A DNA stretch of 34,148 nt, from IMG/VR virus record IMGVR_UViG_3300032333_000308, positions 1 through 34,148 of that record; one strand, 5' to 3'. This document shows, piece after piece, positions 1-34,148 of the stretch (position 1 is its first letter; each line of letters opens with the position of its first letter). The stretch is from a virus. The position numbers were made by a program, and so were the translations under genes. Below the pieces are notes generated by a model. It saw nothing but the letters and a program-made list of their open reading frames with translations, was not told the origin of the DNA and made no database searches.

Positions 1-123
1 CCTTATTAATCCCAAGAAGGAGGACACATGAGTGATGATTTATATTTGATGTTAATTATGTTTATTTTTGGCAGTATGCTTTTATATTTTACGAGGTGAG
101 AAATGACCAGAGAACAAAAAATC
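1..123. repeat. 123-bp exact terminal direct repeat, left copy
   Basis: These bases are identical to 34026-34148. The repeat covers the end of one gene, a complete 23-codon gene and the first codons of the next, so the genes read continuously across the junction. This is what a circular molecule, or a circularly permuted phage genome assembled with an overlap, looks like. A true short terminal repeat of a linear genome is also possible but cannot be told apart here. Unique length is about 34,025 bp. Confidence 0.97.
28..99 (+). CDS. 23-residue single-helix membrane peptide
   Basis: This short ORF begins at an ATG 7 nt after a strong AAGGAGG ribosome binding site. It encodes a peptide that is nearly all hydrophobic after a short acidic N-terminus (MSDD), with a core rich in Leu, Ile, Met and Phe, and ends Phe-Thr-Arg. 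It is therefore a predicted single transmembrane segment. It lies between the stop of the preceding early gene and the next early gene, both a few bases away, so it is part of the early operon. The function is unknown. A complete second copy (34053-34124) exists only because of the terminal repeat. Confidence 0.6.
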   Translation: MSDDLYLMLIMFIFGSMLLYFTR

Positions 124-396
124 GAGGCTCTCTCAAAGGAATATGAGCGAGACGATACCAGAGTTAAACGAGGTCCAGCAAATTCATTTAAACAAGGAAT
201 GCTCGCAGGCATACGCTTAAGGGATGAGGAGTTGTTGGCTATGGAGTTTGATGAGGACAAAACACTTAGTGAATGCTTTAAAGGGCAAATACCTATTCAC
301 GCATTAAACACATGGACGTGGGAAATGTTTCGCGATGGCGCTCGCTGGCAGTACGAACAATTTATTAAAGCGATCAAGGGGGATGGGGATGTTTGA
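103..396 (+). CDS. Hypothetical early protein, 97 aa
   Basis: The ATG follows a GAGGTGAG ribosome binding site. The protein is charged and probably helical, with no membrane segment. A C-terminal stretch reading WTWEMFRDGARWQYEQF resembles short conserved segments of small cytoplasmic phage early proteins, but I do not recognise a family. It overlaps the next gene by 8 bases, which suggests translational coupling within the early operon. The first seven codons recur at 34128-34148 because of the terminal repeat. Confidence 0.75.
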   Translation: MTREQKIEALSKEYERDDTRVKRGPANSFKQGMLAGIRLRDEELLAMEFDEDKTLSECFKGQIPIHALNTWTWEMFRDGARWQYEQFIKAIKGDGDV

Positions 397-931
397 TCCG
401 TCAACAGTGTGTTTTGAAATTAAATATCCATGGTATAAAAACACTAGCTTCGGAAAATATCGAGATACATTTATTAGGATTTGGCACGAAGACCCATGTC
501 GTGACGGTAGCGATGATTCTTGTGATTGGTTTGGACACAAGAGAAAATTAACCAAAGCCGAAAAAGCATTAGCCGAAGCTATTTATAACATGGAGCCCAT
601 TCTAGATAACGGTCCATTTTATCCAGATCATGAAGCGCATCGACGGTTTCAAAAAGTAAAAGAAGCGAAATGGATTTGGCGAAAAAGATCAAAACTCAGA
701 TGGCATCCGCGCTACCATTTTTGGCATTGGAGAATACAAATTGTGCCTCTCCAACATTTAAGGCGCTGGTTGTTTGATAGGTGTTCTTTTTGTAATAAGC
801 GTTTTTTATGGAGAGACGTAAAACAAGGGAATATTATGGGTAGCTGGAGCGGAGCTTCTATTTGGCATCAAGGCTGTGATAAGCACACATATAAATCACC
901 CACGCCAGATGGCGGGAAGGAAGGCGAATGA
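389..931 (+). CDS. Hypothetical phage protein with DGSDDSC motif, 180 aa
   Basis: I place the start at the ATG at 389 because an AAGGGGG site ends 6 nt before it; longer in-frame starts upstream lack one. Near residue 40 is an HEDPCRDGSDDSCDWF segment of a kind I associate with conserved phage proteins of unknown role. The middle is rich in Trp, Arg and His. The C-terminal third has Cys-x2-Cys (CSFC) followed by WHQGC, which could bind zinc. The stop overlaps the next start as ATGA, so the genes are coupled. No membrane segment is seen. Function unknown. Confidence 0.8.
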   Translation: MFDPSTVCFEIKYPWYKNTSFGKYRDTFIRIWHEDPCRDGSDDSCDWFGHKRKLTKAEKALAEAIYNMEPILDNGPFYPDHEAHRRFQKVKEAKWIWRKRSKLRWHPRYHFWHWRIQIVPLQHLRRWLFDRCSFCNKRFLWRDVKQGNIMGSWSGASIWHQGCDKHTYKSPTPDGGKEGE

Positions 932-1134
932 AACTATATTTAGTCCAATGTGATAAATGCAGAACAAGACAGTCCATGAAGTGGAACGGAGAGCACTGGT
1001 TAGCTCCCGAAGGTTGGGCTCAGCTTTATGATGATTTTCTTTCGCAAGACTTGAATCGTCACCTATGTCCAACATGCAGTCCAGTTGTTAAGGTAAAAGA
1101 GAAACCCACCAAAAGGAGCAAGGGGTATGATTAG
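928..1134 (+). CDS. Small zinc-ribbon-like protein, 68 aa
   Basis: Two Cys-x2-Cys pairs (CDKC at residues 8-11 and CPTC near residue 47) flank an aromatic, acidic middle, the layout of a zinc ribbon. The C-terminus is lysine-rich. It is coupled to the preceding gene by an ATGA overlap and overlaps the next start by 8 bases. It may bind nucleic acid or a host protein, but this is inference from the Cys pattern only. Confidence 0.75.
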   Translation: MKLYLVQCDKCRTRQSMKWNGEHWLAPEGWAQLYDDFLSQDLNRHLCPTCSPVVKVKEKPTKRSKGYD

Positions 1135-1357
1135 CATACCAATTATATTCGGATGGCTTTGTTTCCATAGAAAAGAACAGCTTTGTTTGGCGAGAAAGCC
1201 AATACTCGTTTGCCACTATCATAGGGCAGGATGGATGTATAGATTCACAGATCTCTACTGCAAACGGCTTTTTGTTATCGGTAAAGATAAAATGCCGAGT
1301 GGAAATTTAGATGAATGGGACCCTTGGTATTCGAGAGAAGGAGGGTCTCCAAAATGA
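1127..1357 (+). CDS. Hypothetical early protein, 76 aa
   Basis: The start has a good AAAGGAGC ribosome binding site and lies inside the end of the preceding gene. The first dozen residues are hydrophobic (ISIPIIFGWLCF) and are followed by several Cys and His residues (LCLAR, LVCHYHR, LYCKR), so either metal binding or a short membrane anchor is possible. It ends with an ATGA overlap into the next gene. I do not recognise it. Confidence 0.7.
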   Translation: MISIPIIFGWLCFHRKEQLCLARKPILVCHYHRAGWMYRFTDLYCKRLFVIGKDKMPSGNLDEWDPWYSREGGSPK

Positions 1358-1791
1358 CAACCCCCACCGACAAAAGCCCACGTTCGTTTTGGATTTACGC
1401 ATTCAAAAAAACTGGTGGAGTTATCGACTGTAGAAGATCGCCAACACCAGTTAGGTTTGACCCAGAGTTAGACGAAGAAATCCACGTCATAGAGGCAAGC
1501 GCCTATCTCGCCGTGAAGCAAGAACTGGTTGTAAAGCGTATCGACTACGACGCTCTTAATAATTCAAACAGGAAACTGGCAGAGGCGAACGCTCGCATTG
1601 TTGAGTTTGAAGATATTAAAAGGGGACACTTGAAGGTACAAGAAAAACTCCAGCAAGAGCTTGAAGATGTTTGTAATTTACTAAACGAGATTTATTCAGA
1701 CTGCGAGATCGCCGACACTGAGGGTATGACTTGTAGTAATGCCGAAAAGGTACGTGAGTTTTTCAGCAAGAGGAATAAAGAGAATGAATAA
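1354..1791 (+). CDS. Coiled-coil early protein, 145 aa
   Basis: I chose the ATG at 1354, which overlaps the upstream stop (ATGA) and follows a GGAGGG site; an in-frame codon further upstream is less likely. Residues 1-50 look globular. Residues about 55-110 have the heptad pattern and charge of a coiled coil, with many Leu, Glu, Lys and Gln residues. Three Cys residues lie near the C-terminus. Coiled-coil early proteins of this size are common in phage operons without known roles. Confidence 0.75.
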   Translation: MTTPTDKSPRSFWIYAFKKTGGVIDCRRSPTPVRFDPELDEEIHVIEASAYLAVKQELVVKRIDYDALNNSNRKLAEANARIVEFEDIKRGHLKVQEKLQQELEDVCNLLNEIYSDCEIADTEGMTCSNAEKVREFFSKRNKENE

Positions 1792-2059
1792 CGACAAAAC
1801 TCCACGTGAGTGCATTACTCACCACCATGCTTGTGACTGTAGGGAGCGGTTGTTTGAACAGACAAAGCAAGAACTGGAAACAGTAAAGACAAACAGGAAG
1901 TACCATGTTGAAAATTACCAAGGGGTATGTAAGGAGCTTGAAGCATCTCGGCTACAGATCAAAGATCTTACGAGTGCTCTTGAGGATTTACTCAACTATA
2001 GTTACTTACACGCCGGAGAAAAAGCAAAGGAAACTCTCAAGAAGTTGAAACAAAAATGA
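1784..2059 (+). CDS. Coiled-coil protein with Cys/His-rich N-terminus, 91 aa
   Basis: The ATG at 1784 overlaps the end of the preceding gene. Near the N-terminus is the cluster CITHHHACDC, which could hold a metal ion. It is followed by a long charged helix with heptad-like spacing (about residues 20-75) similar in style to the preceding protein, so the two may have arisen by duplication or may pair. Translation is presumably coupled to the upstream gene. Function unknown. Confidence 0.7.
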   Translation: MNNDKTPRECITHHHACDCRERLFEQTKQELETVKTNRKYHVENYQGVCKELEASRLQIKDLTSALEDLLNYSYLHAGEKAKETLKKLKQK

Positions 2060-2090
2060 TTATTCATATGCAAAAAACAAAGGAGACAAA

Positions 2091-2354
2091 ATGAAAAAAG
2101 TAATTAACGTAACGGAAGTAGACGGAGAAGGCTTAGAAGCTTTCTTAGGGCAAAAAATAACAGTTTACTGTTTTGGATTTATTTATACCGGCATCCTTGA
2201 GGGTGTGAATAGTAAATTTATTAAAATCAGTGGGGCTAAAATTGTTTATGACACTGGCTCGCACACCTCTAAAGACTACGCGACAGCGGAGCCAATGCCT
2301 GGAGCATGGTACGTGATGATTTCTGCTATTGAGTCTTTTGGAGATTTTAAATAA
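2091..2354 (+). CDS. Hypothetical protein, SH3/Sm-like barrel candidate, 87 aa
   Basis: The ATG follows AAAGGAGAC by a short spacer. The sequence alternates short beta-like strands (KITVYCFGFIYTGILEGV, FIKISGAKIVYD) in the way small SH3-like or Sm-like barrels do, where a ligand-binding strand is followed by a Gly turn. That fold is inference from strand pattern. It closes the ordinary early operon: after it come the repeat ORF, the tRNA and the RNA element. Confidence 0.75.
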   Translation: MKKVINVTEVDGEGLEAFLGQKITVYCFGFIYTGILEGVNSKFIKISGAKIVYDTGSHTSKDYATAEPMPGAWYVMISAIESFGDFK

Positions 2355-2549
2355 ATGTCTGCAAATAGAAAAACATTATTAAAAATTAAATATTGGTCAC
2401 GGTCACGGTCATGGTCACAGTCAGGGTCAGGGTCAGGGTCACAGTCACGGTCATGGTCATGGTCAGGGTCATGGTCATGGTCAGGGTCAGGGTCACAGTC
2501 ACGGTCATGGTCAGGGTCACGGTCACGGTCATGGTCAGGGTCACGGTAA
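2355..2549 (+). CDS. Low-complexity (S-R/W/G)n repeat ORF, 64 aa
   Basis: The ATG abuts the upstream stop and has a GGAG site 11 nt before it. After 13 ordinary residues the rest is a dipeptide repeat in which every second residue is Ser and the other is Trp, Arg, Gly or Gln. It is read from a tandem hexanucleotide array. The same DNA in the +1 frame encodes an uninterrupted Gly-His/Gly-Gln repeat (open from 2383 to the TAA at 2554-2556) but has no start codon of its own. It is not certain which frame, if any, is the product. The protein would be intrinsically disordered. Confidence 0.4.
2395..2547. repeat. 25.5-unit tandem hexanucleotide array, GGTCAN
   Basis: There are 25 consecutive six-base units plus a half unit. 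The sixth base varies: C in 10 units, T in 7, G in 8, never A. Three units begin with A instead of G. A block of five units (2425-2454) is repeated exactly at 2479-2508, which shows growth by duplication or slippage. The period is a multiple of three, so unit gain or loss would keep any reading frame. Confidence 0.95.
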
Positions 2550-2577
2550 AATCTAACAAGACAGTTACCGAAAAAGT

Positions 2578-2604
2578 AATTGTCCGTTCAATATATGGAC
2601 GATT
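2578..2604 (+). other. Hairpin upstream of the tRNA
   Basis: Eight bases, AATTGTCC, pair with GGACGATT (one G-T pair) across an 11-base AT-rich loop. It lies just before the tRNA. There is no T-run after it, so it is not a clear terminator; it could mark a processing site or be incidental. Confidence 0.4.
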
Positions 2605-2612
2605 GAGTTGAT

Positions 2613-2687
2613 AGCAATATAGCTAAACGGTAGAGCGCTGGTTTGGCTTAATCAGAGGTGTTGGTTCAAATCCAACTATTGCTACCA
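2613..2687 (+). tRNA. tRNA with encoded CCA; anticodon unresolved (8-nt loop)
   Basis: The cloverleaf is clear. A 7-bp acceptor stem AGCAATA/TATTGCT is followed by A73 and a genome-encoded CCA. The D arm carries the usual GG pair, and the T arm has stem GTTGG/CCAAC with loop TTCAAAT. The anticodon arm is unusual: the only good 5-bp stem, CTGGT/ATCAG, leaves an 8-base loop TTGGCTTA and a 4-base variable region. Taking U33 as the second loop base gives anticodon GGC (Ala), but the acceptor lacks the G3-U70 pair of alanine tRNAs. UGG (Pro) is an alternative reading. It may be a four-base decoder or a degenerate tRNA. Confidence 0.75.
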
Positions 2688-2688
2688 A

Positions 2689-2827
2689 CTGAGTCGGGCT
2701 AGCGGCGCTTTTAGCGCGAGTTTTGATGGGTTGAGAATGTGCCTGAGAAAGTCTGCTGGACGCCCATATAGGTCCCTTAAAAAAGGATAAAAAGCTGGCA
2801 TAGCCTTTTGGCCTAGCCCTGACTCAG
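2689..2827 (+). ncRNA. Candidate structured RNA, about 139 nt, closed by a 14-bp stem
   Basis: The ends pair almost perfectly: 2689-2702 with 2813-2827, 14 bp with one bulged base at 2820. Inside are a perfect GCGCT/AGCGC hairpin (2705-2717), an ATGGG/CCCAT helix (2726-2730 with 2763-2767) and short hairpins at 2775-2786 and 2803-2812. It begins two bases after the tRNA CCA end and stops just before the ribosome binding site of a 34-codon ORF. I could not match it to a known family. It may be cotranscribed with the tRNA and released by processing, or it may act as the leader of the small ORF. Confidence 0.5.
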
Positions 2828-2844
2828 CTTTTAAAGGAGAGAGT

Positions 2845-2949
2845 ATGTACGGTAAATGGCTTGATAGTTTAGGCTACACAAAATTGACATTAAGAGAACA
2901 AATTTACGGAATGTTATTTTGGCTCACGCTAATGGTTTTGTGTGCTTAA
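2845..2949 (+). CDS. 34-residue membrane peptide
   Basis: The ATG is preceded by AAAGGAGAG at good spacing. The first 19 residues are mixed and the last 15 (YGMLFWLTLMVLC region) form a predicted membrane helix. It follows directly on the structured RNA element. Size and layout are like those of small phage membrane peptides and also of type I toxins, but there is no direct evidence for either role. Confidence 0.5.
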   Translation: MYGKWLDSLGYTKLTLREQIYGMLFWLTLMVLCA

Positions 2950-2966
2950 CCAACCCGCCCGCTTGT

Positions 2967-3164
2967 CTAGCTTGATTTGCGCTCTTTTAGGAATTGCTTA
3001 TATAGCTCTTTAACCGTGGGCTCAACGACTTCCCGGACTGGGCCAGCTATATCAAACTCAAAATCAGTCATTTCTTGCACCATGGCTTTAGCTTCTTCGC
3101 TAACTCGCATGGAAAATATCTTTGGATAAAGTGCCGTCTTTTTTTTTCTCAATTTCACGCTCAT
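2967..3164 (-). CDS. Ribbon-helix-helix-like DNA-binding protein, 65 aa
   Basis: I chose the ATG at 3164 because it follows GGGGGA by 5 nt; upstream in-frame codons lack a site and would overlap the promoter. After a basic N-terminus (KLRKKK), residues 15-22 (KIFSMRVS) suit a beta strand, followed by two helices (about 23-35 and 39-58). That is the order of the Arc/MetJ/CopG ribbon-helix-helix fold, in which strands from two subunits contact the DNA major groove. It is one of only two leftward genes in the genome. An inverted repeat over its own -10 box suggests autoregulation. It may also act on the late promoter side. Confidence 0.6.
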   Translation of the reverse strand: MSVKLRKKKTALYPKIFSMRVSEEAKAMVQEMTDFEFDIAGPVREVVEPTVKELYKQFLKERKSS

Positions 3165-3206
3165 GTTTATCCCCCGAAAACTAACAATAAACCATAAGGA
3201 AACGCT

Positions 3207-3241
3207 TTGTAAAAGTATATTACAAGTAAACGTTTTGTTAA
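3207..3241 (-). promoter_or_regulatory. Leftward promoter with overlapping operator
   Basis: On the minus strand TTAACA (3241-3236) and TATACT (3219-3214) are separated by 16 bp. The perfect inverted repeat TTGTAA-N7-TTACAA (3207-3225) covers the -10 box. In addition AAACGCTTTGT at 3200 recurs as AAACGTTTTGT at 3228. This fits an autoregulated promoter for the leftward gene that starts at 3164. Confidence 0.6.
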
Positions 3242-3306
3242 CGCGCAATCGTTCTTAACCTCTTAATAAACGGCTTTCAAGCCAACACAAAAATAAGGGG
3301 AATTTT

Positions 3307-3531
3307 ATGGAAAAAGCATATGACGTAAAAGGGCTTTTGGAAGAGTTAAAAGGGCAAGGTGTAGAGGTCGCAGAGGAAGCAGCGAAGGTTGTAATTAAAT
3401 CTGTGTTTTCATGGGTTAGTAAGTCGGCCCAAGTTTCTCAAACTCCTTACGACGATATGATTGCGGTAATTTTGCCAAAGCTTGAGGCTTACGCTCTAGA
3501 GCAAGCCGATAAAATCAACGCTCAAGGTTAG
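3307..3531 (+). CDS. Hypothetical protein at start of lysis region, 74 aa
   Basis: The start follows AAGGGGA. The protein is helical and acidic, with a moderately hydrophobic middle (KVVIKSVFSWVSKSA) too short and polar for a confident membrane helix. Its stop directly abuts the next start (TAGATG), so it is translated together with the spanin-like pair. It could be a holin-related or virion protein; I do not recognise it. Confidence 0.75.
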   Translation: MEKAYDVKGLLEELKGQGVEVAEEAAKVVIKSVFSWVSKSAQVSQTPYDDMIAVILPKLEAYALEQADKINAQG

Positions 3532-3789
3532 ATGGCAGCGCTCATTGCGTTTCTAACACCAATTCTAAGCCCGATCATCTCTGGCGTTGTGAGTAAACAG
3601 CTTACAGAGATGCGCATCGAGCTTCAAAACTGGATGAAAGAAAACAACATAGCCGCCGCAAAAATAAGCGCAATAACAGTTGAGGCTAAGAGCCTTCTTG
3701 AGGAGTTAGACAATGCTCAAAGTGAAGCAGAGAGAAAAGTGGTTTTACGGAAAATCTCTAATTTTTCTGACCTTAAGCATTTGCTGTAG
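3532..3789 (+). CDS. Candidate inner-membrane spanin (Rz-like), 85 aa
   Basis: Residues 2-20 (AALIAFLTPILSPIISGVV) form an N-terminal membrane anchor, and residues 25-80 are a charged helix with coiled-coil character, which is the plan of an i-spanin reaching across the periplasm. The last 77 bases overlap the next gene in the +1 frame, whose product looks like an outer-membrane lipoprotein, matching the overlapping Rz/Rz1 arrangement. At 85 residues it is short for the family. The function (fusing inner and outer membranes at lysis) is inferred from this arrangement. Confidence 0.55.
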   Translation: MAALIAFLTPILSPIISGVVSKQLTEMRIELQNWMKENNIAAAKISAITVEAKSLLEELDNAQSEAERKVVLRKISNFSDLKHLL

Positions 3790-4003
3790 CTGTACGACTC
3801 TTCGGGCGCCTCCAAAGATTACTAAATGTTTGGCGGATTTTAATCGCGGTGGTCTTGATTGTATTAACTCAAGTGGGACTGAGTTTTTTTTAAAATTCTC
3901 AGACAAGGACATCGATAAACATATCTGTATTCCGGGAAAGCAGTTCATCGACGCAACCGCCTGGTTACAGGAACTTATAATCGTTATGACGAAGGGGAAA
4001 TAA
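3713..4003 (+). CDS. Candidate outer-membrane spanin lipoprotein (Rz1-like), 96 aa
   Basis: The ATG lies inside the preceding gene, in the +1 frame. Residues 1-28 look like a lipoprotein signal: basic start, hydrophobic stretch SLIFLTLSICCSC, then polar residues. The likely acylated Cys is the last of the three (CCSC), which departs from the usual L-x-G-C lipobox. Unlike Rz1 the mature part is not especially proline-rich. Position, overlap and the endolysin next door support a spanin role, but it could also be an unrelated small lipoprotein. Confidence 0.5.
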   Translation: MLKVKQREKWFYGKSLIFLTLSICCSCTTLRAPPKITKCLADFNRGGLDCINSSGTEFFLKFSDKDIDKHICIPGKQFIDATAWLQELIIVMTKGK

Positions 4004-4549
4004 ATGGAAATTCAAAATAGAAATAAAGCCGTACTATTAAAAGCGGCAAGTCAGTTAGGCGTTAGAGAGGTTATTGGAAAAAAAGACAACCCTCAGATTG
4101 TTGAGTATCAAAGATATTCGACGATAAAAAATCTCTTCGGTTGGGCTGATAGCGTCCCATGGTGCGCGACCTTTGTTTGCTGGGTGCTTGAGAAGGTCGG
4201 GATGACCTCCACTAATTCAGCAAGCGCAAGATCGTTTGAGAATTGGGGCGTGTCAGTTAGGTTTGACCCCCTTCCGGGTGACATTGTTGTTTTTTGGCGC
4301 GATTCGCTTAAGAGCGGAAAAGGGCACGTAACAATCTTTTTAGCGAAGGTCGGCGATATGCTTTACTGCTTGGGCGGGAATCAATCTGATTCAGTCAATA
4401 TAAGCACCTATGGGACATCAAAACTCAGAGATATCCGTCGCAGCTCTAAAGCGCAGGATTATTCAAAAGACGAGATTAACGAACTTCGTGAGCTTGCGGG
4501 TCAGATTATGGCTGGGAAGAAAGTCGATTCAAGTGGGAAGGTTGTTTAG
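4004..4549 (+). CDS. Endolysin, NlpC/P60-CHAP-like cysteine peptidase/amidase, 181 aa
   Basis: This protein should cleave peptidoglycan at lysis. Cys54 in the VPWCATFVCW segment, His108 in GKGHVTIF and Asn126 in LGGNQSD are in the order and spacing of the Cys-His-Asn triad of CHAP-type phage lysins; the family I know as TIGR02594 has this look. The N-terminal part carries a KDNPQI segment typical of the family, and the C-terminal 35 residues are charged and may aid substrate binding. There is no signal peptide, so it needs a holin. The ATG follows the preceding stop directly and its own stop overlaps the next GTG. Confidence 0.85.
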   Translation: MEIQNRNKAVLLKAASQLGVREVIGKKDNPQIVEYQRYSTIKNLFGWADSVPWCATFVCWVLEKVGMTSTNSASARSFENWGVSVRFDPLPGDIVVFWRDSLKSGKGHVTIFLAKVGDMLYCLGGNQSDSVNISTYGTSKLRDIRRSSKAQDYSKDEINELRELAGQIMAGKKVDSSGKVV

Positions 4550-4815
4550 TGGCGCTTCCTGCGGGTTCTACAATTATTTCTGAAGAGCTATCTCGAAGCA
4601 CGGCAACGTCACTTGCTGCTTGTGGTGTTGTTTTAAGCCCGAGACAGCTTGAAATATTTGGGCTTCTCTTAAAGGGAAAATCAAACAAAGAAATCGCAGA
4701 GTCATTATTTATCGTCGAAAAAACGGTGAAGTTTCATCTCACAGATATTTACAGAAAATTAAGCGTGAGCTCAAGGACGCAAGCGGTGCTTAAATTTTAC
4801 GGAGCAAGAGTTTAA
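4549..4815 (+). CDS. Stand-alone LuxR/GerE-type helix-turn-helix regulator, 88 aa
   Basis: The GTG start overlaps the endolysin stop (TAGTG). Residues 28-84 match the LuxR/GerE DNA-binding domain: LSPRQLEIFGLLLKGKSNKEIA, then the recognition helix region KTVKFHLTDIYRKL and SSRTQAVLKFY. There is no receiver or ligand-binding domain; 27 residues of unknown structure precede it. LuxR domains usually activate transcription as dimers. Placed at the head of the late region it is a good candidate for a late-gene activator. Confidence 0.85.
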   Translation: MALPAGSTIISEELSRSTATSLAACGVVLSPRQLEIFGLLLKGKSNKEIAESLFIVEKTVKFHLTDIYRKLSVSSRTQAVLKFYGARV

Positions 4816-4819
4816 TCAA

Positions 4820-5227
4820 ATGAAAACTACGGAGGGTATGATTAAAAAACGAATTCCAAAACAGTTTTTGGGAGCGTTTAAGGCCGGACACAGACACGCG
4901 GCAAAGGAGTACGTCGATGAGGAGTTTAGTTTATCTCTATTAAAGCGCGCCGAGCTTGGTTGTGAGAAGTCAAAAGAGGCGCTCGAGTTTATAACTAAAT
5001 TCAATAACGAGTATTACAAGTGTGTTTTTACGAAAACCGAAGAGGATTTTTTTGGCTCACTTGAGGACAGGAGCGAGAGATATCACGAGCGGTACGCCCG
5101 GAAAATGGACATCCTTGCGGCTCCACAAATAAGCATAGAGACGGTCGAGGTTGTCTCTTTTGGCGAGTCTGCTCTTATAGAGCTTATCGATCTAAAAAGG
5201 GAAATGAAAAAATCAAAGAAACAGTAA
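4820..5227 (+). CDS. Hypothetical protein, 135 aa
   Basis: I take the ATG at 4820, 9 nt after GGAGCAAGAG; the ATG at 4838 sits only one base after a GGAGGG and is less likely. The protein is helical and highly charged, with basic ends and an acidic middle (TEEDFFGSLEDRSERYHERY). No domain is recognised. A probable promoter follows its stop, so it may end the lysis/regulator operon. Confidence 0.75.
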   Translation: MKTTEGMIKKRIPKQFLGAFKAGHRHAAKEYVDEEFSLSLLKRAELGCEKSKEALEFITKFNNEYYKCVFTKTEEDFFGSLEDRSERYHERYARKMDILAAPQISIETVEVVSFGESALIELIDLKREMKKSKKQ

Positions 5228-5229
5228 TT

Positions 5230-5257
5230 TTGCCACTTTAAAATGAACCACTAAATT
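5230..5257 (+). promoter_or_regulatory. Candidate late promoter with TTGCCACTT element
   Basis: TTGCCA at 5230-5235 and TAAATT at 5252-5257 are 16 bp apart, a plausible sigma-70-like pair. The -35 lies in a TTTTGCCACTT element that recurs at 11288-11298 upstream of the capsid gene. It would drive the operon starting at 5298. Confidence 0.45.
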
Positions 5258-5297
5258 TTAGCTATCTTAAGAGACGCTAAAAAAGGAGCATTCAGAA

Positions 5298-5630
5298 ATG
5301 AAAAAATCATCCACAAAAAGCGCGAAAAGCCCTTCTTCCCAACCGAAAAGCGCGGCCCCTAATATCCCAAAAGATTTATCCGATCTCTGGGGCGCGGTTG
5401 AGGCCTGTGCAACGGCCTGTAATGTTTTAACAAAAGGCATGTACTCCCCTGAGTATTTAAAGGCGGTCGCAGCGACTCACGGGTTTTTATATAAACTTTA
5501 CGAGAACGCAATCGAGGCGGCAAGTCTTCACCCCGATGCAGCTCTAATACCAGAATTAAAATCCTATAAAGATAAACCAAAAAAATCAGAGGTTCAAAAT
5601 GTCGAAAGCCAAGAAACCATTACTCAGTAA
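5298..5630 (+). CDS. Hypothetical protein, 110 aa
   Basis: The ATG follows AAAAAAGGAGC. The N-terminal 25 residues are Ser/Lys/Pro-rich and disordered. Residues 27-95 form a helical domain (LWGAVEACATACNVLTKG, LYENAIEAASLHP). The C-terminus is again Lys/Glu-rich. It is the first gene after the candidate promoter at 5230 and overlaps the next gene by 32 bases. Function unknown; packaging genes follow. Confidence 0.75.
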   Translation: MKKSSTKSAKSPSSQPKSAAPNIPKDLSDLWGAVEACATACNVLTKGMYSPEYLKAVAATHGFLYKLYENAIEAASLHPDAALIPELKSYKDKPKKSEVQNVESQETITQ

Positions 5631-5898
5631 TGTTGTAAAACCCTTGATTCGCTCAAACGACGAGAAACATCTTTTAGAGGAGATCTTCGAAGGGCCGACA
5701 AGCGAAATGCCTGAGATGAAAAGTATTGGCTATATGAAGCTTGGAAAAGGACCGAACTCTTGGGTGAGCTATGTAATGACCACTCGCGGGACTGAGGTTT
5801 TAAGCATCGAGATTGACGAGCCGAATTTAAGAGCAATAGCAGAGGAGTCGGCAAAGATTAATTTCGTTCAATCGTTTGTGGATCGGGATTTGTTGTGA
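5599..5898 (+). CDS. Hypothetical protein, 99 aa
   Basis: The start lies within the preceding gene, after an AGAGGTT site. The protein is a mixed alpha/beta domain of the size of small phage pre-terminase proteins (SIGYMKLGKGPNSWVSYVMT, then LSIEIDEPNL). Its stop overlaps the next GTG start (GTGA). I do not recognise it. Confidence 0.7.
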   Translation: MSKAKKPLLSNVVKPLIRSNDEKHLLEEIFEGPTSEMPEMKSIGYMKLGKGPNSWVSYVMTTRGTEVLSIEIDEPNLRAIAEESAKINFVQSFVDRDLL

Positions 5899-6227
5899 AA
5901 AAGTTTTTAGCTTTTTTAGATGAATTCCCCTTAGGACAATTCTCCGTTATCGTGTCTTTAATTAATATCTCTTTATTTGGCCCAAGCCCAAGTACAGCTG
6001 CGATGTTGTTGTTTTCATTTTCTGCTTATTGTTTTGAGAAATACGAGAAAACAAAGAAAAAAATCGAGAGCGAAAAATCATACGACATCAATATGGTTAT
6101 GCTTCAAAATCAGCTTGATCAAATTAAGCTTGATCACGAGGGAATTAAAAAGACTGCCGAGGATACGAAAAAGCTTTTGTCTCAATCTAATTTAGCAATG
6201 GGATTTCAAACAAGGCAGAGGCAATAG
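5895..6227 (+). CDS. Membrane protein with two N-terminal helices and coiled-coil tail, 110 aa; holin candidate
   Basis: Two hydrophobic segments (about residues 14-29 and 33-48) are followed by a charged coiled-coil-like helix of about 55 residues. A small protein with two membrane helices and a charged tail is one form a holin can take, but holins have no shared sequence, and this gene lies 1.3 kb from the endolysin, next to the terminase. It starts at GTG overlapping the upstream stop. A structural or injection-linked membrane role is the alternative. Confidence 0.65.
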   Translation: MKKFLAFLDEFPLGQFSVIVSLINISLFGPSPSTAAMLLFSFSAYCFEKYEKTKKKIESEKSYDINMVMLQNQLDQIKLDHEGIKKTAEDTKKLLSQSNLAMGFQTRQRQ

Positions 6228-6437
6228 GTGAGTGAGAAGGCTGACCTAAAACCTCTCGGAAATGCGCTTGCGATTGTTGAGAAAATCCAAACTCAAAGAG
6301 ACGGCGGGTTTCGCATAACGCTTGATCTCACTGACACCGAATACGGCCTTGTGAGTAAACTCCTGGAAATTAAGGCCGATCCGACAAAGACGCCGCTTTT
6401 TTATGTAGCGTTTATTAAGAAGCCTGAGGATTACTAA
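6228..6437 (+). CDS. Small conserved-type phage protein, 69 aa
   Basis: It starts at GTG directly after the upstream stop, with AGAGG ahead of it. The sequence looks like a small alpha/beta domain (FRITLDLTDTEYGLVSKLL). It overlaps the small terminase start by one base. Proteins of this size often precede phage terminase genes; the role is unknown. Confidence 0.7.
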   Translation: MSEKADLKPLGNALAIVEKIQTQRDGGFRITLDLTDTEYGLVSKLLEIKADPTKTPLFYVAFIKKPEDY

Positions 6438-6859
6438 TGGCACGTCTTTCGAAATACAAGCCAGAGTTTTGCGAAATGCTTATCGAACACATGATGAGTG
6501 GTTTTACGTTTGGTTCATTCGCCGCTGTTGCAAAGGTAAATCGCGACACTATTTTTTCTTGGGCAAACACTCATGAAGATTTTGCAATTGCAAAAAGCCT
6601 GGGAGAAGCCGAATTGCAGTATCATGACGAGAAATTATTAAAAGACATTATTCGCGGAAAAGTTTTTGGCGGGAATATTACAGGGCTTATTTTCAAATTT
6701 AAGAACTGTCATGGCTGGAGAGATAAACACCCCGAGGAGACAGACCGCACAGTGATCAACGTCTCTGCTGAAGAGATGAAACTCAAAGAAGAGGTCAAAA
6801 AACTTGATTCAAGTGCGCTATTAAAAATCGTAAAGGATTATAGAAAAAAGGCGACTTAA
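6437..6859 (+). CDS. Terminase small subunit
   Basis: The small subunit recognises phage DNA and loads the large terminase for packaging. The first 50 residues are a helix-turn-helix with the family pattern (SKYKPEFCEMLIEHMMSG, then NRDTIFSWANTHEDF), followed by a helical region around residues 55-95 containing GLIFKFKNCHGWRDK, a segment typical of small terminases. The C-terminal 40 residues are charged. Length of 140 residues is normal. The gene abuts the large terminase with no gap. Confidence 0.85.
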   Translation: MARLSKYKPEFCEMLIEHMMSGFTFGSFAAVAKVNRDTIFSWANTHEDFAIAKSLGEAELQYHDEKLLKDIIRGKVFGGNITGLIFKFKNCHGWRDKHPEETDRTVINVSAEEMKLKEEVKKLDSSALLKIVKDYRKKAT

Positions 6860-8320
6860 ATGGACTCAAGCCTTGACGTTCTACTTCTTGAGCTATGGGA
6901 GCGCGGCGATATTGAGTATAAGCTCCATGACGCCCAGCTTGTGCTTGAGGAAACGTTCCGAAACGCAAAAGGCCAACTCTTTGTCGCTAATTGTTCGCGC
7001 CAATGGGGAAAAAGTTTCTGGGGCGTAAAGATCGCAATTGAGTTTTGTTTAAAGAACGAAAAATACAATGTTCGTTACGGCGCGGCCTTTCAGACAGACG
7101 TTGAGGAATTCATCATTCCTGCGTTTGATAAAATATTAGAGGATTGCCCAGAACATTTAAAGCCAAAGTTCAATGTTCAAAAATCTACGTACACTTTCCC
7201 GAATGGCTCACAGATTAAGCTCGTCGGTGTGGATAAGCACCCGGATAAACTTCGCGGTCGCACAATCGACATGTATATTTTAGATGAGTGCGGGTTTATT
7301 GGTAATCTTGATTACATTTATAAATCGATCATTGTTCCTTCAACTCTACATAGACCTAATTGCAAAATCATTTTTATCTCAACCCCCCCATCAACTCCCG
7401 CGCATTCGTTTACGGATTACTGTCAAAAAGCAGAAATTGAGGGTGGCTATGTGAAGCTTGATATTTACACAAACCCACTTATTTCAGCGGACGATATCAA
7501 GCGCATGGCTGATGAATTAGGCGGTGAGGGTTCAACGACATTCAGGCGTGAGTGTTTGTGCGAGTTTGTAACTGATAGTGATCTTGCGATCATTCCAGAG
7601 TGGCAGGACAAGTGCATCGAAGAGGTCGAGCGCGATGAGTTTTATAAATACTACGACAAGTACGTTGGAATGGATCTTGGCGTAAAAGACCTGACGGCAA
7701 TGCTTTATGGTTATTACGATTTTAAGCGCGCAAGTCTTATCATTGAGGACGAGGCTGAGATGAGCGGCCCTTCGATGAATACGCTTTTATTGGTCGGTGC
7801 GATTCGAGAAAAAGAAAAACAACTCTGGCAAGACTATCCGAGCGTTATTGAGGGGAGACCCGTTCCGTTTCGAAGGATTTCAGATAATAACTGGCCCCTT
7901 TTGATTCAAGATATTTCATCGATTCACAATTTAACGTTTATTGAAACCACAAAAGACAACCTTGAAGCCATGATCAACGAAGTCAGGTTAATGGTTCAAG
8001 CGGGACAGATAATTATTCACCCGAGGTGTCAAAAATTAATTGGGTGTATGCGCTACGGGGTTTGGGACCAAAAGAAAAAGGCTTTTGCGCGAAGCTCGGT
8101 TTACGGCCACTTCGATCACTTGGCGGCGCTTGTTTATCTTGTTCGGAATTTATCAAAAGGGACAAACCCAATACCTGCGACGCATGGGTTTGAGGCCCAT
8201 AAAGCGTGGCTCGGTCACGTTAAAGATCGATCAACAGCTAACGCACGCACAATCAGTCAAAGCCTTGGCATAAAAACCACCGGAATTGCCACTTCTCAGA
8301 GACCGGGGAGGCGTTTTTGA
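6860..8320 (+). CDS. Terminase large subunit (ATPase-nuclease)
   Basis: This motor pumps DNA into the prohead and cuts the concatemer. The ATPase half has a Walker A-type loop CSRQWGKS at residues 45-52, Walker B MYILDE at 138-143 with the catalytic Glu143, and the coupling motif STPPS at 174-178. The RNase H-like nuclease half starts with YVGMDLG (Asp272) and ends with GHFDHLAAL (Asp419). Length of 486 residues is usual. The stop overlaps the portal TTG start. Phylogeny of this protein would be the best guide to packaging mode. Confidence 0.95.
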   Translation: MDSSLDVLLLELWERGDIEYKLHDAQLVLEETFRNAKGQLFVANCSRQWGKSFWGVKIAIEFCLKNEKYNVRYGAAFQTDVEEFIIPAFDKILEDCPEHLKPKFNVQKSTYTFPNGSQIKLVGVDKHPDKLRGRTIDMYILDECGFIGNLDYIYKSIIVPSTLHRPNCKIIFISTPPSTPAHSFTDYCQKAEIEGGYVKLDIYTNPLISADDIKRMADELGGEGSTTFRRECLCEFVTDSDLAIIPEWQDKCIEEVERDEFYKYYDKYVGMDLGVKDLTAMLYGYYDFKRASLIIEDEAEMSGPSMNTLLLVGAIREKEKQLWQDYPSVIEGRPVPFRRISDNNWPLLIQDISSIHNLTFIETTKDNLEAMINEVRLMVQAGQIIIHPRCQKLIGCMRYGVWDQKKKAFARSSVYGHFDHLAALVYLVRNLSKGTNPIPATHGFEAHKAWLGHVKDRSTANARTISQSLGIKTTGIATSQRPGRRF

Positions 8321-10308
8321 CCGAAAATTCATTTAAACCATACTGGGCAAGCGTTAGTTCAAAAGAAATTGCAGATAATATTTTAGAAAAAGTCGAAAAC
8401 TACTACGAGTACCTCTCGATGAGTGGACGCTTGGACCTTTGGCGAAGATCATGGACGTATTACTATCGACCGAGAATCACAGGAGGGTCTTTAACCCCAG
8501 CTGGGCAACAGGGCGAGCTTTCAAGTTTATCGATAAATCATTATAGAAATTTACTTTTACATTTAGAGACGATGACGGTTCAACAGCGGGCAAACTTTGA
8601 ACCTCGAGCGACTAATAGCGACGTTAAATCTCAATCGCAGGTGATTTTAGCGGCCGGGCTCTTGGATTACTACATGAGAGAAAAAAAACTTGAGCGCTTT
8701 ATAAAGCAAGGCGTGAAGGATTGTTTAATTTTCTCTGAGGGTTTCGTTAGAGCCGAGTGGGACGCGACAAGTGGCGACGCTTATGGAAAAACTCCCACAG
8801 GTGCGACGATTTATCAGGGCGATATGAAGTATACGAATTATTCGCCTTTAAATGTCGTACGCGATTATACGAAAGAAGCTCACGACCAAAAAGACTGGTG
8901 TATTTTACGTGAGTTTAAAAACAAGTATGATCTTTCAGCGAAATTCCCAGAACTTTCTGAGGAAATACTAAACGACTCGGACGATTACTTAGAGCTTGCG
9001 CGAACAACGACGCTTAATTTTTTAAACCTTGAAGATTCAGATAATATCGCGGTCTACACACTCCTTCACCCGCCAACGCCTGCGATGCCTCAAGGGAGAT
9101 ACACAGAAATATTAGATAACGGCACTGTTCTTATGGACGGACCTATTCCGTATGACGAGACACACGTTTATCGAATAGCACCTGATGAGGAGACGGGAAC
9201 TATCTTTGGTTACACCGTAGGGTTTGACCTGCTCCCGATTCAAGAGACGATTGATATTTTATATTCAACGGTTGTTACGAATCAGGCAACCTTTGGCGTG
9301 CAAAACGTGCTTGTACCTAAAGGTCATGATCTTTCAACAAGTCAGATGTCGGGTGGTTTAAATGTTATGGAGTATGACCCGAAGACGGGAAAGCCTGAAG
9401 CGTTTAATTTAACTTCGACTCCGCCTGAGATTTTTAATTTTATAAATCAGCTTGAGCGCCTAGGTGAAACAATCTCTGGCGTAAATTCTGTAGCGCGCGG
9501 AAATCCAGAGGCGTCTTTAAAATCAGGAGCGGCACTTGCGCTTGTACAATCCATGGCGATTCAATTCTCTATGGGGCTTCAACAGTCCTATGCACAGCTT
9601 GTCGAGGATTTAGGAACAGGAACGATTAATATTTTAAAAAAATACGCAGCCGTTCCAAGGGTTGCGCAAATTGCCGGGAAATCAAACCGTCCATTAATGA
9701 AGGAATTTTCAGGTCAAGACTTAGACGCCATTAATCGCGTCACAGTCGATATGGGAAACCCCATGACTCGTACAACGGCAGGGAAAGTAAATCTTGCCGA
9801 TGCATTTTTAGAAAAACAAATGATCGATAATCCAGATCAATATATTCAGGTTGTAACGACCGGGCGATTAGAGCCAGTGATCGAGGGGAAGCAGGCCGAG
9901 CTTTTACTTATTAAATCAGAAAACGAAATGCTTGCCGAAGGTCAAATGCAGCGGGCGATTATTACCGATCAACATGCACAGCATATTCTCGAGCACAAAA
10001 CGGTACTTGCAAGCCCCGAAGTGCGCATGGATCCAAATAGTCCGATCATGAAGGCCACGCTCACGCATATTCAAGAGCATATTAATTTTCTAAAGACCGC
10101 AGATCCGGCGCTCTTACAGCTCATTCATCAACAAAGCATGATGCCTCCTCAGGCTCCGCCACAAGACGGGGGAACAGCGCAGATGCTCGATGGTACGCCT
10201 CCGGTTGTGCAGCAGGCTCAGGGCGTAAATCAACCTAATATGCCAAATCCTCCACAGGGCGCGGACGCGCAAAGTGCGGCGATTATAGAGAGTCAACAGA
10301 CCGCGTGA
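8317..10308 (+). CDS. Portal protein, 663 aa (podovirus type)
   Basis: The portal ring forms the vertex for DNA entry, capsid nucleation and tail joining. The large size, the tyrosine/tryptophan-rich start (LWRRSWTYYYRP), the central SGVNSVARGNPEASLKSGAA segment and the long helical Gln-rich C-terminus fit the large portal class of P22-like and other podoviruses. Start is a TTG that overlaps the terminase TGA, with GGGGAGG upstream. The last 60 residues are Pro/Gln/Ala-rich and probably disordered. Its place after the terminase and before the scaffold is standard. Confidence 0.92.
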   Translation: MTENSFKPYWASVSSKEIADNILEKVENYYEYLSMSGRLDLWRRSWTYYYRPRITGGSLTPAGQQGELSSLSINHYRNLLLHLETMTVQQRANFEPRATNSDVKSQSQVILAAGLLDYYMREKKLERFIKQGVKDCLIFSEGFVRAEWDATSGDAYGKTPTGATIYQGDMKYTNYSPLNVVRDYTKEAHDQKDWCILREFKNKYDLSAKFPELSEEILNDSDDYLELARTTTLNFLNLEDSDNIAVYTLLHPPTPAMPQGRYTEILDNGTVLMDGPIPYDETHVYRIAPDEETGTIFGYTVGFDLLPIQETIDILYSTVVTNQATFGVQNVLVPKGHDLSTSQMSGGLNVMEYDPKTGKPEAFNLTSTPPEIFNFINQLERLGETISGVNSVARGNPEASLKSGAALALVQSMAIQFSMGLQQSYAQLVEDLGTGTINILKKYAAVPRVAQIAGKSNRPLMKEFSGQDLDAINRVTVDMGNPMTRTTAGKVNLADAFLEKQMIDNPDQYIQVVTTGRLEPVIEGKQAELLLIKSENEMLAEGQMQRAIITDQHAQHILEHKTVLASPEVRMDPNSPIMKATLTHIQEHINFLKTADPALLQLIHQQSMMPPQAPPQDGGTAQMLDGTPPVVQQAQGVNQPNMPNPPQGADAQSAAIIESQQTA

Positions 10309-10373
10309 ATTTAAAAAACAAACAGACACTTCAAACAACAACAGCCCATCAATATGACGGCTAAGGAGAGAAT

Positions 10374-11282
10374 ATGTCAGAGAGTCAAGCAGCGCCACAA
10401 ACGGCCACAACACAGCAAACACCGCAGACAACCGAAACCGCTCAGTCGCAAGGCTCAGGAGCGCAGGGAGCAGTTGGGGGTCAAGCGGGAAACCCAATAT
10501 CAGAGGCGGCAAAAGAAGCAATTAGAAAGCACAAACTCAAAGTGGACGGTCAAGAAATTGAAGTCGATGACGAAGAGTTAAAGCGCGGGTACGGACTTCA
10601 GAAGGTTTCCACAAAGAGAATGCAAGAGGGCTTGGCTGCGAAAAAACAAGCCGAAGAATTCATCTCAATGATGAAAGATAAGGGGAAACTCTTTAACGCC
10701 ATTCAAAAGCTTGGGCATGATCCGAGAAAAGTTGCCGAGGAATATTTAGCCGAACAGCTTCGTGATGAAATGATGGACCCTCGAGAAAAGGAACTTCGCG
10801 ATACGAAAGCGGAGCTTAAGCGTTTACAGTCGCTTGACGAGGAACAGAAAAAAGCGCTCGAGGATAAAAGAATCGCAGTATTAAGGGATAAATTCTCAAA
10901 AGATTACAATGATCAATTTGTCGAGGCGCTTAAGGCGTCAAGCCTGCCTCCGACGAAAGAGACCGTGGCTGAAATGGCAAAGTACATCTCGCGTGCGGCT
11001 CATATCGGCTTTAAGATGACCGCCGAAGAAGCCGCAAAGCTTGTGAAAGAGGACATAGAGGAGAGACACCGAAGATTGTACGGCGAGGCTGACCCTGAGA
11101 CTTTGGTTAGACTTTTGGGCGATCAAGGGCTTCAGAAAATTCGCCAGTACGATACCTCAAGGTTAAAGAATCCGGAGGAGAACCTAAAGACCCCTCAAGA
11201 TCAGGGAGAGCTTGGGCAAAGAAAGCGTAATCCTACAAAAAGAATGACTCCCGCCGAGTGGAGAGAATTCAACCGAAAATAA
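10374..11282 (+). CDS. Capsid scaffolding protein, 302 aa
   Basis: This protein is expected to guide assembly of the major capsid protein and then leave or be degraded. The first 40 residues are Gln/Thr/Ala-rich and disordered. Residues 50-75 have a KVDGQEIEVDDEELKRGYG segment common to phage scaffolds. The middle is a long charged helix, and the C-terminus is strongly basic (GQRKRNPTKRMTPAEWREF), as needed for binding capsid protein. It lies between portal and capsid genes, the standard place. Confidence 0.88.
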   Translation: MSESQAAPQTATTQQTPQTTETAQSQGSGAQGAVGGQAGNPISEAAKEAIRKHKLKVDGQEIEVDDEELKRGYGLQKVSTKRMQEGLAAKKQAEEFISMMKDKGKLFNAIQKLGHDPRKVAEEYLAEQLRDEMMDPREKELRDTKAELKRLQSLDEEQKKALEDKRIAVLRDKFSKDYNDQFVEALKASSLPPTKETVAEMAKYISRAAHIGFKMTAEEAAKLVKEDIEERHRRLYGEADPETLVRLLGDQGLQKIRQYDTSRLKNPEENLKTPQDQGELGQRKRNPTKRMTPAEWREFNRK

Positions 11283-11290
11283 TTTAATTT

Positions 11291-11319
11291 TTGCCACTTC
11301 GGTTTGAGGAGTCTATTAA
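11291..11319 (+). promoter_or_regulatory. Promoter for the major capsid gene with TTGCCACTT element
   Basis: TTGCCA (11291-11296) and TATTAA (11314-11319) are 17 bp apart, close to sigma-70 consensus. It lies just after the scaffold stop and gives the capsid gene its own strong transcript, which suits the high copy number of capsid protein. The TTTTGCCACTT core is shared with the site at 5228. Confidence 0.6.
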
Positions 11320-11455
11320 AGGACGCATTTTTTGCTATCCAGGACGCCTCAACCGACTATCTCGCGGGACGCCACAGGCCATCCTTAAAGAATAAGTCAC
11401 AAACGTAAAACAACATTTTTTACTAACTGATTTTTAAATCTTTAAGGAGATTAAT
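11320..11455 (+). promoter_or_regulatory. Long 5' leader of the capsid gene with three GGACGC repeats
   Basis: The 136 bases between the promoter and the capsid ATG hold no ORF. GGACGC occurs three times (11321, 11342, 11367). A TTAAAGGA near the 5' end can pair with TCCTTAA near 11392 with a one-base bulge, so the leader may fold. A strong AAGGAG site precedes the ATG. It may stabilise the mRNA or tune translation. Confidence 0.4.
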
Positions 11456-12763
11456 ATGGCAATTGATACAGGTACATTAAATTCACTATATAAAGTCGCG
11501 TATGCAAAAGGCGTTGAGGATTTACTCCCCAAGGCATCTAAACTTTCTGACATGATTGATTTCGTGCCGTCTGAGCTTCAAAACGGAAAGCAATACGAAC
11601 AACCCGTTGTTTTGGCTGCAGAACAAGGATTCACTTATTCATTAGACACACAAAATGCATATGATCTTAACGATTCAATCGGAATGGCGATGCAATCTGC
11701 AATCGTTCCCGGTTGTGATATCGTTTTAGATTCTACTGTTGGCTATAACCAGGCTGCTCGTGCAAGTCACTCTGCTACAAGCTTTAAGTCTGTTATGAGC
11801 ACGAAGTTTGAAAACATGCTTAAGAGCTCAGAAAAGCGCTTAGAGATCGCAATGCTTTATGGAAATGACCACATTGCACAAGCCGCTACACAAGCGGTTG
11901 TGATCGCAAGCTCTATGCTTCCTATCGTTATCGATACAGACGAGTGGGCGACTGGTATTTGGACAGGCATGGAAAACGCTAACGTCGTTTTCGTTAAAGC
12001 GTCTGACAATACAGCAGTTGATTCGCTTCGCTCTTTCAAAGTGGCTCAAGTTGATGTTGATAACCGCACAGTTTATTTTGCTGCGGGTACTGCCGGGACT
12101 GCGGGAACTCTAACCACTCTTGAAACTGCGATTGAAGCTTACGCGGTGAACATTCATTTTTATGGCTCATGCTCTGGTTCTGCAGGAACTTTCGCCTACG
12201 CGGAAATGTCAGGTCTTAAGAAGATTATCACAAACACTGGTTCTCTTTTTGGAATCGACGCAGCTACTTATGACCTATGGAAAGGTAACTCTGTTACAAC
12301 AAGTGGTCAGTTAACTATGGCAAAAGTGCTAAGCATGACATCTAAAGCTGTTCAACGTGGTCTTGATGAGGACGTTGTGCTTCTTGTTAACCCATCTACT
12401 TGGGCAGATCTTGCAAGCAACTTGGCCGCTCTTCGCAGATTTGATGGCTCTTACTCTAAAGGTAAAAATGCCAACGGATCTAAAGAGATTGAATACTTCG
12501 GACAAAACGGCGCGATTAAGATTGTTTCTTACAACATCGTAAAAGAGGGCGATTGCTTTATTTTCCCTGTTTCTAAAACAATCAGAATCGGTGCTCGTGA
12601 GCTTAGCCTTAACGACCCAACTCGTCCAAGCGATGAGATCTTTTTCACAATCCCAGGAAAAGCTGGCGTTGGTCTTCGTGCATACACGAACCAAGCGATT
12701 TTCCTTGAGGCACCTGCGCAAGCGGTATTCGCCACGGGAATTGTGAACTCTAACGCTGCTTAA
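11456..12763 (+). CDS. Major capsid protein, 435 aa
   Basis: It forms the icosahedral shell. Identification rests on the order portal-scaffold-capsid, own promoter and strong ribosome binding site, lack of charged low-complexity regions, and a sequence style of podovirus capsid proteins (ASKLSDMIDFVPSE near the N-terminus; HSATSFKSVMSTKFENMLKSSEKRLE at about 104-129, shown here in parts; GLDEDVVLLVNPSTWADL in the middle; REL and PSD segments near the end). An HK97-like fold is expected. A terminator-like hairpin follows the stop. Confidence 0.9.
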   Translation: MAIDTGTLNSLYKVAYAKGVEDLLPKASKLSDMIDFVPSELQNGKQYEQPVVLAAEQGFTYSLDTQNAYDLNDSIGMAMQSAIVPGCDIVLDSTVGYNQAARASHSATSFKSVMSTKFENMLKSSEKRLEIAMLYGNDHIAQAATQAVVIASSMLPIVIDTDEWATGIWTGMENANVVFVKASDNTAVDSLRSFKVAQVDVDNRTVYFAAGTAGTAGTLTTLETAIEAYAVNIHFYGSCSGSAGTFAYAEMSGLKKIITNTGSLFGIDAATYDLWKGNSVTTSGQLTMAKVLSMTSKAVQRGLDEDVVLLVNPSTWADLASNLAALRRFDGSYSKGKNANGSKEIEYFGQNGAIKIVSYNIVKEGDCFIFPVSKTIRIGARELSLNDPTRPSDEIFFTIPGKAGVGLRAYTNQAIFLEAPAQAVFATGIVNSNAA

Positions 12764-12778
12764 TTAAGCCAAAATCAG

Positions 12779-12800
12779 GGCTCGGGAAACCGGGCCTTTT
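12779..12800 (+). terminator. Terminator-like hairpin after the capsid gene
   Basis: GGCTCGG and CCGGGCC pair over 7 bp (one G-T) around a GAAA tetraloop, followed by TTTT. The T-run is short, so termination is probably partial, which would give high capsid and lower downstream expression. Confidence 0.7.
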
Positions 12801-12823
12801 AACTTTATGGAAGGAAATACCTC

Positions 12824-13354
12824 ATGTCTTCACTTCAAAGATTAGTGATAACTACGCCCGGAACGGCTGCAGACTTTAAGGGCTATTGTAATTTAGCCCC
12901 AGGTCAGCTTGTGGCGATGAATAACTTTATTGATTACCTAAGTGGCGTTGCCGGCGGATCGATTAACGGCGCATCTCTTGCGTTTAAAGTCGGTGCGGTT
13001 CAAGCGTCAGGAACTTTAACTGTCGCTGCAGGTGGTTCAACGAATAACCAAACTTGTTCGATTTGTAACATCACGCTTACGGCAAAAACATCGAGCACGG
13101 CAAACAACGAATTTACGATTTCTGCGACCGCTGCGACCCAAGCTGCAAACATGGCGGCTGCGATTAACGCAAGCACAGACTTGGCGGGAAAAGTAACGGC
13201 GACAAGTGCACTCGGTGTAGTGACGATTACGGCTGTTGTTCCTGGTCTAATTGGGAATGGAATTCAAATGAGCGCGGGAACTCTTTCAAACGTAACATTG
13301 GGTGCGTTTGCAAGCGGAGCTGACGGAACGGCGTACACGGTTGATTTAGATTAA
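12824..13354 (+). CDS. Head or tail accessory protein, 176 aa
   Basis: The ATG follows GGAAGGAAAT. Residues 50-165 are a Thr/Ala/Gly-rich beta domain (TLTVAAGGSTNN, then a long segment ending GLIGNGIQM) of a type repeatedly seen in phage head-decoration and tail-accessory proteins. Few charges and many small residues fit a virion surface domain. Placed just after the capsid gene, a decoration or head-completion protein is the best guess, not certain. Confidence 0.6.
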   Translation: MSSLQRLVITTPGTAADFKGYCNLAPGQLVAMNNFIDYLSGVAGGSINGASLAFKVGAVQASGTLTVAAGGSTNNQTCSICNITLTAKTSSTANNEFTISATAATQAANMAAAINASTDLAGKVTATSALGVVTITAVVPGLIGNGIQMSAGTLSNVTLGAFASGADGTAYTVDLD

Positions 13355-13383
13355 TTTTTATTGTTTAAGACCGGGGGGTTTAT

Positions 13384-15219
13384 ATTTCTATTGCTCTCAC
13401 GATAAATGGACAGACATATGATTACCCCGAAACGGATGACACCGAATGGGGGCCAGAGGCGACGGATTGGGCTGCTGCCGTTACAAGAGGAATGCTTCAA
13501 AAGGCGGGCGGCCTTTTTCAATTATTAGCCGAGGCTGATTTCGGGTCAGGTTACGGGTTAAAATCTCTTTACTATAAATCTAGAACGTCAAACGTTGCAG
13601 ATAGCGGACAGATTCGTTTAGCTCGAGCGGATGTCATTAACTTTAGAAATCAAGCGAACGACGCGAATCTTTCTTTAGGCGTTAGTTCAAGTGACGTTTT
13701 ACAGTTTAACGGAACCGACCTTCAGAATGCGATAGTTGTTACTGCTTCACGCGCTTTGGTTAGTGATGGCTCTGGGCTTGTTTCCGCTGCGACAACAACA
13801 TCAACCGAAATTGGGTACGTGAATGGCGTTACAAGTGCAATTCAAACTCAGCTTGATGGAAAAACGTTAAAATCAACGCTAACAACTAAGGGCGATCTTT
13901 ACGTTGCAACTGGAAGTGCGGCCCCTGCGAGACTTGGGGTTGGCACGAATAATCAAGTTTTAATCGCCGACTCCGCAGAGCCTACCGGAGTGAAATGGGG
14001 CGCTGTTGCGGGAACCGGAGACGTTGTGGGTCCGGCGAGTGCGACCGACAATGGGTTTGTTCGATTTGACGGAATAACAGGAAAGTTAATTAAAGACTCT
14101 CCGGCAACGATTGTAAATGCGGATGTAAACGCGTCTGCGGCCATAGCGTACTCAAAGCTTAACCTTTCAACCTCAATTGTAAATGCAGACGTTAGTGCGA
14201 GCGCTGCAATTGCTTATTCAAAATTAAATCTCGCAACATCGATTGTGAACGCGGATATTTCTGCAAGCGCGGCCATTGCGTTTTCAAAACTTGCTGCACT
14301 AACAAGCGCTAACATTTTAGTTGGAAGTGCCGGGAACGTTGCAACGAGTGTTGCGATGAGCGGGGATATTGGAATATCAAACGCTGGCGCGACTTCTTAT
14401 GTTGGCATTGTGCCAATGAATAAGGGCGGCACAAATAAAGCCCTGACTGCCGCCGCTGGCGGTGTGGTTTACACAGACGCTGACTCAATGGAAATTACAT
14501 CCGCCGGAACAAGCGGACAGTATTTAAAATCAAACGGCACAAGCGCTCCTGCGTTTGCAAGCTTTGCAGCGCCTACAATTCAAACTTTCACCTCTGGCAC
14601 AGGAACATACACAACGCCAGCAAACGTCGTTTGGATCAAAGTAAAAATGGTCGGCGGTGGCGGTGGTGGTGGTGGATCCGGTACTACGGCCGGAACTGCG
14701 GCAACAGCTGGCGGTAGCACTACATTTGGAACATCTCTACTTACGGCTACTGGCGGAGCACAAGGTGCAAACTCTACTGATGGAGCTAACGGCGGAGCAG
14801 GCGGAACACCCACTGTAAACTCACCTGCGGTTACTATTGTCGCTGTAAACGGAGCGCGAGGCACGGGCGGTACGACAGGCGCGGGAGCTTCTTTCTATGT
14901 TGTTGGTCAACCTGGGGCATCGAGCTTTTTTGGCGGTGCAGGCGTGGGCGGTACGGCTGGAATTCCATATTCTGCGGGTGATGCTCAACCAAACTCAGGA
15001 TCAGGCGGCGGCGGTGCGGCTCCTCCACTTACGACAGGCAGTCGTCCAGGATCTCCAGGTGGAGCAGGAGCGTACATTGAGGCGCTTATTTCTTCTCCCT
15101 CATCAACATATTCATATGCAGTAGGTGCGGCGGGTGCTGGCGGGGCCGCTGGAACAAGCGGTGGAGTTGGCGGAAACGGTGGTTCTGGGGTGATCATTGT
15201 CGAAGAGTATTATCAATAG
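13384..15219 (+). CDS. Tail fibre with Gly-rich C-terminal adhesin domain; apparent ATT start, about 611 aa
   Basis: The first ATG is at 13492, but the frame stays open back to 13369 and encodes ALTINGQTYDYPETDD and WAAAVTRGMLQK, a start typical of phage fibre proteins. No ATG, GTG or TTG exists there; ATT at 13384 lies 5 nt after GGGGGG and is the best start. Then come fibre-type segments, three 22-residue repeats, and a C-terminal 200 residues with Gly-rich strings (VGGGGGGGGSG, GGVGGNGGSGVIIVEEYYQ), the style of polyglycine-helix adhesins at fibre tips. It probably binds the host surface. Confidence 0.82.
   Translation: MSIALTINGQTYDYPETDDTEWGPEATDWAAAVTRGMLQKAGGLFQLLAEADFGSGYGLKSLYYKSRTSNVADSGQIRLARADVINFRNQANDANLSLGVSSSDVLQFNGTDLQNAIVVTASRALVSDGSGLVSAATTTSTEIGYVNGVTSAIQTQLDGKTLKSTLTTKGDLYVATGSAAPARLGVGTNNQVLIADSAEPTGVKWGAVAGTGDVVGPASATDNGFVRFDGITGKLIKDSPATIVNADVNASAAIAYSKLNLSTSIVNADVSASAAIAYSKLNLATSIVNADISASAAIAFSKLAALTSANILVGSAGNVATSVAMSGDIGISNAGATSYVGIVPMNKGGTNKALTAAAGGVVYTDADSMEITSAGTSGQYLKSNGTSAPAFASFAAPTIQTFTSGTGTYTTPANVVWIKVKMVGGGGGGGGSGTTAGTAATAGGSTTFGTSLLTATGGAQGANSTDGANGGAGGTPTVNSPAVTIVAVNGARGTGGTTGAGASFYVVGQPGASSFFGGAGVGGTAGIPYSAGDAQPNSGSGGGGAAPPLTTGSRPGSPGGAGAYIEALISSPSSTYSYAVGAAGAGGAAGTSGGVGGNGGSGVIIVEEYYQ
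14110..14307 (+). repeat. Three 66-bp (22-residue) tandem repeats inside the fibre gene
   Basis: Units start at 14110, 14176 and 14242, each beginning ATTGT(A/G)AA and encoding IVNAD(V/I)xASAAIA(Y/F)SKL followed by a short variable end. The DNA differs mainly at third codon positions, so the protein repeat is selected. Such repeats set fibre shaft length or flexibility. Confidence 0.9.
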
Positions 15220-15227
15220 GAGATAAA

Positions 15228-15569
15228 ATGCAACAATCATTAATTGAAAAAACATTAGACGCGCTAACGATTGACAGCGCAAAAACCACAGACACGCTTG
15301 AGTGCCCACAGGCGGCAACAATTTGTTTTGTCACAGTCGCAAGCGCGGCGTCTTCGCCCGTCGGAACGACAATTCAAGCGCAAGGGAGTCTCGATGGGAC
15401 TAATTTTAAAGCTCTTGATTCAGCAGTGAGTGTTACCGGGAATGGAACGTTTGGTGTGAATCTCACGGGAATAAACGCAGCGTTTCGATATTACAGACTT
15501 GCCTACGCATGGACGAGCGGCTCTTACGTTGCGACAACTTCAATTTTATTTAAAGGCGAAGAGGTTTAA
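15228..15569 (+). CDS. Small beta-sandwich virion protein, 113 aa
   Basis: The segments TTIQAQGSLDGTNFKALD, VTGNGTFGVNL and FRYYRLAYAWTSGS follow a beta-sandwich pattern that I know from small phage tail accessory proteins. It lies between two fibre genes, so a role in the adsorption apparatus is likely. The protein at 17105 has the same pattern and may be a paralogue. Confidence 0.65.
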   Translation: MQQSLIEKTLDALTIDSAKTTDTLECPQAATICFVTVASAASSPVGTTIQAQGSLDGTNFKALDSAVSVTGNGTFGVNLTGINAAFRYYRLAYAWTSGSYVATTSILFKGEEV

Positions 15570-15570
15570 T

Positions 15571-16914
15571 TTGTCTCACTATATAAACATCCCCCCAGCA
15601 AGCGGAGAGCAAAGGGTTGAGCCCTACGCCACGTATGCCGCCTTCCCCGTAACGGGAGAGATTGGAATTGTTTATATTGATGAGGACGCTTCGGATTTAT
15701 ATTTATGGGACGGCGCTGTTTATGTTTTACAGGCCGGGAGCGTTGGGGCAACAACTGCGCTTGATAACCTCGCTTCCACGGCAGTCAATGCCTCGATTAT
15801 TCCTGCAACAAATGGCTCAATCGACTTAGGCGCAAGCGCAAAAAGATGGCTCACTGGGTATTTTCAAAGTCTAAGGACGACATCAATACAGGGTAACTCT
15901 AGTCAAATTGCGTTTTCCAACAACACCTCCGGCGGTGATTTTAATTTTTATGGAAATATAAATTTATTCTCTGACTCATCCGGAAACGCTTTAAAGTTGT
16001 GGAATGATGACGAGGCAGACTACGTAGGATTTAGTGTTGATCCTGCTTTGGGCGGAACGACGGATTATGTGTTGCCAAATGCGGACGGGTCAACAGGACA
16101 ATTTCTTCAGACCGACGGTTCGGGAATTTTGAGTTGGCAAAGCCCCAGCACCGCATGGGGCGGAATTACAGGCACGCTTTCAGATCAAACAGATCTGCAA
16201 ACTGCTTTAAATGAAAAAGAGATGATTTATGATTGGGCGCTAAATCTAGATCGACAAGCTGCCTTTTGGACTGACTTTTGTCAAAACGACAGGGCTACTC
16301 TTAACATCGCGGCAAACGCTGGGGGCGGAACTGGTCAAGTAAACTCTAACGACTCGGTGACAGGAGTAAACAGCACTGAAAATTGTCTCGGCGTTTTTGA
16401 AATGGTTTTGGGCTCAGGGACCACCGCCAGAGCAATGATTTATAATTCTGGAACAATCATGGCCGGAACGAATCAACTCCGTTGTGGTTTTCGTTCTGCG
16501 CTCACGTCTGGTCTGTCAGATGGAACTAACACATATACAGCTTACATTGGTTTTTTGGACAACCCAAATTCCGGGGATATGACAGACGGCATTTATTTTC
16601 GCTACACACACTCGGTGAACGGCGGACGTTGGGAAGCGGTCGTTGCTGACGCTGGGGTGCGCGCCGCTGTTGATACTGGCATTGCTCCGTCAAACACAGT
16701 CAATCAAGTTTTTGTGATCATTGTTAATCAGGCGGGAACACAAGCTCAGTTTTATATCGACGGAACACTTACAAATACTGTGAGCTCTGGCCTTCCAGGC
16801 GCGGGCGATTTCTTTTTTTACGGAGCGAAAATTGAAAAATCTGCCGGAACAACATCACGCTCTATTGCCGTTGATTGGCTCTATTTCAACTCACTAAGAA
16901 CAAGTGCGAGGTAA
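15571..16914 (+). CDS. Second tail fibre/tailspike-like protein, 447 aa
   Basis: I choose the TTG at 15571, which follows GAAGAGG by 6 nt and the upstream stop by one base; the ATG at 15499 lies deep in the preceding gene. Residues 1-55 could be a virion-attachment part (YATYAAFPVTGEIGIVYI). A fibre-type middle follows (DLGASAKRWLTGYFQSL; VLPNADGSTGQFLQTDGSG). The last 200 residues form a beta-rich domain resembling a lectin-like jelly roll (AQFYIDGTL, FFFYGAKIEKSAG). It likely binds host glycan. No catalytic residues can be named. Confidence 0.75.
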   Translation: MSHYINIPPASGEQRVEPYATYAAFPVTGEIGIVYIDEDASDLYLWDGAVYVLQAGSVGATTALDNLASTAVNASIIPATNGSIDLGASAKRWLTGYFQSLRTTSIQGNSSQIAFSNNTSGGDFNFYGNINLFSDSSGNALKLWNDDEADYVGFSVDPALGGTTDYVLPNADGSTGQFLQTDGSGILSWQSPSTAWGGITGTLSDQTDLQTALNEKEMIYDWALNLDRQAAFWTDFCQNDRATLNIAANAGGGTGQVNSNDSVTGVNSTENCLGVFEMVLGSGTTARAMIYNSGTIMAGTNQLRCGFRSALTSGLSDGTNTYTAYIGFLDNPNSGDMTDGIYFRYTHSVNGGRWEAVVADAGVRAAVDTGIAPSNTVNQVFVIIVNQAGTQAQFYIDGTLTNTVSSGLPGAGDFFFYGAKIEKSAGTTSRSIAVDWLYFNSLRTSAR

Positions 16915-16917
16915 CGA

Positions 16918-17103
16918 ATGATTAAGGCGGTCGTTGTTACAAACAACATTGTAAAAAAAGTGGTGGTTACAAAAGATCTCTCTGACGTGAAGATTTTCGG
17001 TGACGAGGAAATTAAAGTTTATCCGAAAAATAGAAAAATTAAAAGCGGCGACAAATACGACGGCGTTTTTAAGCGAATGTTGAAAAAAATGGGGATGAAA
17101 TAA
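16918..17103 (+). CDS. Small basic protein, 61 aa
   Basis: A lysine-rich protein with Val-rich strands at the N-terminus (IKAVVVTNNIVKKVVVTKDL) and a basic helical end (FKRMLKKMGMK). It sits between tail genes with 3-nt and 1-nt gaps, so it is probably a minor virion or assembly protein. Not recognised. Confidence 0.65.
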   Translation: MIKAVVVTNNIVKKVVVTKDLSDVKIFGDEEIKVYPKNRKIKSGDKYDGVFKRMLKKMGMK

Positions 17104-17104
17104 G

Positions 17105-17476
17105 ATGCAAAACCAAAATCTCGTTATCTTTAACAACCGCTTAGTGGCGGCAAACTCTGATTACTCAAGCGACGCAATGTGGGTTGGAGATTATAAGCTC
17201 GGTTCAATGCAGATTACTTATGTTGCGACAAGCTTAACGGTGTCGGGAACGTTTAAGCTTCAATCCTCAGACGATCCGATAGGACAAACTCCAACGAATT
17301 GGACGGATGTTGACGGTTCAAGCGAGGTGATCACAGCCGAAGCGTCTGACTCGATTTTCTATAACATATCAGAGATCGGATTTAATTGGTTGAGGGTTGT
17401 TTTCACTCATAGTGGAACGAGCGCCGAGCAAACAGTAAATGGTCGAGCGGTTTTTAAAACACAATATCAAGTTTAA
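17105..17476 (+). CDS. Small beta-sandwich virion protein, 123 aa
   Basis: The sequence has the pattern of the 113-residue protein at 15228: GTFKLQSSDD, then an Ile/Phe strand, then FNWLRVVFTHSGTS and a final Lys strand. In both cases the order is 'FKLQ or IQAQ strand, Asp turn, aromatic-R-x-x strand, Thr-Ser-Gly turn'. A tail accessory role is inferred from family look and location. Confidence 0.65.
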   Translation: MQNQNLVIFNNRLVAANSDYSSDAMWVGDYKLGSMQITYVATSLTVSGTFKLQSSDDPIGQTPTNWTDVDGSSEVITAEASDSIFYNISEIGFNWLRVVFTHSGTSAEQTVNGRAVFKTQYQV

Positions 17477-17485
17477 GGGGAGATT

Positions 17486-17719
17486 ATGGAAAGAGACGAA
17501 ATGCAAATCATAAAAGAGCTTATGGAAGAACTTCAAGATCACATGAAGTACTCAGAGGACGACTTTGGTGAGCGCTTGGGGAGAAAAAAGCCCGAGGTCG
17601 AAGTCATGAAGATCGAAGCTGAGCCTATGGAGAGTGAAATGGAAGGCGTGGGCATGGAAGATGAAATGGAAGGTCCTGAGGATAAGCTTAAAAAACGCTT
17701 GTTGAAACTAAGGGGTTAA
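17486..17719 (+). CDS. Acidic Met/Glu-rich protein, 77 aa
   Basis: The ATG follows AAGGGGAG. Nearly a third of residues are Glu or Asp and Met is frequent (KIEAEPMESEMEGVGMEDEM), with basic residues only at the end (KLKKRLLKLRG). It is expected to be disordered or a simple helix. Acidic small proteins occur near phage tail genes as assembly aids, but the role here is unknown. Confidence 0.65.
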   Translation: MERDEMQIIKELMEELQDHMKYSEDDFGERLGRKKPEVEVMKIEAEPMESEMEGVGMEDEMEGPEDKLKKRLLKLRG

Positions 17720-17720
17720 T

Positions 17721-18659
17721 TTGAAACCCCAATACAACACCGAAGAATTAATAAAAAACGTTAAACGTGCGTGCTCGGTCCCGACAAGTCAATTGACCTA
17801 TACGGATCAAGATTTTTCAGCGCTTGCGAACGATTCGCTTCAGACCGAGGTGGTTCCTCTTATTATGTCAACAAGGGAGGAGTACTTCGTCGATTACGAG
17901 GATGTTTTATCGACAGCAGACGGGGTGATTTCGATTCCGAAAAACGCAGTCGGCGCAAAACTAAGATCTGTTTGTTTTATGCAGCAGACAAGTCCGCTTG
18001 TTTTAGTTAATCTTCCGAGAATAGACCTTGATGTTGTATCTGGCGTGGGTTTTTTTAACTACGCGACTCTTGCCGGGTTTTATGTTCAAGGAAACGACAT
18101 TATTCTCTACCCGAACACTTCAGTTCCGGTGAATTCAAATCTTAGGCTTTATTACTATCGAAGAACCTTAGTGCTTGCTTCGCCAACTCAATATGGACAA
18201 GTGCAATCGGTTGATACTTTGACGAATACGGTTGTTATGGATTTCGTTCCCTACGCCTGGGAAGTTGGAACAGAATTAAACTCGGTCTCTAGTGAACCAA
18301 ACTTCGCCACAACAAACGAAGGCACAACAATCACAGCAATCAGCTCACCTTCGATAGCTTTATCCTCAGTCGATGGGATTGAGGTTGGTGATTACATTTC
18401 TGAGCTTGGTTACTCTGCGGTTCCTCAAATCCCAATTGAAGCGCACAACTATCTTGCGCAACTAACAGCGGTGAAATGTTTAGAGGGTCTTGGCGACCGG
18501 GAGGGGCAAAAGGCCGCACAAGCCGAGGCTGAAGTTTTAAAACAAAATCTTTTGATCATGATTTCTCAAAGAGTCGATGGCTCTGTAAAAAAAGTAATGT
18601 CTCCGGACGGGGGGCTAAGACTGTGGTCAGGGGTTAGACGAAGAGGCTGGGGTTGTTAG
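17721..18659 (+). CDS. Head-tail adaptor (connector) protein, 312 aa
   Basis: The TTG start follows an AGGGG site and abuts the upstream stop. The N-terminal 60 residues are a helical region like that of phage adaptors (ELIKNVKRACSVPTSQLTYTDQDF), and the later HNYLAQLTAVKCLEGLGDREGQKAAQAEAE helix, given here only as a landmark near residue 240, is also typical. In podoviruses such proteins form a ring below the portal. It immediately precedes the gp10-like tail protein, as adaptors do. Confidence 0.7.
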   Translation: MKPQYNTEELIKNVKRACSVPTSQLTYTDQDFSALANDSLQTEVVPLIMSTREEYFVDYEDVLSTADGVISIPKNAVGAKLRSVCFMQQTSPLVLVNLPRIDLDVVSGVGFFNYATLAGFYVQGNDIILYPNTSVPVNSNLRLYYYRRTLVLASPTQYGQVQSVDTLTNTVVMDFVPYAWEVGTELNSVSSEPNFATTNEGTTITAISSPSIALSSVDGIEVGDYISELGYSAVPQIPIEAHNYLAQLTAVKCLEGLGDREGQKAAQAEAEVLKQNLLIMISQRVDGSVKKVMSPDGGLRLWSGVRRRGWGC

Positions 18660-21335
18660 ATGCAAGAGAGTCAAAAGCTCGAATTACAACTAAAGGGACT
18701 TTACACAAGCCCGAACAATCTCTCTGGCGTCCCGCCCGGAGCGCTTGAGGTTGCAGATAACGTCGTTATTAATTCAAAATCAAAGATCGATTCTCGTCGC
18801 GGACAAACTCAATACGGCGATCCGCTCACCGTAGGCACAGGCCAAGTGAATAAGATTTTTAACTACGCCTCAAGCCTTATTACAAACTACGACAATAAGC
18901 TTGCTTATGATTCAGGGAGCGGTGTGTGGGTTGATTACTCTGGCACCTATACAGATCCTGCCTCTGGCTATAAAATGCGAAGCCTTGAGGCTTTAAAGAA
19001 TTTTTATTTCACAACGGATGAAGGTGTTTTTAAAATCGACTCAATCAGTTCAACTCCAAGAAAGGCGGGTGTGGTTCGCGCTCTTGGCGGAACAGCAAGC
19101 CTCACGGGTGGGAGTGGATTTTTACTCGACACCACAGCCGTTGCCTATCGCATGGTTTGGGGCTATCGAGATGCGAACAACAATTTAGTGATTGGAAGCC
19201 CCTCTCAGCGTGTGGTTGTTCCAAACAGTTCTGGCGGATCAAGAGATGTGAGCTTGACGTTTGCAATCCCAAGCTCGATTACGACTGAGTATTTTTATCA
19301 AATTTATAGATCACTTTCCGTAACTCCTGAAACGGTCGAGCCCTCAGACGAACTGCAACTAGTGATTGAGGGCAATCCGACAAGTGGTGAGATTTCTGCA
19401 AAAAGTTTCACTGTGCTTGATCAAACGCCCTACTCGCTCATGAGAGCAACTCTTTACACGAGTCCGAGTCAAGAGGGCATTGCAAATGCGAATGATGAGC
19501 CGCCCTTTGCTCTTGATATGGACATCTTCAAGGGGTCGGCTTTTTATGCAAACGTTAGACAAAAGCAAAGACTCACAATCGCTTTGATCTCAGTTGAATC
19601 GCCCTCTCTTGGTTACTACGTGGACGCGTCGGTGGGGACAACGAATGCGTCTGCTATTTTGACAGGTATCGCATCGACTGCCGATTTAAACGTAGGCATG
19701 CGCGCTGTAGGCACCGGCATTCCGACCAACGCTACAATATTATCAATCGACTCAGGCACTCAAGTTACGCTCACGGCAAACGCCACAGCGACAGGCACCG
19801 TGAGTGTTGAGTTTCAAGATAGATTTACAATCGGTGGGGTGAATTACTGGGCGGGCTCCACGCAAACAGTTGCGACGAATACTTTTTTGGTTGATGTTTC
19901 AGGCACGCCGGGACAAAATATAAATCAGACGGCTTTAAATTTAATCGAAATTATCAACACGAGCTCGTCAAACACCACGCTTTATGCTTATTACACCTCA
20001 GGCGTTGAGGATCTTCCTGGACAGATTCTTTTTGAGGAAAGATCTATTGGCGGGAGTGCATTTAGTGCGACAAGCACAAACGGCGACTCGTTTAGTCCCG
20101 AGCTTCCAACCTCAGGCACCACGGTAATATCTGAAAACGATGCACGTCAAAACCGCGTGGTGATTTCAAAGCCAGGTCTTGTCGAGGCCGTTCCAATTTA
20201 TACTTATTTTGATATCGGATCTGCGAACTTCCCAATTCAGCGGGTTGTGGCCCTAAGGGACGGGATATTCTTTTTTAAAACAGACGGGATCTATAGACTA
20301 TCAGGCGAGACGTTTTCAAATTTTACAGTTTCTCTCGTTGATAACACGGTGACGCTTAAAGCTCCTGAGAGCGCGGTGCCGTTTAATAACCAGGTGTTTT
20401 GTTTTACGACTCAAGGAATTTGTGCAGTTAGCGATTCAGGCGTGCAGATTATGAGTGTTCCGATTGAAAACGTATTACTTGAGTTATCAAGTGAGCAATA
20501 CACGAATTTTGCGACCGCCTCTTTTGGCGTGGCGTATGAATCAGCAAGACAGTATTTATTTTTCACAGTGACTGAGACTACGGACGAGTTTGCAACTCAG
20601 GCTTATGTTTATAACTCTCTCACTGATTCGTGGACGAGATGGGTGATGAATAGAACGTGTGGCGTTGTGAACTCTGCCGTGAATAAGTTATTTATGGCGC
20701 AAACTGACTCAGGTCAGATTTTAATTGAGAGAAAAAACTATACAAACGCGGACTACGCAGACGAGGAGTACGCAGTCACAATTAGCGCTGTTGATTCAGA
20801 CACAGAGATAACGCTTTCAAGCGTGGCGGATGTTTCGGTTGGGATGTCGATTAAGCAGGGTGATCGAGTGGCGTTAATTGAAGAGATTAATGGAAATGAC
20901 CTTGTCATCTCTGAAACCTCAGGCCTTATCGCGGGAGCTGCGGCCGTTTATGTTCCTATTGATAATTTTATTCAATGGGCTCCGCTTGATTGTGAAAACC
21001 CTGGGATATTAAAACAGTTTTCAGAAATTTCATTATTTTTCAGAAATGCGGCCTTTCGTGAAATCGATGCGACCTTTTCAACGAACATTGAATCAAGCGG
21101 GGAGACAGTTATGGTTGCAAACGTTTCAAGCTCGGGCTGGGGAAGCTCAAGCTGGGGGATGTTTCCGTGGGGAAGTCCTCTTGGCGGGCAAAACGTACTA
21201 AGAACCTATGTGCCTCGAGAGAAACAAAGGGCAAGTTGGTTGATTTTAAGCTTAAGAACTCAAGAGGCGTTTACGGGGTTTAGCTTGCAGGGTGTTTCGA
21301 TAGTTTATAACCAAATGTCGAGCAGATTTAGGTAG
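18660..21335 (+). CDS. Tail hub/packaged-DNA stabilisation protein (P22 gp10-like), 891 aa
   Basis: The N-terminus (LQLKGLYTSPNNLSGVPPGA, then ADNVVINSKSKIDSRRG) is the mark of a large podovirus tail family related to P22 gp10, which plugs the portal after packaging and holds DNA in the head. The chain is rich in beta repeats throughout, as expected for a propeller-like tail protein; segments such as FFKTDGIYRLSG and YNSLTDSWTRW look like blades. A Gly/Trp-rich SSGWGSSSWGMFPWG segment lies near the end. It is the largest protein in the genome. Confidence 0.82.
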   Translation: MQESQKLELQLKGLYTSPNNLSGVPPGALEVADNVVINSKSKIDSRRGQTQYGDPLTVGTGQVNKIFNYASSLITNYDNKLAYDSGSGVWVDYSGTYTDPASGYKMRSLEALKNFYFTTDEGVFKIDSISSTPRKAGVVRALGGTASLTGGSGFLLDTTAVAYRMVWGYRDANNNLVIGSPSQRVVVPNSSGGSRDVSLTFAIPSSITTEYFYQIYRSLSVTPETVEPSDELQLVIEGNPTSGEISAKSFTVLDQTPYSLMRATLYTSPSQEGIANANDEPPFALDMDIFKGSAFYANVRQKQRLTIALISVESPSLGYYVDASVGTTNASAILTGIASTADLNVGMRAVGTGIPTNATILSIDSGTQVTLTANATATGTVSVEFQDRFTIGGVNYWAGSTQTVATNTFLVDVSGTPGQNINQTALNLIEIINTSSSNTTLYAYYTSGVEDLPGQILFEERSIGGSAFSATSTNGDSFSPELPTSGTTVISENDARQNRVVISKPGLVEAVPIYTYFDIGSANFPIQRVVALRDGIFFFKTDGIYRLSGETFSNFTVSLVDNTVTLKAPESAVPFNNQVFCFTTQGICAVSDSGVQIMSVPIENVLLELSSEQYTNFATASFGVAYESARQYLFFTVTETTDEFATQAYVYNSLTDSWTRWVMNRTCGVVNSAVNKLFMAQTDSGQILIERKNYTNADYADEEYAVTISAVDSDTEITLSSVADVSVGMSIKQGDRVALIEEINGNDLVISETSGLIAGAAAVYVPIDNFIQWAPLDCENPGILKQFSEISLFFRNAAFREIDATFSTNIESSGETVMVANVSSSGWGSSSWGMFPWGSPLGGQNVLRTYVPREKQRASWLILSLRTQEAFTGFSLQGVSIVYNQMSSRFR

Positions 21336-21338
21336 AAA

Positions 21339-21743
21339 ATGGGAAGATTACCGCCGCAAAAGAAAATTCTAAGAGAAGACTTAAAGGACGCCCCGAGCTG
21401 GGTGAATCCTTTAATCGACACGCTTAATAACTTTATGGAGTCTGTTTATCAGAGCCTAAATAAGAACATCACGTTTGAGGACAACGTTTCTTGTTTTATA
21501 AAAGAGCTGATTTACAAAACCCCATCGACCTACCCGACCATGGATAACGTTGAATTCACGAGTCTTCTTAAGGTTAAGGCGACAGGAGTACAGGTTTTAC
21601 AGGTTTATAACCGTGCGACTTATGAGCCTGCGACCGGAGCGGTGTACGTTCCTTGGGTTGAAGATAACAGCACAATTCGAATATTTCCTATCACCGGGCT
21701 TGCCGCTTCTACCACTTATGTTGTGAGGCTGCTTGTTTCTTAA
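21339..21743 (+). CDS. Small tail-associated protein, 134 aa
   Basis: The N-terminal 45 residues are helical (APSWVNPLIDTLNNFMESVY), followed by a beta domain ending LAASTTYVVRLLVS. I have seen this plan (helix for trimerisation or attachment, then a beta domain) in small fibre or tail-accessory proteins of podoviruses. It follows the gp10-like gene by 3 nt. Role inferred from place. Confidence 0.65.
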   Translation: MGRLPPQKKILREDLKDAPSWVNPLIDTLNNFMESVYQSLNKNITFEDNVSCFIKELIYKTPSTYPTMDNVEFTSLLKVKATGVQVLQVYNRATYEPATGAVYVPWVEDNSTIRIFPITGLAASTTYVVRLLVS

Positions 21744-21764
21744 ATATTTAACGAGGAGAGACCC

Positions 21765-23174
21765 TTGGCCTATTATGAAGATGACGACTTAGAACAGCAA
21801 GATCCGAACGCGCCTCAACAGACCGGGCCGCAAGGAAGTGGCGTTATTCAAGGCGGAGGAGTTTCGGGAGCGCCTCAAGCCCCCACAGCACCGGACAGGG
21901 GAAGCAATTTCGTTGGGATAAACCAATATATTAACGCAAATAAGCCTCAGGCTGAAAAGCTTGGCGATCAAGCTTCGGGTGTTATCACAAGCAGTGCAAA
22001 TCAAGCGCGCGAGAGCGTTAATAACTTAAACAACGAGTTTAATCAAAAAGCCGGGAGCGCTCAAACGATTGATCAAGGCGTGCTTGGGAAAGTGAATCAG
22101 GCGGAAACTCTTGGCGATCAAGAAAAAGAGCAAATCAAGTCGGCTTATAACGCTCAGTACGGAGGGCCGAACAGCCTTCAGGATTTGTCTGAGCAGTATA
22201 ACGATGCGGGGAAAAAGCTTTCTACTGCGAAACAAAACGTTGAGGCCTCAAACACTGAAGAAGGACGACAGGGACTTGTTACTCAAATTAATTCAAAGCC
22301 TAGAACTGCGGGAATCAATAACTTTGACAACATTCTTTTACAGACTGGCGGGGGACGAGAGAAGCTTGCTCAGGCTGCAAACGCAAATCAAGATGTAACT
22401 CAAGATGTTTTAGCTCAAAACAATTTAGCTGCACAGCAAAAGGCTGCCGATATTAAATCACAAACAGATGCGACAAGACAGCAAACTCAAGGGGCGGTAA
22501 CGAGCGCAAGCCAGAGTTTGGGGAAAAGCCTTGAACAGAGACTTAAGGAAATGAGAGACGGTACGACGGCTAAAAACAATGCGATTGCGCAAGACCTTGG
22601 GGACAATGCCTATGGTTTAGATCAAGAAACAATGGACGCGCTTGGGTTATCCGACGGAGTGCGTGGCTACGGAATTGATCCGAACTCATACTTAAAACAG
22701 GGTGACGTTAACTCGATGAACATTGGGAACGTAGCAAAACAAGAAGAGTACGCAAGGTCACAGGCGCTTGCAGATCTTGCCGGTGGGCAAGGCTTGTTAG
22801 ATCAAGCCAATATTTCTCAGGCAGGAACGGCGGGAATGTATGGCTCAAATTTCGATAAAGAAAGGCTTAAGGGAGATATCGAGAAAAAGGATGCCGACTT
22901 TCAAAAGACATACAAAACAGACAAAGGTGTCGCAGAGCAGTTTCTCAATCAAGAACGTAAAAACTTAGGGTTTACGCAAGTTGATCCAAATTTAAAAGGG
23001 GCGACGCTTGAGGAAATTGAATCGAAATGGCTTCCTGAGTATAGAAAGTACTCTCAATCAAGGCCTGGCGACGAGCTAAGCAAAAAAAGCTTGCTTGCCC
23101 TTGAAAATACGATTGCCAACTTTAAAAACGCAGCAGGATACAACAAGCAATTTGCGTTAAACAAAAAAGGATAA
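21765..23174 (+). CDS. Internal virion/ejection protein 1, 469 aa
   Basis: The TTG start follows GAGGAGAG. The first 50 residues are Gln/Pro/Gly-rich and disordered; the rest is a long, helical, Gln/Asn/Ala-rich chain with almost no Cys and no membrane helix (for example LNNEFNQKAGSAQTIDQG). Podoviruses carry several such proteins in the head core that are ejected with DNA. It begins a run of four consecutive genes of this type. Exact role unknown. Confidence 0.65.
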   Translation: MAYYEDDDLEQQDPNAPQQTGPQGSGVIQGGGVSGAPQAPTAPDRGSNFVGINQYINANKPQAEKLGDQASGVITSSANQARESVNNLNNEFNQKAGSAQTIDQGVLGKVNQAETLGDQEKEQIKSAYNAQYGGPNSLQDLSEQYNDAGKKLSTAKQNVEASNTEEGRQGLVTQINSKPRTAGINNFDNILLQTGGGREKLAQAANANQDVTQDVLAQNNLAAQQKAADIKSQTDATRQQTQGAVTSASQSLGKSLEQRLKEMRDGTTAKNNAIAQDLGDNAYGLDQETMDALGLSDGVRGYGIDPNSYLKQGDVNSMNIGNVAKQEEYARSQALADLAGGQGLLDQANISQAGTAGMYGSNFDKERLKGDIEKKDADFQKTYKTDKGVAEQFLNQERKNLGFTQVDPNLKGATLEEIESKWLPEYRKYSQSRPGDELSKKSLLALENTIANFKNAAGYNKQFALNKKG

Positions 23175-23178
23175 AAAC

Positions 23179-24294
23179 ATGGGATTATTAGATGGTTTAC
23201 TGGGCGGGGTTATGTCCTCTGGCGAAGCCCCAAACATTTCGGACTACTATAAGGACATTCAAACACCAGACACGGTTGATCTTGAGGTTCAACTTCAACA
23301 GCTCGTGCAACAGGGCGTATTAACGCCAGAGGATGCTCAGGCTGCGCTTGCTGGGCCGTCTGCGCTTAGTGGAATAAGCCTTGATCCAAAGTTGAAGGAC
23401 GCTCAAATGCAGGCGCTTCAGGGCTTGCAGGACATTTCTGATAACGGCGGGATGACGCTCACAGATCAAGCGAACTTGAGAAAGATTCAATCCGAGCAAG
23501 ACGCAGCGGCCCGAGGCTCACGTGAGGCGATTTTACAAAACGCCCAAACAAGAGGCCTTGGGGGAAGTGGACTTGAGTTAATGAGTCAGATGCAAAATCA
23601 ACAGGACTCAGCGACTCGAGCGAGTCAGCGGGGGACGGATATTGCGGCTCAAGCTCAAGACAGAGCGCTTCAAGCATTAATTCAGGGCGGAACCACAGCG
23701 GGCAATATTGAAAATCAAGACTTTAATCAAAAGGCCACTGTCGCAGGCGCGCAAGATGCAATTTCTAAATTCAATGCGCAAAATCAGCAACAGACAAATC
23801 TGTTTAACACTCAATCGAGAAACGACGCTCAAGCAAGTAACCTCGCAGCCAAGCAAGGTGTTTCAGACGCAAACGCGAACACGAATAATCAGCAACAGAT
23901 GTACAACAAAAATCTCATTCAGCAAAACTACGACAACAAACTTAAAAAGGCGGCAGGGCAGAGCGGGATTGCTTCACAAAACGCCGCAAATCAAGGCGCT
24001 GCCTCTCAGGCTCAAGCGAACGCAACAAATCAACTTGTGGGCGGATTGCTTGGTGTGGGAAGCGCGTACTTAGGAAAGAAAAAAGAGGGTGGGCTTGTTA
24101 TGGGCGACCCGAGCGATCAAGACACCATGCCTCACATGCTTCAGCCTGGTGAGATGGTAATAAAAAAGGATGACGTGCCTGAAATGCTTAAGCGCAAGCA
24201 CACAAGCGATGACGGTGACTTCGATGCGGCTGCTTTTCTCGACGACATCACCGGACATCGTTATGGTTATTCGAAAGGAAAGAAAAATGCCTAG
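23179..24294 (+). CDS. Internal virion/ejection protein 2, 371 aa
   Basis: The N-terminus is short and Gly-rich (GLLDGLLGGVMSSGEAPN), the middle is Gln/Ala/Asn-rich helix, and near residue 280 there is a Leu/Gly segment (LVGGLLGVGSAYLG). The C-terminus has GGLVMGDPSDQDTMPHMLQP followed by GEMVIKKDD, a motif of phage injection or internal virion proteins. Probably ejected into the host envelope. The stop overlaps the next start by 8 bases. Confidence 0.65.
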   Translation: MGLLDGLLGGVMSSGEAPNISDYYKDIQTPDTVDLEVQLQQLVQQGVLTPEDAQAALAGPSALSGISLDPKLKDAQMQALQGLQDISDNGGMTLTDQANLRKIQSEQDAAARGSREAILQNAQTRGLGGSGLELMSQMQNQQDSATRASQRGTDIAAQAQDRALQALIQGGTTAGNIENQDFNQKATVAGAQDAISKFNAQNQQQTNLFNTQSRNDAQASNLAAKQGVSDANANTNNQQQMYNKNLIQQNYDNKLKKAAGQSGIASQNAANQGAASQAQANATNQLVGGLLGVGSAYLGKKKEGGLVMGDPSDQDTMPHMLQPGEMVIKKDDVPEMLKRKHTSDDGDFDAAAFLDDITGHRYGYSKGKKNA

Positions 24295-25498
24295 AAATCA
24301 AGATCTAGAATATTTACTCGCAAGCCTTGACCCTGAATACAAGCAAGATCCACTCCCGCCTATGGGCATGGGTGAGTTTCAACCGCAAGAGGTTGAGGCT
24401 CCGATTATGCCAGCGGCAACACCTCCTCAGATGAAAATGGCTCCGCCAAATCTCGACGCTGCTCCAAAATCTATGGACCCAATTGTAAGTGATTACATAA
24501 TGAAAAAAAATCCGGACATTATGCCACAGAAATTCGACTACGGCGATTACTCAGACGAGAACAGAAAAAAGCTTGAGGATGAGTTAGGTGGTTATGATTG
24601 GAGGGGGAACACAGCGGCAGCGCTTGCCTCTTTAGGCGCAGCTTTTCAAGGCGGCAACTCCATTCAGGCGGCAAACAGTGTGCTTGATCGAAACGCAGCC
24701 ATGGACAAGGACAAGCTTGCTCAGTTTGATAAAAAGCGCGCAGGCATGGTTCAAGACTACGATCTTAATCGTAAGGCGACTAAAGACTCTAGAGAAGATG
24801 CTGACCTTGAACAATTAATGGACGCAAATTCTAGCGCATCTAAGATGTTCCAAAGCTTGGCGAGCAAAATCGACCCGTCTAAAGATTACTCTGGAATGTC
24901 AGGCTATGAGCTTCAAAAAACGTATCCGCAAATGCAAAAGCTTTATGAGATTGATCAAAAAAGGCTTGATCGCATTGACCAGCGCAACTTCCAAAAAAGC
25001 CTTTTCGATTCCAAGACTCAAGAAAAGAGAGACTTGGCAGATGAAAAGAAAAAATCCGCTATGTTTGAGGTTGAAGATCGAAGAAACAACATTAACGACG
25101 CGATAACATCACTAGATAAAATGATTGAAGATGACGGGACATGGGAGGCCACGGGCTCTCATAACCAAACCATGGATCGATTGGTCGACCAAATTGCGAC
25201 CGACATGGCAAAGTTACAAGATCCAAATTCTGTGGCCAGACCGGGCGAGGTTGAGCTTGTTAAACAACAATTAATTCAGTCCGGCTTTAGAAACAGTAAC
25301 TCGACGGCTAGAGATTTATTGCAAAAGTTTAAAGGCGAAGTGGATCGCCGCGCTGAAACGGCGTACAAGGTGCGCGGCCTTGAGGCTCCACAAAAAACGC
25401 AATCACAAGCGCCCCAAACATCAAGCTGGAATGACGACGAAGAGCAAGAGCTAAGAGACCTTGAGAGAAAAATGGGCATGGGCTCGGGGATGAAATAA
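24287..25498 (+). CDS. Internal virion/ejection protein 3, 403 aa
   Basis: I place the start at the ATG at 24287, preceded by AAAGGAAAG; the ATG at 24170 lies well inside the preceding gene. The N-terminal 85 residues are Met/Pro-rich (PPMGMGEFQPQEVEAPIMP), the rest is a highly charged helical chain with coiled-coil stretches. There is a small Ala/Gly patch near residue 110 (NTAAALASLGAAFQGG). The stop and next start overlap as TAATG. Confidence 0.6.
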   Translation: MPRNQDLEYLLASLDPEYKQDPLPPMGMGEFQPQEVEAPIMPAATPPQMKMAPPNLDAAPKSMDPIVSDYIMKKNPDIMPQKFDYGDYSDENRKKLEDELGGYDWRGNTAAALASLGAAFQGGNSIQAANSVLDRNAAMDKDKLAQFDKKRAGMVQDYDLNRKATKDSREDADLEQLMDANSSASKMFQSLASKIDPSKDYSGMSGYELQKTYPQMQKLYEIDQKRLDRIDQRNFQKSLFDSKTQEKRDLADEKKKSAMFEVEDRRNNINDAITSLDKMIEDDGTWEATGSHNQTMDRLVDQIATDMAKLQDPNSVARPGEVELVKQQLIQSGFRNSNSTARDLLQKFKGEVDRRAETAYKVRGLEAPQKTQSQAPQTSSWNDDEEQELRDLERKMGMGSGMK

Positions 25499-26973
25499 TG
25501 GCACTATCCGATCAAGAGAGACTGCGATATTTACAGCTTAAAAAGAAACGTGCGCTTGCTCAATCGCCAGATCCGCAAATGCCAGAAGCGGGCGGCCTAA
25601 GTGAGTGGGAATCTGCAGGACGAGGGGCGGCGCAAGGAGCATCTTTAGGTCTTAGAGACGAAGGCGCGGGCTTTCTAAAGTCACCTCTTGGCGGGCTTAA
25701 AGAGATTGCAAATAAATTTGGCGCTGAGTTTTCAGATGACGATATTGAAAGCTATAAAAAAGAACGAGACGCCTCAAGAGGTTTGGATCGAGCGGCTCAA
25801 GAGGCAAATCCCGGCTCATACTTGACGGGAGAGCTTGGCGGTGGTCTTGCGGCGGCATTCGTTCCTGGGCTTAACATTGCAAAGGGCGCAACTCTTGCGA
25901 AAACTGCAGGACTTGCAGCACTTCAGGGCGGTGTTGGTGGTGTGGGACTCTCACAAAACGAGGACCTTTTAGGTATTGCAAAAGACGCCACAATCGGCGC
26001 TGGCATAGGCGGAGCGGGTGGTGCTGCGGCTCATGGACTTTCAAAACTCCCGGGCGCGTTTACAAAAACCGCAGATTATCTCGATAACGCCGCCGAAAAC
26101 TTTGCCGTGAAGGCAACGGGCGCGACTGGGAAACAAACCGAGAAATTCGCAGACGATGCCGGAAGGCAATTGCTTGATCGCGGACTTATTAAGTTTGGCG
26201 ATAGCGCTGAAGACATCGCGGGGCGCATAGGCGGCCAAATGGATGAGGCGGGGAATAATATTTCAAAAGCTCTTTCCACGCTTGATGAGCGCGGAATTAC
26301 CGGAAGCAATGAAAACGTAGTTAAACAAATCGAGTCAAGAATCGCAGAACTTTCAGGCGACCCGTCACAGGCGTCTCTTGTGAGAAAATTACAGACGATG
26401 CTCGATGACGTTTACGAGGCGGGAAACTCACAGGTGCCGCTCTCGCAAATGGAAAATGTAAAGCGTGGTTATGGCTCAAAGATTAAAAACTGGCTTGACC
26501 CAGAGGCTGGGGCTGCGAATAAAGAATTTTATCGCGCCAACATGGACGAGGTTGAGCGTGCGGCGCGAGATGCAAGCAATAAGATGTCTGGGCTCTTTGA
26601 AGAGAGCAAAAAAACATATGGCCTTTTAGCCCCGATTGAAGAGGCAGCAAGTAAAAGGGCTGCGACGCTTGGTCAATCACCTTTCGGCGGGCTTGGCGAT
26701 ATCGCTGCGACTGCGGCGGGCGGAGGGAATCCCCTTTATGCGGCAGGAAGACGCGCATTCGCCCCAAGGCTTGCAAGCTCTGCGGCGTGGAGTGCGGATA
26801 AAATTGCGGATGCGGTTCGCGCAACGCCTGAAGTGTTTGGCAAGTATGCTGGCGTTTTACAAAAGGCCGCCGAGCGTGGTCCGCAAGGAGTGGCCGCGAC
26901 AGATTTTGTTTTGCAAAGCACAGACAGCGCATATCGAGAAATGATGAGACAGGTCGCAGACAAGGGAGAATAA
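25498..26973 (+). CDS. DNA-transfer/ejection protein with Gly/Ala hydrophobic domain, 491 aa
   Basis: The N-terminal region has ESAGRGAAQGASLGLRDEGA and SYLTGELGGGLAAAF, a pattern I know from phage DNA-transfer proteins. Residues about 115-180 are a long Gly/Ala-rich apolar stretch (LGGGLAAAFVPGLNIA, GIGGAGGAAAHG) that could insert in membranes. The C-terminal half is an ordinary helical domain ending ADKGE. Such proteins help form the trans-envelope DNA channel in podoviruses. Confidence 0.7.
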   Translation: MALSDQERLRYLQLKKKRALAQSPDPQMPEAGGLSEWESAGRGAAQGASLGLRDEGAGFLKSPLGGLKEIANKFGAEFSDDDIESYKKERDASRGLDRAAQEANPGSYLTGELGGGLAAAFVPGLNIAKGATLAKTAGLAALQGGVGGVGLSQNEDLLGIAKDATIGAGIGGAGGAAAHGLSKLPGAFTKTADYLDNAAENFAVKATGATGKQTEKFADDAGRQLLDRGLIKFGDSAEDIAGRIGGQMDEAGNNISKALSTLDERGITGSNENVVKQIESRIAELSGDPSQASLVRKLQTMLDDVYEAGNSQVPLSQMENVKRGYGSKIKNWLDPEAGAANKEFYRANMDEVERAARDASNKMSGLFEESKKTYGLLAPIEEAASKRAATLGQSPFGGLGDIAATAAGGGNPLYAAGRRAFAPRLASSAAWSADKIADAVRATPEVFGKYAGVLQKAAERGPQGVAATDFVLQSTDSAYREMMRQVADKGE

Positions 26974-27231
26974 ATGGATTTATTTAGCCTGGATTTTTTA
27001 GAAAAGTTTTTAAGCACAAAAGATCTTTTTACGGTCGGCGTGATTTGGTTTTTGATTAAAAATAAAGTCGCCGGACACTTCAAGTCTATCGAATCAAGCT
27101 TGATTACCATAGGCGGGAATATTCAGGCGCTTAAGGACTCTATTTTAAAGCTTGAGGAAACGCAGACCAAGAAGATCAACGACCTCAATGAAAGAGTTTC
27201 AAAGCTTGAGGGCGACGGAGACCTCCTATAG
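26974..27231 (+). CDS. One-helix membrane protein with coiled coil, 85 aa
   Basis: Residues 18-28 (LFTVGVIWFLI) are a short hydrophobic segment after a polar N-terminus, followed by a heptad-patterned coiled coil to the end (residues 40-82, SILKLEETQTKKINDLNERV). This is the plan of XhlA-type haemolysin/holin helpers and also of i-spanins. It is the last gene of the late operon, directly after the ejection proteins. Holin-associated function is a guess. Confidence 0.65.
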   Translation: MDLFSLDFLEKFLSTKDLFTVGVIWFLIKNKVAGHFKSIESSLITIGGNIQALKDSILKLEETQTKKINDLNERVSKLEGDGDLL

Positions 27232-27314
27232 TTAGGCCAAGCAAGGGCTTTGACCAGACAAGGAGAAGCTCAGCGATTTTTTGGAGTGTTCTTTTTTTAT
27301 TTTTTCTTGCATTT
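27232..27314. other. Convergent intergenic region, T-rich
   Basis: The late rightward operon ends at 27231 and the leftward regulator ends at 27315. Between them is a T-rich stretch (27290-27308) but no clean GC hairpin; a weak stem involving CAAGC and GCTTTG (27238-27251) can be drawn. Some form of transcription end is expected here. Confidence 0.3.
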
Positions 27315-27758
27315 CTAGTCGGTCTTGGGCGTCGTATCCTCTGTCTGCCTGTATATTTTTAAACCAAAAACGAAATAAAAGGTCAAAGTCTTTGCTGATT
27401 GGAGTGCCGCCACTTTTTCGACAAGAACTCTATTCATAAGTCGTAACTCTTCAAGCTCCGGGTCATTTAATGGCTTAGTCGATATGTCTGCGTAGGCTTT
27501 GGCTGCCAAGTCGGAAAGGGTTGGCGTTGCGGGTTGATCAAAAAAAGAATCGTCAACCTTTAGAGCTTTTTTTATGGCCTCACGGAATTCTTCGCCAACT
27601 CCTGTTCGCCCCGATTCCCACCTTGAGACAGTTACGCGGTTTGACCCGATTATATGAGCGAAGTCTTCCTGGCTTTTATAGCCAAAAGATAAGCGCCGGC
27701 GACGAAGTTTGTCTCCAAGCGAGATTCTTTTATTTCTTTTAAGTTCTTTTAAGCCCAT
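27315..27758 (-). CDS. XRE-family repressor-like regulator, leftward, 147 aa
   Basis: Residues 13-72 are a lambda-repressor-type helix-turn-helix: LGDKLRRRRLSFGYKSQEDF, then SNRVTVSRWESGRTGVG, where the second helix and the SRWE segment form the DNA contact. Residues 100-120 look like a coiled coil for dimerisation (LEELRLMNRVLVEKVAAL). It lacks the LexA-like Ser-Lys peptidase domain of cleavable CI proteins. It faces another repressor across an operator region, the classic immunity-switch layout. No Shine-Dalgarno is seen and the promoter puts the start site at the ATG itself. Confidence 0.85.
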   Translation of the reverse strand: MGLKELKRNKRISLGDKLRRRRLSFGYKSQEDFAHIIGSNRVTVSRWESGRTGVGEEFREAIKKALKVDDSFFDQPATPTLSDLAAKAYADISTKPLNDPELEELRLMNRVLVEKVAALQSAKTLTFYFVFGLKIYRQTEDTTPKTD

Positions 27759-27841
27759 ATAAACACTATATTATTTAAAATGACCCACATAAACGCATCA
27801 AACATGTTGCAATTAAAACATAGCCATGCTACATTTAATAA
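27759..27841. promoter_or_regulatory. Divergent operator-promoter region of the switch
   Basis: The rightward promoter is TTGCAA (27807-27812), 17 bp, TACATT (27830-27835). The leftward promoter on the minus strand is TTTATG (27793-27788), 17 bp, TATAGT (27770-27765). Operator candidates are the direct repeat ATAAACAC/ATAAACGC (27759, 27789), the palindrome AACATGTT (27801-27808) on the rightward -35 and TAGC-CAT-GCTA (27821-27831) on its -10. Both predicted start sites fall at the gene ATGs, so both mRNAs would be leaderless, as for lambda cI from PRM. Confidence 0.65.
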
Positions 27842-28054
27842 ATGAGCACAGGACTAAGGTTGAAAAAAATCATTTCAGACAGAGGAATAAAACAAACGTG
27901 GCTCGCGGATCGGGCTGGTCTAAACCGAGTAACTTTGGCGAGAATAATCGGCGGAGTCAGCGAGCCTCACGTGGACACCATCAGGCGTCTTGCAAGGGCG
28001 CTTGGGGTTACCTCTGACTACCTTCTTGGCTTGAGCGAAGAGGAAGCAAGTTAG
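27842..28054 (+). CDS. Cro/CI-type regulator, 70 aa
   Basis: Nearly the whole protein is one helix-turn-helix domain: LRLKKIISDRGIKQTWLADR, then NRVTLARIIGGVSEPHVDTI, then a closing helix and SDYLLGLSEEE. The size and lack of other domains are like Cro proteins or minimal XRE repressors. It is transcribed away from the leftward regulator and is followed by two hairpins before the early operon. No ribosome binding site is present; a leaderless mRNA is predicted. It likely competes with the leftward protein for the shared operators. Confidence 0.88.
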   Translation: MSTGLRLKKIISDRGIKQTWLADRAGLNRVTLARIIGGVSEPHVDTIRRLARALGVTSDYLLGLSEEEAS

Positions 28055-28058
28055 ATTT

Positions 28059-28081
28059 TAAAAGAGCCAATTGGTCTTTTA
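28059..28081 (+). terminator. Hairpin 1 after the Cro-like gene
   Basis: TAAAAGAGCCA pairs with TGGTCTTTTA (one G-T pair) around the AT centre of CCAATTGG. With its T-rich 3' side it can act as a terminator in either direction. It forms a tandem pair with the hairpin at 28087. Confidence 0.6.
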
Positions 28082-28086
28082 GCACA

Positions 28087-28109
28087 AAAAATAGGATGTG
28101 CCTATTTTT
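28087..28109 (+). terminator. Hairpin 2 after the Cro-like gene
   Basis: AAAAATAGG and CCTATTTTT pair perfectly over 9 bp around loop ATGTG; the 3' arm itself ends in five T. Together with hairpin 1 it separates the regulator from the early operon, so early genes depend on read-through, antitermination or an unseen promoter. Confidence 0.7.
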
Positions 28110-28141
28110 AAGGCCGAATTGTAAATTTTACGAGGTTGTAT

Positions 28142-28381
28142 ATGGGTTCGACATTTTATCTCACGCTAAATCTCAGATGTGAAGGCTCGATAGTCTCTGG
28201 TCAGCCTTCTCGTATTGATAGATTTCATGGGAACTGGACCCCAGGCGAGCCTCCACACGTTGAAAACTTTAAAGTGTTTCTTGGTGAGCTCGAAATCACA
28301 AATCAGTTAAGCAAAAAAGAACTTTCAGAGCTTGAGTCAGACTACATGATTTATCACTCGGAGGATGAAGTATGCGCTTAA
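28142..28381 (+). CDS. Hypothetical early protein, 79 aa
   Basis: I pick the ATG at 28142, 6 nt after GAGG, over a TTG six bases upstream. The protein starts with beta-like strands (STFYLTLNLRCEGSIVSG) and ends in an acidic helix (KKELSELESDYMIYHSEDE). First gene of the early operon; overlaps the lipoprotein gene by 10 bases. Not recognised. Confidence 0.7.
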   Translation: MGSTFYLTLNLRCEGSIVSGQPSRIDRFHGNWTPGEPPHVENFKVFLGELEITNQLSKKELSELESDYMIYHSEDEVCA

Positions 28382-28659
28382 CCGTAATTGTTTCATGCTT
28401 AATTTTAGTTGCGTGTGGCAAGGATAGCGATAAGGCGAAAATTGCAGAAATGGTAAAAGAAAAGCCACAGTATCAGTGTGTTTTCTCTAAAAAAGACACG
28501 GCATCGGGTGGGATTTTTGGCTCAGGGATTACAACTTTTATCTATACCTGTGAGGACGATAAAACGGGCGCCGAGTGTATGGCATCTATAAATTCAAAGA
28601 ATGATCCTGTCCTTACAACTTGTGATCAATTCGATTGGTCAGTTTTGGAGGGATTATGA
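28372..28659 (+). CDS. Small phage lipoprotein, 95 aa
   Basis: Residues 1-15 are a lipoprotein signal (MRLTVIVSCLILVAC) with lipobox LVAC and Cys15 as the acylated residue; Gly16-Lys17 follow. The mature 80-residue part has four further Cys residues (QCVF, YTCED, AECMA, TTCDQ) that could form two disulfides in the periplasm. As an early-region lipoprotein it is a candidate superinfection-exclusion or receptor-masking protein like T5 Llp, a comparison of type only. Coupled to both neighbours by overlap. Confidence 0.8.
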   Translation: MRLTVIVSCLILVACGKDSDKAKIAEMVKEKPQYQCVFSKKDTASGGIFGSGITTFIYTCEDDKTGAECMASINSKNDPVLTTCDQFDWSVLEGL

Positions 28660-28745
28660 GCCTTAAAGAACAAAACCTTGTCATGGCTTTAAAGTTAGGT
28701 CTTATCGATTGGTTTCAATACTTAGAAATGTGGAGGTCGGCTTGA
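28656..28745 (+). CDS. 29-residue early peptide
   Basis: It starts inside the lipoprotein stop (ATGA) after GGAGGGATT and stops inside the next TTG start (TTGA), so it is locked into the chain of overlaps, which supports it being real. The sequence is a single amphipathic helix (LVMALKLGLIDWFQYLEMW). Role unknown. Confidence 0.6.
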   Translation: MSLKEQNLVMALKLGLIDWFQYLEMWRSA

Positions 28746-28999
28746 GTTTTGATAACTTTAAAAGTCTTATCGATGGCCTTTCTGAGTCGTCAAAGCTTGA
28801 GCTTGCAAGTTATGTCATCTCGGAAATGAATCCGTCAACGGTTTTAAAGCTCATTGATGTTTTACGCTCAGGCGAGAATTTTGTCTCAATTGAGGTTTTA
28901 ACTGAAGCCGATCTTTTAGAAATGAAAGCAGAGGACGCGATTCACGTGCGAAATTTAATGCACGTAATTCGAGAGGAAAAATCAAATGAGCCAGCTTAA
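28742..28999 (+). CDS. Hypothetical helical early protein, 85 aa
   Basis: The TTG at 28742 follows GGAGG by 5 nt and overlaps the preceding stop; I prefer it to a TTG at 28709. The protein is wholly helical and acidic (KSLIDGLSESSKLELASYVI, then LTEADLLEMKAEDA). It overlaps the nuclease gene by 14 bases. Not recognised. Confidence 0.7.
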   Translation: MSFDNFKSLIDGLSESSKLELASYVISEMNPSTVLKLIDVLRSGENFVSIEVLTEADLLEMKAEDAIHVRNLMHVIREEKSNEPA

Positions 29000-29894
29000 A
29001 AATCCTTTTTTCGACATCGACACTAACAGCGAAGAATTTGTTACGCAAATCACAGAGGCTATTTATAGGGGGGTAATGGACGACCAGAACGCCACGCGGT
29101 CAAACGCTATTAATCGCCCATCTAGTTCTGGTAAATGTGCCCGCGCTCTTTGGTACGCGAAAAACAACTATACAGCGACGCCCATCGCAGGACGCGCCCA
29201 CCTTTCATTTATGGCCGGTCACATCTCTGAGGACACCATGAAACACTTTGTAAAAAAATACTGTGTTGGCGAGGGTAAGCCTTTTAAGTCAGTAGAGTTT
29301 GGGGAAGTTGTGCGCTCCTTTTGGGTTGGCGGCGAAGAGGTGTTTCAATACAAACAAATTACAACGAATACTGTTTTACCAAGCGGACGAGAGTTACCAG
29401 GCGCGATAGATGGACTTGTGCAGTACCATAGTGGTTCCTGGGCCATTATGGACTGCAAATCCACCTCTGATTATGGTTTTGCTAAGGTTAAAAAAGAAAA
29501 CGACCCAGAAGACTATAAATATCAGGCCCACTGTTACATGGAGAGCGACATCGGAAAAAAATACGATGTTAAGAAATTTCTGTTTTTATACATGAGAAAA
29601 ACCACTGGGCATTTGCATGATTTTACAATCGACCTTGACCCTGAGCTTATCAAAGAAATCGACGGGCGTTTTATGCTGGCTAATGGAGAAATAACTCCAC
29701 CAAGAGAGTATGAGCCAGAGATAGAGACTCACTACAAAAAGCCCACGGGGCGAAAAATCCTTCCGTGGCAATGTAGTTATTGCGCTTACAACGCTCACTG
29801 TTGGAGCGGCTCAACTAAAGACTTTAAAAAAGATCAATTTGGAAATTATAAACCAGTCCTCGTTGTCGAGGACAAGAAAGAGGAGATAGCGTGA
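28986..29894 (+). CDS. Cas4/RecB-like Fe-S PD-(D/E)XK exonuclease, 302 aa
   Basis: Likely a DNA exonuclease in recombination or end processing. Cys51 (SSSGKCARALWYAKN) and a C-terminal set Cys263, Cys266, Cys272 (CSYCAYNAHC) match the four-cysteine iron-sulfur site of Cas4/AddB-type nucleases. The nuclease core has His79, Asp142 (GAIDGLV), Asp156-Cys-Lys158 (IMDCKS) and the QxxxY motif at 180-184. It is followed by an SSB, a pairing typical of phage recombination modules. There is no helicase domain and no CRISPR array here, so it is not a CRISPR Cas4. Confidence 0.88.
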   Translation: MSQLKNPFFDIDTNSEEFVTQITEAIYRGVMDDQNATRSNAINRPSSSGKCARALWYAKNNYTATPIAGRAHLSFMAGHISEDTMKHFVKKYCVGEGKPFKSVEFGEVVRSFWVGGEEVFQYKQITTNTVLPSGRELPGAIDGLVQYHSGSWAIMDCKSTSDYGFAKVKKENDPEDYKYQAHCYMESDIGKKYDVKKFLFLYMRKTTGHLHDFTIDLDPELIKEIDGRFMLANGEITPPREYEPEIETHYKKPTGRKILPWQCSYCAYNAHCWSGSTKDFKKDQFGNYKPVLVVEDKKEEIA

Positions 29895-30367
29895 ATTTCA
29901 ATCATAGTAAGCCAGCACAGGAACAGTCCGAAAAGGGAAATGATCTCTTTGTTAAATTAAAAGACGGTCAAAGTGTTTCGGGAATTTTAGCGGGAAATCC
30001 GTATGTCTATCATAAGAAATGGGAAAACGGAAAGTCTGTGCCGTGTGAGGACGGCGAAGAGGGCGCGTCTTTTGCGTTTCGTATAAACCTCGTTGTAAAC
30101 GAAAACAAAACGCTTGTGCCAAAGATTTTAGACAAGGGCTGGAAAGTGTACGCCCAGCTTAAAGCTTTAACTGAGAGTGGGTATGACCTCTCTAAGACGG
30201 CAGTAAGCATTGGTCGCACGGGCTCCGGTAAATCAGATACTGTTTACACGGTTCTTCCGCTTCCGCCAAATGCTCAGCCGAGTGAGCAGATGATTCAAAA
30301 GATTAAAGAACTAAAGCTCGTGGACTTGGCTCCAAAGCAAAAGAGTGACGGGGAAATGCCTTTTTAA
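29891..30367 (+). CDS. Single-stranded DNA-binding protein, 158 aa
   Basis: The GTG overlaps the nuclease stop (GTGA). The N-terminal domain has OB-fold-like strands (KLKDGQSVSGILAGNPYVYH, FAFRINLVV) and the segment VSIGRTGSGKSDTVYTVLPL seen in phage SSB-type proteins. The C-terminus ends DGEMPF, close to the acidic D-x-[IM]-P-F tip that lets bacterial SSB recruit host enzymes. It would protect ssDNA at forks and load host partners. Not a classic SSB over its whole length, so it is family-level only. Confidence 0.72.
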   Translation: MNFNHSKPAQEQSEKGNDLFVKLKDGQSVSGILAGNPYVYHKKWENGKSVPCEDGEEGASFAFRINLVVNENKTLVPKILDKGWKVYAQLKALTESGYDLSKTAVSIGRTGSGKSDTVYTVLPLPPNAQPSEQMIQKIKELKLVDLAPKQKSDGEMPF

Positions 30368-30383
30368 ATAAACAGGGGGTCGT

Positions 30384-30482
30384 GTGGCTGCAAAAAAGGA
30401 AAAGCTTGAGGCTCAAGAAATTTGGGGCAAAGTTGGGGCAAATTCACTCAATTTCACGCCGCCATCTATCCAACATCATTGA
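30384..30482 (+). CDS. Possible 32-residue peptide
   Basis: A GTG 4 nt after AGGGGG opens a short frame (AAKKEKLEAQEIWGKVGANS region) to a TGA. It fills the otherwise empty gap between the SSB and initiator genes. TTGGGGCAAA occurs twice inside it (30422, 30433). Another GTG two bases earlier opens a longer but less protein-like frame. Weak. Confidence 0.3.
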   Translation: MAAKKEKLEAQEIWGKVGANSLNFTPPSIQHH

Positions 30483-30526
30483 ACACAAAAACATACGACA
30501 ACAAACGACATCTTCGGGGGAAGACT

Positions 30527-31246
30527 ATGGCAAAGAGATTTACAGATTCAGATAAGTGGAAAAGGCCGTTTTTTAACAAATTGTCTAATGAAGCCAAGCT
30601 CGCCTGGTTTTACCTTTTAGACAATTGTGACAGCTCAGGGGTCTGGCATTGCGACTATGGCCTGATGAGTTATCAGCTTAATTTTGAAGCATCTAAAGAG
30701 GACCTCATAAGGTGGTTCGGCGACAAGGTTTTCTTCATGGACGAGGATAAAATTTTCATCCAAAGCTTCGTAGAATTTCAGTATGGCGAACTAAATCCAG
30801 CAAATAATGCTCATAAACCAGTCATCAAGATTGCTCAAAAAATAAGCAAGATTAAGCCCCTCAAGAGCCCCTTATTAGGGGCCCAGGATAAGGATAAGGA
30901 TAAGGATAAGGATAAAGAAGAGAAAAATTCTTTTTCTTTTATAAGCCAATTAGAATTGGTTTATAAAGAATATCCAAATAAAGAAGGCAAATCCATTGGC
31001 CTAAAAAAAATAAGCAAAGAGATAAAAAGCGAAAATGATTTTTTGCTGTTTAAAAAGGCAGTCCAAAACTATGCCTTAAAAGTACGCACCGAAAAAACTG
31101 AGAAGAAATTCATCAAACACTTCTCCACGTTTTGTAACGAGGTGTGGCGAGATTACATCGACATTGAGCAGGAAAAAACCTCAAAGCAAAACACCGCCGA
31201 AGTGATCGCCCGCATGATTCGTGAAGGTCAAGGGGGGGCGTCATGA
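30527..31246 (+). CDS. Replication initiator/replisome organiser, 239 aa
   Basis: I start at ATG 30527 after GGGGGAAG; the ATG at 30422 lacks a site. Residues 1-75 (KRFTDSDKWKRPFFNKLSNE, then WFYLLDNCDSSGVWHCDY) are the winged-helix-type N-terminus found in many phage initiators. A linker of six Asp-Lys pairs lies near residue 125, then a C-terminal domain that may load the helicase. The linker DNA holds origin-like repeats, as in lambda O. It overlaps the primase gene (ATGA). Confidence 0.8.
   Translation: MAKRFTDSDKWKRPFFNKLSNEAKLAWFYLLDNCDSSGVWHCDYGLMSYQLNFEASKEDLIRWFGDKVFFMDEDKIFIQSFVEFQYGELNPANNAHKPVIKIAQKISKIKPLKSPLLGAQDKDKDKDKDKEEKNSFSFISQLELVYKEYPNKEGKSIGLKKISKEIKSENDFLLFKKAVQNYALKVRTEKTEKKFIKHFSTFCNEVWRDYIDIEQEKTSKQNTAEVIARMIREGQGGAS
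30867..30964. other. Candidate replication origin inside the initiator gene
   Basis: In under 100 bp there are a perfect hairpin GCCCCT-TATT-AGGGGC (30867-30882), five tandem GGATAA hexamers (30886-30915), an AT-rich stretch, and an 11-bp inverted repeat ATAAGCCAATT/AATTGGTTTAT (30941-30964, one G-T). Iterons plus AT-rich DNA inside an initiator gene is the lambda-type origin arrangement. The hexamers also encode Asp-Lys repeats, so part of the pattern may be a protein linker. Confidence 0.5.
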
Positions 31247-32130
31247 TTGAGGGTCGCCTTTTATTTCGCATGGACGATAGGGCCGACGCCCCAAAGCGCC
31301 CAACTCTTTTAAACTCAATCGACGAGGCTTTTTATTGGAATGAAAAGAAACAGGGGATCTTTTGGACGGTCAATTCGTTTAAGGGAAGCGAGCGGAAGAA
31401 CGATGAGTGTAAAAAAATTCTAGCCTGGGCCGTGGACATAGACCCTAGCGGGTCCGAAGAAAAGAGCGACTTGCTCGCCCGGATTGAGGCTGGCCCCAGA
31501 CCAACGTCCGTTATCGAAAGTGGCCGAGGGTATCACGTTTATTTCAACGCCGACAAATCAGCCAAACCAGAAAACTATAGCGCCATTGTTACCCAGATGA
31601 TTCGTTTCTATGGTGGGGATAAGAACGCTAAAGACATTGCGAGGCTTCTCAGACCACCAGGGTTTCTTCACTGGAAAGACCAGGGCAACCCCAAACCCGT
31701 GAAGCTGTTACCTGAGTATTTTTTCACAGACCACACGTTTTCAGAAAAAGAAATGCGCGTTCTGTTTCCTGAGCCCAAAAAGCCCGACACCAAAAAAGAA
31801 AAGCTTGAGCTTCAAAAAACCTTAAGCTTTCAGAAAGACACAAAACTCTTTGAGCGAATTTACTCGATGAACTGCAAAGAAGGGCTTGAGCGTCTATCGG
31901 GCCACCCAGCTGTTGGTATGGAAACGTTTACCTTTCGTAGGACGACCCATGGAAATTTTAATATTTCAGTTAATGGCAAAGGGTCTAGCTGTTGGATCGA
32001 TCAAAATGGACGTATTGGAAGTAGTGACGGGGGCGGCCCCACACTTTGGCAGTATGTGAACTGGTATCACAAGGATCATAAAAAAACATTTCAGTTTTTC
32101 AAGGAAGTATTCCCGGAGGTTTTTAAGTGA
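31243..32130 (+). CDS. Archaeo-eukaryotic-type primase with C-terminal zinc-like domain, 295 aa
   Basis: It should make RNA primers at the fork. The AEP catalytic core shows the metal-binding AVDID at residues 63-67 (Asp65, Asp67), SGRGYHVYF at 93-101 with the key His98, and KDIARLLRPPGFLHWK at 130-145. A separate C-terminal part (GKGSSCWIDQNGRIGSSDGG, then LWQYVNWYH) resembles the zinc-ribbon/CHC2-like ends of phage primases, though only one or two Cys remain, so zinc may be absent. The helicase gene overlaps its stop. Confidence 0.82.
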   Translation: MIEGRLLFRMDDRADAPKRPTLLNSIDEAFYWNEKKQGIFWTVNSFKGSERKNDECKKILAWAVDIDPSGSEEKSDLLARIEAGPRPTSVIESGRGYHVYFNADKSAKPENYSAIVTQMIRFYGGDKNAKDIARLLRPPGFLHWKDQGNPKPVKLLPEYFFTDHTFSEKEMRVLFPEPKKPDTKKEKLELQKTLSFQKDTKLFERIYSMNCKEGLERLSGHPAVGMETFTFRRTTHGNFNISVNGKGSSCWIDQNGRIGSSDGGGPTLWQYVNWYHKDHKKTFQFFKEVFPEVFK

Positions 32131-33122
32131 GTAGTTTTTTAAACATGAGAAATTTTGGATCAATGATCGATGAAAGAACTGCGGAGCGAGAAAAGAACGG
32201 CGAACACTTAATCCCCTTTGGCATAAGTTACCTTGACGATGCGCTTGAGGGAATCTTGCCTCACGACCTAGTGTTAATTACCGCACCCAGCGGAGTGGGG
32301 AAAACCGAGCTTGTTTCCCAAATTGCCCTTAACGCTGCAAAGAAAAATAAGCGAGTTTATTTCTTGGCACTTGAAACATACAAAGGGGAGGTTGAGGAGC
32401 GACTACTTTACAAGGCGTGTGTGCAGAAATACTACGCCGACCCAACGCGCGAAGCTGGTCGTCCCGATTACCTAAAGTGGGCTCACGGCTCACAAGAGCG
32501 GCTCCTTTCAAAATATTACAGCGAAGCAAAAGAAGAACTCGAGTTTTACGGAAAACGCATTTCAATTTTAGACGGTGGGGATGATTTTAAAATTGAGGAC
32601 TTTGAAAAAGTTTTTATACAAGCAGCGGTTGCCGACAAAGCGGATTTGGTGATTTTAGATCATTTGCACTACATGGAGGGCGATGACGAAAACGAAAATA
32701 GGTTTCACAAAAGGGCCACAAAGAAAATGCAAGAAATGATTAAGCGCTATGGCGTACCCATGCTACTAGTGGCCCATATTAGAAAGCGTGACCGAAAATT
32801 TAGAGTGGTTGCGCCCGGAATGGAAGACATTCACGGATCAAGCGATATTTTTAAAATGGCCAGCAAAATGATTTCGATTGGAAAGGCACCGGCACCTAAG
32901 GACTCAAAAAACCTTTTTCCGACGTATCTGCGAACAGCCAAGATTCGTTATGGCGGGGCGAGGGAGCAATACATTGGTGTGTGTACTTACGACATAACAA
33001 GAAACGATTACTTAGCTGCGTATGAAGTTGGAATGTTAAATTTTGAAGAAGATGGCGTTGAAATTTTATCCGCCATTGATCGGCCACACTGGTTTGTGGC
33101 AAGGGGGAATAATGGGCGGTAA
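32127..33122 (+). CDS. DnaB-type replicative helicase, 331 aa
   Basis: A RecA-fold ATPase with Walker A APSGVGKT at 53-60, Walker B LVILDHLHYM around Asp178, the downstream MLLVAHIRKRDRKF segment with sensor His217, and the GSSDIFKMA motif common to DnaB/gp4-type helicases. At 331 residues it keeps only the motor domain; the DnaB N-terminal domain is missing, as in several phage helicases partnered with a separate primase. The GTG start overlaps the primase stop (GTGA). Confidence 0.9.
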   Translation: MSSFLNMRNFGSMIDERTAEREKNGEHLIPFGISYLDDALEGILPHDLVLITAPSGVGKTELVSQIALNAAKKNKRVYFLALETYKGEVEERLLYKACVQKYYADPTREAGRPDYLKWAHGSQERLLSKYYSEAKEELEFYGKRISILDGGDDFKIEDFEKVFIQAAVADKADLVILDHLHYMEGDDENENRFHKRATKKMQEMIKRYGVPMLLVAHIRKRDRKFRVVAPGMEDIHGSSDIFKMASKMISIGKAPAPKDSKNLFPTYLRTAKIRYGGAREQYIGVCTYDITRNDYLAAYEVGMLNFEEDGVEILSAIDRPHWFVARGNNGR

Positions 33123-33471
33123 ATCATCACGAACAAAGGGCCATGGATTCGAGCGCGAGGTTGCTATACTTTTGCGCGAAGTGTTTCCTAATGCGAAGCG
33201 CAAGCTTGAATATCAGTGGCAAGAGGCCTCGGGAGTTGATTTAGATCACACCGGCAACCTGGTTGTGCAGTGTAAGCGCTCAAAATCGTCTGTACCGATT
33301 TCTAAGATCGAGGAGATACGTTTGCCAGGGATCAAGGTGCTTATCAGTAAAACCGATTTTAAGCCGATATACGCGACATTAGAATTGTGCGACTTTATTA
33401 AGCTACTTAAGGACGTGGGGGAAGCGTTTATCCCTGACAGTCAGGTGATTAAAAAGAAGGCACAGCCATGA
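33112..33471 (+). CDS. Holliday-junction-resolvase-like PD-(D/E)XK nuclease, 119 aa
   Basis: I place the start at ATG 33112 after AAGGGGG, inside the helicase end. The Hjc-like pattern is GHGFEREVA (Glu14), SGVDLDHTG (Asp43) and VVQCKRSKSS. The last should be E-x-K but reads Gln53-Cys-Lys55, a known variant of this superfamily, so activity is likely but not sure. Such enzymes resolve branched replication intermediates before packaging. Confidence 0.8.
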   Translation: MGGKSSRTKGHGFEREVAILLREVFPNAKRKLEYQWQEASGVDLDHTGNLVVQCKRSKSSVPISKIEEIRLPGIKVLISKTDFKPIYATLELCDFIKLLKDVGEAFIPDSQVIKKKAQP

Positions 33472-33773
33472 GCACTGAGCCTAGAGAGCCTGTTCACGGT
33501 GAAATGTTCTGTGAGCACTGCGATAATTACGTTTTGTTGTGCTCTCATGGGTGTGGCATCGACTGGCATAAACTCTGTCTTGAGGCTGAACAAAAGCTCG
33601 CCGTGGCGGTTGAGGCTTTAGATCGAATAGTAAATGGCGCCCCTTACGTTACCTATTACGAGCGCTACATGGACGACGGCACAATAATTCCTACTTATGG
33701 GGAAGTCGCAGAGAAAGCCCTCGCGCTCATTAAACCCGACGCCCAAAAAAAGGAGAATGCTAATGGGAAATGA
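33468..33773 (+). CDS. Zinc-finger-like early protein, 101 aa
   Basis: The N-terminus has FCEHCDNYVLLCSHGCGIDW: two Cys pairs within 20 residues that could bind zinc. A helical middle (EAEQKLAVAVEALDRIVNG) and an ALALIKPDAQKK end follow. The end of the next protein has the similar segments LAVAQEALQWAS and ALTLINPKKED, so the two genes may share an ancestral domain. It overlaps the resolvase stop (ATGA). Confidence 0.7.
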   Translation: MSTEPREPVHGEMFCEHCDNYVLLCSHGCGIDWHKLCLEAEQKLAVAVEALDRIVNGAPYVTYYERYMDDGTIIPTYGEVAEKALALIKPDAQKKENANGK

Positions 33774-34056
33774 ACTGAGAGAGTTCCCGATAGATGAGTT
33801 TCACATGAAAATGAACTTCGATGCGTTAACCGTAACAATGCACATGAATCGTTGGGGCGAAATTAAATCGCACGTTGACGATCTCGAGCGAAATCTAGCC
33901 GTGGCCCAAGAGGCGCTTCAGTGGGCAAGCGAAATGCTAATGGCTCGAGACGAAATGAATTCCAAAGTCCATTGCGCTCCGGTGCGACTCTCGCCAATTA
34001 CGGAGCGAGTAAAACAAGCTCTCACCCTTATTAATCCCAAGAAGGAGGACACATGA
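33763..34056 (+). CDS. Hypothetical early protein, 97 aa
   Basis: The ATG at 33763 is 7 nt after AGGAG; an ATG six bases upstream is too close to that site. Residues 40-97 (DDLERNLAVAQEALQWASEM, VKQALTLINPKKED) resemble the helical part of the preceding protein, while the N-terminus (Met/Phe-rich, EFHMKMNFDALTVTMHM) differs. It runs into the terminal repeat: the 23-codon gene (28-99, copy 34053-34124) overlaps its stop. Confidence 0.7.
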   Translation: MGNELREFPIDEFHMKMNFDALTVTMHMNRWGEIKSHVDDLERNLAVAQEALQWASEMLMARDEMNSKVHCAPVRLSPITERVKQALTLINPKKEDT

Positions 34057-34148
34057 GTGATGATTTATATTTGATGTTAATTATGTTTATTTTTGGCAGT
34101 ATGCTTTTATATTTTACGAGGTGAGAAATGACCAGAGAACAAAAAATC
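34026..34148. repeat. 123-bp terminal direct repeat, right copy
   Basis: Identical to bases 1-123. It contains the end of the 97-residue protein, a complete copy of the 23-residue membrane peptide (34053-34124) and the first seven codons of the protein that starts at 103 (34128 onward, partial). Confidence 0.97.

What the first reader, a model, noticed from the sequence alone, without database searches (positions are those of the whole stretch)
30422..30964. Origin-like iterons, hairpin and AT-rich dyad inside the initiator gene
A perfect hairpin, five GGATAA repeats, an AT-rich stretch and an 11-bp dyad lie within 100 bp in the linker of the initiator gene, the lambda O/ori arrangement. A tandem TTGGGGCAAA pair lies just upstream of the gene (30422, 30433).
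Basis: partly seen in the sequence, partly recalled or inferred. Interest (0 to 1): 0.5.

Follow-up and report, generated by a model that had tools for sequence, protein, structure and literature searches.

The report
Phage origin inside its initiator gene
Short repeats inside a phage replication gene look like the start site that the gene's own protein recognises, and across many related phages one amino acid of that protein predicts which repeat is present.

Summary
The iterons are not the GGATAA hexamers. GGATAA (30885-30915) is a separate, adjacent tract. The TTGGGGCAAA pair at 30422 shares core and spacing. In relatives of this uncharacterised initiator (N-domain without a Pfam or PHROG match), an 11-bp period exceeds synonymous-codon shuffles in 29 of 69 clusters. 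Eleven is not a multiple of three, so the constraint is on DNA. Iteron sequence differs by lineage and follows residue 93: Asn with GGGGC (32 of 32), Cys/Ser with AGGGT (22 of 28), Val/Ile with CAGTT/AGNGTT (9 of 9). Proteins found by DNA patterns alone, under 70% identical to earlier ones, fit the rule: 12/12, 24/24, 2/2; one closer relative does not. Best explanation: a lambda-like in-gene origin bound by the N-domain. Binding, melting of the tract and helicase loading are inferred. The AT-rich stretch is not family-wide, and the long dyad is absent from the nearest relative.

The parts
30422..30431 (+). First copy of the leader pair, TTGGGGCAAA (GGGGC core at 30424); possible extra initiator site or autoregulatory operator
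   Evidence: exact pair, expectation 0.01; direct GGGGC pairs 11 bp apart only here and in the gene array; 2 observed, 0.03 simulated. Not shown to be conserved.
30433..30442 (+). Second copy of the leader pair, TTGGGGCAAA (GGGGC core at 30435)
30527..31246 (+). Initiator gene, 239 aa
   Evidence: Start shared with homologues; C-terminal part matches PHROG replication initiation families
30527..30871 (+). N-terminal domain, residues 1-115, predicted winged helix, proposed iteron reader
   Evidence: AlphaFold2 pLDDT 93-98 over residues 11-100 in ten-residue means; no PHROG match for residues 1-115, no Pfam match above cut-off
30803..30805 (+). Codon of Asn93, proposed specificity residue
   Evidence: outside the iteron array, so the two are not the same letters
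30855..30861 (-). Iteron 1, AGCCCCT on the + strand (GGGGC core read on -)
30866..30872 (-).
30877..30882 (+). Iteron 3, AGGGGC, inverted, 11 bp on; right arm of the hairpin
   Evidence: cores identical in L002 while both 4-nt spacers differ
30885..30915 (+). 6-bp purine-rich tract (AGGATA)5, coding Asp-Lys; proposed unwinding element
   Evidence: 6-bp period in 46 of 69 family clusters, mean 84% purine against 57% for the genes, read as several peptides
30916..30985 (.). AT-rich stretch (79% AT); in the window only, not a family feature
30938..30967 (.). Near-perfect 30-bp dyad, not conserved in L002; role unclear
30935..31243 (+). C-terminal helical domain (about residues 137-239), proposed link to helicase loading
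   Evidence: PHROG 16304, 270 and 9474 matches over residues 120-225; helices, lower confidence
31243..32130 (+). RepB-type primase gene
   Evidence: Pfam PF16793, E 3.3e-08, above its cut-off
32127..33122 (+). DnaB-like helicase gene
   Evidence: Pfam PF03796, E 2.1e-16; phrog_239 and phrog_19

Best explanation
The region is the phage's replication origin, embedded in the linker-coding part of the gene for its own initiator. The N-terminal domain, predicted to be a winged helix, binds 11-bp iterons that sit about one helical turn apart with the last copy inverted. The bound array opens the adjacent purine-rich 6-bp tract, and the C-terminal domain helps to place the phage's own DnaB-like helicase and RepB-like primase. 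Residue 93, in the loop before helix 97-105, helps to set which iteron is read: Asn for GGGGC, Cys/Ser for AGGGT, Val/Ile for CAGTT/AGNGTT. Shown here by sequence: the DNA-level repeat array, its 11-bp register, its lineage-specific sequence, and its covariation with residue 93. Inferred: binding, melting, helicase loading, and any autoregulation by the leader pair.
For: Array in the window: 0 of 100 shuffles reach it. L002, 45% identical as protein, keeps all 20 core bases while both 4-nt spacers and the peptide change. Lag 11 stands out against synonymous-codon shuffles: 22 of 65 clusters with the region ending before the tract (other lags 0-2 except lag 22 with 4), and 29 of 69 clusters found by the N-domain alone (lag 22: 13, others 0-7, control region 3). 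Three or more copies in register: 67 of 106 clusters against 9.4 expected. Residue 93 against iteron class in 114 genes: Asn 32 of 32 for GGGGC, Cys/Ser 22 of 28 for AGGGT, Val/Ile 9 of 9 for the third class; MCC 0.94, next position 0.56. Tree-based pairs: 12 of 13 (or 11 of 12) change together, none the opposite way, p 0.0005-0.001. Expectation written first, then DNA-only scans: AGGGT pattern 41 of 43 loci in the family, C37 S3 V1; GCCCC pattern (scan, run earlier) 22 of 43 newly fetched loci in the family, all Asn; third pattern 9 of 25 in the family, all Val. Neighbouring primase and helicase genes.
Against: No binding or replication data. The window alone is not significant on the lag-11 test (p 0.244). 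In 40 of 114 genes no array was detected, among them a subclade without linker tract (L014, L020, L091 and kin). With well-supported branches only, the pair test has 6 pairs and median p 0.06; for the third class alone 3 of 4 or 4 of 5 pairs, p 0.13-0.25. Exceptions to the rule: 6 of 28 AGGGT genes (N2, Q, F, V, T) and L370 (Val with AGGGT). GC skew is uninformative. DNA-level selection on the tract beyond the peptide is weak (lag 6: 7 of 69).
Confidence: 0.85

Rival explanations
1. The repeats are binding sites of the N-domain but act as operators: the protein controls its own operon by binding inside and upstream of its gene, and the true origin lies elsewhere.
For: The leader pair shares core and 11-bp spacing with the in-gene array. 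The covariation with residue 93 shows recognition, not replication.
Against: The conserved place is inside the gene, next to a 6-bp tract, as in lambda-type origins; leader copies were seen in only 2 of the 6 genes with a GCCCC core and enough upstream sequence (a weak test).
Confidence: 0.08
2. Protein-level explanation: a low-complexity charged linker whose codons give repeats by slippage; the GCCCC copies are chance or codon bias.
For: The Asp-Lys peptide is common while its codons vary; the 6-bp period exceeds synonymous shuffles in only 7 of 69 clusters.
Against: An 11-bp period cannot come from a repeated peptide and exceeds synonymous-codon shuffles; DNA-only patterns recover the family and the expected residue. 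This rival may still hold for the 6-bp tract.
Confidence: 0.02
3. The array is a recombination or homing site that promotes exchange between different C-terminal parts; it is not read for replication.
For: C-terminal parts are mostly without detectable similarity: 101 of 1540 pairs homologous at E 1e-4. Some homologues (L195, L216, L240, L248, L253) have an HNH-like segment where the array would be (read by eye). In E. coli genomes the 3' half of the PhiR5_2 gene often matches without the 5' half at megablast sensitivity (rows sampled; one such locus fetched).
Against: A swap point needs neither an 11-bp phase nor a protein residue that tracks the repeat sequence.
Confidence: 0.03

Closest known systems
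Bacteriophage lambda O protein and ori-lambda (also Stx phages P27 and 933W)
   Same: Initiator-binding iterons in the middle of the initiator gene, followed by an element where melting starts; replication genes downstream (PMC5043065 and PMC7466680, passages seen)
   Different: Lambda iterons are near-perfect 19-bp inverted repeats bound by O dimers, followed by a 40-bp AT-rich region; here 11-bp units, direct with an inverted last copy, followed by a purine-rich 6-bp tract; no Pfam match of the window protein above cut-off
Iteron plasmids (pPS10, R6K, P1 type)
   Same: Repeated initiator sites in phase with the helix (PMC5043065, passages seen); winged-helix Rep domains such as 1hkq, 4pta, 5kbj appear among weak fold matches (Z 5.3-5.6)
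   Different: Array lies inside the coding sequence and has an 11-bp period; the fold matches are of a generic level
DnaA-box/DnaA-trio basal unwinding system (BUS)
   Same: Double-strand binding sites next to a short repeated motif at which melting could start (PMC8287927, passages seen)
   Different: Six-base rather than three-base repeats and a phage initiator rather than DnaA; single-strand binding is only a hypothesis here
O-like initiators of E. coli, Klebsiella and Acinetobacter phages (PhiR5_2, ST846-OXA48phi9.2, Fraca, A3926.3)
   Same: GGGGC units 11 bp apart and a 6-bp tract coding Gln-Glu/Gln-Asp in the linker, in 5 of 5 representatives of 80 loci
   Different: Different N-domain (phrog_1701/12196/25210); a second GGGGC pair lies in the N-domain coding region at about nt 180-222

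Membership tests
Lambda O/ori-type origin | Initiator-binding repeats inside the initiator gene | tested here: met
   Repeats at 30855-30882 in the gene, DNA-level across the family; binding itself is inferred from covariation
Lambda O/ori-type origin | Iterons are about 19-bp inverted repeats, each bound by a dimer | tested here: not met
   Units are 11 bp, direct, with an inverted last copy
Lambda O/ori-type origin | Adjacent AT-rich melting region | tested here: inconclusive
   Present in the window (79% AT), not a family feature; a 6-bp purine tract is there instead
Lambda O/ori-type origin | Sequence homology of the initiator to lambda O | tested here: inconclusive
   No Pfam match above cut-off, no PHROG match of residues 1-115; lambda O was not compared directly
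Lambda O/ori-type origin | Initiator binding and origin melting in vitro | not testable with these tools
   Needs protein and DNA
Phage replication initiation proteins with PHROG 270/9474-type C-terminal domain | C-terminal domain homologous to these families | tested here: met
   phrog_270 E 1.8e-07, phrog_9474 E 5.2e-07, phrog_16304 (function unknown) E 8.5e-10
Iteron plasmid Rep (winged-helix) initiators | Rep-type winged-helix fold | tested here: inconclusive
   VIA-align Z 5.3-5.6 to Rep domains among many other winged helices; no Foldseek match at E 0.001 or better
DnaA-trio/BUS | DnaA boxes with a trinucleotide repeat bound as single strand by DnaA | tested here: not met
   The period is 6; no scan for DnaA boxes was made; single-strand binding is not testable here

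The most novel reading that the evidence does not exclude
A widespread, undescribed phage replicon module writes its origin into the gene of its own reader. One loop residue (93) acts as a specificity switch that has changed repeatedly together with the iterons. The downstream 6-bp purine tract is a single-strand ladder, usable in several reading frames, that guides melting, a hexamer counterpart of the DnaA-trio. A member's iteron class could then be predicted from its protein, and origins of metagenomic phages located by pattern.
Probability: 0.35. Interest if true: 0.8.

Novelty: new variant of a known kind. Interest (0 to 1): 0.64.

Why it matters
In-gene origins are known for lambdoid phages. 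The iteron-residue rule is a directly testable protein-DNA recognition rule and a way to find phage origins from sequence: the AGGGT pattern alone landed in this family at 41 of 43 loci.

Tried and rejected
GGATAA as the iteron: rejected, since codons vary in relatives and the 11-bp units carry the DNA-level signal. The 30-bp dyad as an origin element: unique in the window, not seen in L002. AT-rich stretch as a family feature: not supported. Leader copies as a family feature: one search picked the commonest 5-mer of each array region automatically and in AT-rich genes often picked a non-iteron word; of the six genes with a GCCCC core and upstream sequence, the window and L119 have copies upstream, L005, L030, L061 and L102 have none, so conservation is not shown. 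GC skew: uninformative. DNA-level selection on the tract by third-position periodicity: weak (lag 6, 7 of 69). Inverted pairs peaked at distances 9 and 11 (41 and 44 of 65; 11.1 and 12.2 expected), but every distance showed some excess, so only the peak is used. In one search period 12 scored as high as 11 (75 and 67 of 106) because that region holds the 6-bp tract, which stops before the tract, has lag 12 at 2 of 65. Distances from array to tract were searched from -6 nt on, so the lower bound is imposed. Foldseek gave no PDB match at E 0.001 or better; a profile search of PDB sequences gave nothing below E 0.1. The genome collection gave only 5 relatives.

The first version of the third-class DNA pattern was one base off: 6 loci, 0 in the family; the corrected one gave 25 loci, 9 in the family; 16 outside is about what a 17-base pattern could give by chance (my estimate, not computed). 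Of the GCCCC pattern's 44 loci, 21 have no N-domain match; some are long AAGCCCCTTCG arrays, and L142 and L156 lie in genes that look like the O-like type (L142 by search; L156 by eye). Of nine named phage genes examined, four (Stenotrophomonas TPWB-10, Tenacibaculum JQ, Lactococcus 50901, Citrobacter Chris1) showed no GGGGC array; no null was run for that call.

The motif set of the third class (AGNGTT besides CAGTT) was widened after I had seen that such genes carry Val, so its 9 of 9 is not blind. The GGGGC and AGGGT classes were set, before the residue scan. Left out before counting: L002, L051, L259, L052, L053, L054, L105 (truncated, mis-started or distant), proteins under 140 aa, and L180 (not added). 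'New' only means no exact 70-residue match to an earlier protein; removes near copies: at 85% identity Asn 15 of 15, Cys/Ser 24 of 25 (one Val), Val 3 of 3; at 70% 12 of 12, 24 of 24, 2 of 2. The pairing is a greedy script of mine.

Literature: ten searches of the held open-access library; in the listings I saw no paper that I recognised as describing this array or a DKDKDKDK linker in a phage initiator. Passages were seen of PMC5043065, PMC7466680 and PMC8287927; nothing else was opened, and subscription papers are not held. What I know of lactococcal and other lambdoid in-gene origins is recalled.

Full report
What is in the window. The window is a 34,148-base virus record. The gene of interest runs from ATG 30527 to 31246, 239 aa; the listed TTG start at 30422 is not where its homologues begin. 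Downstream lie a RepB-type primase gene and a DnaB-like helicase gene; upstream lie a Cas4-domain exonuclease gene and a gene with a weak match (E 0.0032) to a single-strand binding protein. The C-terminal part of the protein matches PHROG replication initiation families. Residues 1-115 match no PHROG, and the protein matches no Pfam model above its cut-off.

The observation. The hairpin, the hexamer array, the AT-rich stretch and the TTGGGGCAAA pair are all there. The pattern occurs once in the window even with up to 3 mismatches allowed, and in 0 of 100 shuffles. The TTGGGGCAAA pair has the same GGGGC core at the same spacing; these two places are the only ones in the window with direct GGGGC pairs 11 bp apart (2 observed, 0.03 simulated).

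DNA, not protein. The nearest relative found, L002, is 45% identical as protein. In the alignment all 20 core bases of the array are identical and both 4-base spacers differ; the encoded peptide changes from IKPLKSPLLGAQ to HEPLPSPCPGAQ. For the genes (160 genes; 69 clusters after proteins under 150 aa were dropped) I compared autocorrelation in codons 90-155 with shuffles that keep protein and codon usage. Lag 11 reached p<=0.01 in 29 of 69 and lag 22 in 13; every other lag reached 0-7; a control region gave 3 of 69 at lag 11. In the set with the window (134 genes, 65 clusters) and the region cut off before the tract, lag 11 reached it in 22 of 65, lag 22 in 4, others in 0-2. The window alone is not significant on this statistic (p 0.244), because it has only two direct copies. 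Three or more copies in register were found in 67 of 106 clusters against 9.4 expected. Since 11 is not a multiple of 3, a repeated peptide cannot produce this.

The iterons differ by lineage. After duplicate arrays were dropped, 61 of 106 clusters showed an array: 27 with GGGGC, 22 with AGGGT, 5 with CAGTT, 7 other. The common layout is direct copies, usually an inverted last copy, then the 6-bp tract, which begins within 12 nt of the last copy in 41 of 56 measured cases.

The tract. The Asp-Lys peptide is common, but its codons vary, and a 6-bp period is also found as Gln-Gly (L111), Gln-Glu (L114), Gly-Lys (L222) and Gly-Ile (L214) peptides; L019 has a 5-bp version, AGGAC. A tract was found in 46 of 69 clusters, on average 84% purine on the coding strand against 57% for the genes. 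Periodicity beyond synonymous shuffles is seen at lag 6 in only 7 of 69, so selection on the tract as DNA is suggested, not shown.

A residue that tracks the iteron. In a scan of the N-domain against iteron class, window residue 93 (in L-N-P-A-N93-N-A-H) stood out. In 114 non-redundant genes, all 32 GGGGC genes have Asn; the 28 AGGGT genes have 19 Cys, 3 Ser and 6 others (N2, Q, F, V, T); the 9 CAGTT/AGNGTT genes have 8 Val and 1 Ile; 40 genes had no detected array and 5 an unclassed one. On a tree built without the loop columns the classes need 16 changes, against 28.8 when shuffled. Of 13 independent pairs (12 in one of three runs), all but one change residue and iteron together and none goes the opposite way, p 0.0005-0.001. 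With starred branches only, 6 pairs remain and median p is 0.06; for the third class alone the pairs are too few. Position 93 predicts the GGGGC class with MCC 0.94; the next-best position has 0.56.

A prediction written down first. I wrote the expected residues and then scanned viral contigs with DNA patterns alone; the GCCCC scan had been run earlier for another purpose, and its hits not yet tabulated served as held-out rows. AAGGGTA pattern: 43 loci, 41 in this family, C37 S3 V1, no Asn; of these 27 proteins were new, C23 S3 V1. GCCCC pattern: 43 newly fetched loci, 22 in the family, Asn in 22, 17 new. Third pattern, after an off-by-one error was corrected: 25 loci, 9 in the family, Val in 9, 5 new. 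Rows under 70% identical to every training row and to each other: Asn 12 of 12, Cys/Ser 24 of 24, Val 2 of 2; at 85%: 15 of 15, 24 of 25, 3 of 3.

Structure. AlphaFold2 gives ten-residue mean pLDDT 93-98 over residues 11-100 with a winged-helix-like order of elements, low confidence over 116-136, and a helical C-terminal part of moderate to low confidence. Foldseek found no PDB match at E 0.001 or better. VIA-align listed many winged helices at Z 5-7, among them plasmid Rep domains, which says little beyond the fold class. Residue 93 lies in the loop before helix 97-105.

Beyond the family. Pseudanabaena phage Pan5 has the N-domain, a similar array by eye and a DK tract. E. coli phage loci with a different, O-like N-domain carry GGGGC units 11 bp apart in the linker, followed by a Gln-Glu/Gln-Asp tract, in all 5 representatives of 80 loci; the Klebsiella, Escherichia and Acinetobacter phage genes fetched show GGGGC pairs too. 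Four other named phage genes show none. The genome collection gave 5 relatives: by title four Bacteroidota members (the rank of Chitinophaga and Saprospiraceae is recalled) and one PVC bacterium.

How it most likely works. By analogy with lambda (passages of PMC5043065 and PMC7466680): initiators bind the phased iterons, strain the DNA and open the adjacent tract, and the helicase is loaded with help from the C-domain. The binding step has indirect support from the covariation. Melting and loading are inferred. The leader pair could serve autoregulation; its conservation is not shown.

Verdict. This is a real, DNA-level element of an uncharacterised phage initiator family, best read as an in-gene origin of lambda kind with its own architecture.

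Noticed in passing
window 2395-2547: A 153-bp array of 25 GGTCAN hexamers, in no listed ORF of 80 aa or more, just before a tRNA-like gene at 2613-2687 with an odd four-base anticodon call. Unexplained.
   Followed up: partly
window 30938-30967: Near-perfect 30-bp dyad, the only one of its kind in the window, not seen in L002.
   Followed up: partly
window 30579-30588 / 30617-30626: Perfect 10-bp inverted repeat AATTGTCTAA in the N-domain coding region.
   Followed up: no
L195, L216, L240, L248, L253: Homologues in which the linker is replaced by what reads like an HNH endonuclease segment and no iteron array is seen (by eye).
   Followed up: no
L014, L020, L091 and close kin: A subclade with the N-domain but neither DK tract nor visible array; its origin may lie elsewhere.
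   Followed up: partly
L273, L290, L318, L347, L350 (about nt 180-222 of the gene and the linker): O-like initiator genes with two separate clusters of GGGGC units, one in the N-domain coding region and one in the linker.
   Followed up: partly
L155, L163, L164 and others: Longer AAGCCCCTTCG-type arrays at places without an N-domain match.
   Followed up: no
L403, L409, L419: CAGTT-type arrays followed by other short repeats, such as ATAAAC in L419, at places not matched by the family profile; possibly further initiator families.
   Followed up: no
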